Shown here piece by piece: positions 1 to 64,000 of a stretch of 64,000 bases of DNA (the stretch's first letter is position 1; every line of letters starts with the position of its first letter). Below the pieces are notes generated by a model. The model was not told the DNA's origin, did not search any database, and saw nothing but the letters and a program-made list of their open reading frames with translations. This stretch comes from Tissierellia bacterium KA00581 (lineage in GTDB: Bacteria > Bacillota > Clostridia > Tissierellales > Peptoniphilaceae), in NCBI GenBank assembly GCA_001552895.1, contig KQ959663.1:1-64000 (forward strand), in the 5' to 3' direction. Both the position numbers and the translations under genes were made by a program.

Positions 1-18
1 TTAAATTCTTATATATTG

Positions 19-270
19 TTAATTTTTTAAAAATTTTATTATATTTATATTTACAATAAATATAATAAAAATCAAAATAATTTTAATTGTATAAATATCA
101 ATATCAATATCTAAATGATAAAATTCTTTAAAATCATATAAATATCTATTAAATTTATTAAATGTAAAACCAAAAATTAAAAATATTTTAAATTCATCTA
201 ATTTTTTTAATATATTAAAAATTACTATAGAAAATACAGTTGAAGCTAAAATTATCTGATAAGAATTAAG
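19..270 (-). other. Open frame without a start, in frame after the stop of the kinase-like gene
   Basis: After the TAA that ends the kinase-like gene at 271-273, the same frame stays open for 83 codons and ends in TAA at 19-21. The translation is hydrophobic at both ends, with two probable membrane segments, and has no ATG. It could be the remnant of a small membrane protein that lost its start, or chance in very AT-rich DNA. Nothing else is seen in the first 270 bases. Confidence 0.2.
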
Positions 271-1236
271 TTAAAAATATTCTTTTACTAAATTTTTCAT
301 AAAATTAATATCTGTAAATTCTTTTATTTTTTCAAAAGTATCTATATTTTTTATAAGTTTATCTTCTTTTAGATATTCTAAATACGCATTCATACACCAA
401 CTTAACGCTCTAGAATACATATATGGTTTATATAGATTAACTCTTTCTTTTATATCAATTTTTTTTTGTAAAAATTTTTCATATTCAGAAAAAAATTTAT
501 TTTCATATTCATCATTTGAAATAAAATTTGTTTTCCATTTTGTAGTAGTAGCAACAATAAAATGAGTTATATCTTGACAAGGATCTGATATAACTGGTTT
601 TTCCCAATCTATCAAATATGATTTCTCTGATATTATAAAATTTTTAGAATTAACCTCTGTATTATTTATAGAAAGTATTTTATTTTTTTTAAAATATTTT
701 TCTTTGTATTTATTTTTTTCTAAATAATATAAAAAATTATAAAAAAAATCTTTTTTTTCTTTATCAATTTTTTCACTTTTAAATACATCTTTAAGCCAAA
801 AATTTGCTTCATTTATCCTATCAGTAAATATATTTTCTTCGACTATAAAATTATTAGCTTTTGATATATCTATAGAGTGAATATTTGCAAATATTTTAGC
901 TGCTTTTTCTCTATCTTCTTGATAAATAAGTGATCTACCTTCTAGATATTCCATTAAAATGACACCATTTAATAATTTATCATCTCCATCATCAACATAG
1001 TAAACTTTTGGTGTAACATTTGATTTTTCTAAAAATTTTAAAGCATCATATTCATACTTTATTTGATTTTTTAAATTCATTTGACTTTTGGAATTTATTC
1101 TTAAAACAAACTTTCCTATATTTGTTTTCAAAAGGTAATTTATATTATATTCACCTTGTTGTAAAAATATAACTTCATAATTTTTTATTCCAAATATATC
1201 TTTTTTCTTTTCAATGTAATTTATTATTTCTTTCAA
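271..1236 (-). CDS. Aminoglycoside/choline phosphotransferase-like protein with altered catalytic loop
   Basis: This 321-residue protein has the APH/choline-kinase fold pattern: an N-terminal lobe with YEYDALKFLEKS and LMEYLEG, and a C-terminal lobe with the metal-binding segment YLIDWEKPVISDPCQD near residue 215. The Brenner loop, normally HGDLxxxN, reads INNTEVNSKNF, so the usual catalytic Asp is replaced by Thr while the downstream Asn and the DWE motif remain. The start is a TTG at 1234-1236, 8 bases after AGGAGAA-type Shine-Dalgarno sequence. It is the last gene of the minus-strand arsS operon, 8 bp after the TVP38 gene. The substrate is unknown; a sugar or nucleoside of the arsS pathway is inference. 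Confidence 0.7.
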   Translation of the reverse strand: MKEIINYIEKKKDIFGIKNYEVIFLQQGEYNINYLLKTNIGKFVLRINSKSQMNLKNQIKYEYDALKFLEKSNVTPKVYYVDDGDDKLLNGVILMEYLEGRSLIYQEDREKAAKIFANIHSIDISKANNFIVEENIFTDRINEANFWLKDVFKSEKIDKEKKDFFYNFLYYLEKNKYKEKYFKKNKILSINNTEVNSKNFIISEKSYLIDWEKPVISDPCQDITHFIVATTTKWKTNFISNDEYENKFFSEYEKFLQKKIDIKERVNLYKPYMYSRALSWCMNAYLEYLKEDKLIKNIDTFEKIKEFTDINFMKNLVKEYF

Positions 1237-1244
1237 AATTTCTC

Positions 1245-1952
1245 CTAATTTTTAACTTTACTTTTATGTTTTTCAGTATAAATCTTTTTAATCAAAAATA
1301 CTAAAATTGAAACTGCAAATAAAATAAATAATCCCATAACAAAAGTTTTAGCTCCTCCTGTTAAAGCACCACCTATATATGAATAAATAATAGTTGCTGG
1401 AAGTTGTCCTACACCTGTTGCCCATATAAAACTCCACGCACTCATAGAAGTTAAGCCTGCAGCATAACTTATAGGATCAAAAGGAACAAAAGGCAAAAGT
1501 CTTGCTATCAAAATAGTATAATTTCCATATCTATCAAAAAAAACTTCAACTTCATTTAATGCAAATTTTGTAGCTAATTTTTCAGCTACACCTCTTCCTA
1601 AAAATCTAGCTATATAAAAGCATAAAATAGCTCCTGCCATTGCACTAGACCATGATAAAAAAGCTCCAAATTTCCAACCAAATATTGCAGCGTTTGCAAA
1701 TGTTATAAAAAATGCTGGTATTGGAGCTGCGATTGATTGAAATACCATAAGCATAAAAGAAATAAAAATTGCTAAATTTCCATAAGATAAAATATAAGTT
1801 TTTACATTTTCTAAAACTTCTGTAGTACTTGAACCTTTAAACAATAAAGTCATTTCTTTAAGTTTTTCATTAACTGGTTTTACAAAAATACAAATTAAGA
1901 CAATAGCTAATACTGTTACAATTTTAATAATAGTAGACTTTTTTAATTTCAT
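1245..1952 (-). CDS. TVP38/TMEM64 family membrane protein
   Basis: This 235-residue integral membrane protein has a SNARE-associated (TVP38/DedA-like) domain: an N-terminal helix at about 9-26, a PIPAFFITFANAAIFGW segment, then RLLPFVPFDPISYAAG, the family's conserved R-L-x-P-x-x-P loop. Proteins of this family are putative lipid or small-molecule transport or scramblase proteins. It lies between arsS and the kinase-like gene, with AGGAGGAATTT before its ATG, so it is co-transcribed with them. A second member (4287-4931) sits in the divergent arm, suggesting that a membrane step belongs to this pathway; the cargo is unknown. Confidence 0.85.
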   Translation of the reverse strand: MKLKKSTIIKIVTVLAIVLICIFVKPVNEKLKEMTLLFKGSSTTEVLENVKTYILSYGNLAIFISFMLMVFQSIAAPIPAFFITFANAAIFGWKFGAFLSWSSAMAGAILCFYIARFLGRGVAEKLATKFALNEVEVFFDRYGNYTILIARLLPFVPFDPISYAAGLTSMSAWSFIWATGVGQLPATIIYSYIGGALTGGAKTFVMGLFILFAVSILVFLIKKIYTEKHKSKVKN

Positions 1953-1978
1953 AAATTCCTCCTAAAAATAAATTCTTA

Positions 1979-2010
1979 TTAGAACACTTCTAACTAATTT
2001 CTCCAGCTCA
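1979..2010 (-). promoter_or_regulatory. Candidate bacterial SECIS element of arsS (UGA at 2008-2010)
   Basis: The in-frame TGA at 2008-2010 is followed after 14 nt by a perfect 6-bp hairpin, TTAGAA-GTG-TTCTAA (1979-1993, minus strand). The apical loop begins with G about 20 nt after the UGA, which is within the spacing known for bacterial SECIS elements recognised by SelB. The frame then closes five codons later with TAG at 1990-1992, so the hairpin overlaps the gene end. The small loop and AU-rich stem keep this a candidate. Confidence 0.65.
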
Positions 2011-3039
2011 AGAACTTCCTGCTCCTGCAGTACAAGCATAACAATGATTTCCTAATGCTATTTTTCTTTTTGAAAAATTATGGTTTTTATAATCTGAAAT
2101 ATGTATTTTATTAGAATTTATTTTTAAATCTATAGCTTGATTAAAATCACAATCAAATATATAACCATCATATGAAACATTGATTTCATTTCTACACATT
2201 AAAAATTCTACCGTATCTTCATTATAAGCATTAAATAACTTTAACATATAAGATTTTAAATGATCTTTTTTATAAAGGCTCATGCCAAATCTTCCTATTG
2301 GATTATTAGTTATTGTAAATAAATTATTAAAAACAATTCCATATTTTTCTGACAATTTCTTTCTATATTCATTTTCTAAATATTTTTGTGAATCAGGTAA
2401 AAAAGCTCCATCTGGATTATAAACCAAATTTAATGTAAGATCTTTACCATATCCAACAGAGTTAAGTTTTTTTAATACTTCAATAGAACTATCATACACT
2501 CCCTCTCCTCTTATACCGTCTGTAGTTTCTTTTGTATAAAATGGAAGTGAACAAAATATTGTAACTTTATTATCTTTATAAAATTCTATTAAATGTCTAT
2601 ATTTCTCTTGTAATAAAATACATAAGTTAGTTCTAACTATAACTTCTTTAGCAATCTTTCTTGATTGAGCAACTAAATATTCAAAATTCGGGATCATTTC
2701 AGGAGCTCCTCCTGTTATATCCATAGTTTTAAAATTATGTTTTTTAAATACAAACAAACAATCATCCATAATTTCTTTACTCATATATTCTTTTCTATGT
2801 GGTCCAGCTTGAACATGACAATGCTTACAACAAAGATTACAAATTTTACCTATATTAAGTTGCATTGTATCTATATTTGAAGTATATAAAAATTTTTTAT
2901 TTTTAACTTTATCTAAAAAATTTGGAATATAATCTAAATTTTCTAAAACTTTTCTAGAAAATTCTATTGTGTTAGAAAAAGAAACTTTTTCTTTATCTTC
3001 TATACATTCTTTAAAATTTCTTTTAATTAAATTAAAGAT
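1990..3039 (-). CDS. arsS: Radical SAM arsenosugar-type biosynthesis selenoprotein ArsS
   Basis: Radical SAM enzyme of the ArsS (rSAM/selenodomain) family, which joins a SAM-derived 5'-deoxyadenosyl group to dimethylated arsenic. The radical SAM cluster motif is CNLCCKHC, followed by HVQAGPHRKE. The C-terminus reads CYACTAGAGSS, then TGA, then AGEIS and TAG; in this family that position is Cys or selenocysteine. Reading TGA as Sec gives about 349 residues, the usual length. The start is uncertain: family-like sequence (YIPNFLDKVKNKK) continues upstream of the first ATG (2865), the frame is open to 3097, and there is no ATG, GTG or TTG. A GAGGG box at 3047-3051 is 7 nt before an ATC at 3037-3039, used here as the tentative start. 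Confidence 0.85.
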
Positions 3040-3115
3040 ATTATCACCCTCTAAAAAATTTTTTATAAAACTATAAAAGCGTATATTTCTATTAATTTAA
3101 TTTATATAGAAACTT

Positions 3116-3457
3116 TTATAATTTCATTTCTGAAATGGTATTTTTCATTGTTATACCATTTACAAGTGTTATACCAGCTTGCATAGAAGAAGCTACATGT
3201 AAAACTTCTGTGATTTCTTCTTCTGTTACTCCAAGTTGAACTAAGCTTTGAGTATAAGCATCTATACAATATGGACAACGTGCACTAAAGGCAACAGCTA
3301 ATGCACAAAGTGCTTTTTCTCTTTTTGTTAACGCTCCATCTGAAGTACTATCTGAATAATACTTTAAAAATTCTTCCCATAATTTCTTAGCATTTTCTGC
3401 TAAAATACCATTTGCAAATCCTTCTAAATCTTTTTTTTCAAAATAATTGTTATTCAA
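3116..3457 (-). CDS. Arsenosugar biosynthesis-associated AhpD-like peroxidase-family protein
   Basis: This 113-residue carboxymuconolactone decarboxylase/AhpD-like protein has the redox motif CPYC followed by IDAYTQS around residues 61-69. It matches the small AhpD-like family that travels with the selenodomain radical SAM enzyme, where the first Cys is sometimes Sec; here both are Cys codons. It is the first gene of the minus-strand operon, with AAGGAGGAAA before its ATG, and arsS follows. A role as thiol or selenol redox partner of the pathway is inferred from family and context. Confidence 0.85.
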   Translation of the reverse strand: MNNNYFEKKDLEGFANGILAENAKKLWEEFLKYYSDSTSDGALTKREKALCALAVAFSARCPYCIDAYTQSLVQLGVTEEEITEVLHVASSMQAGITLVNGITMKNTISEMKL

Positions 3458-3631
3458 AACAAATTTCCTCCTTAACTAATAGTATGTATTAATTATATAT
3501 TAATGTACTTTAGTTTTCAAATAAAATTTATTTATTAAATGATATATAACTATAAGAAAAAGTTATTTATTAATTTTTAAAAAGTACTTTAATTATTTTT
3601 AAATTTATGTTAAAGTAATTATGGTGATTAT
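3458..3631. promoter_or_regulatory. Divergent promoter region of the arsS locus
   Basis: These 174 bases separate the minus-strand arsS operon from the plus-strand transferase operon, so both promoters must lie here. The block is extremely AT-rich. A short motif containing TACTTTA recurs (around 3501 and 3584), the second inside the palindrome AAAGTACTTT, and could be a shared operator. No textbook -35/-10 pair stands out. Confidence 0.4.
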
Positions 3632-4297
3632 ATGAAAGAATATGCTGTTATAATTTTTACAAGATTTCCTTCAAAAAATAAGGTAAAAACCAGATTAAAT
3701 AAAAATTTAGATTCAAATTTAGTTTTAAAAATACATAAAGCTATGATTAAAGATACTATAAATATTTGTAAAAATAATTTTTCTGATATATTGATATTTA
3801 TAACTGAATATGAAAAATTAAATTCTAATAATAGAAAAAATTTTTTAAATGAAAAATTTATTTTTCCACAAGAAAATTGTCCTTTTGGAGAAAAAATGTT
3901 TAAATCTTTTGAAAAAGCTTTTGAATTAGGTTATAAAAAAGTTATATTAATAGGAACTGATATTCCAACTATTTTAAAAAAAGATATAGAATTGGCATTA
4001 AAATCACTAGATGAATTTGATTGTTGTATAAATGAAAGTTTTGACAAAGGATACTATTTGATTGGAGTTAAAAATAAAATTAAAGAGCTATTTAATGAAG
4101 AAATTTTTAAAACTAATCTAGTTTTTAAAAATACAATTAAAGTTTTAAAAGACAAAAATTTACAATTTACTAATGGACGTGTTTTAAGGGATATAGATGA
4201 AAAAGAAGATTTAGATTATTTTATAAAAAATGAATTTGAATGTTCAAAATATGAGAATTTAAAAAATTTACTAAAGGAGAAATACATTGAAAAATAA
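3632..4297 (+). CDS. rSAM/selenodomain-associated transferase 1 (CofC-like, DUF2064)
   Basis: This 221-residue nucleotidyl/glycosyltransferase-fold protein belongs to the CofC-like family that co-occurs with the selenodomain radical SAM protein. Family features are the N-terminal IIFTRFPSKNKVKTRL (nucleotide-binding start with conserved K-T-R), LIGTDIPT near residue 110 and the FDKGYYLIGV segment near 137, normally DDGGYYLIG. It starts at an ATG preceded by GGTGAT and is the first gene of the plus-strand arm. Its end overlaps the TTG start of the next gene by 11 bases, implying translational coupling. The transferred group is unknown; a sugar nucleotide is likely from the fold. Confidence 0.85.
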   Translation: MKEYAVIIFTRFPSKNKVKTRLNKNLDSNLVLKIHKAMIKDTINICKNNFSDILIFITEYEKLNSNNRKNFLNEKFIFPQENCPFGEKMFKSFEKAFELGYKKVILIGTDIPTILKKDIELALKSLDEFDCCINESFDKGYYLIGVKNKIKELFNEEIFKTNLVFKNTIKVLKDKNLQFTNGRVLRDIDEKEDLDYFIKNEFECSKYENLKNLLKEKYIEK

Positions 4298-4931
4298 AAA
4301 AAAGATAGTATCGATTACTTTTATTTTGATTATAGTATTAATAACTTACTTTATTTTTAAAATATTTACACCTGAAAAAATAAGAAATATAATACAAAGT
4401 TACGGAAAAAATTCTGCTATTATATATATTTTATTATTTTCAATCTTACCAATTTTTTTCTTTCCTGTACCAATACTAGCTTTAGCTGCAGGTATTTCAT
4501 TTGGACTTTTTGAAGGAGTTATTTATACAATCTTAGGTGCTATGATTAATAGTTCTATAATGTTTATAATGGCAAAAAAATTCGCCAAAGATAAAGTTTT
4601 AGAAATTTTCAGAAAAAAAATAAGTAAAAAATGGTATGATAAAATTATAAATGCAGAAAAAAACAAAGGTATTTTTATTATATTTTTAATGAGACTTTTG
4701 CCTATAGCACCTTATAATGTTATAAATTATTTATCAGGACTTACAGAAATTTCTTTTTTTAAATATTCTTTAGCAACATTTTTTGGTATAATTCCTGGAA
4801 CTTTTGTATTTTTAAATGTTGGAGATAAAGCTATAAATGTATATAGTAACGAATTTGTTATATCAATTATAGCATTTATAGTACTTACAATTGTCTCATT
4901 TGTTTTAATAAAAAAATTTGATAAGGAATAA
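4287..4931 (+). CDS. TVP38/TMEM64 family membrane protein (second copy)
   Basis: This 214-residue membrane protein has the same SNARE-associated domain as the protein at 1245-1952: PVPILALAAGISFG in the first half and MRLLPIAPYNVINYLSG in the second, the family's R-L-L-P-x-x-P motif. Its start is a TTG at 4287 behind AAAGGAGAAAT, inside the end of the transferase 1 gene. It lies between the two selenodomain-associated transferases with almost no spacing, so it should act in the same pathway. The two TVP38 copies are clearly diverged and are not a recent duplication. Confidence 0.85.
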   Translation: MKNKKKIVSITFILIIVLITYFIFKIFTPEKIRNIIQSYGKNSAIIYILLFSILPIFFFPVPILALAAGISFGLFEGVIYTILGAMINSSIMFIMAKKFAKDKVLEIFRKKISKKWYDKIINAEKNKGIFIIFLMRLLPIAPYNVINYLSGLTEISFFKYSLATFFGIIPGTFVFLNVGDKAINVYSNEFVISIIAFIVLTIVSFVLIKKFDKE

Positions 4932-4934
4932 ATT

Positions 4935-5648
4935 ATGAAAATAACAGTTATAATTCCAATATATAACGATGAAAAAGCCATTAAAAATTTACTTACTGAA
5001 TTAAAAAAATTTACTGAAATTGATGAAATTATAATTTCAAAGGCAACTGATGATTTTAAAAATATTTCTATAATGGAAAAAGAATATAAAAAAATAAAAT
5101 ATAAACTTCTTATTTCTCCAAAATCAAGAGCTATTCAAATGAATAATGCAGTAAAATATTCGACATCAGAAATATTATGGTTTATTCATGCAGATAGTAA
5201 ATTTAAAAATTATGATATTGATAAAAAAATTAAATATTTTATAGAAAATAAAATATGTCAATGTGGTGGTTTAAAATTAAAATTTTATCCTAATTCTATT
5301 TTACTCTCATTAATAGCTTTTTTATCAAATTTAAGAGCAAAAATTTTTAAAATTTGTTTTGGAGATCAAAGTATTTTTATAACAAAAAAACTATTTAATG
5401 AAATAAATGGATTTAGAGATATTCCGATTATGGAAGATTTACAATTTTTCATAGATATAAAAAAACATATAAAAAATAAAAATTATTTTAAACTTTTAAA
5501 CTATAAAATAATTTCATCATCAAGAAGATTTAAAAAAAATGGAATATTAAAAACTATTTTTAGAATGCACAAATTAAAAATAATGTATTTTAAAGGCATA
5601 AAGCCAGAAAAATTAAATGAAATTTATAATAATATGAAAGATAGATAA
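4935..5648 (+). CDS. rSAM/selenodomain-associated transferase 2 (family 2 glycosyltransferase)
   Basis: This 237-residue GT-A glycosyltransferase has ITVIIPIYNDEKAI at the N-terminus, SRAIQMNNA near residue 61, the donor/metal motif IHADS near 80, FGDQSIFI near 143 and IPIMEDLQF near 159. These segments are typical of the family 2 transferase that accompanies selenodomain radical SAM proteins. It ends the plus-strand operon 3 bp after the TVP38 gene and is followed by a terminator. The expected reaction is glycosyl transfer onto a pathway intermediate; the acceptor is unknown. Confidence 0.87.
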   Translation: MKITVIIPIYNDEKAIKNLLTELKKFTEIDEIIISKATDDFKNISIMEKEYKKIKYKLLISPKSRAIQMNNAVKYSTSEILWFIHADSKFKNYDIDKKIKYFIENKICQCGGLKLKFYPNSILLSLIAFLSNLRAKIFKICFGDQSIFITKKLFNEINGFRDIPIMEDLQFFIDIKKHIKNKNYFKLLNYKIISSSRRFKKNGILKTIFRMHKLKIMYFKGIKPEKLNEIYNNMKDR

Positions 5649-5652
5649 ATTT

Positions 5653-5681
5653 TTGCCCCTATAAATAATTAATTAGGGGCA
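5653..5681. terminator. Bidirectional intrinsic terminator
   Basis: An 8-bp stem TGCCCCTA/TAGGGGCA with a 12-base loop lies between two convergent genes, with T runs on both sides. It can end the plus-strand transferase operon and the minus-strand Fe-S oxidoreductase operon. Confidence 0.8.
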
Positions 5682-5686
5682 TAGTT

Positions 5687-6652
5687 TTACTTTCTATTTT
5701 TCTTATAATACTTTAATTTTAAAGAATTTTTAAAATAACTTAAATCTACTTCTTCATTTACAGCTAAAATTTCACTTAATATATGTTTTACATTTTTTAT
5801 ATTAGATTTTTTAAAACTTGCAGAACAACTTGCACAATATGTATAAATATTTTCATTTATCTCAGATTTTACTGTATTCATCATTTCTTTTGCTAAATCA
5901 GGTTCTTTAGATTTAGCACCACCACCCATTCCACAGCACATAACTTTTCTAAATTTAACTTTTCCATTTGGAACAAATGGTTTTATTTGATTTAATAATT
6001 CTTTAGTTTTTTTATCAGGGCAAGGCATAAATATTTCAGCTTTTTCATAAGTAACATTTAAAAGATTTTCTTCTTTTAATTTTTGATAAATAGAAATAAC
6101 TTCTATATTTAGCTTATCCATATGCTCTTTAAAAAAATAAAAACAATTAGGACAAACTGTTACAATTCTTTTAACAGACTTTTTATTATATAATTTTTTT
6201 AATCTATTTAAATTTTTTTCAAAATCAAAAATTAATCCACTATCTTCAAGTGGTTTACCACAACAATCTATAGAAAAATCCATTTTCCCATAAAATAAAT
6301 CTATTAAATATTTTGTCGTTTTTGGATAATGTCCAGGAAAAGCACATCCAAACATTAAAATATCTTTTGTTTTTTTATTTGAATTATTTCTAAATTTATA
6401 TGGAGATTTCATAAATTTAACTAAAGAATATCCTTTCAAATCCTCTCTGTGAGAAATAGCTACTTTAGCACCGTCTAAATCGATAGGACAAGCTCTTAAA
6501 CAGCTATCACACATAAAACAACTTTTTGCTAAATTAGGATTTTTTGCAAAATCTGCTAAATCAATTTTATATTTAGTTAAAAATAAGCACTTTTTTGTAC
6601 AAGCATTACAATGTATACATTCATTTGATACTTTTTTTAAATATTCTTTCAT
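5687..6652 (-). CDS. Two-[4Fe-4S], CCG-domain oxidoreductase (GlpC/HdrD-like)
   Basis: This 321-residue protein has two ferredoxin-type clusters at the N-terminus (CIHCNACTKKC near 13-23 and CFMCDSCLRACP near 45-56). Two cysteine-rich CCG domains follow, with CCGKPLEDSG near 130 and CCGMGGGAKSKEPDLAKE near 240. Such proteins are electron-transfer subunits of respiratory dehydrogenases or heterodisulfide reductase-like complexes. It is the last gene of a minus-strand group (dehydrogenase, two rhodaneses, this gene) converging on the selenodomain cluster. It may feed electrons to sulfur or selenium chemistry; that is inference. All cluster positions are Cys codons, none TGA. Confidence 0.8.
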   Translation of the reverse strand: MKEYLKKVSNECIHCNACTKKCLFLTKYKIDLADFAKNPNLAKSCFMCDSCLRACPIDLDGAKVAISHREDLKGYSLVKFMKSPYKFRNNSNKKTKDILMFGCAFPGHYPKTTKYLIDLFYGKMDFSIDCCGKPLEDSGLIFDFEKNLNRLKKLYNKKSVKRIVTVCPNCFYFFKEHMDKLNIEVISIYQKLKEENLLNVTYEKAEIFMPCPDKKTKELLNQIKPFVPNGKVKFRKVMCCGMGGGAKSKEPDLAKEMMNTVKSEINENIYTYCASCSASFKKSNIKNVKHILSEILAVNEEVDLSYFKNSLKLKYYKKNRK

Positions 6653-6705
6653 AACTTTCCTTTTTTTAAATTTTAGTTAATTAAGATAATATTATTAATT
6701 AAAAA

Positions 6706-7545
6706 TTAAATTTCATATTCTCCTACAACACACCATCTTGAAAATGATTCATCATATACTCTAATTTTAAAACCTAACATATTTAGTATTTCATAAACTA
6801 TAGAAGCTCTTATTCCAGTTGTACAATAAGATATAATCATATCTTCTTTAGATATTCCTTTACTTAAAATTAAGTTTTCAATTTTTTCATTATCTAATAA
6901 GTATCCATTTTCATCATAAAGTGATGTAAAAGGAAAACTTAAAGCACCTTTTATATGTCCTCCAAATTTTTCGCCAAAAATTATTTTTCCATCATATTCC
7001 TCTTTATATCTTACATCTAATAATTTTAAATTATCATTTTTATAAATATCTAAAAGTTCACTTGTTAAAATAGATTTTTCATAATTTAAAAATGGCTTAC
7101 TATGAGAATCTATTTGTGCCTTTTTTAAATCTTTTAATTGATCTACTTTTCTAAAATATTTAGTTTTTAAAACTTCATCAATTCCACCATCAAGAATATA
7201 ACAGTCAATATCACAAAAATTTAATAAAAACTTAAATCTTCCATCTTCTCCCATTGAACAATTCTTTTTAGTATCTACATAAACTAAAACTTTTGAATTT
7301 TTATTTATTCCATATTTTGAAAACTTTTTAAGTAAATTTTCTTTATCAAAATATAATCCAATATATTCACCGCCTTGTTCTCCAGATAAAAATGTAAATT
7401 CTTTCCAGTCCATCACAATTGATCTATCATAAATAAAATCAGAAACCTTTAACATATCTCCTCTAGCATCGATGACAAAAAAATTTTCATTATCTCTATT
7501 TTCAATTATAAAATCTTTTCTTACAACAAATTTATTTTTAAACAT
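6706..7545 (-). CDS. Two-domain rhodanese (thiosulfate/3-mercaptopyruvate-type sulfurtransferase)
   Basis: This 279-residue protein consists of two rhodanese domains. The C-terminal one carries the persulfide-forming cysteine in SYCTTGIRAS around residue 240, preceded by LLDVRYKEEYDG and FGGHIKGALSFP. The N-terminal domain (FVIDARG near 23) lacks the active cysteine, as is usual. It is 57% or so similar by eye to the next upstream gene (7588-8418), a tandem duplication. Expected role: transfer of sulfane sulfur (possibly selenium) from a donor to an acceptor in the cytoplasm. The CTTG loop differs from the CSSA of its neighbour, so substrates may differ. Confidence 0.85.
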   Translation of the reverse strand: MFKNKFVVRKDFIIENRDNENFFVIDARGDMLKVSDFIYDRSIVMDWKEFTFLSGEQGGEYIGLYFDKENLLKKFSKYGINKNSKVLVYVDTKKNCSMGEDGRFKFLLNFCDIDCYILDGGIDEVLKTKYFRKVDQLKDLKKAQIDSHSKPFLNYEKSILTSELLDIYKNDNLKLLDVRYKEEYDGKIIFGEKFGGHIKGALSFPFTSLYDENGYLLDNEKIENLILSKGISKEDMIISYCTTGIRASIVYEILNMLGFKIRVYDESFSRWCVVGEYEI

Positions 7546-7587
7546 AACAAACTCCTTATTAAATTATTAAATTTTTTAATATTACAA

Positions 7588-8418
7588 TTAAATTTCTATA
7601 TCTGCTAGCTTACTCCATAAAGCAAAAGATTCGTGATAAATTCTAACATTATAACCTAACATTTTAAAAATTTCAAAAATTAATGTAGCCCTTAAAGCAC
7701 TTGAACAATATAATATGATTGTATTAGTTTTTGAAATTTTCATTTCCATAATCATTTTTTCTATTTTTTTGTTATCTAATAAATAACCATCATTATCATA
7801 AATTTTTATATGAGGAAAATTTATTGCACCTTTTATATGGCCTCCTACATAATCATCAAAAACCATAGTTCCATCATATTCTTCTTTATACCTTACATCT
7901 ACAATTTTAATATTTTTATCTTTATAACATGAAAGTAGTTCTTTAGTTAAAATTGAACTATCATATTCTAAAAAAGGCTTATTTATAAAATCTATACTTA
8001 CATCTATAGTTTTATCATTTTTCTTATAAAATCCAGACTTTATAACCTCATCAATTCCTCCGTCTAATATATAACAATCAATATTACATAAATTTAAAAG
8101 ATATTTTATTCTTCCATCTTCTCCCATAGAATTATGGTTTTTTGTATCAGTATATACTAATACAATTTTATTATTATCTATATTGTATTTTAAAAATTTT
8201 TTTATTAAAACTTCTTTAGAATAAGGAATATTATCATAATAATCTCCTACATCTATTGATAAAAAAGAAAACTCTTTATAATCTAAAATTATAGATTTAT
8301 CATAAACAAAGTCATTTTCTGTAAGTTTAATCCCCCTTGCATCTATAACTATAAAATTTTCATTATTTCTATTTTTTAATATAAAATCTTTTCTTACAAT
8401 AAATTTATTTTTAAACAT
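7588..8418 (-). CDS. Two-domain rhodanese, paralog of the adjacent gene
   Basis: This 276-residue sulfurtransferase is collinear with 6706-7545: both begin with MFKNKF(V/I)VRKDFI and share MGEDGR, CYILDGGIDEV and VRYKEEYDG. The active-site loop is LYCSSALRAT near residue 240, so the persulfide cysteine is kept but CTTGIR has become CSSALR, a less typical rhodanese loop. It begins 42 bp upstream of its paralog and 8 bp downstream of the dehydrogenase gene. Together they form a sulfur-handling operon; the exact donor is unknown. Confidence 0.85.
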   Translation of the reverse strand: MFKNKFIVRKDFILKNRNNENFIVIDARGIKLTENDFVYDKSIILDYKEFSFLSIDVGDYYDNIPYSKEVLIKKFLKYNIDNNKIVLVYTDTKNHNSMGEDGRIKYLLNLCNIDCYILDGGIDEVIKSGFYKKNDKTIDVSIDFINKPFLEYDSSILTKELLSCYKDKNIKIVDVRYKEEYDGTMVFDDYVGGHIKGAINFPHIKIYDNDGYLLDNKKIEKMIMEMKISKTNTIILYCSSALRATLIFEIFKMLGYNVRIYHESFALWSKLADIEI

Positions 8419-8426
8419 AACATTCC

Positions 8427-9278
8427 CTACTTTTCTAAATGTTTATAATAAACTTGAGTTCCACATTCACCATAGCCTTCTTTTGAAAGTTCTTCAAACA
8501 CTTTTAAAACATCTTTAAAAACTTCAAATCCCTTATCAGGTAAAAAGCTATTTGCAAGTTTTAAATCTTTTAAAAAATGTTTTGCATAAAACATAGCAGA
8601 AAAATCATTATCTAAAATAGCAGGAATATTTTTTAAAAGCTGTGTACTTGATGCAGAACCTTCTTTTACTGCATTGAAAACAGTTTTTACATCAAGACCT
8701 ACAGATTTTGCATAATAAATTCCCTCACATGCTCCTGCCAAAGCCCCTGCTATCATAATTTGATTTGAAAGCTTTGCTTGTTGTCCAAATCCTTCTTTAC
8801 CTTGATAAACAATATTTTTACCTAAAGCGTTAAAAATTGGTTTTGATTTTTCAAAAACATCAATATCACCACCAACAAATATAGTAAGAGAAGCATTTTT
8901 TGCTCCAGTATCTCCACCTGTTACAGGTGCATCTAAAGCATTAATTCCTTTTTCTTTTGACAATTTATAAATTTTTTCAGAAAGTTTAGGATCACTTGTC
9001 GTCATGTCAATTATAATCGTATTTTTATTTACATTGTCAATAATTCCATCATTAAAATAAACTTCTTCTACATCTTTAGGATATCCAACAATCGTTATAA
9101 CAAAATCTTTATCTTTAACACATTCTTTTATAGATGATTTACAAACAGCACCAAATTTTTCTAATTTTTTTGCTTTTTCTTTATTTCTATTGTAAACATC
9201 AACACTAAAATTATTTTTCAATAAATTTAAAACCATATACGATCCCATTATGCCAGTTCCAATAAATCCAATTTTCAT
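8427..9278 (-). CDS. NAD(P)-dependent beta-hydroxyacid dehydrogenase
   Basis: This 283-residue enzyme of the 3-hydroxyisobutyrate/tartronate-semialdehyde reductase family has a Rossmann motif GFIGTGIMG at residues 4-12, the substrate loop LDAPVTGGDTGA near 115 and the catalytic-lysine helix GQQAKLSNQ near 168. It would oxidise or reduce a short beta-hydroxyacid or semialdehyde, or an aldehyde such as succinic semialdehyde, with NAD(P)H. It is the first gene of the minus-strand group with the rhodaneses; AAGGAGAT precedes its ATG. The exact substrate cannot be read from sequence. Confidence 0.85.
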   Translation of the reverse strand: MKIGFIGTGIMGSYMVLNLLKNNFSVDVYNRNKEKAKKLEKFGAVCKSSIKECVKDKDFVITIVGYPKDVEEVYFNDGIIDNVNKNTIIIDMTTSDPKLSEKIYKLSKEKGINALDAPVTGGDTGAKNASLTIFVGGDIDVFEKSKPIFNALGKNIVYQGKEGFGQQAKLSNQIMIAGALAGACEGIYYAKSVGLDVKTVFNAVKEGSASSTQLLKNIPAILDNDFSAMFYAKHFLKDLKLANSFLPDKGFEVFKDVLKVFEELSKEGYGECGTQVYYKHLEK

Positions 9279-9420
9279 AAAAATCTCCTTTAATTTTATT
9301 TATATAAAAATTACTTATATTTTTATACACATTAATTATAAAACATTTTAATAATTTTTTAAAGTATAAAAAATATTTTTGATATATAATATTAAAATTT
9401 TACTTTTTTTTAAAATTAAT

Positions 9421-9465
9421 GTATAATATATATTGTGTAAAAGCTTTACACGATATATATTATTT
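9421..9465 (+). promoter_or_regulatory. Promoter -10 with overlapping palindromic operator for the dipeptidase gene
   Basis: A TATAAT -10 box lies at 9422-9427. Directly after it is a near-perfect inverted repeat whose core is GTGTAAA-AGC-TTTACAC (9435-9451). The arms extend outward through TATATA to about 14 bp with a single mismatch. It covers the expected transcription start, which is typical of a repressor operator. The regulator is not identified. Confidence 0.6.
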
Positions 9466-9504
9466 TAAAATTTATATTAATTTAAAATTTAAGGAGGGTT
9501 TAAT

Positions 9505-10992
9505 ATGGCTTGTACTACTATTTTAGTCGGAAAAAAAGCTACTTTTGACGGTTCAACTTTAGTTGCACGTACTGAAGATTCACCATCTGGTATCTTTAAT
9601 GCAAAAAAATTTAGAGTTGTTCATCCACAAGAACAACCAAAAACTTATAAGGCAGTAATTTCACATGTTGAAATTCCACTACCATCTAATCCAATGCGTT
9701 ATACTTGTATGCCTAATGCAATTGAAGATGAAGGAATTTGGGGTTGTTATGGAGTTAATGAAAAAAATATTTCAATGAGTGCAACTGAAACTTTAACTTC
9801 TAATGAAAGGGTTTTAGGTGCAGATCCGTTAGTATATTATGTTCCAAAAACAGAAACTGAAGATGAAAAAGTTGGTGGAATTGGTGAAGAAGATATGGTT
9901 ACATTAGTTTTACCATATATAAATTCTGCTCGTGAAGGTGTTTTTCGTCTAGGAGAACTTTTAGAAAAATATGGAACTTATGAAATGAATGGTATTGCAT
10001 TTCAAGATGAAAATGAAATTTGGTGGCTTGAAACTATAGGTGGACATCATTGGATTGCAAGAAGGGTTCCTGATGATTCTTATGTAATTATGCCTAACCA
10101 ACTTGGACTTGATCATTTTGATTTAGACGATGCTTTTGGTGATCAAAAAGAATTCATCTGTTCAAAAGACTTAAAAGAATTTATTAAAAAATATCATTTA
10201 GATTTATCATTAGATGGAAAATTAAATCCACGTCACGCTTTTGGTAGTCATTCAGATGCAGATCATACTTATAATACTCCACGTGCTTGGATATTACAAC
10301 GTTATTTTAACCCAACTACAAACTATTGGGATGGAATGGATGCAGAATTTAGACCTGATGATGATGATATTCCATGGTCAAGAGTTCCTGAAAAGAAAAT
10401 AACAGTTGAAGATATAAAATATGCTCTATCACATCACTTCCAAGGAACACCATATGATCCATATGGAAAACATGGAGATGATAAGGAAAGAGGTAAATTT
10501 AGACCTATTGGTATAAATCGTAACAATGTATTAGGACTTGTACAAATAAGACCTTATATGCCAGAATCTATAAAAGCTATTCAATGGATGGCTCTAGGAT
10601 CAACAGTATTTAATGCAATTGTTCCTTTCTATCCTAATATAGACGATACTCCAGAATATGTTAAAAATACTTCTGCTTTAGTTACAACTGAAGATTTTTA
10701 TTGGACAAATCGTATCATTGGTGCATTAGCTGATGCTCATTTTGCAGCATGTGCATCTCACATTGAAAGATATCAAAATTCTCTTCAATCTAAATGTACA
10801 CAATTATTAAATAAATTTGATGAAGAAATTTCTAAAGAAGCAAAAGATTATAAATCAGCATCTGTTTTATGTCAAAAAGCTAATCAAGTTATAGCTGATG
10901 AAGCTAGAAAACAAACAAATGATTTACTTGATAAAGTTTTATTCACAGCAAGTTGTGGAATGAAAAATGGATTTGCTAGATCTGATGCATAA
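9505..10992 (+). CDS. C69 family dipeptidase (PepD-like)
   Basis: This 495-residue peptidase of family C69/U34 is an N-terminal nucleophile hydrolase. The protein starts MACTTILVGKKATFDGSTL, where Cys3 is the nucleophile exposed after processing, followed by ARTEDS. Internal family motifs include GIAFQDENEIWWLET near 160 and HAFGSHSDADHTYNTPRAW near 247. It cleaves dipeptides of broad sequence, supplying amino acids. It is a single-gene unit with a strong AAGGAGG site, between a palindromic operator and a bidirectional terminator. Codon use is less extreme than in neighbouring genes, suggesting high expression. Confidence 0.93.
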   Translation: MACTTILVGKKATFDGSTLVARTEDSPSGIFNAKKFRVVHPQEQPKTYKAVISHVEIPLPSNPMRYTCMPNAIEDEGIWGCYGVNEKNISMSATETLTSNERVLGADPLVYYVPKTETEDEKVGGIGEEDMVTLVLPYINSAREGVFRLGELLEKYGTYEMNGIAFQDENEIWWLETIGGHHWIARRVPDDSYVIMPNQLGLDHFDLDDAFGDQKEFICSKDLKEFIKKYHLDLSLDGKLNPRHAFGSHSDADHTYNTPRAWILQRYFNPTTNYWDGMDAEFRPDDDDIPWSRVPEKKITVEDIKYALSHHFQGTPYDPYGKHGDDKERGKFRPIGINRNNVLGLVQIRPYMPESIKAIQWMALGSTVFNAIVPFYPNIDDTPEYVKNTSALVTTEDFYWTNRIIGALADAHFAACASHIERYQNSLQSKCTQLLNKFDEEISKEAKDYKSASVLCQKANQVIADEARKQTNDLLDKVLFTASCGMKNGFARSDA

Positions 10993-11014
10993 TAAAAACT
11001 AAAAATAAAAATAA

Positions 11015-11052
11015 AAAAGGTTTAAGAATATTTTTCTTAAACCTTTTTTAAT
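11015..11052. terminator. Bidirectional intrinsic terminator
   Basis: A hairpin with arms AAAAAGGTTTAAGAA and TTCTTAAACCTTTTTT separates the convergent dipeptidase and nrdB genes. It can serve both strands. Confidence 0.85.
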
Positions 11053-11057
11053 AAATT

Positions 11058-12107
11058 TTATAAATCATCTAAATCATCATCTATTACACTTGATTTTGAA
11101 TAAGCTGAGGGTTTTGCTTCAAAGAAATCTGTTTTTATTGAATTTATATCTTGATATTCATTAACCCACTTCATACTTTCTGGTTCTTGTTCAAATCCTT
11201 CATATATTATTCCAAAATTTAAAGCTTGACTTCTTAAATTGCCAAGATATTTAATATATTCTTCAATCATTTGTAATGTAAGACCTTCTATATCCTCACC
11301 TATTACATATTTTCCCCATTCTATTTCTTGTTCTACTCCAGTTTTTATCATATTTTTATAAATATCTATTTTTTCTTTTGTAAAAAGTTCTTTTTCTTCA
11401 TTTTCAAGTTCTAAAATCATTTTTTTAAATAACCAAAGATGAGTATTTTCATCTCTATTTATATATCTAATCTCTTGTACACATCCAGGCATTTTACCAT
11501 TTCTTGCTAAATTATAAAAAAACATAAATCCACTATAGAAGTAAACTCCTTCTAAAATATAATTTGCAACCATCGTTTTTACTAAATTATATGGAGTTTT
11601 ATTTTCTCTAAACTCATTATATAAATCACCTATAAATTTATTTCTTTTTAAAAGTCTTTTATCATCACGCCATTGATATAAAATTTCTGTTCTTTCTTCT
11701 GGAGAACAGATACTATCTAGCATATAACCATAACTTTGTGAATGAACAGCTTCTTGAAAAGCTTGAATTGTAAGACATAAATTTATTTCGTTTGCAGTTA
11801 TATACTCTGAAACATTAGGAAGATTTGCAGTTTGTAAACTATCTAAAAAAATTAAAAAGCTTAAAATTTTATCAAAAGCTCGTTTTTCTTTAGCTTCTAA
11901 ATTTTTGTAATCTTTTAAATCTTGTGAAAGATTGATTTCTTCTGGTATCCAAAAATTATTCATAGCATTTCTATACCAGTTACTTGTCCATGTATATTTT
12001 ATATTATTAAAATCATTTAAATTGGTAGTATTTCCATTTATCATTTTTCTTTTAGAAAGTTCAATATCCCCATGTTCGTTAAAAAGTGCTTTTTTATTTA
12101 ATTCCAT
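11058..12107 (-). CDS. nrdB: Class Ia ribonucleotide reductase beta subunit
   Basis: This 349-residue radical-generating subunit of aerobic ribonucleotide reductase has the diiron ligand helices: LDSLQTANLP (Asp), FQEAVHSQSYGYM (Glu and His with Tyr four residues later, the radical tyrosine), EGVYFYSGF (Glu) and RDENTHLWLF (Glu, His). It works with NrdA to reduce ribonucleotides to deoxyribonucleotides. The start at 12107 is chosen because TGGAGG precedes it by 5 bases. It lies just after nrdA in one operon controlled by the paired boxes at 14688-14731. Confidence 0.93.
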   Translation of the reverse strand: MELNKKALFNEHGDIELSKRKMINGNTTNLNDFNNIKYTWTSNWYRNAMNNFWIPEEINLSQDLKDYKNLEAKEKRAFDKILSFLIFLDSLQTANLPNVSEYITANEINLCLTIQAFQEAVHSQSYGYMLDSICSPEERTEILYQWRDDKRLLKRNKFIGDLYNEFRENKTPYNLVKTMVANYILEGVYFYSGFMFFYNLARNGKMPGCVQEIRYINRDENTHLWLFKKMILELENEEKELFTKEKIDIYKNMIKTGVEQEIEWGKYVIGEDIEGLTLQMIEEYIKYLGNLRSQALNFGIIYEGFEQEPESMKWVNEYQDINSIKTDFFEAKPSAYSKSSVIDDDLDDL

Positions 12108-12118
12108 AAAAACCTCCA

Positions 12119-14644
12119 TTATGCTAAACAGCTTTCACATTCTTCTATTTCTAAACTTTTACTTCTTATATAGTAAATACTTTTTAATCCAAGTTCATTA
12201 GCTAAAATCAAAAGTTTTAAAATTTGGCTCATTTTATATTCTGTTGTAATATAAATATTTAAACTTTGTCCTTGATCAATATGTCTTTGCCTTATTGCTG
12301 CTGCTCTTATTGACCATTCTTGATTGATTTCGTGTGCATTTTCATAAAGCCAAAAAGTCTTTTCATTTAATTCTGGTGCAACTCTTGGTATGATAGAACC
12401 TTTCTTTTCTTCTAAAAAATATCTTTTCATTACTGGGTCTATTCCTGCTGTTGTAGCTGAAATAACTGAAGTAGAACCAGTTGGTGCAACTGCTAATAAA
12501 TACGCATTTCTAAGTCCGTTTTTATTAACTTCATTTTTTAGTTTTATCCATTTATCTGATGTGTAATTTCTTTTTTCAAAATATTTTCCATTTTCATATT
12601 CAGAGCCTTTAAAATATTTATAACTTCCCTTTTCCTTAGCTATATTCATACTTTCTTTTATCGCAAAATAATTTATTTTTTCATAAATTTTATCAACAAA
12701 ATCTAAATGTTCCTTAGTTTGCCACATTATATTATTTTTAACAAGAGCATGATGATATCCACTTGTTCCAAGTCCTATACTTCTATATTTTTGATTTGTA
12801 ATTTTTGCAAATGGTGTTGGATAATAGTTTAAATCTATAACATTATCTAAAGCTCTTACCATAGTTGAAACTACAAAATCAAGTTCTTCATCATCATTTA
12901 AATCTATATTTCCAAGAACAAGACTTGCAAGATTACATACAACAAAATCACCAGCTTCTACTGTTGTAGATACATAATCTTTTCCATTTTCATTTTCAAT
13001 TTTTTCACTAACATCTTTTATTTCACTCATATTTTGCATAATTTCTGTGCAAAGATTAGAAGAATAAATCATTCCTTTATGCGAATTAGGATTGAATAAA
13101 TTTGCATTATCTCTATTAAAAATAAAAGGTGTTCCAGTTTCAACTTGACTTTTTAAAATTAATTTAACTAAATCTTTTACAGTTAAAATTCGTCTATCTA
13201 ATCTTTTTTCTTTTATACATAAATTATATTTTTCTTCCCATTCTTTACCATAATAATCTTCAAGTGAAAATCCCATAATTTTTTTTATTTCATGTGGACA
13301 AAACAAATACCAATTAGCATTAATATTTTCTTTTGCTAATTTCCAAAAAAGATTTGGAAAACAAATTGCAGGAAACACATCATGTGCTTTCATTCTATCA
13401 TCGCCATTATTAGTTCTTAAATTTAAAAATTCAGGTATATCTTTATGCCATATATCTAAATATACTGCACAAGAACCTTGTCTAACTCCTAATTGATCAA
13501 CTGCAACAGCTGTGTCATTTGCTAATTTTATCCATCTTATAACACCACCTGCAACACCTTTAAAACCTCTAATATCAGAACCATTTGCTCTAATCTTTCC
13601 AAAGTAAAGTCCCATTCCTCCACCATGTTTTGAAACTTGTGCAAAATTATCTATACTTCTATAAATTCCTTTTAGTGTATCTGGAATTGTATCAATAAAA
13701 CAAGAAGACAATTGATGATATGGCTTTCTAGCATTTGACATCGTAGGCGTTGCAACAGTTGCTTTTAATTTACTTAAAACATCATAAAGCCTTTTAGCAA
13801 ATCTTACTTTATTTTTTTCTAAAATCGAAAGATGCATAGAAATTAACATAAACATTTCTTGAATTTCTTCTAAAACTCTTTTATTTGAATCACATACTAA
13901 ATATCTTTTATAAAGTAAATCAACAGAAGAATATGTTAAAAGCTCATTTCTTGACTCATCCATATACTTTTCAAGCTCATCTATATCTTTTTTAGAATAA
14001 TTTTCTAAAATATATCTACCATATAAATTCATTTTAGTTAGAACCTTTATCTTAGAATAAAAATTTGTTATATTTAATTCTTTTTCATATAGTTTAATTT
14101 CATTATGAATCTTAAAACAATATATTCTAGCGCAAATATATTCCCATTTTGGATATTCCTTAGAAATAAGTTCTGATGAGGCTTTTATAAGCAATTCGAT
14201 TTTTTCTTTTAATGTTAGATTATCTTTTATAAAAGAAACAAATTTTTTATAAAGTCTACTTAAACTATAACCTTCTTTATCAAAATCTTTTTGAATTTTT
14301 AACAATAATTTAATTAAATTTTCATCATTTATAAATTCTCTAAATAAGTTTATCTCAGACCTTAAACTACTTCTTTTTTCTCTGTACAAAATATAACTTT
14401 TTAAAGTTTCGTATTGATTATTTCTAGTTAAAATTTTTTCAACAAAATCTTGAACTTCTTCAACATTTATTTCTACATTTTCACCATACTTTTTTTTAAT
14501 TTCTTCAAAAACTTCTTTTGCAAAAATTAAAGATTGTTCTTCTTTATTTTCATTACCTATACTGATAAAAGCCTTATATATTGCATTTTTTATTTTATTT
14601 AAATCAAAATCTACAATAGATAAATCTCTTTTAATAATTTTCAA
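12119..14644 (-). CDS. nrdA: Class I ribonucleotide reductase alpha subunit
   Basis: This 841-residue catalytic subunit has an N-terminal ATP-cone (residues about 1-95) for allosteric activity control. Core motifs include TPTMSNARKPYHQLSSCFI (first active-site Cys), SNLCTEI (radical Cys), NLASLVLGNI, GLGTSGYHHAL and APTGSTSVISATTAGI. The C-terminal tail ends ECESCLA, the redox cysteine pair. nrdB follows at once; its SD overlaps the end of nrdA. Presence of an oxygen-dependent class I enzyme in an apparent anaerobe suggests tolerance of oxygen exposure; that is inference. Confidence 0.94.
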   Translation of the reverse strand: MKIIKRDLSIVDFDLNKIKNAIYKAFISIGNENKEEQSLIFAKEVFEEIKKKYGENVEINVEEVQDFVEKILTRNNQYETLKSYILYREKRSSLRSEINLFREFINDENLIKLLLKIQKDFDKEGYSLSRLYKKFVSFIKDNLTLKEKIELLIKASSELISKEYPKWEYICARIYCFKIHNEIKLYEKELNITNFYSKIKVLTKMNLYGRYILENYSKKDIDELEKYMDESRNELLTYSSVDLLYKRYLVCDSNKRVLEEIQEMFMLISMHLSILEKNKVRFAKRLYDVLSKLKATVATPTMSNARKPYHQLSSCFIDTIPDTLKGIYRSIDNFAQVSKHGGGMGLYFGKIRANGSDIRGFKGVAGGVIRWIKLANDTAVAVDQLGVRQGSCAVYLDIWHKDIPEFLNLRTNNGDDRMKAHDVFPAICFPNLFWKLAKENINANWYLFCPHEIKKIMGFSLEDYYGKEWEEKYNLCIKEKRLDRRILTVKDLVKLILKSQVETGTPFIFNRDNANLFNPNSHKGMIYSSNLCTEIMQNMSEIKDVSEKIENENGKDYVSTTVEAGDFVVCNLASLVLGNIDLNDDEELDFVVSTMVRALDNVIDLNYYPTPFAKITNQKYRSIGLGTSGYHHALVKNNIMWQTKEHLDFVDKIYEKINYFAIKESMNIAKEKGSYKYFKGSEYENGKYFEKRNYTSDKWIKLKNEVNKNGLRNAYLLAVAPTGSTSVISATTAGIDPVMKRYFLEEKKGSIIPRVAPELNEKTFWLYENAHEINQEWSIRAAAIRQRHIDQGQSLNIYITTEYKMSQILKLLILANELGLKSIYYIRSKSLEIEECESCLA

Positions 14645-14687
14645 TTATATCAACTCCTTGTGGAAATTATACCCAATATATTTTTTC

Positions 14688-14731
14688 TTATATATAGTTT
14701 GATATTATTTTTGTATTACTATATATAGTAT
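14688..14731 (-). promoter_or_regulatory. Pair of NrdR-type boxes upstream of nrdAB
   Basis: Two copies of an ACTATATATAGT-like box are centred around 14694 and 14725 (shared core TATATAG at 14691-14697 and 14722-14728). They lie exactly 31 bp apart, three helical turns, just upstream of nrdA. NrdR, the ribonucleotide reductase repressor, binds tandem boxes with this AT-rich palindromic consensus and spacing. The second box is a perfect palindrome. nrdR itself is not in the window. Confidence 0.75.
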
Positions 14732-14807
14732 ATTTTATATAATAATTTTATTTTTGATTAAAAAAAATAAAAAAAAATCTATAGATAGTAAAATTTTAAA
14801 TTTAATC

Positions 14808-14836
14808 TTGACAACATTTATCATTTTTGTTATACT
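14808..14836 (+). promoter_or_regulatory. Sigma-70-type promoter of ribU
   Basis: TTGACA at 14808-14813 and TATACT at 14831-14836 are separated by 17 bp, close to the consensus. Transcription would start just before the FMN riboswitch. Confidence 0.85.
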
Positions 14837-14842
14837 ATATCT

Positions 14843-14953
14843 GTCTTCAGGGCGAGGGTTGTTTCCTCACCGGCAGTTAAAGTCTGCGAGCCTTTTTGGT
14901 TGAATTGGTGAAATTCCAATACCGACAGTTAAAGTCTGGATGAAAGAAGATTT
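14843..14953 (+). promoter_or_regulatory. FMN riboswitch (RFN element)
   Basis: The conserved RFN sequence blocks appear in order: CTTCAGGGCGAGGGT, CACCGGCAGTTAAAGTCTGC, GAGCC, GGTGAAATTCC, ACCGACAGTTAAAGTC, TGGATGAAAGAAGA. The 5' and 3' ends pair as the P1 stem. It binds FMN and is followed by a terminator hairpin, so FMN should cause premature termination and switch off riboflavin uptake. Confidence 0.95.
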
Positions 14954-14959
14954 GATTCA

Positions 14960-14984
14960 CGCCCCAAAAGATAGGCGTTTTTTT
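14960..14984 (+). terminator. Riboswitch-controlled terminator
   Basis: A CGCC/GGCG stem with a 10-base loop is followed by seven T residues, directly after the FMN aptamer and before the ribU ribosome site. This is the expected expression platform. Confidence 0.85.
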
Positions 14985-15016
14985 ATTGCAATAAATAAGT
15001 TTTAAGGAGGATTTTT

Positions 15017-15622
15017 ATGAATAAAAAACAATTTAACATTTCAGAAATTTCAAAAATTTCAATTCTTTCTGCAATAAGTTTTTTACTTATGTTTTTAAAA
15101 TTTCCACTACCATTTTCACCAACATTTATGGAAATTGATATTGCAGAACTTCCAGCTTTAATTGCGGGATTTGCCATGGGGCCAGTTGCTGGATTTTTAG
15201 TAATTTGTATTAAACTTTTACTTAGTATAGTAGTTAAAGGTTCTAGAACTTTTTACGTTGGAGAGCTTTCAAACTTAATTGTTTCAGCGACATTTGTTTT
15301 AACGACAGCTATAATTTATAAAAAACATAGAAATAAAAAATTTGCACTATTAGGTCTTTTAATAGGTAGTATATGTATGTCATTGGTTGCAACAATAAGT
15401 AATTATTTCGTTATATTTCCACTATATGCAAAAATTTTAAAATTAGATTTAAACGCATTTGTTAATATGGTTACTAAGATAAATCCATTAGTTAAAAATT
15501 ATTTTACATTAATGGTATTTTCAATATTACCATTTAACTTAGTTAAAACTTTTCTTACATCAATTGTAACATCTATTCTTTATAAAAAGATATCGCCTAT
15601 CTTAAAAAAAAATAATAAATAA
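15017..15622 (+). CDS. ribU: Riboflavin ECF transporter substrate-binding component RibU
   Basis: This 201-residue membrane protein is the S component that captures riboflavin for an energy-coupling-factor transporter. About six hydrophobic helices are visible, with the family segment FSPTFMEIDIAELPALIAGFAMGP split around residues 32-55 and the basic KGSRTFYVGELSN loop near 76. Control by the FMN riboswitch 40 bp upstream supports the assignment. The shared ECF ATPase and T subunits are not in this window. Riboflavin import would also supply FMN for the flavinylated surface protein at 20358-25385. Confidence 0.93.
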   Translation: MNKKQFNISEISKISILSAISFLLMFLKFPLPFSPTFMEIDIAELPALIAGFAMGPVAGFLVICIKLLLSIVVKGSRTFYVGELSNLIVSATFVLTTAIIYKKHRNKKFALLGLLIGSICMSLVATISNYFVIFPLYAKILKLDLNAFVNMVTKINPLVKNYFTLMVFSILPFNLVKTFLTSIVTSILYKKISPILKKNNK

Positions 15623-15631
15623 TTTATCTTT

Positions 15632-15672
15632 AAAGTACATAAAAAGTTTAAACTTTTTTTTGTACTTTTTTA
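15632..15672 (+). terminator. Intrinsic terminator of ribU
   Basis: AAAGTAC and AAAAAGTTT pair with AAACTTTTT and GTACTTTTTT in a long AT-rich hairpin directly after the ribU stop, ending in a T run. Confidence 0.75.
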
Positions 15673-15780
15673 TTTTTAAATTTAAATTATAAAATACTTT
15701 TTAAAAATCTTAAATTTTATAGAAAATATTTTAATATCTTAATTTTATAAAATAATCTTAATATTAATAAACTTTATAAT

Positions 15781-15812
15781 AAAAAAGCACTTACAAATAG
15801 CAAGTGTTTTTT
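15781..15812 (-). terminator. Terminator of the methyltransferase gene
   Basis: On the minus strand a short CACTT/AAGTG stem is followed by CTTTTTT, 28 bases after the methyltransferase stop. A-rich sequence on the other side makes it potentially bidirectional. Confidence 0.65.
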
Positions 15813-15839
15813 AGTAAAATATTTTAACTTTAATAAAAT

Positions 15840-16457
15840 TTATTTTTTTAATGTAATTAATCCTGAACAGTTAGAAAATTTTTCGAATTTTATTTCTGGA
15901 AAATAATGTAAAAATTCATCTATTACAAAATAAAATTCATCTTTATCCCATTCATCTCCAACTTCTTTCATGCATTTATCATGCTCATTACGAGAATTAA
16001 AAGCAACATCTCCAATATATATAACTCCGCCTTCATTTAATTGTTTGATCAAACTTTTTAAAAAAGTAACTTTTTTTAAATCCGTTAAATGATGAAGTGA
16101 ATATGTAGCAATTATTACATCGTATTTATGTAAAAGCAACTCATCTACCAAACCATTAGAAATATCGCCATTAAAAAGATTAGCATTAGGCATTTTCTCT
16201 TGTGCTATCTCTATCATTCTTTTAGAAAAATCTTGTCCATATATTTCATAGCCGTTGTTGTATAATTTAGATATCAAAGTTGCTGTACCAAAGCCAACAT
16301 CTAAAATACTCTTATACGAATTCATTAATATACGATTATATATTTCATTTAGTATCATTTTATACCCTGCAAATGGATATGATTCATTATTATCATAAAT
16401 ATCAACACTTTTATCGTAATCATCAGCCCACAAATCAAATCCTTTATTACTTAACAT
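15840..16457 (-). CDS. Class I SAM-dependent methyltransferase
   Basis: This 205-residue Rossmann-fold methyltransferase has motif I SILDVGFGTATL near residue 46, the acidic residue of motif II in GQDFSKRM, NLFNGDIS, and motif IV VIIATYSLHHL near 114. The start MLSNKGFDLWADDYDKSVD is typical of small-molecule methyltransferases of the UbiE/Tam group. It is a monocistronic unit with AGGAGGTAATT before its ATG and a terminator after it. It lacks the conserved cysteines of arsenite methyltransferase ArsM, so it is not the missing ArsM of the arsS locus. The substrate is unknown. Confidence 0.82.
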   Translation of the reverse strand: MLSNKGFDLWADDYDKSVDIYDNNESYPFAGYKMILNEIYNRILMNSYKSILDVGFGTATLISKLYNNGYEIYGQDFSKRMIEIAQEKMPNANLFNGDISNGLVDELLLHKYDVIIATYSLHHLTDLKKVTFLKSLIKQLNEGGVIYIGDVAFNSRNEHDKCMKEVGDEWDKDEFYFVIDEFLHYFPEIKFEKFSNCSGLITLKK

Positions 16458-16856
16458 AATTACCTCCTATAAATTAAATCATTAGATTTTTTACACCTTT
16501 TCCACTAACAATTGTAAATTAATTTTTAATAATTTTACTTTATGTACTTTAATTATATAACTTTTATTTGTCTTTTTCCACGTTTTTTCGTGTACATTTT
16601 GTCTGTTAGAAAAGCTTGGTATGAATTCTACCGTTTTAATAATTAAGGATAAAATATTTAGAGAACTACCCCCTAAAATATTTTATCCTAACCTTTCCCT
16701 ATTTTATAAAAAATACCTTACAATAACTAAAAATACATATACTCTATTAGTATATCATATTAAGTAAATAAGTAATTCATATTTTGTTTATACAATATAA
16801 GGCTTAAAACTCCATAAGTATCTTAACTATTTATCATAACTAAAACCTTATATAAT
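16458..16856. other. 399-bp gap with a strong inverted repeat and gene-fragment-like open frame
   Basis: The gap holds the large hairpin at 16647-16691. On the minus strand, about 16640 down to 16494, there is an open frame of about 49 codons with no start codon whose translation (TVEFIPSFSNRQNV...) I do not recognise; it could be decayed coding DNA. The stretch 16700-16856 is featureless AT-rich sequence. Confidence 0.3.
16647..16691. repeat. Long inverted repeat with a C/G-rich loop
   Basis: Arms AAGGATAAAATATTTA and TAAAATATTTTATCCT pair almost perfectly around the loop GAGAACTACCCCC. On the minus strand the second arm is followed by AATTATTAAAA rather than a T run, so it is not a clear terminator. 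It may be a structured RNA, a palindromic binding site or a mobile-element end. Confidence 0.55.
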
Positions 16857-17264
16857 TTATTTCATAAAAGCTACAGTATTATATTTTCCAACTGGTGTAA
16901 GTCCATTTTTCTCATAGAAACTTATTGTTTTATCAGTATCATCGGTTAATAGTATAATTTGTCTAACATCTTTATACTTTTTAAGAATCATCTCTAATAA
17001 TTTACTGCCTATGCCTCTTCTTTGATATGCTTGTAGTACTAAAATATCTTGAATATAAATGATAGTATAGCTATCACCAACGACTCTTGCTAAAGCAATT
17101 AGTAAATCATCCTCCCAAGCAGTCCAAACCTTTAACGAATTCTTTATGGCATCTTTTAATTGCTCCGGATTAGATGTATATGCACTCCATGAAACATCAT
17201 TATATAAATTTAAAATACTCTCAATGTTTGGTATTATATCTTCTTTAATTACAATATTTTTCAT
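16857..17264 (-). CDS. GNAT family N-acetyltransferase
   Basis: This 135-residue acetyltransferase has a full GNAT core: the WTAWEDDLLIALARVVGDSYT strand region split around residue 50, IIYIQDILVLQAYQRRGIGS near 68-87 containing the acetyl-CoA loop QRRGIGSKLL, and the C-terminal ISFYEKNGLTPVG. It would transfer an acetyl group from acetyl-CoA to an amine; the substrate is not evident. It is preceded by AGGAGGAAGAAA, and by a second copy of the same ribosome site plus ATG 64 bp further upstream. Confidence 0.85.
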   Translation of the reverse strand: MKNIVIKEDIIPNIESILNLYNDVSWSAYTSNPEQLKDAIKNSLKVWTAWEDDLLIALARVVGDSYTIIYIQDILVLQAYQRRGIGSKLLEMILKKYKDVRQIILLTDDTDKTISFYEKNGLTPVGKYNTVAFMK

Positions 17265-17340
17265 TTTCTTCCTCCTAAAAATTTTATAGTTATTATTTTT
17301 AAAGAAAAATTTTTAATCTATTATTCATTTTCTTCCTCCT
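17260..17340 (-). repeat. Duplicated ribosome site with a nine-residue leader frame
   Basis: A 17-bp segment containing AGGAGGAAGAAAATGAA occurs at 17260-17276 and again at 17324-17340. The upstream copy starts a 10-codon frame (17299-17328, peptide MNNRLKIFL) ending in TAA. It is either a small duplication scar or a leader peptide controlling the GNAT gene. Confidence 0.45.
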
Positions 17341-17613
17341 TAATTTCTATGCTTTTTAGAATTTTAAAATTTTGTAAAAACCTTTAATCTTATATTTACA
17401 TAAATTTTCATATATTACTATTATAACACTAAAACCACAATAATCTTTAATTTATATCTTTTTTAAATATAATTTCTATATAATTTTATCTTATCATATA
17501 AGTTAAATAAATGCTATCACTATCTTTCCATCATGCTAGTTAATAAAAATAATAAAAAGCTTATATTTAAAAATATTAAGTATATTTGTAGTATAAATTA
17601 AAAATTTAAATAC
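17341..17613. other. AT-rich intergenic DNA
   Basis: Nothing recognisable is seen here apart from sequence that should contain the GNAT promoter on the minus strand. No open frame with a ribosome site and no RNA structure stands out. Confidence 0.4.
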
Positions 17614-17652
17614 AAAAAAAGCATATTAAAATTTTTTAATATGCTTTTTTTA
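17614..17652 (-). terminator. Terminator downstream of yedF
   Basis: A hairpin with arms AAAAAGCATATTAAAA and TTTTAATATGCTTTTTTT follows the yedF stop by about 25 bases on the minus strand. It is symmetrical and can act on both strands. Confidence 0.8.
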
Positions 17653-17676
17653 TATAATATAGCAAAATTAAAAATA

Positions 17677-18276
17677 TTAGATTGAAATTACTTTACTAGA
17701 TTTGTAAAGTGTTTCATAAATAGTATACATATTAGTTACTTCACCTACAAGTAATTTTTCTTTTAATCCATAATAATCTAAACATGTTCCGCAAGAAACA
17801 ATTTTAACACCTTTTGCTTGTAATTTTTTTAAATCATCAATGCATTCTGAGCCTTCTGTTGTAAGTTTAACACCTGAATTGAAAAATATTATTGTTTTAG
17901 GTAGATTTTCATATTCGCTTACGGTATAAATAAATCCTTTTATCAAAATTTTTCCAAGTTCTTCACTACCATCTCCCATAAAATTTTTAGATATACTTAA
18001 AACAACATTTGAATTGTCTATAACATCGCAAAAATCTTTAGGATTACTTAAAGAATAATCTTTTGTTTTTGTTATAAATACATCAAATTCTTTATCTGAT
18101 TTTTTTTCAAAGTTAAATAATAAATTACTACTTTTTGCAAATTTTTCTAAATTTTGTACAGCTGTTTCATTATCAACCATTACCAAAAATTCTTTTTCGG
18201 TAGAATTTTCGATTTCTTTTTTTGTTAAAATTAAAGGTTGAGGGCAACAAAGTCCTAAAGCATTAATTTTTTTCAT
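17677..18276 (-). CDS. yedF: Selenium metabolism-associated protein YedF (TusA-DsrE fusion)
   Basis: This 199-residue protein has an N-terminal TusA-like domain with the sulfur-carrier motif LGLCCPQPL (residues 7-15). A C-terminal DsrE-like domain contains TEGSECIDDL and the motif SCGTCLDYYGL near residue 160. This architecture defines the YedF family that tracks with selenium use in bacteria, where it is thought to handle persulfide or perselenide for SelD or related steps. It is monocistronic, with AGGAGGTAAAC before the ATG. Its C-terminal half is strongly similar to the separate protein at 62509-62850. Confidence 0.9.
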   Translation of the reverse strand: MKKINALGLCCPQPLILTKKEIENSTEKEFLVMVDNETAVQNLEKFAKSSNLLFNFEKKSDKEFDVFITKTKDYSLSNPKDFCDVIDNSNVVLSISKNFMGDGSEELGKILIKGFIYTVSEYENLPKTIIFFNSGVKLTTEGSECIDDLKKLQAKGVKIVSCGTCLDYYGLKEKLLVGEVTNMYTIYETLYKSSKVISI

Positions 18277-18376
18277 AGTTTACCTCCTAATGATTTTTTT
18301 ATTTACAATTATATTATACAATATAATTAAATCTTATACAAGTAATGTTAAATAAAATAACTACATCAAAATAAAA

Positions 18377-19372
18377 CTACTCTTTTGACCAATTTATTCC
18401 ATCAACAGATTTATAAACTTTTATATTTCCATTTATATCTTTTGCTTTTAAATAAATCATACCATTAGGCAAAATATTCGCTTTAATATTTTCACTATTA
18501 TCTGGAATTTCTGATAAAAATATCATCTTGCCATTATCAATCTTTACAAAATACCACTGAACTTGTGTCATGGCTTTATCTACTTGAATAAGTCCAAAAT
18601 TAGAGTTTTCCAACTTTTTTACATCATTAATAGAAAAGTTATCTAATTTATTTTGTTCTGTTTCATCTTTATTTGTAGATAATCTATCTTTAATTTCTTT
18701 TTTATCATAATGTTTAAAATTATTCTTTTTTGTATAGAAACTATAAACTTCAGCTTTAGGAGAATTTTTATCAAAAAGAACATCTATAGATATAAGACGA
18801 TTGTGATAATCGAATAAAATCAATTTAACTTTATTATTTTTCCAATTTATAGAATATTCATTTTCTGAAATAGGAGTAGATGCACTATTCATTGTAACTG
18901 TTGAATCTTTTATTTTTTCTATAAAAAATATATTTTTTCTTTGATATAAATTTATATCTGATAAAAATAAAAAAGAATTTTCACAAGATACCAATGTATA
19001 TTTTTTATTTGGAGAATAAAATTCATGATAACTTTTAGTAGATAATACTATCATGCTAATAAAACCTCCAAATAAAAAAGCAAATATAGCTATAACATAA
19101 CCAATTATAGAAAAAATCTTAAAAATTTTTCTTTTCTTTTTATATAATTTAGATAAAAAGTAAAAACAATAAACAATAAATAAAAAAAATAGAATGCATA
19201 CTAAACTTTCCTTTGTTAAATTTATTTTGTATATTCTAATTAAAATATCTTGTTTTCTTTCGTTTCCAATAAATAAAAGAACAACAGAAAATAGAGTAAA
19301 ACAAATTGTAAAAAATAAAAAAATATTCTTTTTACTTAATTTTTTACTATTTAATATATTTTCTTTTTTCAA
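18377..19372 (-). CDS. Membrane protein of unknown function
   Basis: This 331-residue protein is not recognised. The first 110 residues contain three hydrophobic helices (about 19-35, 57-74 and 87-110). They are followed by a long polar region, presumably outside the cell, with a beta-rich middle (YSPNKKYTLVSCENS) and a C-terminal segment resembling a short repeat-type beta domain (ILPNGMIYLKAKDINGNIKVYKSVDGINW). It has its own weak GGAGGTAAA site. Neighbours are yedF downstream and the ferric-reductase-like gene upstream; no operon is apparent. Confidence 0.7.
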   Translation of the reverse strand: MKKENILNSKKLSKKNIFLFFTICFTLFSVVLLFIGNERKQDILIRIYKINLTKESLVCILFFLFIVYCFYFLSKLYKKKRKIFKIFSIIGYVIAIFAFLFGGFISMIVLSTKSYHEFYSPNKKYTLVSCENSFLFLSDINLYQRKNIFFIEKIKDSTVTMNSASTPISENEYSINWKNNKVKLILFDYHNRLISIDVLFDKNSPKAEVYSFYTKKNNFKHYDKKEIKDRLSTNKDETEQNKLDNFSINDVKKLENSNFGLIQVDKAMTQVQWYFVKIDNGKMIFLSEIPDNSENIKANILPNGMIYLKAKDINGNIKVYKSVDGINWSKE

Positions 19373-19479
19373 AAAATATTTACCTCCAAAATTTTCTTAT
19401 CTTAAAAATCATTATACCATTTTTAACTAAATTTTACTAACTTATAATAATTTTAACTTTTTAATTTTATATAAAAATT

Positions 19480-19514
19480 CCTCCTGATTTTTTTATTATT
19501 ATCAGGAGGTTTTT
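19480..19514. terminator. Strong bidirectional terminator
   Basis: CCTCCTGAT pairs with ATCAGGAGG, followed by TTTTT. It lies 60 bases past the ferric-reductase-like gene stop and faces the opposite, minus-strand, promoter region of the membrane protein, so it ends the FMN/ferric reductase operon. Confidence 0.85.
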
Positions 19515-19573
19515 ATATAAAAAATTTTATAGTATCATATATTTTTATTTTTTATAGTGTTTTTAATTAAATA

Positions 19574-20275
19574 TTAACTTTCAAGTTGTAATTTATTTTT
19601 TTTCCTATTTAATTTTGATAAAATATATTTTCTAAGTCTTAAAACAACATAACAAACATATACAAATGTGTATACAAGTATAGAAAGTTTATTCTTTTCT
19701 ACATTCATTGAAAACAATAGCATAACATGAACATATATCAATATATAAAAAGGATATGCTAATCTTTGTATTCTTTTCCATACTTTAGCTTTCATTTTTT
19801 TCTTTACACATTTAAATGAAGTTATAAAAAGTGGCAACATAATAGCAATCAAAATCATACTTAATATAGCCGCCATTTGTATTTTTAATGGCATAAAATT
19901 AGGCCTTTTAAAGAAGTTTACAAAATAAACTACTCCAAAAATAATATTATGAGTTAATGTCATAAAACAACCTATAATTGACATTTCACCTCTAATTTTA
20001 AAAAATCTCTTACTTACTACATTAGGTCTTGTAAATACTCCTGTAAACATTACTATTGTAAAAATAGCTGTTGAAAGTGCTCCTCTTTGTACAACATCTA
20101 CAAAAAACTTAGCAATAGGAGATAATTTTTTGTAATATCCTAGTGCATTAATACTAATCATGGCTAGAATCATAGCATAAAAAGCAACATAAAAAGCGAC
20201 GCTATATTTTTTTAATTTATTAGCTATTAAGTAGAAAAATCTTCCACTTATTATTAGTGCTACAATTAAATTCAT
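19574..20275 (-). CDS. Ferric-reductase-like transmembrane (YedZ/MsrQ-type) protein
   Basis: This 233-residue protein with about six membrane helices resembles the ferric reductase-like transmembrane domain. LTHNIIFGVVYF puts a histidine at 109, and WKRIQRLAYPFYILIYVH places another at 183. In YedZ/MsrQ proteins the W-K-R-L-H-R-L motif has a heme histidine where this protein has Gln170, so only part of the usual heme ligand set is present. It lies 82 bp after the giant FMN-binding protein gene and is co-oriented with it. The likely role is passing electrons from the membrane quinone or flavin pool to the covalently bound FMNs outside. Confidence 0.75.
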   Translation of the reverse strand: MNLIVALIISGRFFYLIANKLKKYSVAFYVAFYAMILAMISINALGYYKKLSPIAKFFVDVVQRGALSTAIFTIVMFTGVFTRPNVVSKRFFKIRGEMSIIGCFMTLTHNIIFGVVYFVNFFKRPNFMPLKIQMAAILSMILIAIMLPLFITSFKCVKKKMKAKVWKRIQRLAYPFYILIYVHVMLLFSMNVEKNKLSILVYTFVYVCYVVLRLRKYILSKLNRKKNKLQLES

Positions 20276-20300
20276 TATTTTCTCCTTTTTTAAAATTTAA

Positions 20301-20334
20301 CTGCAAGACTCATAGAAAAAAGAGTCTTGCAGTT
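20301..20334 (-). terminator. 12-bp perfect hairpin between the FMN protein and ferric-reductase genes
   Basis: ACTGCAAGACTC pairs perfectly with GAGTCTTGCAGT around a 10-base loop. The following T run is weak (TTAAATTTT), so it probably acts as a partial terminator or mRNA-end stabiliser that lowers expression of the downstream membrane gene relative to the surface protein. Confidence 0.7.
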
Positions 20335-20357
20335 TGTTAATTTATAAAACTACTACA

Positions 20358-23300
20358 TTAATTGTTAGTAACTACCACATTAATTGTTACTATAGATTCA
20401 TTTTGTACATTTGATGACTTAAATTTTATTCTTACCATATTATTACCAGCTTTTTGCATATTTGGTTGTTTCAATATGGTTAATGTTACACTTCCATCAT
20501 CTGGAAGATTTTTTATCAATTTTTTATAATCATCAATACTTGGTGCAGTTTCACCAATTTTTTTCTTGATAATTCTAGAAGTAGAAGTAAATATTGGATC
20601 AAATTTACTATCTCCATCTTCTCCTTCATCCATTGCAGAAACGCCGTCTTTATCTTTATCTTGGTAAACTGTAAGTTTTAATTTTCTCTTGATAGCTTCA
20701 TCAGCTTTATTTGCATAAATTACAAATTCATAGTCTTTATATGAATTAAATTCATCTTTTGACTCGATAGTACCTTCTATCTTACCATCTTTATATTTAA
20801 GACCTTCTGGTAAGCCTTCTACTTTAGTAATAGTAACATCTGTAGCTTTAGTAATTGTGATAGGTTTTATCTTTTTATAATTAATATAATTTTCTTCAAG
20901 AGTTGCATCAATATCTTCTTTTCCTACTTCCCTTGATTGTGTTGGATCTATTGTATCATCACCAGTGTCATCACCTATATCATCTCCTGGATCTTCCCCT
21001 GGGTCATCACCTGGATCTTCTCCTGGTTCTTCACCAGGTTTTTCTTCTTGTTTATCTTCTTGTACAAAAGTTATATATAAAGCAAAATGTGCATTTGGAT
21101 TTTCCTCTATATCTTTTGATGGGATTCCAAAACTATATTTAAAACCATAATCTTTTATTGGACTATCACATGTATAAACATAAGTCTTTCCTTTAACAGA
21201 AGTAATCTTAAATTTAGCTTTTTTACCTTCATATTTCTTCTTTAGTTTGATTGTTTGTCTATAAGAAATGTTATTAGAATTTTTTTCATCTAGGACAGGA
21301 TTTTCTACAGTTTCCCAAGTTTGTCCTTCATCAAAACTATATTCCATTTTCTTAATATAATCATCACTACGTACTTCAAATTGTATAGCAAAATTTGTTT
21401 TTCTAAGTGATTTAGTATGAGTAATTTCTGCTATTATCGCTTGATTTTTTTCATCTTCAGTAAGTTCAAGACCATTTGTTAATACTTTATTAGTATCTCT
21501 ATCTTTTATTTCTATACCTTCTTTGTAAAAATCAGCATACGATACTTCTCTTTGTGAGCCATTGTCATCTACAAGTGCAACTTTTAAAGTTGATAAATCT
21601 AATGGTTTTGATTTATCTAATTTAAGAAGTCTTTGACCAGTTATTGGATTTACTTCTTTTGGCTCTAGTATTTTTATTTCTTTAACAGTATTTCCAGTTT
21701 CTTTATCATGTGCTGATAATACTATGGCATTACCAACAGATTCTCCTAAACCACCTGCTGTTAATGTTGCTCCTGTAACAGAATCCATAGTTGATTTAGC
21801 AGTATCTTGTACATTAGCAGAAATAAATTCTCTAACCAAAGGTGAAATATCTTCAGGTCTTCTTATATCTTTTATTTTATCTGCATATTCCTTTCCAATT
21901 AGCTCTTGTGCTTTTTTCTTACGAGCATTTATATCATCACCTAAAGCTACAATTTGATCAACATAATTTTTATGTGTTCTTAATATAGCAACATTTCTTT
22001 TTGCATCTGGTCCTTGTAAATATGTGATTGCTTTAGATGCCATATCCATATATTGTTCTCCAGAATATCCACTGCCTTCTTCAAAAACAACTTTAGAAAC
22101 TGTGTTGTTTTCTATTGTAACTATTGTATTTAACATACCTCTAGATAAATCAAATCCTACTCCTTTTCCTTCAAATGTTCCATTTTTAAGAAAAGATTGT
22201 ACTGTAAATTGTTGAATTGTTTTTTCCAATAGAGCTTTAGGATCTTGTTTTGGCTTAGCTTTTAACTTAACAGCTACACTAATAGTTGATGATCCAGAAA
22301 CATGTTTTGAAGTAAATTTAAGTTTTGCTATAGACATATTCTTTGACATATCAGGATGTCGTATAATTTCTATAGTTACAGAATCATCATCTGGAATATT
22401 TTTAAATAACTTTTTATATTCTTCTATTGTTGGCTCTGCATTTGATATAAATCCATGTATACATTTACCTTCAAAGTCTGTTTTCTTAAATTCAGGATTA
22501 AATGCATCTGGCATAGCATCATCATTATCATCTATTCCATCTCTATCTTTATCTTGGTATACAGATATTTTTACAGTCCTCTTTATTTTTTTATTAGATT
22601 TTATTGCATGTATTGTTACATCCATTTCTTTATAACTTGATGTAAATACATCATCGTTAATTTCAATTTTTCCTACAATTTTATTTCCATCAAGTTTTAA
22701 TCCATTTGGAAGTCCATCTACAGAAATTATTTTAACACCATCAGAAGTTTTTATAGTTACATCATCAAAGTTTTGGTGATTTAAATTCTTTTGTGCAAAT
22801 GTTACATAAACATCATTTTCACTTGCTTCTTCTTCTGGTCCTTGTGGAATATTTTCATGTCCAGGTTTAACTTTGCTTGTTTTATCTTCACTTATAACAA
22901 GAAATACTGCAAATGATGCATTATTATTTTTATCATAAGAATTATCTACGCATGAAAGTTTAATTCTATCAAATTGTACTCCTTTAACATCACTTTTATA
23001 AATATAAGTATTTCCTTTAACTGAAGTAGTCTTAACTTGAATGCTTTTTCCAATATAATCTTTAGTAACTTTAATAGATTGTTTATCTGCTATGTTATTT
23101 TTATTTTCTTCTGACTTTGTAGGATTATCTATATCTATCCAAGTTTTTCCTTCATCAAGACTATATTGCATCTTGACTATATAATCTTTACTATAATTTC
23201 CAAACTTTATTGCAAAGTCAGCATATCTTTTTGAATCTTTATGAGTAATTGTTACATTAAGAACAATTTTATTCTTAATTTCATCTGAAAAATTCATATT

Positions 23301-25385
23301 ATCAACAATTTCTCGTCCATCTTTTGATGTAATTTCTAATCCGTATTTAGCAAAATCTTTATAAGCTACTATTTTTTCTTTACCATCTTTATATTTGATT
23401 TTTACTTTAAGATCTTTCAAATCAAGTGCATCTGATTTGTTTGATAAAATTTCTATCTTTTTAGTATAATAATTCTTTTCTATAAGAGCATCTTTATTTT
23501 CTAAAATTTCTATTTGATCTACATTACTATTTGTCTTTTTATCACTTTCTGATTTAGCTAGTGCAGTATCTACTGACACTGCTGTTCCACCTGCTGATAA
23601 AGTAGCTCCTGATACAGCATCATACATAGCCTTAGCATCATATTTTGGTGATAAATACATTTTAACTGCAATTGAAACATATCCTCTTAATGGGAAGAAT
23701 GAATTATTCATATTATTCTTTATATAGTTAGCTCCAGCATCTCCAATAAGTTCTCTAGCTTTAGCAACTTTATCTGTTGAATTGCATATTTGATCAACTA
23801 AATCCATATGCATTTTCATTATAGCTATGTTACGCTTACCATTTACAGAATCTTTCAAGAATTTAATTATATTTCTAGATCTTGTACGATATTCATCGCC
23901 ATCATCTGGATAATTTTCTTCATCTCTAGTAATATCTATTATTTTACCATTTTCTATTTTTACTTCTGTTTTAACTGTTCCTCTACCAGTATTGTATCCA
24001 TACCCTTCACCAGCAAATACACCTTCTGCAAGATCTCCTCTTATTTTATCTTGTAGAGATTTATCTTCTTTAATTTTTGGCTCTGGAGTTGGCTTTTCTT
24101 CTATTTTTGGATCTGGAAGTGGTTTTATTTCAGGAATCTTACCTGTTGCATCATCTATTGCTTTATTTATTGCATTATTAACTGCATTCATTATTCCTAC
24201 ACTTGAATATGTTGCTCCTGATACTGAATCTACAGTTCCACTGGATTTTCCAATCATTTTGTTAATTACTCCAAGTGCAGAATTTAAATAAGCTGTATCT
24301 TCTTCATTCTTTGTTACATAAACACTAGAAATCTTTCCATTACTTATTTTAACTGATACAGTTATATTTCCTCTATATCCCTTAGCAGAGCCTTGATATG
24401 TTCCATCTTTTAGCTTTCCAGATTTTGGATTTTCAGGTTTTGGAACAGGCTTTGGTTGTTCTGGTTTTGAATTTGGTTTTTCTTGTTGAGGATTTTCTTG
24501 TTGCTTTTGTTTTTCTTGTGGATATGGTTTATTATCAATAGGTGCACCTTCTATTGCTTTATTAAGTGCATTATTTACTGCATTCATTATACCTACACTT
24601 GAGTATGTTGCTCCTGATACTGAATCTACATTTCCACTTGTTTGACCAATCATTTGATTAATTACTCCAACAGCACTACTAAAGTATGCATCATCATCAT
24701 CATAGCCTAAAATATCTACTTTCGCTATTTTACCATCACTAACAGTTACAGATACTCTTATATTTCCTCTATATCCTGGAGCAGAGCCTTGATATGTTCC
24801 ATCTTTAAGTCTTCCACCAACTGGTATTCTAACAAATGTAGAACCAAGTGAAGAAAGTCCGCCAGATCTAGCTAAACTTGGAGAAAAACTACCATTTGTT
24901 CTAGAACTTCTAGTAGATTTGTGTATTGAACTAGTTTTTTTACCGGCTTTTTGTAAGGCATCTTCAACAGCTTCCTTTAAAGCATCTGATGATACTGTAG
25001 CACCAGAAATAGAATCTACATCAGTGCTATTAGCACTTATTATACTATTTAATACCTTAACAGCTTCATTAAAGTATTCTGGAGTTTCATCTTCTTGTAT
25101 AACTTTAATGTCTGCTATTTTTCCATCTTTAATTGTAACTCTTACGGTTATATAACTAATATAACCTCTTGCAGTTCCCTCATATTCACCATCTTTGAGT
25201 TCATTGCCAGTATTTACATCTTCGTTTTTTTCATCGTCAGATTTTTTATTTTTAGTTTGTGCATAAGAATTAGAACTTGAATTTTTGCCAAACTTACTTA
25301 AACTAACAGTTGCAAAACATATACCTACTGTCAATACGATAATTATTAATGAGGTTACTAACATCTCTAGTCTTTTCTTTACCAT
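20358..25385 (-). CDS. Giant extracellular multi-FMN-binding protein
   Basis: This 1675-residue protein has an N-terminal signal anchor (about 7-30). Three compact FMN_bind domains (about 64-142, 193-277, 325-410) follow, each ending in the flavin-attachment motif SGAT, with Thr at 130, 260 and 392. Two long, mutually similar modules (about 450-1060 and 1065-1675) each begin with a larger FMN_bind-like domain (SGAT Thr595; TGAT Thr1207). They continue with beta-rich domains, a YSLDEGKTW/YSFDEGQTW segment and an aspartate-rich calcium-type segment (QDKDRDGIDDNDD near 943; QDKDKDG near 1573). ApbE-type enzymes attach FMN to such Thr residues. No LPxTG motif is seen. The linkers are Pro/Gln/Lys-rich and an acidic PGEDPGDD repeat is near 1446-1480. 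A surface electron conduit is the likely role. Confidence 0.85.
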   Translation of the reverse strand: MVKKRLEMLVTSLIIIVLTVGICFATVSLSKFGKNSSSNSYAQTKNKKSDDEKNEDVNTGNELKDGEYEGTARGYISYITVRVTIKDGKIADIKVIQEDETPEYFNEAVKVLNSIISANSTDVDSISGATVSSDALKEAVEDALQKAGKKTSSIHKSTRSSRTNGSFSPSLARSGGLSSLGSTFVRIPVGGRLKDGTYQGSAPGYRGNIRVSVTVSDGKIAKVDILGYDDDDAYFSSAVGVINQMIGQTSGNVDSVSGATYSSVGIMNAVNNALNKAIEGAPIDNKPYPQEKQKQQENPQQEKPNSKPEQPKPVPKPENPKSGKLKDGTYQGSAKGYRGNITVSVKISNGKISSVYVTKNEEDTAYLNSALGVINKMIGKSSGTVDSVSGATYSSVGIMNAVNNAINKAIDDATGKIPEIKPLPDPKIEEKPTPEPKIKEDKSLQDKIRGDLAEGVFAGEGYGYNTGRGTVKTEVKIENGKIIDITRDEENYPDDGDEYRTRSRNIIKFLKDSVNGKRNIAIMKMHMDLVDQICNSTDKVAKARELIGDAGANYIKNNMNNSFFPLRGYVSIAVKMYLSPKYDAKAMYDAVSGATLSAGGTAVSVDTALAKSESDKKTNSNVDQIEILENKDALIEKNYYTKKIEILSNKSDALDLKDLKVKIKYKDGKEKIVAYKDFAKYGLEITSKDGREIVDNMNFSDEIKNKIVLNVTITHKDSKRYADFAIKFGNYSKDYIVKMQYSLDEGKTWIDIDNPTKSEENKNNIADKQSIKVTKDYIGKSIQVKTTSVKGNTYIYKSDVKGVQFDRIKLSCVDNSYDKNNNASFAVFLVISEDKTSKVKPGHENIPQGPEEEASENDVYVTFAQKNLNHQNFDDVTIKTSDGVKIISVDGLPNGLKLDGNKIVGKIEINDDVFTSSYKEMDVTIHAIKSNKKIKRTVKISVYQDKDRDGIDDNDDAMPDAFNPEFKKTDFEGKCIHGFISNAEPTIEEYKKLFKNIPDDDSVTIEIIRHPDMSKNMSIAKLKFTSKHVSGSSTISVAVKLKAKPKQDPKALLEKTIQQFTVQSFLKNGTFEGKGVGFDLSRGMLNTIVTIENNTVSKVVFEEGSGYSGEQYMDMASKAITYLQGPDAKRNVAILRTHKNYVDQIVALGDDINARKKKAQELIGKEYADKIKDIRRPEDISPLVREFISANVQDTAKSTMDSVTGATLTAGGLGESVGNAIVLSAHDKETGNTVKEIKILEPKEVNPITGQRLLKLDKSKPLDLSTLKVALVDDNGSQREVSYADFYKEGIEIKDRDTNKVLTNGLELTEDEKNQAIIAEITHTKSLRKTNFAIQFEVRSDDYIKKMEYSFDEGQTWETVENPVLDEKNSNNISYRQTIKLKKKYEGKKAKFKITSVKGKTYVYTCDSPIKDYGFKYSFGIPSKDIEENPNAHFALYITFVQEDKQEEKPGEEPGEDPGDDPGEDPGDDIGDDTGDDTIDPTQSREVGKEDIDATLEENYINYKKIKPITITKATDVTITKVEGLPEGLKYKDGKIEGTIESKDEFNSYKDYEFVIYANKADEAIKRKLKLTVYQDKDKDGVSAMDEGEDGDSKFDPIFTSTSRIIKKKIGETAPSIDDYKKLIKNLPDDGSVTLTILKQPNMQKAGNNMVRIKFKSSNVQNESIVTINVVVTNN
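20950..21045 (-). repeat. Tandem repeat encoding an acidic Pro-Gly-Asp linker
   Basis: Imperfect 12-bp units (GGA-GAA/GAT-GAT/GAC-CCA/CCT type) encode about seven copies of PGEDPGDD/DIGDDTGDD. This is a slippage-prone, length-variable linker inside the giant FMN protein. Confidence 0.8.
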
Positions 25386-26238
25386 TAAACCCTCCTATAA
25401 TTATAGATTTGATTATAAACAATTGTAAATAATTTATTATCAAAAGCACAATCTAAAAAATAATTTCAAGCATTTTAGTTAGTTTAATTATAAATATATA
25501 CTCTATTTAATGATGTATCATTTAGTTAAATTTTAAAAATTACTAAATCATTAAAAATCATTTTAATTTTAAATAAAAATAATTAAAAAATTACTTTTGA
25601 TATTATTTTTTCATAATATTGGTATGTATCATCAAACATCAAAATCCATATTAAAAAAGTCTTATAATTAAACAATTAAAAAAATTTTGTCATTATAAAT
25701 ATTACACCTTAATATATAATATATTAAATCTAAATAAGACTATACAAATTAAGCCTACTTATTGACTACTAATAAACTTTTTAATTTTCTTTTTCTTGAT
25801 TTTATAACAATTAAATCAATTACTTAGCTATAACCAATTTAATTATATTAAAACTCATTATCGTTGTCAATACTTTTTTTTATATTTTTTTAAATTTATA
25901 TCGAAAATAATTTACATAACAAATTTTAATGTTAAATAAAAAATCTTTAAATTCATAAATTTAAAATTATAAGTAAAATTAAATTTTTTCTATCAATTAT
26001 TTTTTATTTTTTCTAATAAAAATTTTTTTCTTTTCTCTGTCTACATGAAGTTTGAGAAATTATACAATCTAATTTATAAGATACATATTTTACATATCTT
26101 TTATTATTTAATATAGTAACTTTTAGTTATTTCTAAAACTTCTTTATTTTAACGCAATTTAATACTTTAGATATTAAATAATCATTTTTTATCTCGTAAA
26201 CTATATTTTAAAATTGTTAAAATATATATGGGAAATAA
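25386..26238. promoter_or_regulatory. 850-bp AT-rich upstream region of the FMN protein gene
   Basis: No gene is seen. A small perfect palindrome AATGAT-GT-ATCATT lies at about 25518-25531 upstream of the FMN protein gene, reminiscent of a Fur/PerR-type half-site arrangement. A related GTATGTATCATC occurs near 25621-25632. These could control the electron-transfer operon, but the regulator is not known. The remainder is featureless. Confidence 0.35.
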
Positions 26239-26264
26239 AAAAGACGGTGTTTTTACCGTCTTAC
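26239..26264 (-). terminator. Terminator of the GIY-YIG gene
   Basis: AAGACGGT and ACCGTCTT form an 8-bp stem followed on the minus strand by TTTTTTATTT, 11 bases beyond the GIY-YIG gene stop. Confidence 0.88.
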
Positions 26265-26274
26265 TAAGTAATTA

Positions 26275-27171
26275 TTATTGAATTTCTTTTTCTTCTAGTT
26301 CTTTAAGTGTAATATCATCTTTTGTTTTCCAATCTGTTCTTCCATTTGTATGCATACCTAATACAAAAGAAGAAGCATATGAAGGACTATTAAAAAGGTA
26401 ATTTTTTATTATTTTTCCATTTACTATTTCATTATTTTTCCTTAATTTTTCTCTTAATTCTTTAATTGATTTTGGTATAGCATTAGAATCTACTTGTTCA
26501 ATCATACTACCCTTTAATACAACAAAGCCTTCATTTGTTCTTTTACATTTTGCTTTAATTAATTTATTTGACCTTTTAATTTTTCTTGATAAATATAGTA
26601 TCAATTCATCATAATTATTTTTATTATCAAAAACTTTTGTTTCTTTTTTTGTTATAGGAATAAATACTTTATAACCTAAAACACCAAGAACCATCTTTGA
26701 ATATTCTATAAAATCCTCAAGTTCTGATTCTTTTTCTTCAGTTACATTTCCTGGATTTGGGTCATTGTTATTTCTAACTGTATATCTTTCAGTTTCTTTA
26801 GCTAAATTTGTAAATTTATTTTCAAGATAAGATATTTCTGTAGGACCAAAAGAATTATTTTGTGTTGTTAGCATTACTACATCAGAAAAATAAATTGAAT
26901 CTTTTAAGTGTTCATTTACCCTAAAGAGAACACCTTCTCCATTTTTTCTTATTCCTGCTTGCCCTATATAAACCTCATCTTCATCTGAATCATTTTTGCT
27001 AAACAAAAAGTATACTCCACTTTGTTTTAAATCTTGTCTATCTTTACATTTATCTAAATATAATCTTGGAATCTTATAAGCTATACCTGTCCAGTTAGAT
27101 AATGTACATTTTATCCTTCCTGTAACTTCTCCATCCATTAAAAACAAATTAAAATTTTTACTGTTTTTCAT
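26275..27171 (-). CDS. GIY-YIG nuclease family protein with DUF4357-type C-terminus
   Basis: This 298-residue protein has the GIY-YIG core split as SGVYFLFS near residues 51-58 and DEVYIGQAGI near 65-74, followed by a helix with Arg (LFRVNEHLKD) and a glutamate-bearing helix (ISYLENKFTNLA). The C-terminal third (GFVVLKGSMIEQ, LREKLRKNNEI, FNSPSYASSFVLG) matches the DUF4357 domain that often follows GIY-YIG in proteins of restriction or defence neighbourhoods. It is monocistronic and begins the accessory stretch. A defence or DNA-processing role is plausible but unproven. Confidence 0.8.
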   Translation of the reverse strand: MKNSKNFNLFLMDGEVTGRIKCTLSNWTGIAYKIPRLYLDKCKDRQDLKQSGVYFLFSKNDSDEDEVYIGQAGIRKNGEGVLFRVNEHLKDSIYFSDVVMLTTQNNSFGPTEISYLENKFTNLAKETERYTVRNNNDPNPGNVTEEKESELEDFIEYSKMVLGVLGYKVFIPITKKETKVFDNKNNYDELILYLSRKIKRSNKLIKAKCKRTNEGFVVLKGSMIEQVDSNAIPKSIKELREKLRKNNEIVNGKIIKNYLFNSPSYASSFVLGMHTNGRTDWKTKDDITLKELEEKEIQ

Positions 27172-27348
27172 AATTTTCTCCTCATATTTATCTTTTTAAT
27201 TCTCATAAATAAGATTTTTAGATAGCTTGTTAATTATTTTTTAGTTAATTTTTAGTTAAATTTTTTAATAACCTCATAATTATAATCTTTAGTAAGTTTT
27301 TGCTTTTTTTATAAATAAGATCACAATCATATTACATAGTTTTTCTTA
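27172..27348. other. Short AT-rich spacer
   Basis: Only the promoter region of the GIY-YIG gene is expected here. The repeated TTTTTAGTTAATTTTTAGTTAAATTTTTT run has no recognisable function. Confidence 0.3.
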
Positions 27349-28098
27349 TTATATTTCTTTTAAAAATTTTAAAGCCAAATATAACTTTTTAATATCATGG
27401 TTTGCTCTATTAAGTCCATCAACTTCATGTGAACTCTCATTTAATACATCTCCAGACTCAAGAAAGCTATAAAGTTCAATACTATAAAAATCACAAGCTG
27501 CTTGAACACCTGCAAGTTCCATTTCTACCGCTATACACCCCTGTTGCTTTCTCTTTGATAAAAGCCCACGTGTTTCTCGAAGCATAACATCTGTAGTCCA
27601 AACCTTTCCTTTTATATAAGGAGCTTTTTCTCTAATAAAAAAATCTTCAACCTTATCACTGTTTTTAATATCAAGATAATCTGAAGGAGCTTTATAATAG
27701 TAAGATGTCCCCTCACCCCTATAAGCCTCTGTTGGTATAATGTATTTTCCAAAAGTATTTTCCTTGTCAAGACTACCACAAGATCCAAACATAATAAATT
27801 TATTTGCACCTGTAATCCAATTAACTTCTACACAATCTGCTGAAGCAAGAGCTGAACCCATCATACTAAGGTAGAATACAAATTCTTGAGTTTCAAAGTT
27901 ACTTTTATATATTGTTCTTGAGCCATTTACAGAGTCTATTTTGCCAATTTCTTGGCATTTAAAGTTACTAAGTAAATATTCTAGTATACTTTTTGAAAAT
28001 ATTATCAAGCATTTTTCTGTCAAATTTTTCTTTTCTCCATAAAAGTCTTTTAAACTTATAACTTCTTCTGTATCTTTATCATAGCTGTCTATTATCAT
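27349..28098 (-). CDS. Nucleoside phosphorylase (PNP/UDP family)
   Basis: This 249-residue member of the purine nucleoside/uridine phosphorylase family has FIMFGSCGSLDKE near residue 105 (phosphate-binding glycine-rich segment), VWTTDVMLRET near 168 and the nucleoside-binding motif AVEMELAGVQAAC near 190. It would split a nucleoside with phosphate into base and ribose-1-phosphate. The unusually short family form and lack of clear base-specificity residues leave the substrate open. It is monocistronic with TAGGAGATTA before the ATG. Confidence 0.85.
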   Translation of the reverse strand: MIIDSYDKDTEEVISLKDFYGEKKNLTEKCLIIFSKSILEYLLSNFKCQEIGKIDSVNGSRTIYKSNFETQEFVFYLSMMGSALASADCVEVNWITGANKFIMFGSCGSLDKENTFGKYIIPTEAYRGEGTSYYYKAPSDYLDIKNSDKVEDFFIREKAPYIKGKVWTTDVMLRETRGLLSKRKQQGCIAVEMELAGVQAACDFYSIELYSFLESGDVLNESSHEVDGLNRANHDIKKLYLALKFLKEI

Positions 28099-28374
28099 AA
28101 TTTAATCTCCTAGTTCCTATTATATTTCAAATTATTTATTATCTATCAAATAACTTTGAATACTCTTAGCATTTGAATTTACAAACTCATTTTAAAGCGT
28201 TCTAACATTTCTAATTATTAACTTAACTATTCTTATATTATCTTTATCAGATATAATGAATAATCTTTAAATTTATAATTTTTCTCCTTTATAGAGATAA
28301 ACTTTTTCTAATTCTTTATTTTTTCTTTTAGAACTTATTTCTATTTCATTTTTAAAAATATCTTTTATTATAAT

Positions 28375-28989
28375 TTATTTATAAATCCAAGTCTCCGTCT
28401 TTTCTATAAATCCATTAGAAAAATTATTCTTAAGCCTCATTGCAATGGGATTGACATCATCAGCCTCAAAAACAATCGTATCATAATTGTAAAAAAGAAC
28501 TTGACAAAGTGAAAGCAAAAAATCATCTCCCAAAGAAGTTTCATCGCAAAGCACATAAGCTATCTCATTATCCTCTACAAAAGCAAAATTTTTCTCGTCA
28601 ACAAAATAAACTTCATTTGGTAAAATTTCCATAAATTCTTCAAAGCCAGCTGTCAAAGGATTAATCGCTTGATGCATTTTTTTGTAATGAATATAATAAT
28701 TCCAAGAAAACTCACGATTTTTAACTGTCCTCATAATTTTTACATAACTTGATGCAACTCGTAAATCAGAAGAAGAAAATTCACATAAATAGCAAGTACG
28801 CATAAGCTTAAAACCATTTTGCAAAATAAAATTCCTCTTTAAATCATCTTTCTCCTCTAGCATAATCTGAAGAGGCGTGCCGTATTTCTCAGTAATTGCA
28901 CGAAAAGATAGCAATGGGCTTATGTCCTCATTTTCAAAATCAATATAAATATTTTTATTGTGAAAATCATTTCTATAAACCGTTAACAT
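28375..28989 (-). CDS. Acetyltransferase-like protein of unknown function
   Basis: This 204-residue protein is not securely recognised. The alternation of strands and helices, with QNGFKLMRTCYLCEF near 54-68 and a C-terminal IAMRLKNNFSNGFIEKTETWIYK-type ending split across 183-204, resembles a pair of degenerate GNAT folds. The classical acetyl-CoA loop (Q/RxxGxG/A) is missing. It has a good AAAGGAGGTTTT site. Base composition is slightly less AT-rich than its neighbours, fitting the accessory character of this stretch. Confidence 0.55.
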   Translation of the reverse strand: MLTVYRNDFHNKNIYIDFENEDISPLLSFRAITEKYGTPLQIMLEEKDDLKRNFILQNGFKLMRTCYLCEFSSSDLRVASSYVKIMRTVKNREFSWNYYIHYKKMHQAINPLTAGFEEFMEILPNEVYFVDEKNFAFVEDNEIAYVLCDETSLGDDFLLSLCQVLFYNYDTIVFEADDVNPIAMRLKNNFSNGFIEKTETWIYK

Positions 28990-29418
28990 AAAACCTCCTT
29001 TAATACAAAAATTTACTTCTCAATGAAATATATACTTTAAAAATATTTATTAATTTTTTAAAAGAGTCAAATATACAACTCTTAATAAATTTTTTAAGTA
29101 ATTTATAAGAAAGCAATATGCAAAATTTATTAAATTTTTATAAAATAGCATTTAAAAATTATAAATATTTTTTTAATTATATATTTAAATAACAATATTG
29201 TCAATTTTATAAAATTGTATAAAAATATAAGACCCTAGTTTTACTAGAGTCTTGTATTTTTTATTCCAATTCTTCTTTTTAAAACGTCCGATATATCCCA
29301 AAGCTTTCAAAATACCAGATTTTATTTTTTAGAGTATCACCAAATCCATCTGATTATAGACGTTTTCAGATTTTTAGTCCCGCCCCAGTCCCAGTAGCAA
29401 GTAAAGAAAATTAATTCA
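28990..29418. other. Gap holding a terminator and an unexplained GC-richer block
   Basis: A hairpin at about 29230-29254 (AAGACCCTAG/CTAGAGTCTT with one mismatch) can terminate the restriction operon on the minus strand. The block 29275-29400 is less AT-rich than the surroundings (GTCCCGCCCCAGTCCCAGTAG). Its minus-strand frames contain broken coding-like stretches (GILKALGYIGRFKKKNW), so it may be a decayed gene or repeat at the edge of the restriction island. The rest is AT-rich. Confidence 0.4.
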
Positions 29419-31608
29419 CTAAATATAATATTTGTTAAATTGGCTAGTTAATTTTTCATTACAAAATATCTTTAACTGATTTAAATAAGATAATGGTATT
29501 TCGAAAAACTCTATTGGGTTTAGTTGAAATATATAATCATTTTCTATATGATTTGTTTCATTTACGAATTTACAAACATTTGGGTATTCTTTTTTAAGCT
29601 GTGACATCAAAGTACCGCTCTCTCTATCTTTTTCGAATAAAAATCTAATTGCAATTATTTGTGTATATATATTTTCATTTTTAACTAATTGTAATAATTT
29701 GTAATCGCTTGTTTCATCAAGTAAATCATTATAATTCATCTCGGGAATAAAACCATTTATAAAAGCCATTCCTTTACTAATAAAATCTGATTTGTTTTTA
29801 TAAACTATTCTACTTTCATATTTATCTAATTGTCTTCCGTGTATTAGATTTGATAAAACATCATATGCAGAATCTTCTATAAAATCAGGTGTTGTCAATT
29901 CAATAAATTTTCTCAAGTTAATTATCCTAATAGCTATGTCATAAGAATTTTCTAGAGCAATACTTCGAGTTAATTCCACAACATTTTTCAAATCACTTTT
30001 GGTTATCTCTTTTTCTTCTAAATTTCCATCATTATTAACAAGGTATGTTGCATATACTGGTGTATGTATATCATATCTTCTTAAAAATTTGCCCTGTACG
30101 TAATCAATAACTGGCTGTAAATCATGAGTTAACATCAATACAGTTTTATTTTTAAAGCTAAACTCCTTATTATCAAATAATCTTTTTGTTACAGCAAATT
30201 TTTTATTTTTATCAAAAGAAGTTATAGGATCATCTAAAATAATTAGATCTACGTCATCATTGGCTACTTCAAACATAAACATTACTAGAGAAAAAGCATT
30301 TTTTTCACCCCAACTTAAATGATTTTGTGGGTTTTCTATTTTGTCAATTTCGTCTGCATTACTTGGAATTAAATAACAAATAGCATTATTTTCCCCATTG
30401 TTTTTTAAAATAAATTTGTAAGGAAAACCTGCTATTGCAAAAAAATCATTTATATCTCCTCTCCTATCCTTTATTAAATCCTCCATTTTTTGCTGACATT
30501 TAAGAAATAATGTCTTTATAGCTGATGTTTTATCTCTTAGTTCATCAATTTTTTCATTAATTCCTTTTATTAAAGATTTAATCTTCTCAGTTGTATAAAA
30601 TTTAGATATTTGTCTATTATCAATAATAAAATTATCCAGTTGTGACTCTATATCTTCGAGTTGCTCACGAGATACATTCATGGGATTAAATTTAAATAAT
30701 TGCTTTATTTTTACGTATAAATATTCTGTTTCGATTCCCATCTGATTCATCTCAGCTATTAGTTCATTAGATTTAGAACTATCACCAATATATTTCTCCA
30801 AAATTTTAACAGAGCTTTGTTTAATATATCCTTTTTCTACAGCATTTTGTAAAAAATCCAATACTTCGTTTGCTGTTTTTAAAGCAGAGTTTTTAAATAC
30901 AGTTGATATTGTTTTATTTTGTTTTTCAATACTTTCTAAATTCATATTATGAGTACAAAATGGGCACGATTCACCATTCATTTGTTTTATTCCATCATTT
31001 CTCCATTTAGCCCATTTTGATACATCAGAAAAGTCTCTATTTTCATAAAACGGTTTATATGAATTTAACTCTTCGTGATTATCAAAGCCCGAACCATTTC
31101 CTTTTAATAATTCTCCTAAGCCACCTCTTTTTGAAATATTACCATTATCAAAATTAGTGATGTTTCTATAACTAGGAAGAAAATTCATCAAATCATTCAA
31201 TTCTTCCGATTCTTCAAAAATATTTTTCAAACTTTTTAATAAATTTTCTGTATTTTCCCTCATCTTATCTAATTCTTTATCACGCAAAAAAACTTGATAT
31301 GAATTATTTAAAAAGCTATCATTTTCAAAAAGGTATTTATTTACATAGTTTTCATCAAATAATCTTACTTTCTTAAACTTACAATTTTTTATTTTAGGAT
31401 CTACATCCGAATTATACGGCCTTAAATTAGATAGCGAATCATTATCTTGATTTGAAAAATATAAAATTGCCTTACTAATTGTAGATTTCCCTGTTCCATT
31501 CAAACCATATTTAATATTAAGTGAATTAGTATTTATATTAATATTTGCACTTTTGATACAATTACAATTTTCTATATTAATGCTCATCACTTCATTTATA
31601 CCTTCCAT
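29419..31608 (-). CDS. RloC/PrrC-like AAA ATPase, putative tRNA anticodon nuclease
   Basis: This 729-residue ABC-type ATPase has Walker A GLNGTGKST at 35-43, a coiled-coil middle with a zinc-hook-like CPFC at 215-218, signature LSWGEKNAFSL near 432, Walker B LIILDDP near 455 and an H-loop HD at 495. Its layout and N-terminus match the RloC/PrrC (AAA_13) family. The C-terminal region has Arg655-x3-Glu659 and a His at 687 (NETNHIEND), close to the Arg-x3-Glu...His triad of PrrC/RloC anticodon nucleases. It is the last gene of the HpaII-type restriction operon, as PrrC is linked to a type Ic system. Nuclease function is inferred; it could also be another RM-associated ATPase. Confidence 0.7.
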   Translation of the reverse strand: MEGINEVMSINIENCNCIKSANININTNSLNIKYGLNGTGKSTISKAILYFSNQDNDSLSNLRPYNSDVDPKIKNCKFKKVRLFDENYVNKYLFENDSFLNNSYQVFLRDKELDKMRENTENLLKSLKNIFEESEELNDLMNFLPSYRNITNFDNGNISKRGGLGELLKGNGSGFDNHEELNSYKPFYENRDFSDVSKWAKWRNDGIKQMNGESCPFCTHNMNLESIEKQNKTISTVFKNSALKTANEVLDFLQNAVEKGYIKQSSVKILEKYIGDSSKSNELIAEMNQMGIETEYLYVKIKQLFKFNPMNVSREQLEDIESQLDNFIIDNRQISKFYTTEKIKSLIKGINEKIDELRDKTSAIKTLFLKCQQKMEDLIKDRRGDINDFFAIAGFPYKFILKNNGENNAICYLIPSNADEIDKIENPQNHLSWGEKNAFSLVMFMFEVANDDVDLIILDDPITSFDKNKKFAVTKRLFDNKEFSFKNKTVLMLTHDLQPVIDYVQGKFLRRYDIHTPVYATYLVNNDGNLEEKEITKSDLKNVVELTRSIALENSYDIAIRIINLRKFIELTTPDFIEDSAYDVLSNLIHGRQLDKYESRIVYKNKSDFISKGMAFINGFIPEMNYNDLLDETSDYKLLQLVKNENIYTQIIAIRFLFEKDRESGTLMSQLKKEYPNVCKFVNETNHIENDYIFQLNPIEFFEIPLSYLNQLKIFCNEKLTSQFNKYYI

Positions 31609-31663
31609 TTTACTCCTCCATACATATTATAAAATTAATTTTTTATATTTAAAAATTCAAAAT

Positions 31664-32746
31664 TTATCTAAACCTGATTTGAAGATTTAACTTAATAAAA
31701 TCTTCTCCATCCTCACTATAAACTTCTCCAAAATCATGTCTTGATGTGGATGCTGTTTCATATTTTGTATTATTAAGTAAATATTCTTCAAAATAATTGC
31801 GATTATAAATATGATATGCTAATATATCCCCTTGTTTGGTTACAATTATATATCCTCCATTAGCTTCATCAATACCATCCCAAATTGTTGCTGGTTTCAT
31901 ACCTAGCGCCACTGCTGTTAAAAACTTTTTAAATTTATACCTATAGGCATTAACATTTCCATAATTCATTGGATTTTCAACTTCCAGCTTCTTTACCATA
32001 TCTATGCAATTACTAATCCCATCCCTATAAAAATATAAAATTGTTTCTGCAATAATATTATCCATTGAACTATCAATTAATACTAAATTATCAGAAAAAG
32101 TTTGATTTTGCATATCAACATATTCGAGTTGTCCATTCTCTTCAATTATTCTTTTAATTCTTCCCCTAACATCAGTATGTTTTTTACCTTTTGAAACTTT
32201 GTATATCTCATTAGTTTCTTTTACCAATAAGGGATTGTTATGAACAATTTTGTAAATAAAGTTTGTTGTTTTTCCAGCATTCAATAAAGTAGGCGAAGAT
32301 CCTAATTCTGATTTAATTGAAAATCCAACTGTTGGAGAATATCCTGTATTTACATCAACTATTTTCATGGTAATATCACTTTTTTCTCTTGCAGGTACAG
32401 ATAATTTATAACAGGATATTCCTTTCATAAATTTTTCAGTTTTTTCTATTTGAAATGCAGAACCCTTTGCATTACAAATTTCATCAAGAAGCCGCTCTGA
32501 TTCTTTTTCAAATTCATTTCTATCAACTGATTTTATTTTTTTACCATTAATATAAATATCTATTAGTTTTCCAGTTGTATATTCTTTTAATTCTCCAGAT
32601 ATTTCTTCTCTAATAATCTTTATGATAGGAAAATAAATATCATTAAGTTTATTTAGCTCACTATCAGCAGCGTATATTTTTCCATCAGCTAAGAGTTTGA
32701 ATAATACATATATTTCAGACCATTCCCCTTTGTTTCCACTTATCAC
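31664..32746 (-). CDS. HpaII-family type II restriction endonuclease
   Basis: This 360-residue protein begins MISGNKGEWSEIYVLFKLLADGKIYAADSELN, split here by the reader as the conserved N-terminus of HpaII-like endonucleases, which cleave CCGG. Other family segments are PTVGFSIKSELGSSPTLLNAGKTTNF near 134 (containing the nuclease-type E-x-K pattern S-I-K-S-E-L-G) and VTKQGDILAYHIYNR near 308. The start is a GTG at 32744-32746 directly behind the methyltransferase stop; the GGAGGTAG site overlaps that stop, so the two are translationally coupled. The usual HpaII length is about 358 residues, so it looks intact. Confidence 0.85.
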   Translation of the reverse strand: MISGNKGEWSEIYVLFKLLADGKIYAADSELNKLNDIYFPIIKIIREEISGELKEYTTGKLIDIYINGKKIKSVDRNEFEKESERLLDEICNAKGSAFQIEKTEKFMKGISCYKLSVPAREKSDITMKIVDVNTGYSPTVGFSIKSELGSSPTLLNAGKTTNFIYKIVHNNPLLVKETNEIYKVSKGKKHTDVRGRIKRIIEENGQLEYVDMQNQTFSDNLVLIDSSMDNIIAETILYFYRDGISNCIDMVKKLEVENPMNYGNVNAYRYKFKKFLTAVALGMKPATIWDGIDEANGGYIIVTKQGDILAYHIYNRNYFEEYLLNNTKYETASTSRHDFGEVYSEDGEDFIKLNLQIRFR

Positions 32747-32749
32747 TTT

Positions 32750-33793
32750 CTACCTCCATGCAAATTCTAATTGTTCATAATATTCTTTATCTTTAGCAAC
32801 ATTTTCAATTATAACACCTTCTAGTTGCTTTTTAATATTATCAGCAATTGCTTTTATTACAGAAACAGTTACTGAATTTCCAAATTGTTTATAAAGATGA
32901 GTATCAGCAACAACTAATTTGAAATCATCTGGGAATCCTTGTAGTCTTGCCCACTCCCTTGGTGTCATTTTTCTAATATATTCTCTATTTATTTTCCCTT
33001 TTATATGAGTTACGGGAATAAAATCAGTTAATCTTTTATCAATTATTAAATTTCTTTCTCTTCCCATTCCTCCACATACAATAGCTCCAGCAATAGAATT
33101 TACATCTCTGATTTCATATCCAAAACCATTACCCTTTGCTTGGTGTCTTTGCTTATGCTTCCTTAAAGACTCAAGATATACATCAGATAAATAATATTTA
33201 GGAGAAGTCTCTTTTTCTTCCATAATATCTGCAATGACCTTAGTATCGTCAATTTTTTCTGGAAAAATAAATTTATTAGGTGATATATCTTCTCTAAATG
33301 CAACTATATATATTCTTTCTCTATTTTGTGGAACACTAAAATCTTTACTATTAATAACCTTGTAAAAAACTCTATAACCCAAATCATTTAATGTTTTTTT
33401 TATAATTTTAAATGTTTTACCTCTATCATGATTTACCAAATTTTTTACATTTTCACAAAAAACAACTTTAGGTTTATGAAATTCCACTATTCTAGCGACA
33501 TCGAAAAATAAAGTACCTCTTGTGTCTTCAAAACCTTTTTTTTGACCAGCTAAGGAAAATGCTTGGCATGGAAATCCAGCTAATAAAATATCATGGATAG
33601 GTATATCAATTTCATTGATTTTTGTTATATCCCCAAAAATTTTAGGTTTTTCTCCAAAATTAGCTATATATGTTTCTTGAGCTTTCTTATCCCATTCAGA
33701 TACAAAAACTGTTTCTATATCATTACCAAATGCTTGATCAAAACCAAGCCTAATTCCGCCTATTCCTGCAAATAAATCTATTGATTTATACAT
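32750..33793 (-). CDS. DNA (cytosine-5) methyltransferase, HpaII type
   Basis: This 347-residue m5C methyltransferase has motif I DLFAGIGGIRLGF, motif IV AGFPCQAFSLAGQ with the catalytic Cys near residue 76, motif VI ENVKNL, motif VIII QNRERIYIVAF, a target-recognition region with RHQAKGNGFGY near 215, motif IX RKMTPREWARLQGFP and motif X FGNSVTVSVIKAI. It protects host DNA at the endonuclease site, probably CCGG given its HpaII-like partner. Order in the operon is controller, methyltransferase, endonuclease, ATPase, so protection is made first. Confidence 0.92.
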   Translation of the reverse strand: MYKSIDLFAGIGGIRLGFDQAFGNDIETVFVSEWDKKAQETYIANFGEKPKIFGDITKINEIDIPIHDILLAGFPCQAFSLAGQKKGFEDTRGTLFFDVARIVEFHKPKVVFCENVKNLVNHDRGKTFKIIKKTLNDLGYRVFYKVINSKDFSVPQNRERIYIVAFREDISPNKFIFPEKIDDTKVIADIMEEKETSPKYYLSDVYLESLRKHKQRHQAKGNGFGYEIRDVNSIAGAIVCGGMGRERNLIIDKRLTDFIPVTHIKGKINREYIRKMTPREWARLQGFPDDFKLVVADTHLYKQFGNSVTVSVIKAIADNIKKQLEGVIIENVAKDKEYYEQLEFAWR

Positions 33794-33803
33794 TGTTAAT
33801 CAC

Positions 33804-34016
33804 CTACAATAACTCCACTATATCTTCAACCTTACACTCAAGAACACAACATATCTTTACTATAGTTTCTAAGTCAATTCTTTTAACTTTATTATTACAA
33901 TAAGAATTAAGTTGCGTCCTTTGAAGATTTGCTTCTTTTTCTAATTTGTTTTTGCTTATATTTTTTTCTTCTAAAACCTGGTCTATTTTAAAAATAATTT
34001 TCCCAAAGTTTTGCAT
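33804..34016 (-). CDS. XRE-family controller protein of the restriction system
   Basis: This 70-residue helix-turn-helix protein (KNISKNKLEKEANLQRTQLN near 19-38 as recognition region, then IDLETIVKICCVLECKVEDI) starts the restriction operon, 10 bp before the methyltransferase. Small C proteins in this position delay endonuclease expression when a type II system enters a new host. No clear C-box palindrome was found upstream. Confidence 0.82.
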   Translation of the reverse strand: MQNFGKIIFKIDQVLEEKNISKNKLEKEANLQRTQLNSYCNNKVKRIDLETIVKICCVLECKVEDIVELL

Positions 34017-34119
34017 AAAATTCTCTCCCTTGTAATTTTAAAAACGGCATTTCAATTAATTATATTATATCATATTTTTAAAACTTCTTACAGGTCTAAG
34101 ATATTTTATGGAAATAATT

Positions 34120-34460
34120 CTATTTAGTTCTGTTTAATAATAGGGAATGTATATCCCATATTTTTTTTGATAATTTTTCTATTTTTTCTTTCATATAATC
34201 TATATCTTTCATGTAAATAACACCAGTTGTATTAGTAGCTTTTGCGATCTGGTTTATGTTATTTGTTGCATTTGAAAGTAACCATTGGAGATTTCTAAAT
34301 GGTTCTAGGTCTACAATATAAATTTTTTTTCCAACACACATTTTCTAAGAAAGTGGGACATAGTTTTGCAATTTGCAAGTTTCATTTTCTTTTCAAAAAT
34401 TTCTTTTTCTTCATCTGTTAAATATATTTTCAGTTGATTTTTTCTTTTTCTATTATCCAT
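34120..34460 (-). pseudogene. mobC: mobC-like relaxosome protein, frameshifted in an A8 run
   Basis: Two overlapping frames make one MobC-family plasmid mobilisation protein. The first half (start 34458-34460, MDNRKRKNQLKIYLTDEEKE) continues to CVLEKK. The second half reads from KKIYIVDLEPFRNLQWLLSN to IWDIHSLLLNRTK. They join if one base is removed from the run of eight A residues at about 34327-34334 (minus strand). MobC helps a relaxase nick oriT; no relaxase or oriT is left here, so this is debris of a mobilisable element, or a sequencing slip in a homopolymer. Confidence 0.8.
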
Positions 34461-35111
34461 ATATTTCTCCTTTACACTCATCTTTTGGGATCTTAGGATT
34501 CTCCCTAAAAGTTTGCCCCAGCCAATAGTTTCCAATGAGAGCTTGCTCAAATTGTAGAAACTATTAGGCGAGGGTACAAGATAAAAATCATAATATTATA
34601 TAGCTTTATAAGCTATTGATTTTTTGATTTTTTCGTAAGTGGGTACTCACTTACTGTGCTTGCTACTACTAACAAGTCTTTAATTTGATTTTCAATAATT
34701 TTACAAATAGGAATTAATAAGTGTAACTGTAACTTATAAAATAAAAACTTCCAAAATTAGGCGAGCTTGTTTTAAGAGTCTGCGACAACTCCTTATTATC
34801 AAGCCATTAATTTATGTAATCCTAATTTAAGAAGATTTATAACGATGGGTTACAAGTTACAAAGTTACATCTATATTTTCACTTGATGTGTTGTATCTAT
34901 TTCTAATTGTTTTTCTTTTTTCCATTCTTCTGGCAATAAATTCTTGTCAACTTCTATAAAGTCAGTTTCATTTTCTTCTTTCTTTTCATAATATAGTTTT
35001 ACTGGAATTGAGACCCCACTTGGTGATATTCTATGGGTCTTTTATGACCTAACTAGAATCCACTCATGAAAATAATTATCCATAATCTCTGAAAAAGATT
35101 ACAAATGGATA
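34461..35111. other. Mobile-element debris without an intact gene
   Basis: This 650-bp stretch upstream of the mobC remnant is less AT-rich than the chromosome. It contains an inverted pair GTAAGTGGGTACTCACTTAC at 34635-34654, a plausible recombination or nicking-associated palindrome. The coding fragment 34871-35041 is described separately. No intact gene is present. Confidence 0.45.
34871..35041 (-). pseudogene. C-terminal fragment of an unidentified mobile-element protein
   Basis: A 56-codon open stretch (HRISPSGVSIPVKLYYEK, then FIEVDKNLLPEEWKKEKQ) ends in TAG at 34871-34873 and has no start codon, being preceded by an in-frame TAA. Composition and spacing suggest real coding sequence, probably the tail of a gene from the same element as mobC. 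The family is not recognised. Confidence 0.4.
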
Positions 35112-35156
35112 TAAAAATAGAGCTTGTATGATTCATTTTTTACAAGCTCTATTTTT
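35112..35156 (-). terminator. Terminator after the toxin/immunity-like pair
   Basis: AAAAATAGAGCTTGTA pairs with TACAAGCTCTATTTTT around a 12-base loop, 17 bases past the stop of the DUF4926 gene on the minus strand. It is symmetrical and could work both ways. Confidence 0.85.
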
Positions 35157-35172
35157 ATAAGTTTAAATTCTA

Positions 35173-35358
35173 TTAGAATGACTCTATAAGTTCTAATTTA
35201 TTTAAAGGAGTCATGACTACATCTATTGTATCTCCATCTTTATTAAAAAATTCAACCTCACAATTTTTTTCATCATAAAGTAAAACAATTGTTCCCTTTG
35301 TTCCTTTACTTATTTCTTTATAATTCTCTTTCAATCTTACAACATCTAATTCTTTCAT
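35173..35358 (-). CDS. DUF4926-family small protein, putative immunity partner
   Basis: This 61-residue protein (MKELDVVRLKENYKEISKG at the start, GTIVLLYDEKNCEVEF near 26-41) matches the DUF4926 pattern, a small beta-barrel-like domain. The start at 35358 is chosen because GAGGTGAG lies directly before it; a longer frame lacks such a site. It begins 4 bp after the stop of the toxin-like gene, so it is a coupled pair. Proteins of this type sit next to polymorphic toxin tips, so an immunity role is inferred from position. Confidence 0.65.
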   Translation of the reverse strand: MKELDVVRLKENYKEISKGTKGTIVLLYDEKNCEVEFFNKDGDTIDVVMTPLNKLELIESF

Positions 35359-35362
35359 TAAC

Positions 35363-35764
35363 TCACCTCTTATCTGGATAAACTCTAATAATCCTATATT
35401 TTGTTTTTCCTGAATCTTTTTGGAAAATACAAACAACATTAGAAGTAATTTTTTTGTTATTTTTTCCTACTAACTTCATTTTATAAGTCTTCTTTATCCC
35501 ATAACTTGTATTTTCAACCTTTACTGATTTTTTATTTAATATGGCTTTTACTAAGTTGTCATGTAAAATTTTACCATCTCCACTTTTATATCCTAGAACA
35601 TCTTTTAAAAATTTAGCTTTAGATTTTCCTTCTGGATGTTTATTATTCAATAAATAATTTTCCATTTTGCCTTCATTGTATTCAACATCACTTTTATTTT
35701 TAATGAGAATCATGCTCTTTGTTCCTTTCGTATTACCAAAATTACCATGAAATCCTGCACCCAT
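35363..35764 (-). CDS. Polymorphic-toxin C-terminal domain-like protein (DUF6883 type)
   Basis: This 133-residue protein starts with a Gly-rich linker typical of toxin junctions (GAGFHGNFGNTKGTKS), followed by a compact basic domain (GKSKAKFLKDVLGYKSGDG near 48-66, YRIIRVYPDKR at the end). This looks like the C-terminal tip of a contact-dependent or polymorphic toxin, without secretion or repeat domains. ATG at 35762-35764 overlaps the TAA of the DUF4417 fragment as TAATG, behind TTGAGG. It could be an orphan toxin, a stand-alone toxin of a toxin-antitoxin pair, or debris. The family assignment is from memory of motifs. Confidence 0.55.
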   Translation of the reverse strand: MGAGFHGNFGNTKGTKSMILIKNKSDVEYNEGKMENYLLNNKHPEGKSKAKFLKDVLGYKSGDGKILHDNLVKAILNKKSVKVENTSYGIKKTYKMKLVGKNNKKITSNVVCIFQKDSGKTKYRIIRVYPDKR

Positions 35765-36012
35765 TAGCAATACCTCAATTGGTAGAATTTGCTTATTTCA
35801 CTATCAAATTGGCAAATATTAATTCCTAAACCCTTATATTTACCAAATATATTTTGAAGTGCAGATCCATAAACGACAATATTTTTAGGATTTAATCTAC
35901 CAACTACATAATCTAAGCCTTGAATAAAGTGATTTCTATCCTCAATTTTTTTGATAAGTCCATGCGTCCCTATCGCAATAGTACTATTTTCTTTAATTCC
36001 TAAACAACAAGT
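35764..36012 (-). pseudogene. 5'-truncated DUF4417 gene (C-terminal 80 codons)
   Basis: Minus-strand translation gives CCLGIKENSTIAIGTHGLIK, then FIQGLDYVVGRLNPKNIVVYGSA and INICQFDSE, the C-terminal half of DUF4417 proteins common in mobile and phage-related DNA. The N-terminal part is missing: homology ends abruptly at about 36012, where a plus-strand gene fragment begins. Its stop overlaps the next gene's ATG. Confidence 0.75.
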
Positions 36013-36464
36013 TTTATATGTTTGACAACTCTAGACTTGATATTCGTACTCCTAAAGACGATGTCTTGGAAAATATTTCTGATGCACTACATGTAAACAA
36101 AGAGTATTTGAAAGAGCCTGATTATCCCTATACGGAACATGATTTAATGCGGTTTTTGTTTAAGCTGGATGACAGCATTGAAGTGAATATACGACCTGTT
36201 ATTCTAAATGATGAAGATCCTGAATATACTACCACAGGTATATATTTCGGCAGTGAGGCTATTCTTAGAATAGGTAATACGCTTGAACAGTGGCATGAAA
36301 TGAAAGAGAAATATGAGAACAACGAAATTACGAAAGAAATATTGGAAGATTGGAAAGCTAATTATCCTGACAGTCTGAAAAAAGATTATGTTCCTTTTGA
36401 AGAAAGCAATGTGAAATTTTATAGAAAAGCCATATCTGCTAAGATTCCGCCAGATATAAAATAA
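36013..36464 (+). pseudogene. XRE-family regulator lacking its N-terminal helix-turn-helix
   Basis: The frame from about 36018 (DNSRLDIRTPKDDVLENISDALHV, here beyond position 2) reads as the end of an XRE helix-turn-helix domain followed by the usual C-terminal effector region (EHDLMRFLFKLDDSIEVN). Most of the DNA-binding domain is absent. The coding DNA is distinctly richer in G+C than the surrounding chromosome, a sign of transfer. It is fused at about 36012-36018 to the oppositely oriented DUF4417 remnant, a recombination scar. Confidence 0.75.
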
Positions 36465-36472
36465 GCACAGAA

Positions 36473-36520
36473 AAAGCACATAGCTAAAAGATTTTTAGGT
36501 CTTAAAGTCATGTGCTTTTG
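36473..36520. terminator. Bidirectional terminator
   Basis: AAAAGCACAT and ATGTGCTTTT form a 10-bp stem around a long loop between the XRE remnant and the convergent small membrane gene. Confidence 0.65.
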
Positions 36521-36529
36521 GTTTACATT

Positions 36530-36934
36530 CTATTTATATAGATCTTTTTGAAAGCAATCAACTAAACAATCAAATTTTTCTTCATTTTTATATTTAATAA
36601 ACTCCTCTACAGATTTAACTACATTTTGATTTTTAGTAATTAATTTTAACTTAGGAATAGTCATTTTTAAATCATTCAATGCATTTACTTGCATTGTTTC
36701 ATAAGGAAGTTTTTGTATGTCATACCTTACCACACCTAATGAAAATTTTGCCTCCTTTGGATATAAGAATATTTGAGCAAAAATAATAATTGCATCATAT
36801 ACTCTTTTTTTCTCATCAAATATATATTTTCTTCTTTCTCTGATTGGATCTAAAAAAATAGCCGATACTATGACTGACAAAAATGAAGAACTTAAAATAC
36901 AAATCAGGATTTGTAGAATATCAATATTTTTCAT
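36530..36934 (-). CDS. Small single-pass membrane protein of unknown function
   Basis: This 134-residue protein has one N-terminal membrane helix (about 7-29). A basic segment RERRKYIFDEKKRVYDAIIIF follows, split as a short linker and helix, and then a helical cytoplasmic domain with NALNDLKMTIPKL near 84. The helix-then-DEKKRVYDA pattern recurs in uncharacterised accessory membrane proteins. GGAGGGGTAATT precedes the ATG. No function is assigned; position suggests it belongs to the accessory stretch. Confidence 0.65.
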   Translation of the reverse strand: MKNIDILQILICILSSSFLSVIVSAIFLDPIRERRKYIFDEKKRVYDAIIIFAQIFLYPKEAKFSLGVVRYDIQKLPYETMQVNALNDLKMTIPKLKLITKNQNVVKSVEEFIKYKNEEKFDCLVDCFQKDLYK

Positions 36935-37109
36935 AATTACCCCTCCAACACTATATATTATAGATATTAGTAGCTTATGTATTTAGAAATCCTCCCACCA
37001 AAATGATGGAAGGTTTTCTAAACTATTTATCTAAATTCAACAACTCCCTTTTGAGACTACTTTTTTACCTTTTCAATATCAAAATAGTATCACTCAAGAG
37101 TTTGTTGCT

Positions 37110-38642
37110 CTATTCCCATTCGATTGTTGCTGGTGGTTTACTTGTTATGTCGTATACTATTCTATTTATATGTTCGACTTCGTTTACGATTCTAACTGAT
37201 ACTTTATCAAGTACTTCATATGGAATTCTTGCCCAATCAGCTGTCATAAAGTCGGTTGTTGTAACTGCTCTTAATGCTAATGTGTAATCATATGTTCTAA
37301 AGTCTCCCATTACTCCAACGGTTCTATTGTTTGTAAGAACTGCAAAGTATTGATTTATGTTTTTATCTTCTTTTGCTTTTGCTATTTCTTCTCTAAAGAT
37401 TAGGTCAGCATCTCTTAAAATTTCCAGTTTTTCTTTAGTTACTTCGCCCATTACTCTTATTCCAAGTCCAGGGCCTGGGAATGGTTGTCTATATACTAGA
37501 TATTCTGGCATTTTAAGTTCTAATCCAAGTTTTCTTACCTCATCTTTAAAAAGACTTCTCAATGGTTCTATTAGTTCTTTAAAATCAACAACATCAGGAA
37601 GTCCTCCTACGTTATGATGTGATTTTATAACTTTTGCATCTCCAAGGCCTGATTCGATTACGTCAGGGTATATTGTTCCTTGTGCAAGGTAATCAACTTG
37701 TCCAATTTTTTTAGCTTCATCTTCAAATACTCTTATAAATTCTTCTCCTATTGCCTTTCTTTTTTCTTCTGGATCAGTTATTGATTTTAGTTTTGATAAG
37801 AATCTTTTTTCTGCATTTACTCTTATAAAGTTAACTTCTTGATTTTTAAATGCTTGTTCAACTTCATCGCCTTCATTTTTTCTCATAAGACCAGTATCTA
37901 CAAATACACAAGTTAATTTATTTCCTATTGCTTTTGAAAGTAAATATGCACAAACAGAAGAGTCAACTCCTCCTGAAAGTGCCAATAAAACTTTTTTATC
38001 TTTTACAGTATCTTTAATTTTATTTATTTGTTCATTCATGAAATTTTGCATAGTCCAGTCACCTTTTGCCATACAAATATCATAAAGAAATGATTGTATA
38101 AGTTTATTTCCTTCTTGTGAATGATTTACTTCTGGATGATATTGAACTGCATAAATTTTCTTTTCTTCATTTTCTATTGCAGCGTATGGACAAGTTGATG
38201 TATGTTGTATAAGATCAAATCCACAAGGAAGTTTTTTAACTTGATCTTGATGACTCATCCAAACAATTGTTTCATTTTTCATGTTTTGTATAAGTTTAGA
38301 ATCTTTATCTTTTATACAAAAAGTTTTTCCAAATTCTTTCTTTTCTGCTTTTTCTACAACTGCTCCAAATGTTTTTGAAATTAATTGCATTCCATAACAT
38401 AATCCAAGAATAGGAATACCTAAATCAAAAATTTCTTTATCGATATTGGGTGCATTATCATCATAAACACTATTAGGTCCTCCAGTAAAAATTATTCCAA
38501 TTGGTTTTTTATTTTTTACTTCATCAAGTGCTTTGTAATATGGAACAACCTCACAATAAACATTTAAATCTCTTACCCTTCTTGCTATTAATTGATTATA
38601 TTGCCCTCCAAAGTCAACTACAATGACTAATTGATTTTTCAT
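37110..38642 (-). CDS. guaA: GMP synthase (glutamine-hydrolysing)
   Basis: This 510-residue enzyme converts XMP to GMP with ATP and glutamine. The class I amidotransferase domain (1-190) has LGLCYGMQL with the catalytic Cys near 80 and [10 protein letters not shown]. The ATP pyrophosphatase domain has the P-loop [11 protein letters not shown] near 222, and the dimerisation domain ends PPATIEWE. The start at 38642 follows AAGGAAGGAG; a longer reading to 38663 has no ribosome site. It is a single gene, transcribed in the same direction as its neighbours. Confidence 0.97.
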
Positions 38643-38766
38643 TAAATTCTCCTTCCTTTTCAATCAAAAATATTCTATAAATATTATATAATATTTATAG
38701 AAAAATTAAAAGTAAAATTAAAAAAAGTTAGGGAATTTTCCCTAACTTTAATTTCAAAATAATTAA
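38643..38766 (-). terminator. Terminator of the pyrophosphatase gene (hairpin 38723-38750)
   Basis: AAAGTTAGGGAA pairs with TTCCCTAACTTT between hppA and guaA, followed by an AATTTT run on the minus strand. The remaining spacer should hold the guaA promoter. Confidence 0.82.
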
Positions 38767-40776
38767 TTATTTAACTAACATTCCACCATAAGTTAAAATA
38801 ACTTGAGCAAATACTAATGCTACAACTGTCATTAACTTTATTAAGATATTTAATGATGGACCTGAAGTATCTTTGAAAGGATCTCCTACTGTATCTCCAA
38901 CTACGGCAGCTTTATGAGGTTCTGAACCCTTTCCACCGTGATGTCCTTCTTCAATATATTTTTTAGCATTATCCCAAGCTCCACCTGAGTTTGACATAAA
39001 TATAGCCATTAATACGCCTGTTACTAATGATCCAGCAAGTAAACCACCTAATGCTTCAGCTCCGATTAATATTCCAACTACAACTGGAACAATTACAGCT
39101 AATAGACCAGGTACTATCATTTGTCTTAAAGCAGCTTTAGTAGAAATATCTACGCATTTTCTATAATCTGGTTTTCCAGTTCCTTCCATAATTCCAGGAA
39201 TTGTTTTAAATTGATGTCTTACTTCTTGAATCATATCATTTGCTGCATTTCCTACAGCTTCCATTGTTAAAGCTGAGAATAAGAAAGGAAGCATTCCTCC
39301 AATAAACATACCTGCAACTACTTGTGGTTTAGTAACATCTATTGATTTTAATCCTACAGCTTGTGTATAAGATGCAAAAAGAGCAAGTGCTGTTAAAGCT
39401 GCTGATCCAATTGCAAATCCTTTACCAATAGCTGCTGTAGTATTTCCAACAGCATCTAACTTATCTGTAATATTTCTAACTTCATTAGGTAATTCGCACA
39501 TTTCAGCTATACCACCAGCATTATCTGCAATTGGGCCATAAGCATCAACTGCTATAGTCATACCACAAGTTGAAAGCATTCCTATAGCTGCTATAGAGAT
39601 ACCATATAATCCTTGAGCAGCATTGTTAAAACCATTAGATGCTATATATGATACTAAAATACCTATAGCTATTATTACGATTGGTCCTGTAGTTGATTTC
39701 ATTCCAACAGCAAGTCCAGATATAATATTTGTTGATGGTCCTGTTTCTGATTCTTCTGCAATATGTTGAACTGGTTTTTTATCTCCTGAAGTGTAATATT
39801 CAGTAAATTGTGAAACTATTAATCCTACTATAACACCTGAAATTGATGAAATAAATGCAGAAGTTGAACCTAAAATTTGTTTGCTTAAGAAAAATGCAAC
39901 AATAATTGTCAATATAGAACTTACTATTGTTCCTGTATTTAAAGATTTTTGTGGATCTTTATCACCTTTAACACAGAAAAGTCCAATTATTGAACAAATT
40001 ACTCCAGCAGTTGCTAATGCTAAAGCAAATGCAACACCTTTTTCTCCAAATGCTAAAGCTCCAAGTGTAATACCAGAAAGAATTGATCCTACATAAGATT
40101 CAAAAAGGTCAGCTCCCATTCCTGCAACATCACCAACATTATCACCAACATTATCAGCGATAACAGCAGGGTTTCTTGGATCATCTTCTGGAATACCAGC
40201 TTCTACTTTACCTACAAGGTCTGCTCCAACATCGGCTGCTTTAGTGTAAATACCACCACCAACTCTAGCAAAAAGAGCTATTGATGATGCACCAAAACTA
40301 AATCCTGTTACGATATTTGGATCATCAAAAATAAAGTATGCAATACTCATTCCTAAAATTCCTAAACCTACTACTGAAAGACCCATAACAGCTCCACCAG
40401 AAAATGCAGTTTGAAGTGCTTTTCCCATTCCTGATTCTTTAGCTGCATTTGCAGTTCTTACATTTGCTTTAGTAGCAGCTCTCATACCAAAGTATCCAGC
40501 TAAAATAGAACATATTGCTCCAGCTAAAAAGCAAACAGCTGTTTGAATGTTAATAGCAACAGCTAAGATAATTGCTAAAACCACAACGAAAATTCCAAGT
40601 GATTTGTATTCACGTACTAAAAATGCCATTGCTCCTTCTTCTATGTAGCCTGATATTTCTTTCATTCTATCATTACCAGGAGCTACTTTTGTAATGCTTA
40701 AATATTTAATATAAGCAAAAACTAATGCAATAATACCAATAATTATTGCACTATAAAAAATTAAATTAGTTTTCAT
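38767..40776 (-). CDS. hppA: Membrane-bound ion-translocating pyrophosphatase
   Basis: This 669-residue protein, with about 16 membrane helices, hydrolyses pyrophosphate and pumps H+ or Na+. The catalytic signature [20 protein letters not shown] is near residue 185, with [19 protein letters not shown] after it. The segment [17 protein letters not shown] near 456 has Ala where potassium-independent enzymes have Lys, so this is the K+-dependent class; Na+ pumping is possible. The ATG at 40776 is preferred over one two codons upstream because AGGAGG is then 9 bases away. secG precedes it by 22 bp. Confidence 0.95.
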
Positions 40777-40798
40777 TAACATATTCCTCCTAAAATTT

Positions 40799-41023
40799 TT
40801 ATTTAATTACTGCTAATACAATAGCTGCAACAAAAAACACAATTGACGATATAATAGTTATTTGACTTAAATATGCTTCTCTAGTCTTTTTTCCACCTTT
40901 ACCTGCAATATTTGTTTCACCTGTAAGTGAAGCAATTCCTTCTGATTTTGATTCTTGCATAAGAACTGCAATAATTATTGAAAGACTTGCTAGTAACAAA
41001 ATTACTTCAAGAAAAATCTTCAT
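40799..41023 (-). CDS. secG: Protein translocase subunit SecG
   Basis: This 74-residue protein has two membrane helices (about 2-21 and 50-73) joined by [18 protein letters not shown], the conserved cytoplasmic SecG loop. It assists SecYEG protein export. The start at 41023 follows GGAGGTGTATA; upstream frame extension is rejected for lack of a site. It lies 22 bp upstream of hppA and may be co-transcribed with it. Confidence 0.92.
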
Positions 41024-41103
41024 TATACACCTCCGTAATTTTATAATTGTTTTACAATTTATGATAACATATTTGTAGATAAAAATCAACTTAATTTATT
41101 AAA

Positions 41104-41153
41104 AATACTGACCTTTTAATTTTCTAACTAAATAATTTTAAGGTCAGTATTTA
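41104..41153 (-). terminator. Terminator of leuS
   Basis: AATACTGACCTT pairs with AAGGTCAGTATT around a 26-base loop, 14 bases after the leuS stop. It is followed by a weak T stretch on the minus strand. Confidence 0.7.
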
Positions 41154-41166
41154 TTTTTGATTTACA

Positions 41167-43578
41167 TTATTTTACAACTATATTGCAAATTTTTCCTGGA
41201 ATAAAAATTTCTTTTACAATATTTTTTCCACTTATAAATTTTTTTATATTTTCATTTTCATAAATATCTTCTTTAATTTCATCGAATTTTGCATCTTTTG
41301 CTATATTTATAGTAGCTCTAACTTTTCCATTTATTTGTATTGGCATTTCTATTTGTGTGTCAATTATTTTTTCTTCATCATATTGTGGCCATGATTGATT
41401 AAAAATATATCCTTTAAAATTCATCTCTTGCCACATTTCTTCTGTTATATGTGGACAAACAGGATTTAATAATATTAAAAATACCTCTAAATCTTTTCTA
41501 GTTATTTTACCATGTGCATAAAATTCATTTAATAAAGTCATCATTTGTGCAATTGCTGTATTAAATTTTAAATTTTCAAAATCTTCTGAAACTTTTTTTA
41601 TTGTTTTATTAATTGATTTTTCTAAACTTTTTGTAAATTCATTTGAAGAATCTGTAATTTGTTGTAATTTCCAAACTCTTTCTAGAAATTTTCTACAACC
41701 ATTTATTCCACCATCAGACCAAGAAGCACTTCTTTCAAAATCTCCAAGAAACATTTCATAACATCTTAAAGCATCTGCTCCATACTTGTCAACCATTTCA
41801 TCTGGATTTATAACATTGCCTCTTGATTTTGACATTTTTTCTCCGTTTTCTCCAAGAATCATTCCGTGAGATGTTCTCTTTAAGTAAGGTTCTTTTGTCT
41901 TTACAACTCCTAAATCATATAAAAATTTATGCCAAAATCTTGAATATAATAAATGAAGTGTTGTATGTTCCATTCCACCATTATACCAATCAACTTGTCC
42001 AAAATAATCTAAAGCTTTTTGACTTGCGATTTGTTCTTTATTGTGTGGATCCATATATCTTAAATAATACCATGAAGAGCCTGCCCATTGTGGCATTGTA
42101 TCTGTTTCTCTTTTTGCATCTTTACCACATTTAGGACATTTACAATTAACAAAACTATCTATTTTTGAAAGAGGAGATTCTCCTGTTTCTGTAGGTTCAA
42201 AAGATTTAAGCTCTGGTAATTTAAGAGGAAGTTCTTTTTCTCCAATAGAAACCCAACCGCAATCATCACAATGAACTAAAGGTATAGGTTCTCCCCAATA
42301 TCTTTGTCTTGAAAATACCCAATCTCTAAGTTTAAAATTAGTCTTTTTATTTCCTATACCAAGTTTTGATAGATATTCAAATATGCTTTCCTTTGCTTCT
42401 TTTACAGAAAGTCCATTTAAAAAATCAGAATTTACCATAATGCCATCATTTGTATTTGTGTATGCTTTTTCATTTACATTTTCTCCACCACTTACAACTT
42501 CAATAATTTCCAATCCAAATTTTTTAGCAAAATCAAAATCTCTACTATCATGTGCAGGAACTGCCATTATAGCTCCACTTCCATAAGTCATTAATACATA
42601 ATCTGAAATAAAAATAGGAATTTCTTTTTTGCTACATGGATTGATAGCACTAAGACCTTCTATTTTTACACCAGTTTTTTCCTTATTAATTTCAGTTCTT
42701 TCAAATTCAGATTTTTTTTGTACTTCTAGAATATAATTTTCTACTTCTTTTATATTTTTTATTTTGCTATAATATTTTTTTATAAGTGGATGTTCTGGAG
42801 AAATAACCATATATGTAGCTCCAAAAATAGTATCTGCTCTTGTAGTATAAACTAATATATTGTCGTCAATATCTTTTAGTTTAAACTTAATTTCCATACC
42901 ATAGCTTCTACCTATCCAGTTTATTTGTTGAGTTTTAATTCTATCTGTATAATTAACTTCCTTAAGGTCATCGATTAATCTATCTGCATATGCTGTTATT
43001 TTAAGCATCCATTGATTTTTTACTTTATGTATAACCTCACTGCCACATCTTTCACATCTTCCACCAACTACTTCTTCATTAGAAAGTCCAACTTTACAAG
43101 AAGTACAAAAATTAATCGGCATTTCCATTTTATATGCTAATCCCTTTTCAAACATCTTCATAAAAATCCATTGAGTCCATTTGTAATAGTCTGGATCTGT
43201 AGTATTTATTTCTCTATCCCAATCAAAAGAAAATCCTATACTCTTTAATTGCTTTTTAAAATTTTTAATATTTATTTTTGTTACTTCTTCAGGATGTATT
43301 TTATTTTTCATTGCATAATTTTCTGTAGGTAATCCAAAAGCATCCCATCCCATTGTAAACAAGACATTTTCACCTTGTAATCTTCTTTTTCTACTTACTA
43401 TATCCATCGCTGTATATGGTCTTGGATGACCTACATGAAGACCTTGACCAGATGGATATGGAAATTCTATTAGTGCATAGAATTTTTTTCTATCGTCAAT
43501 TTCACATTTAAATGCTTTTTTTTCATCCCATAAATCTTGCCACTTCTTTTCGATTTTTTTAGGATCATAATTTTTCAT
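41167..43578 (-). CDS. leuS: Leucyl-tRNA synthetase
   Basis: This 803-residue class I aminoacyl-tRNA synthetase has the HIGH-type motif [11 protein letters not shown] near residue 48, zinc-type CxxC pairs (CTSCKVG..CERCG near 157-178), the CP1 editing domain with [13 protein letters not shown] near 245, and the KMSKS loop [10 protein letters not shown] near 578. It charges leucine tRNA and hydrolyses mischarged products. AAAGGAGGAATATTT precedes the ATG. Expression is controlled by the T-box leader at 43600-43850. Confidence 0.97.
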
Positions 43579-43599
43579 AAATATTCCTCCTTTTTATAA

Positions 43600-43850
43600 A
43601 TATATAAAATAAAAAAACTTTCATCTCTTAAGAGACGAAAGTTAAATTTTTCCGCGGTACCACTCTAGTTAGTATTAACTCACTTTAAAATTATAACGTA
43701 ATCAACGGCAAATGCATTTCATAAACAAGTTCAATATATCAAAATACTATTTTTCACCAAACAACAGCTCTCTAAAATTTCAATAATATTTACTACTTTT
43801 AATCATAAATTTAATAAATATATAAATTACAATAGATATGATAACATATA
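43600..43850 (-). promoter_or_regulatory. T-box riboswitch of leuS
   Basis: The minus strand contains the T-box AGAGTGGTACCGCGG (43651-43665) and the terminator hairpin AACTTTCGTCTC/GAGATGAAAGTT followed by seven T residues at about 43609-43645. Upstream lies a stem I region with AGAGAGCTG and TTGGTG, and a candidate CTT leucine specifier in TTGAACTTG. Uncharged leucine tRNA should stabilise the antiterminator and turn leuS on. Confidence 0.92.
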
Positions 43851-43956
43851 AAAAAATTTTTTTCAAGTATTTTATATAAAATTAAAACATAATATTAGAA
43901 TTCCCAATAAAATATTTTTTAATTAATATATAATTGACTTACTATATTAAAAAAAA

Positions 43957-45309
43957 TCAAAGATTAAACTCAAACTGTTTAACAAATTTTTTAAAGAAAA
44001 TATAATTTAACATTCCCTTTAAAAAAGTACAAAAAGATATAACAAACCAAATATAATCTACAGTTAATCCTAATGAATAGGCTAAAAAAGCAAGCGGTAT
44101 TCTTAAAGCATTACATATTGTGCTTATTATTGTTGGAGTTTTTGTGTTTTTAAGTCCATTAAACATTCCTGAAATTCCTATTTCTAAAGATAAAAATATC
44201 TCTGAAAAAGCTAATATTTTTAAATAGCTTATTGCATCTTTAATTGTTTGTATATTATCACTTTTTACAAAAAGATTAATTATATATGTTGATGAAAAAA
44301 ACAAAAATAGCATACAAAAAATACCTATAGATAGTATTATTCTAAGACCTTTTTTATAGCCTTGTATTATGTTTTTATAATTTTTTGCTCCATAGTTTTG
44401 ACTTACAAATGTACAAAGAGCAATAGAAAATCCTTCAACACTCATCCAATTTATAGCTTCTATCTGTACTGCAACATTTTCTGCAGCAACCGCACTTTGC
44501 CCATAATTTGCAATTATTCTTAATAATATTGTAGATATAAAAATAAATATAAAAGATTTAAAAGCAATTGGAACTCCTAATTTTATAACCTCTTTAGAAA
44601 TTGATATACTAAAATTAGAAAATAAGTTTAATCCCTTTAAAATTTTTTTATTAAAAAAAGAGAATATTAAAAATATAACCGTAACTACAAACTGAGAAAA
44701 AACTGTTGCAATAGCAGCTCCCTCAACTCCAAAACTAAAAAAACCAAAATATCCATAAATTAAGATAGGATCTAAAATTATATTTAAAAAAAGTCCTATT
44801 GAATTAGCTATAAATGGTATTTTACTATTAGCAGAGCCATTAAAAATCCCAGAAAAAATTGGATTTAAAAAGACAAATGGAAGTCCTAGTATTACTATTT
44901 TTAAATATTTTATAGCATTATTTATGACTAAATCATTTTTTATATTAAAAAATTTTACTATTTCAATTCTAAGAAAATAAAATATACATCCTAAAATAAA
45001 AGCAAGAAAAAGTCCTATTGTAATTGAACTTGCGATATATATTTTAAACTGTTTATCATCTTTTGCCCCAATACTATAGGAAACTCCAATTTCTATACCT
45101 GTTTTTGGAATAAGTACTACAGATTCTGCAAACCAAACTATAAAAGATACTATACCAACTGCAACGATTGCCTCTGTTCCAAGTTTTCCAACCCAAAAAG
45201 TGTCCATCAAAGTATAAGACATTTGAATAAATGATGTACACATTATAGGAAGAGATAAGATTATTAAATTTCTATATATTCTGTTATCTAATAAATTTAT
45301 TTTCTGCAT
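43957..45309 (-). CDS. MATE family efflux transporter
   Basis: This 450-residue transporter with twelve hydrophobic helices is of the NorM/DinF type. It begins with the helix 1 segment IYRNLIILSLPIMCTSFIQMSY and shows the internal twofold pattern of MATE proteins (SIGLFLNIILDPILIYG near 186-202; GLKNTKTPTIIS near 388). It would export cationic drugs or metabolites using Na+ or H+. It starts 8 bp after hslO and is co-transcribed with it. The 5' 100 bp between this gene's end and the leuS leader hold nothing recognisable. Confidence 0.9.
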   Translation of the reverse strand: MQKINLLDNRIYRNLIILSLPIMCTSFIQMSYTLMDTFWVGKLGTEAIVAVGIVSFIVWFAESVVLIPKTGIEIGVSYSIGAKDDKQFKIYIASSITIGLFLAFILGCIFYFLRIEIVKFFNIKNDLVINNAIKYLKIVILGLPFVFLNPIFSGIFNGSANSKIPFIANSIGLFLNIILDPILIYGYFGFFSFGVEGAAIATVFSQFVVTVIFLIFSFFNKKILKGLNLFSNFSISISKEVIKLGVPIAFKSFIFIFISTILLRIIANYGQSAVAAENVAVQIEAINWMSVEGFSIALCTFVSQNYGAKNYKNIIQGYKKGLRIILSIGIFCMLFLFFSSTYIINLFVKSDNIQTIKDAISYLKILAFSEIFLSLEIGISGMFNGLKNTKTPTIISTICNALRIPLAFLAYSLGLTVDYIWFVISFCTFLKGMLNYIFFKKFVKQFEFNL

Positions 45310-45317
45310 TTTTCACC

Positions 45318-46208
45318 TTATTTTTTCAATTTTTTTAAAATATTTTTTATTTCTTCAATGCTTCGTTTATATTTTTTAGAGCAAAAATTACATGAAATTT
45401 CAATTTCTTTGCCTTCTTTAATTATGTCATCAAGTTCTTTTTTTCCTAAATTTAATAACATATTATCTATTTTTTCATCACTACAACTACATTTGTAATG
45501 TATTATTTTTTCTTCTGTAACCTTTATTTTAAAAATCTTTAGTATTGAAGATATATAATCATAAAAAGAATTTTCTTTAAAATCTCCTTTTATATAATTT
45601 TCTAATTCTTCTTTAAACATATCTGAATATATTTTAAATTGAGAGATATCTTTTTTAGTATAATCTGGCAATAACTCAATCATATATCCAAATGATAAAA
45701 AACTATCTTTTAAAATCTTTACATCTAAAAAAACGGATGTATTCGTTTGATTAGATGAGCTAAAGTAATTACTAAAATCTTCACTTAAATTTTTTGAAGT
45801 TATATTTGTTTTACCTATATATGGATTTTTAAGACCTAAGTCTTTAGTTATTACTAAAATTCCACTATCTCCAATAAAATCTTTTGAAGTTTCATTATTT
45901 TTATATATTTTATCATATTCAGTTATATCTTTATTTTCTAAATATCCAGTTATAAATGATTCATTATATAACTTTGATATTATAAGACCACATTTGCCAT
46001 TTGTTTTTAATTTAATGTCAATACTATCATCTTTTGTATTTAAATCAGAATATAAAAGTGCATTCATAGTCAAAACTTTTCCCATTTCAACTGTTGTTGC
46101 TACAGAAGGCTTTTGTAATTTATTAAAATCTTTTACCAAATCATCTGTAAATGCGAAAAAAAATCTCATAGATTTACATTCATCAATACATCTTAATATT
46201 TTTGCCAT
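45318..46208 (-). CDS. hslO: Redox-regulated chaperone Hsp33
   Basis: This 296-residue chaperone is activated by oxidation. The N-terminal domain (AKILRCIDECKSMRFFFAFT) precedes the C-terminal zinc switch: KCSCSDEKIDNML with CxC near 243-245, then EISCNFCSKKYKRS with CxxC near 275-278. These four cysteines bind zinc and form disulfides when stressed. AGGAGGAATTT precedes the ATG. The MATE gene follows in the same operon. Confidence 0.95.
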   Translation of the reverse strand: MAKILRCIDECKSMRFFFAFTDDLVKDFNKLQKPSVATTVEMGKVLTMNALLYSDLNTKDDSIDIKLKTNGKCGLIISKLYNESFITGYLENKDITEYDKIYKNNETSKDFIGDSGILVITKDLGLKNPYIGKTNITSKNLSEDFSNYFSSSNQTNTSVFLDVKILKDSFLSFGYMIELLPDYTKKDISQFKIYSDMFKEELENYIKGDFKENSFYDYISSILKIFKIKVTEEKIIHYKCSCSDEKIDNMLLNLGKKELDDIIKEGKEIEISCNFCSKKYKRSIEEIKNILKKLKK

Positions 46209-46224
46209 AAATTCCTCCTAACTT

Positions 46225-46252
46225 TAAAAATCCCCTATAATATAGGGGATTT
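46225..46252 (-). terminator. Terminator of the cold-shock gene
   Basis: AAATCCCCTAT pairs with ATAGGGGATTT, 20 bases past the cold-shock protein stop, followed by T residues on the minus strand. Confidence 0.82.
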
Positions 46253-46270
46253 AACTTCCAATAATCATAA

Positions 46271-46471
46271 TTATAATTTAACTACATTAGAAGCTTGAGG
46301 ACCTTTAGCTCCGTCTACTATTTCAAATTCGACAGCTTGTCCTTCATCTAAAGTTCTAAATTCACCAGTTTCTTCTAATGCTGAATAATGTACAAATACA
46401 TCATCTCCACTTTCAGTAGAAATAAATCCAAATCCTTTAGTTGAGTTGAACCATTTTACAGTTCCTTTCAT
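46271..46471 (-). CDS. Cold-shock protein (CspA family)
   Basis: This 66-residue OB-fold RNA chaperone has [19 protein letters not shown] (RNP-1 motif KGFGFI) and [13 protein letters not shown] (RNP-2 region VFVHY). It binds single-stranded RNA and DNA. The start at 46471 follows TGGAGGAAAAAGCG. It is a single gene with its own terminator. Codon use fits high expression. Confidence 0.95.
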
Positions 46472-46596
46472 CGCTTTTTCCTCCAATACTTGGAAAATTT
46501 ATAATACATAATATTACTCTAATAGTATAACATAATTAAAATAATAAATCAATATAAAAATGTTAAAATGTTTCTTTATTTTATTTTATTTACATC

Positions 46597-48090
46597 TTAA
46601 TCATACTTTAAAATTGCTTTTTTCTTTAAAATAAATATAAGAATTAGTAATACAATAACTCCTATAGGAAAAGCAATTAAATCTATTCCTATAATTCCTG
46701 CAACTAAAAAACCTACTATTGTTGAAATTCCACAAATAATTGCATATGGAAGTTGTGTTGAAACGTGAATTAAATGATTACAATTTGCTCCAGCTGATGA
46801 AAGAATAGTTGTATCAGAAATTGGTGAACAATGATCTCCAAAAACTGAACCGGAAAAGATTGAAGCTAGTACTATGTTCAAATAACTCAAAGTATTAGTA
46901 TGAACAAGTATAGGTACAATAATTGGAATTAAAATTCCAAAAGTTCCCCATGCAGTTCCAGTTGAAAAAGATAAAAATGATGAAACTATGAAAATTATGC
47001 TTGGAAAAATCCACATCGGAATTGTATAAGTAGTTAATACACTCGCTATAAAACTTCCTGTATTTAAATATTTTTCACTTGTTATTCCTCCAATTGTCCA
47101 AGCTAAAATCAAAATAACAATAGGTGTAATCATAGTTTTCATTCCTTCTATTAAGCCGTCCATAAAATCTTTAAATTTTATAAGTTTTCTTGGAATGTAT
47201 AAAACAAAAGCTACAATCAAAGAAAATATAGCAGCAACAACTAAAGACATATTAACATTACTATTACCGAAAGCATAACTCATAGCAACATTTTTTGAAA
47301 AATATCCACCTGTTCTAAGCATCATCAAAAGAGTAACTACAATAAGTGTTAATATTGGTAAAACTAAATCAATAACTTTTCCATTTTCTGAATATGTATA
47401 TCCAACATTTTCGTTTTTTAATTCTAAAGAAGTATCGTTAATTTCATATTTTTCCATAGAACAAATTTCATGCTTTGAAAAACAGAAATAGAAAAGTGAA
47501 AATATTGTAAGTAATGCATATAGATTAAGTGGTATTGTATTTACAAAAACTTTCATAGGATTGTCTATACCACTATCTCCTATTATTGCTACAACAGATG
47601 CTGCCCAACTTGAAATAGGTGCAAGAATGCAAACAGGTGCTGCTGATGAATCAATTATTTGTGCAAGTTTTGCTCTTGAAACTTTATTTTCGTCCATTAT
47701 AGGTTTCATTACAGCTCCAACAGTCAAACAATTAAAATAATCATCAATAAAGATAAGCATACCTAAAATTGTTCCTGCAAGTTTTGCTGTGGTTTTATTT
47801 TTTATATGTTTTTTTGCCCATTTTCCATAGGCAAATGAACCTCCAGCCATATTCATAACCATTACAAGAGAACCTAAAAGTGCTAAAAATATAAGCATAA
47901 GGCTATTATCGCCAAGCTTTTTTGACATTAGTTTTATAATTTCTTCTAATGCTACTAAAATATTTCCTCCTGTAAAAATAACTCCACCAACTATAATTCC
48001 TAAAAACAACGAAGTAATAACTTCTTTTGTTAAAAGAGCAAGAACTATTGCTATAATTGGTGGTAAAATAGATAAAATTCCATAACTCAT
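46597..48090 (-). CDS. nhaC: NhaC-family Na+/H+ antiporter
   Basis: This 497-residue transporter with about twelve helices has NhaC/ion-transporter superfamily features: FIDDYFNCLTVGAVMKPIMDE near 118, the DSSAAPVCILAPISSW region near 148, and GTAWGTFGILIPIIVP plus FGDHCSPISDTT in the C-terminal half. It exchanges Na+ (or amino acid derivatives in some members) for protons. The start at 48090 follows TTGGAGGAATTTAAT; a five-codon longer form lacks a site. Monocistronic. Confidence 0.87.
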   Translation of the reverse strand: MSYGILSILPPIIAIVLALLTKEVITSLFLGIIVGGVIFTGGNILVALEEIIKLMSKKLGDNSLMLIFLALLGSLVMVMNMAGGSFAYGKWAKKHIKNKTTAKLAGTILGMLIFIDDYFNCLTVGAVMKPIMDENKVSRAKLAQIIDSSAAPVCILAPISSWAASVVAIIGDSGIDNPMKVFVNTIPLNLYALLTIFSLFYFCFSKHEICSMEKYEINDTSLELKNENVGYTYSENGKVIDLVLPILTLIVVTLLMMLRTGGYFSKNVAMSYAFGNSNVNMSLVVAAIFSLIVAFVLYIPRKLIKFKDFMDGLIEGMKTMITPIVILILAWTIGGITSEKYLNTGSFIASVLTTYTIPMWIFPSIIFIVSSFLSFSTGTAWGTFGILIPIIVPILVHTNTLSYLNIVLASIFSGSVFGDHCSPISDTTILSSAGANCNHLIHVSTQLPYAIICGISTIVGFLVAGIIGIDLIAFPIGVIVLLILIFILKKKAILKYD

Positions 48091-48105
48091 ATTAAATTCC
48101 TCCAA

Positions 48106-48368
48106 TAAAAAAATAACTTTCTATAGTATACCACTTTGTTTAAATAAATTCAATACATTTTACTACAAAATAATTATATTTCAAAAAAAATCAATATTAT
48201 ATAAAAAAATAAAGTTATAAAAAAATAAATTGTAATTTTTTTAAGATATTTTTATATTTATTTTACTTCCTAATATAAAAAATATGGGTATATATTTTTT
48301 ATAAAGGATTTTGGCTGATGATTTTAAACAAAATAAAAATCATCTTAACAATAAGGAGATGAATTATA
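48106..48368 (+). promoter_or_regulatory. Upstream region of the oleate hydratase gene with leader hairpin
   Basis: The region carries a hairpin GATGATTTT/AAAATCATC at 48317-48344, 13 bases before the AAGGAGATG ribosome site. It may be an operator or mRNA structure responding to fatty acids. The remainder is AT-rich, with several possible -10 boxes but no clear -35. Confidence 0.45.
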
Positions 48369-50156
48369 ATGAACAATAGTTATGATGAAAGGGTACGATT
48401 TGTAAATGGAAATTATCACTCTCTAGTTCATTCAAGAAAGCCAAAAGATATAGAAAATAAAAAAGCATATATCATTGGTACAGGATTAGCTGCTTTAGCT
48501 ACTGGTGGTTTTCTAGTAAAAGATGCACATATAAGTGGTGATAATATTACTTTTCTAGAACAATTGACATTACCAGGAGGTAGTTTAGATGGAAATTTTA
48601 ATCCTGAACATAAAGGTTATGTAGCTCGTGGCGGAAGAGAAATGGGTCATCACTTTGAAATTTTATGGGATTTATATAGTGCAATTCCATCTTCTGAAGA
48701 TCCACAACAATCAATATTAGATCACTTTTTTTATACAAACTTAGATGATCCTAATTTTAGTAAATGTCGTATAATACACAAAAATGGGAAAAGATATGAT
48801 GAGGAAAAATTTAATTTAAGTGATAAATCATTGAAAGAAATAATAAAACTTACACTTACAAAGGATGAAGATTTACAAAATAAACAAATAAATCAAGTAT
48901 TTTCCGAAGAAACTTTAAATAGCGATTTTTGGATTTTATGGAGGTCGATGTTTGCTTTTCAAAACTGGAATAGTGCTTTAGAAATGAAATTATATTTAAA
49001 CAGATTCATTCATCATGTTGGTGGACTTACTAATCTTTCAGCTCTTCAATTTACTCAATATGATCAATATGAATCTATCGTAAAACCGATAGTAAAATGG
49101 CTAAAAGAAAAAGGTGTTAAATTTGAATACGGAATTACTGTAAAAGATGTTGATTTTGATATCACTTCTGACAAGAAAGTTGCTACAAAATTGGTAATGG
49201 AATCAAGTAAAGGTGAAGACAAATCAATTGATTTAACTGAAAATGATTTGGTGTTTATAACTAATGGTTCAATGACTGAATCATCAAGCTATGGTGACGA
49301 TGAAACTCCTGCAACTTTGAGTGCTGATTTTGGAGCTAGTTGGAATTTATGGAGAAATATTGCATTAAAATCTGATGAATTTGGTAAACCAGATAAATTC
49401 TGTAAAAATGTAGAAAGAACTAACTGGGAATCTTGTACTGTAACTGTTCATGGTGGAAAGGTTATTGACTATATTGAAAATATTACTAAAAGAAATCCTT
49501 ACACTGGAAAAGTTGTTACAGGTGGTATTGTAACTGTTAAGGATTCAAATTGGTTGATGAGCTGGACAATCAATAGACAACCTCAATATGTTGGTCAACC
49601 AAAAGAAGATATTTGCGTTTGGGTTTACGGATTATTTACTGACAAAGACGGAAATTATATCAAAAAACCTATGAGAGATTGTACAGGAAAAGAAATCACA
49701 AAAGAATGGCTATACCATATAGGTGTACCAGAAAAAGATATAGATAAATTATCGAAAGATTGTTCGGCTATTCCTGTTATGATGCCTTATATTACAAGTC
49801 ATTTTGAACCTCGTGAATTTGGTGATAGACCATATGTTGTGCCAAAAAATGCAGTAAACTTTGCATTCATTGGACAATTTGCAGAAACTTTAGATAAACC
49901 CGGCAGAGATACTGTATTTACTACAGAATATTCTGGAAGAACAGCTATGGAAGCTGTATATGCACTATGTAATGTTGAAAAAGGCATTCCTGAAGTATAT
50001 GCATCAAAATATGATTTAAGATATTTGTTAAATGCTATAAGTGCATTAAATGACTACAAGAAACCTAATATTCCAAAACTTTTATCTTTCATAATAAAAA
50101 AGAAAGTAAAAAATACAGATATAGAATTAATGTTAAAAGAAAATAATTTAATATAA
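48369..50156 (+). CDS. ohyA: Oleate hydratase
   Basis: This 595-residue FAD protein of the myosin-cross-reactive antigen family adds water to the cis-9 double bond of oleic acid. FAD-binding IIGTGLAALATGGFLVKDA is near 36, the glycine-rich second flavin loop GGREMGHHFEILWDL near 92, and EYSGRTAMEAVYALC near the C-terminus. Family members detoxify host unsaturated fatty acids, fitting a host-associated organism. Single gene, with an upstream leader hairpin and a strong terminator downstream. Confidence 0.95.
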   Translation: MNNSYDERVRFVNGNYHSLVHSRKPKDIENKKAYIIGTGLAALATGGFLVKDAHISGDNITFLEQLTLPGGSLDGNFNPEHKGYVARGGREMGHHFEILWDLYSAIPSSEDPQQSILDHFFYTNLDDPNFSKCRIIHKNGKRYDEEKFNLSDKSLKEIIKLTLTKDEDLQNKQINQVFSEETLNSDFWILWRSMFAFQNWNSALEMKLYLNRFIHHVGGLTNLSALQFTQYDQYESIVKPIVKWLKEKGVKFEYGITVKDVDFDITSDKKVATKLVMESSKGEDKSIDLTENDLVFITNGSMTESSSYGDDETPATLSADFGASWNLWRNIALKSDEFGKPDKFCKNVERTNWESCTVTVHGGKVIDYIENITKRNPYTGKVVTGGIVTVKDSNWLMSWTINRQPQYVGQPKEDICVWVYGLFTDKDGNYIKKPMRDCTGKEITKEWLYHIGVPEKDIDKLSKDCSAIPVMMPYITSHFEPREFGDRPYVVPKNAVNFAFIGQFAETLDKPGRDTVFTTEYSGRTAMEAVYALCNVEKGIPEVYASKYDLRYLLNAISALNDYKKPNIPKLLSFIIKKKVKNTDIELMLKENNLI

Positions 50157-50193
50157 TAAAATATAACTAGCCTTAAAATACTTATAAAAATTT

Positions 50194-50227
50194 TAATGGA
50201 GCAATCTTTTTTAGATTGCTCCATTTT
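50194..50227. terminator. Bidirectional terminator
   Basis: ATGGAGCAATCT pairs with AGATTGCTCCAT and is followed by TTTTT. It separates the convergent ohyA and ABC exporter genes. Confidence 0.88.
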
Positions 50228-50268
50228 TTATATTATTCAGTTATGTAATAGTTTTAATTTATAATTAT

Positions 50269-51885
50269 TTAACTTAAATTTATACTTTTTGTTACTATAT
50301 AATCAAAATCATCATTATGACTTATAACTATCAAAGTGATTGAATATTTTTCTATAAATGCCTTTAGATTTCTTACAAGATCTGTTGCCATTTTTCTATT
50401 TAAACTTGCAGTAGGTTCATCTAAAATTAAAACTTCTGGTTTTCTAATTAACATTCTTGCAAGATTTATTCTTTGTTTTTCTCCCCCACTAATATTATTT
50501 TTATCTTCAGATAAAACAAAATCCAAAGTTTTATTTTCTACAAATTCCCTAAGACAACAAACATCTATAACTTCATTTAATTCACTATTAGAATATGAAT
50601 TTCCTAAAGTTATATTTTCATAAATACTATCTTCAAGCATTATTGGCTTTTGCTGAACTTGAATAACTTTTTTATAGTATAAATCTTTATCTATTTTATT
50701 AATATCAATAGAATTATATTTTATACTAACTGTATTAGAATTTATAAACCTACTAATTAAATTAATTAAGGTACTCTTTCCACTTCCACTAATTCCATTT
50801 ATTTTAAATACATCATTTCTACAAATTTTAAAATTAATATTTTGTAAAATTTTTTTATCAAAATTTCCTTCATATAAAAAATATTTACTATTTATACTAA
50901 GTTCTTTAAAGTTATCAAGACTTTTTACCTCTTCGTTACAAGCGTCATAATCAAACATATATTTGATGTTAGTTATTAAATTTTTACTTATCCTTCGTTG
51001 ACTTAATAAATCAGAAATAACAACTATTGGCTCTGTCATATATGTTATTAATGTATATATAGCTATAAGTTTTCCGATCGTTAACATATCTACAATTATT
51101 AAATATAATCCAGCACCTAAAACAAACAAAGGAATGATATTATTTAAAGCAACATACAATGTAACAAAAAAAGCATAAGCAAAAGATATTTTCATATCAA
51201 CTTCATATATTTTTTTATTTTGTAAAAAACTAAATTTATTAGAAAAATACTCACCTTTATTTAATTGTAAGATAGTTTTAAAACTATTTAATGTCTGAAT
51301 AACAAACTGATTAATATTAGCTATGTTATACTGTAATTGTTGTGTTTTTTCTGAAATATATTCTGATATTTTATTTTGTATAAAATAACAAACAACTATT
51401 AAAACAGGTATGAAAATAGCTAAAATAACGTTATAATATACTATAAGCACAAATGGAACAAAAAATTGTAATAATTGGACTATAATAGTATTTACACCAA
51501 CACTATACCATTTAGAAATAGTTTTTATATCTGTTAAAAATTGAGATGAAACTACTCCACTGTCGACAGATAATACTTCTTTTCTAGAAATAAGTTTTGA
51601 AAACAAAAAATTTTTTATTAAAACTTCTCCCTTTTTTGATAATTTTGAATAATAATAGTTAGAAAAAAATATACTTATTAAAAATAATGGTAATACAAAA
51701 AAATATTTCAAAATCTGCATTTTAAAATAAGTTAAATCAGAAATCGTATTTTTTGTTATGTAATCTATTAGCTTTTGAATTATCAAAATTAAATATATGT
51801 TAGTAGCCAATTTTAATACAGACATACAAATAGATATAATTTTTATAGGTATTACATTTTTTAAAATTTTTTTAAAATTTATCAT
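50269..51885 (-). CDS. ABC exporter, fused membrane and ATPase domains
   Basis: This 538-residue half-transporter has an N-terminal six-helix exporter domain (about 1-290). A nucleotide-binding domain follows with NGISGSGKSTLINLISRF (Walker A near 354), signature NNISGGEKQRINLARMLI near 460, Walker B VLILDEPTASL and H-loop VISHND. It works as a homodimer or with a missing partner. The ATG at 51885 is set by GGAGGAGCCT. No peptidase domain or adjacent peptide gene is seen, so the cargo is unknown. Confidence 0.88.
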   Translation of the reverse strand: MINFKKILKNVIPIKIISICMSVLKLATNIYLILIIQKLIDYITKNTISDLTYFKMQILKYFFVLPLFLISIFFSNYYYSKLSKKGEVLIKNFLFSKLISRKEVLSVDSGVVSSQFLTDIKTISKWYSVGVNTIIVQLLQFFVPFVLIVYYNVILAIFIPVLIVVCYFIQNKISEYISEKTQQLQYNIANINQFVIQTLNSFKTILQLNKGEYFSNKFSFLQNKKIYEVDMKISFAYAFFVTLYVALNNIIPLFVLGAGLYLIIVDMLTIGKLIAIYTLITYMTEPIVVISDLLSQRRISKNLITNIKYMFDYDACNEEVKSLDNFKELSINSKYFLYEGNFDKKILQNINFKICRNDVFKINGISGSGKSTLINLISRFINSNTVSIKYNSIDINKIDKDLYYKKVIQVQQKPIMLEDSIYENITLGNSYSNSELNEVIDVCCLREFVENKTLDFVLSEDKNNISGGEKQRINLARMLIRKPEVLILDEPTASLNRKMATDLVRNLKAFIEKYSITLIVISHNDDFDYIVTKSINLS

Positions 51886-52078
51886 AGGCTCCTCCAAAGA
51901 CTTATTATAATCTTTTTATCCATACTTTCCTACTTAATTATATTTTCCAGACAAATGAATTTTGTAACTACATTTTCAGTATATCACTTGATGCAAATAA
52001 AGTCAAGCGCTTTTTTATTTTTTTACTTATCAATGTTTGTATATTAATTTTAAAAAATAAAATTATAAGTAATTAAAA

Positions 52079-52118
52079 TACCCTTTTTACTATTTAATTT
52101 AGTAAAAAGGGTATTTTA
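52079..52118 (-). terminator. Terminator of the ferric-type ABC operon
   Basis: ATACCCTTTTTACT pairs with AGTAAAAAGGGTAT around a 10-base loop with flanking T runs, directly after the ATPase gene. Confidence 0.88.
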
Positions 52119-52127
52119 AATCTTTTA

Positions 52128-53198
52128 TTAAGTTATAATTTTTGTATAATCTTTTCCGTCATCTTCAAATACCATAAAACTTTTTATTCTAAGCTTTATT
52201 TTTTCATTTTCTTTATATGCTCCATATGTTTCAACATGGTCTATTACTCTTACAATATTTTCATTACCCAAATCAACTTTACAGTCATTTACATCTCCAA
52301 GATAGAATTGACTTACAAGTTTTGCATCTATTGTTCCATCTTTTTGATCTATTCTTAAAGCTTCAGGTCTTATAGCAACTATTACTTTGCCTACTTTATC
52401 TCCATTATATGGTAATTTTTTACCAGTATTTGAAAGCTCTACAAATCCGTCTTTAGAAACGGCTTTTATGAAATTTACACGTCCAACAAAATTTGCAACA
52501 AATGGATTTTTAGGTGTTCTATAAATTTCTTCTGGAGTTCCTATTTGCTGAACAACTCCTTTATTTATTAAAATAATTCGATCACTCATAGTCATTGCTT
52601 CTATTTGATCATGAGTTACATATATAACTGTAATTTTTAAATTTCTTTGAATTTCTTTAATTTCAAAACGCATCTCTTCTCTAAGTTTTGCATCTAAGTT
52701 TGAAAGAGGTTCGTCTAATAAAAGAAGTTTAGGTTCTGCAACTAATGCACGTCCAAGAGCTACTCTTTGTTGTTGACCTCCTGAAAGTTCTGATGGTGCT
52801 CTATCTTTGTATTGTGAAAGATGTACTATTTCTAAAACTTTTTCAACTTTTTGTTTTATTTCTTCTTTTTTTACTCCCGAAATCTTAAGAGGGTATGCAA
52901 TATTATCAAAAACATTCATATGTGGCCATACTGCATATGATTGAAAAACCATCCCTATTTTTCTTTTTTCAGGTGGTAAAAAAGTTTTTTCCCCAGAAAC
53001 AACTTTATTATCTATTAATATTTCTCCACTTGTTGGTTTTTCAAACCCAGCTATCAATCTTAGCATTGTAGTTTTTCCACAACCAGATGGACCTAATAAT
53101 GTAATAAATTCACCATCTTTAAATTTTTCTGTAAAAGGCTTTAAAACTTCTACATTTCCAAAAGATTTACTTATTTTATTTATACTAATTTCAGACAT
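52128..53198 (-). CDS. ABC transporter ATPase, FbpC/PotA group
   Basis: This 356-residue importer ATPase has Walker A LLGPSGCGKTTMLRL near 35, Q-loop VFQSYAVWPH, signature LSGGQQQRVALGRAL near 137, Walker B LLLLDEPLSNLD and the H-loop VTHDQIEA. The C-terminal 120 residues form a TOBE-type regulatory domain (VNFIKAVSK, VVAIRPEAL). It powers import through the adjacent permease. It is last in the operon (binding protein, permease, ATPase), 8 bp after the permease gene. Confidence 0.92.
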   Translation of the reverse strand: MSEISINKISKSFGNVEVLKPFTEKFKDGEFITLLGPSGCGKTTMLRLIAGFEKPTSGEILIDNKVVSGEKTFLPPEKRKIGMVFQSYAVWPHMNVFDNIAYPLKISGVKKEEIKQKVEKVLEIVHLSQYKDRAPSELSGGQQQRVALGRALVAEPKLLLLDEPLSNLDAKLREEMRFEIKEIQRNLKITVIYVTHDQIEAMTMSDRIILINKGVVQQIGTPEEIYRTPKNPFVANFVGRVNFIKAVSKDGFVELSNTGKKLPYNGDKVGKVIVAIRPEALRIDQKDGTIDAKLVSQFYLGDVNDCKVDLGNENIVRVIDHVETYGAYKENEKIKLRIKSFMVFEDDGKDYTKIIT

Positions 53199-53206
53199 TT
53201 TTCCTC

Positions 53207-54892
53207 CTAAATTGAAAACTGACCTTTTGTAAGTTTATTTAAAATCCAGTTAACTACCAATACAAATATCAAAATAGCTGTAGCAAGAACACTTGCTATT
53301 TGTTGACTATGATATGTTTGATAATTGTAAAGTTCAAATCCTATAGTTTTTGTATGCGATGAATATAAAACTGTACTCATAGTAAGTTCATAAAAACAAG
53401 GCATAAAAATCAAAAATATACCAGCAACTATTGACGGCATAATAAGTGGCATTGTAACATCTTTTATCATTCTAAGCCAACCTGCTCCGGAAATCTGTGA
53501 AGCTTCTTCAAGAGATGGATGGACTTGACTCATTCCTGAAACAACTGTTCTCATACCCATTAACATATATTTAATCATATAAGCAACTATCATAATATAA
53601 ATTGTATTATAGATATTAATTCCAAATTTTCCACTCATTGTCATTATAAGAGCAAGAGCTATTGCTATACTAGGAGTACCTGAACCTACAGTAATTAAAA
53701 AATCAGGGATTCTTCTACCACGGACTCTTGTTCTTTCAAGAAGATATGCCATCATACAAGAAATTATAATTCCTAAAAGTGCAGAAGCTGTTGCTGCTAT
53801 CAAACTGTTTATAGTGGATGTAAAGATACTATCTCTTGTAAGCATTTGTTTCCAAAATTTAAAAGAAATATTTGACATTGATAAAGGCTTACCCATATTT
53901 ACTGTAATAGATGTTAAAGCTACTGTTATAAAAGGAATAACAACAACTATAAAAGCAAAAATTGAAACAATTACAGTAATAAAAGTTCTCCACTTTCCTA
54001 AGTCAACAATTGTAGGTCTTGTTGATTTTCCACTCATTGTTATAAATTGTTTTTTTCCTAAAACAAATGTAGAAATATATAAAATTAAATTTGCAATAAT
54101 CATAAGAAATACTGCAAGTGTAGTAGCATCTATAATTCCTTCTTGATTACCTATATGTACAAACTCGATTATTCTTGTTGTAACAGTGTGTATTTGTCCA
54201 GGCGCACCAATGATTGAAGGAATACCATAGCAAGATGCTGCTGTTACAAAAACTAAAAGAGCTGCAGCTATTAAACTTGGTGTCATCATAGGAATTGTTA
54301 TTGTAAATAAAGTTTTTAAAGGACTAGCTCCTGAAATTCTAGCAGCTTCTTCAAGTGAAGGATCCATTTTTTCCATTGCACGAGAAATTGTTATAAAAGC
54401 ATATGGATAATAAAAACAAGTAAGTACCCAAATCATTCCCCATATTGTATATATATTGAAAATTGAACCACTTAGTCCAAAAATTCTTTGAATAAGCATA
54501 TTTAAAGAACCTACTCTTGGATTTAAAAGTCTAAGCCAAGCCATAGCTCCTACATATGGTGGAACCATGTATGTTATAACAAACATAGTTCTAAAGATTT
54601 TTTTACCATAAAGATTTGTTCTTCCAACTAGAAAAGCAAGTGGAAAAGCTATAAGCATTCCAAAAAAAGTTGTTGCAAAAGCAGTTATAAGTGTATTTCT
54701 TATAGCTATAAAGTTGATATCATAACTATAAACTCTCTTAAAAGCTTCAAGCGTAAAACTTCCGTTTGGAAATACTGATTTAACAAAAAGATATAAAAGT
54801 GGTATTACTTCAAAAATAATCAAAAGTGCAATAATAAGTAACATTATCACCCATTTTATATCTATTTTTAATTTTTTATTTGTATTTTGCAT
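53207..54892 (-). CDS. ABC permease, fused FbpB type
   Basis: This 561-residue protein holds two homologous six-helix permease halves. Each has an EAA loop contacting the ATPase: LEEAARISGASPLKTLFTI near 182 and LEEASQISGAGWLRMIKDV in the second half. The fused layout is typical of ferric (FbpB) and related anion or organic-phosphonate importers. The ATG at 54892 is preferred over a TTG ten codons upstream; GAGAGG lies 12 bases before it, and neither option is ideal. A terminator-like hairpin separates it from the binding-protein gene. Confidence 0.9.
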   Translation of the reverse strand: MQNTNKKLKIDIKWVIMLLIIALLIIFEVIPLLYLFVKSVFPNGSFTLEAFKRVYSYDINFIAIRNTLITAFATTFFGMLIAFPLAFLVGRTNLYGKKIFRTMFVITYMVPPYVGAMAWLRLLNPRVGSLNMLIQRIFGLSGSIFNIYTIWGMIWVLTCFYYPYAFITISRAMEKMDPSLEEAARISGASPLKTLFTITIPMMTPSLIAAALLVFVTAASCYGIPSIIGAPGQIHTVTTRIIEFVHIGNQEGIIDATTLAVFLMIIANLILYISTFVLGKKQFITMSGKSTRPTIVDLGKWRTFITVIVSIFAFIVVVIPFITVALTSITVNMGKPLSMSNISFKFWKQMLTRDSIFTSTINSLIAATASALLGIIISCMMAYLLERTRVRGRRIPDFLITVGSGTPSIAIALALIMTMSGKFGINIYNTIYIMIVAYMIKYMLMGMRTVVSGMSQVHPSLEEASQISGAGWLRMIKDVTMPLIMPSIVAGIFLIFMPCFYELTMSTVLYSSHTKTIGFELYNYQTYHSQQIASVLATAILIFVLVVNWILNKLTKGQFSI

Positions 54893-54920
54893 AAAAAATA
54901 TAAACCTCTCATTAATTAAC

Positions 54921-54940
54921 AAAAAGGGAGCTAGGCTCCC
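54921..54940 (-). terminator. Internal attenuating terminator of the ABC operon
   Basis: GGGAGC-CTA-GCTCCC followed by five T residues on the minus strand lies between the binding-protein gene and the permease. Partial readthrough would give an excess of binding protein over membrane components. Confidence 0.82.
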
Positions 54941-55009
54941 GATTTGTCATACTTTTTTATCTTTAATAAATATTTATTTTATATCACGTGTACTAAAGAT
55001 TTAAAAATT

Positions 55010-64000: not shown

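Follow-up and report, generated by a model that had tools for sequence, protein, structure and literature searches.

Does the arsS gene on the minus strand of this window (the whole 64,000-nucleotide stretch of Tissierellia bacterium KA00581 DNA analysed here) end at its first in-frame TGA, or is that TGA read as selenocysteine (Sec)? Our reading of the sequence gives the frame as ...HCYACTAGAGSS, then TGA (2008-2010), then TAG (1990-1992), and the read-through tail can equally be written ...GNHCYACTAGAGSS, TGA, AGEIS, TAG, the five codons between the two triplets being GCT GGA GAA ATT AGT. The preliminary description had already reported AGEIS followed by TAG beyond the TGA; the same frame was recovered here, its range of 1979-2010 is exact, and the strand, which it had left out, is the minus strand. 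With UGA as Sec and a probable AUC start, the coding region spans 1990-3039 (349 residues plus the stop), which is the start used for numbering in the alignment and the structural model, and Sec falls at residue 344 in the motif GSSU. The true stop, TAG, lies within the 5' arm of a hairpin.

The read-through protein belongs to TIGR04167, with a score of 422.5 bits (cut-off 300) over profile positions 4-303 of 303, and its PF04055 (radical SAM) and PF12345 (C-terminal DUF3641) domains are also over cut-off. In an alignment of 36 sequences, made of the window protein and 35 chosen homologues (20 out of 30 loci that the scan of the order gave and 15 out of 23 from the scan of named genomes; dropped were near-duplicates, the copy of the window itself and a handful of others, L044, with GSS-C, and L027, with GFT-C, among them), position 344 is Cys or Sec in all 36 rows, U being treated as C by the aligner. 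S342, S343 and G346 around it are likewise invariant, as are the radical SAM cysteines of the CxxxCxxC motif (C67, C71 and C74). The earlier claim that the family goes on through Cys or Sec at this place is thus borne out by the C-terminal alignment that had been proposed for it, as none of the 36 sequences stops at SS. Of 249 genomes in the order, 31 have an ArsS over cut-off, interrupted by a single in-frame TGA in 15 of them and uninterrupted in 16; the residue at the UGA position was read in 30 of the 31 (15 Sec, 15 Cys), the ArsS of G026, which has no in-frame stop and for which there is no locus, standing outside these 30. In a tree of 15 Sec and 36 Cys rows built with the Sec/Cys residue masked, at least three changes between the two forms are needed, two or more of them required by strongly supported branches, so the Sec and Cys forms of ArsS have been swapped more than once.

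These data bear directly on the simplest alternative, that UGA is a real stop, that ArsS ends at GSS and that the five codons after it are there by chance. A mechanical open reading frame call does terminate at the UGA, and only five codons lie beyond it, but the unbroken Cys/Sec column, with every aligned ArsS continuing past it, makes this alternative very improbable. The residues after the UGA moreover resemble the tails of the Cys forms, and the UGA is kept in the arsS genes of both other Parvimonas loci, those of the nearest named relatives of the window protein, Parvimonas parva (83%) and Parvimonas micra (79%). These relatives point to a Parvimonas as the likely source of the window. 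The full Sec machinery and further UGA-Sec genes in the genome also stand against a real stop. The sole match to tRNA-Sec above the cut-off of 47 scores 70.7 bits and is called by ARAGORN as well, with anticodon tca, while the genes for SelD, SelA and SelB are adjacent (C18:136058-140390) and all over their family cut-offs. Two such genes are those of GrdA (CFVU) and SelD (SGU), each with an in-frame UGA. The preliminary description had named absence of SelB or tRNA-Sec, or homologues that stop naturally at SS, as what would speak against it; SelB and tRNA-Sec are both present, and no aligned sequence stops there. SelB co-occurrence was considered as a discriminator between Sec and Cys forms and set aside as weak, since SelB is found in 15/15 genomes with the UGA type and also in 14/16 with the Cys type. 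Frame, family, conserved column, machinery and comparative hairpin were all computed for this gene, and we infer from the locus the actual insertion of Sec. Taken whole, the arsS locus is almost certainly best explained by read-through of UGA as Sec; judged from its sequence, the gene appears to place this residue close to the C-terminus of a radical SAM enzyme that handles arsenic.

The hairpin (TTAGAA-GTG-TTCTAA, 1979-1993, minus strand) consists of TTAGAA at 1993-1988, GTG at 1987-1985 and TTCTAA at 1984-1979. It had been described earlier as lying at bacterial SECIS distance, and this holds, the loop beginning 20 nt past the UGA. According to the legend of Fig. 2 in PMC13188914, the bSECIS model has a loop of 3-9 nt and an upper stem of 4-16 bp; the passages of that source on the model also give a G in the first two loop positions, a loop 16-37 nt after the UGA and a free energy of at most -7.5 kcal/mol. 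Set against the model as given there, the window hairpin agrees in its GTG loop of 3 nt, its stem of six Watson-Crick pairs, its apical G (found at loop position 1 or 2 in 15/15 UGA-type homologues) and its 20 nt spacing. The fold energy is -6.7 kcal/mol over 55 nt from the UGA region, short of -7.5, and -11.8 over 76 nt from before the UGA, the passage giving its threshold without the stretch to be folded. Folded as a single sequence, none of three stretches exceeds its shuffles in stability (z 0.21, -0.75 and 0.35); the hairpin is ordinary for AT-rich sequence, and single-sequence folding was dropped as proof of a SECIS.

Comparison of homologues was more informative. Covariation was attempted in the MAFFT register, where the hairpin pairs were misaligned, because the spacing between UGA and hairpin differs between clades, and the score fell below shuffles; trimming the hairpins and aligning them anew with MAFFT lost the register again. 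The register-free contrast between Sec and Cys forms is therefore our main test of the hairpin. Scanning for a stem of at least four Watson-Crick pairs that closes a loop of 3-5 nt beginning 15-20 nt past the codon, we found one in 15/15 UGA-type versus 1/15 Cys-type homologues (Mann-Whitney p 1.2e-6), a contrast somewhat favoured by the choice of this loop range after a wider scan had shown the Sec-type hairpins, and a p-value that overstates independence, the homologues being related. The observed mean stem score was matched by 0/500 shuffles for the Sec type and 482/500 for the Cys type, and the loop starts 16-20 nt after the UGA in all 15 UGA-type homologues. That wider scan, which had accepted any stem whose loop lay 10-31 nt past the codon, gave a noisier picture, with a shuffle p below 0.05 in 4/15 Sec-type and 1/15 Cys-type sequences. 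A register set by hand, a choice that leans towards the structure, has the four core pairs in 60/60 cells with 2, 3, 3 and 2 pair types, and the next outer pair in 10/15.

It could be argued that UGA does encode Sec and that the functional SECIS is a longer or different structure. The unremarkable local stability of the short hairpin would fit such a view, as would the wider pairing of the 76-nt stretch that begins ahead of the UGA and the lack of a simple stem in the genome's own GrdA under the same scan. We consider it unlikely, as all the UGA-type homologues retain the hairpin's position, its apical G and compensatory differences, and the stem is missing in 14 of the 15 Cys-type ones. With the short hairpin as the putative SECIS, its placement may also bear on the next gene, which encodes a VTT-domain membrane protein (PF09335) at 1245-1952 on the minus strand. 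The Shine-Dalgarno sequence of this next gene follows directly after the hairpin in both other Parvimonas loci, which at most hints at a mutual influence between Sec insertion in arsS and initiation of that gene.

The other end of the gene raised a question that the preliminary description had missed. It had stated that conventional annotation would truncate the protein before Sec, and a mechanical call does end at the UGA; residues are probably lost at the N-terminus too. The mechanical call takes as start the ATG at 2863-2865 (minus strand), giving an open reading frame of 285 aa that begins only eight codons before the first radical SAM cysteine, and this ATG is probably an internal Met. 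In most other ArsS genes the available starts lie about 22-60 codons or more before that cysteine (L032 and L061 are exceptions), and the residues upstream of the ATG align with other ArsS, for example with L013, where the match covers query residues 38-368 (counting from 3096). In the AlphaFold model, residues 21-33 (AUC numbering) form a helix in the confident part, which residues 1-17 do not belong to. Between the upstream stop and the ATG there is no in-frame ATG, GTG or TTG, and for this reason the AUC at 3037-3039 (minus strand) is the probable start. The conserved block opens at this ATC in the window, at ATC in P. micra and at ATT in P. parva, in each case 7 nt after the end position of the Shine-Dalgarno core: GAGGGTGAT in the window, where this Shine-Dalgarno-like sequence occupies 3043-3051 (minus strand), GAGGGTGAT in P. 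micra and GGAGTTGAT in P. parva. The conserved AUC/AUU and Shine-Dalgarno-like sequence together cover 3037-3051 (minus strand), with equivalents in L012 and L011. Sorted by codon position, the three pairs differ within the extension at 9/4/13, 11/6/16 and 8/6/15 sites, only a mild excess at the third position. A TTG at -35 was also considered as the start and rejected, since it is present in both other Parvimonas loci but is TTA in the window.

From the conservation in these three loci, AUC/AUU is the likely start of arsS. A parallel is found in Staphylococcus aureus, where conserved AUU/AUA starts behind an extended Shine-Dalgarno sequence lower expression, according to PMC13009471. On balance we favour the view that Parvimonas arsS is non-standard at both ends, with a conserved AUC/AUU start and a UGA-Sec whose SECIS contains the stop, although we hold it with some reserve. 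If it is true, ArsS would be throttled at initiation and made dependent on the selenium supply close to termination, and both ends would escape standard gene callers, which keep 285 of the 349 residues.

The sequence of events at this locus may be pictured as follows. The ribosome would probably begin at the AUC at 3037-3039; at the UGA at 2008-2010, the hairpin at 1979-1993 would guide SelB in delivering Sec-tRNA-Sec; and five codons after Sec, translation would stop at the UAG within that hairpin. In the predicted protein the radical SAM core (CxxxCxxC) would be followed by a C-terminal domain holding four cysteines and then by Sec344 at the tail. The AlphaFold model, built from 36 rows, has a mean pLDDT of 89 and a pTM of 0.88, and Sec344 lies at the tail, adjoining residues 345-349 with pLDDT below 50. 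The best Foldseek match of this model in the PDB is SkfB (6efn; E 2e-12, TM 0.53 by query length), which we take to be a SPASM/twitch radical SAM enzyme; the fold matches ArsS, but identity is 17% and SkfB is a RiPP maturase, not an arsenic enzyme. Auxiliary clusters of SPASM/twitch proteins follow the pattern C-x(9-15)-G-x4-C, and the invariant C282, G292 and C297 of ArsS fit it. The four invariant C-terminal cysteines (C282, C297, C333 and C336) resemble auxiliary iron-sulfur cluster ligands, C333 and C336 being the further candidates. The residue at 344 had been called the key residue of the protein; its conservation speaks for its importance and is silent on its function. The Sec344 selenolate may bind the trivalent arsenic substrate or tune electron transfer, and would act during addition of the 5'-deoxyadenosyl radical to arsenic. 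The reaction expected of a TIGR04167 member is transfer of the 5'-deoxyadenosyl group onto dimethylated arsenic.

The presumed product of ArsS in this organism has to be weighed against the neighbouring genes. Upstream of arsS, a gene at 3116-3457 (minus strand) encodes the CxxC form of an arsenosugar-associated, AhpD-type peroxidase-like protein (TIGR04169, 124.6 bits, cut-off 120). On the plus strand follow members of TIGR04282 (3632-4297; 146.9 bits, cut-off 134) and TIGR04283 (4935-5648; 199.1 bits, cut-off 182), both families of arsenosugar biosynthesis glycosyltransferases, with a second VTT-domain membrane protein (PF09335) between them at 4287-4931; an APH-type kinase family protein (PF01636) is encoded at 271-1236 on the minus strand. 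The genome's only strong match to ArsM lies about 8.5 kb past the window, on the contig that contains it (L010 8455-9222, minus strand), and it too contains a UGA (MYGTUIAGAL). It scores 269 bits on NF008823 (cut-off 263) and 94 bits on the arsenosugar-type ArsM model NF038099, whose cut-off is 400. Since this Sec-type ArsM is in the same genome, two arsenic-related enzymes are predicted selenoproteins here. That the only strong ArsM is unlinked, Sec-type and so far below the arsenosugar-type cut-off would suit a selenoprotein of the ArsS family whose product here is not an arsenosugar, as would the three related genomes in which it is instead a Cys-type ArsM that lies within 100 bases of arsS. 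With TIGR04169, TIGR04282 and TIGR04283 genes over cut-off at the locus, this alternative is possible but doubtful.

ArsM was matched at 1e-40 in 27/31 genomes with ArsS, and among the 30 loci read of 32 matches the corresponding residue is Sec in 17 and Cys in 13. No strict pairing of Sec or Cys between ArsM and ArsS was found; several genomes combine Sec-ArsM with Cys-ArsS. Both sister genomes with arsS have a different Sec-ArsM (HATUVAGSI), and from these motifs the Sec-ArsM of the window genome may have been acquired separately. Beside the Sec-ArsM, a rhodanese-like open reading frame (L010 7614-8345, minus strand) ends in CPK-TGA-V-stop, where the TGA is either a real stop or part of a C-terminal CxxU; no matching CPK tail was seen in the two other Parvimonas ArsM loci.

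The window ArsS, presumed to carry Sec344, is a further example of an already catalogued selenoprotein family. TIGR04167 (rSAM_SeCys) is named "arsenosugar biosynthesis radical SAM (seleno)protein ArsS" in NCBIfam and has the same GSS[C/U] tail and similar locus partners; we see no essential difference from it, the inferred AUC/AUU start being a Parvimonas peculiarity. The family is entered as rSAM_SeCys in PMC9312934. A 2026 review of selenoproteomes (PMC13188914) lists a TIGR04167 radical SAM domain protein, GxxU, AAR34688.1, among predicted families and credits it to Zhang and Gladyshev 2005; AAR34688.1 is a separate record with Sec in the same family, and its pattern fits the GSSU of the window protein. 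ArsS of the same named family was characterised by Cheng et al. 2021, as cited in PMC12159101. Going by the openings of abstracts, our literature search apparently turned up no study about Parvimonas selenoproteins. The gain lies in an annotation of arsenic-handling ArsS that would be corrected at both ends, and in a compact comparative set of 15 Sec and 15 Cys ArsS within one bacterial order for asking why ArsS uses selenium.

The less expected items are the AUC start of arsS and a second UGA gene in the window. The latter (61225-62409, minus strand) is a MetE-like gene of the cobalamin-independent methionine synthase family, with an in-frame UGA at 61747-61749, and is below every NCBIfam cut-off. 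The UGA position is Cys in 25/27 related loci, and a sister genome has a second UGA copy, 96% identical; no further UGA copy was found among the matches, which came from 5 of 391 genomes in a class-wide draw. Both UGA copies carry GGTCA-AGGT-TGATC with the loop 22 nt after the UGA, which fits the bSECIS pattern as given in the passages of PMC13188914, and the fold of this hairpin is not better than shuffles. The review PMC13188914 has no mention of methionine synthase, MetE, homocysteine or PF01717, PMC12013277 has none of methionine synthase or MetE, and no MetE-like selenoprotein appeared in the portions of text returned by full-text literature searches. From its sequence and its Cys homologues, this gene is possibly an undescribed selenoprotein family. 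Elsewhere in the window, the "diclust_near_Sec" model NF045663 has a partial relative at 5687-6652 (minus strand; 90 bits, cut-off 530), an FMN riboswitch lies at 14839-14955 (plus strand) and a T-box leader at 43628-43815 (minus strand).
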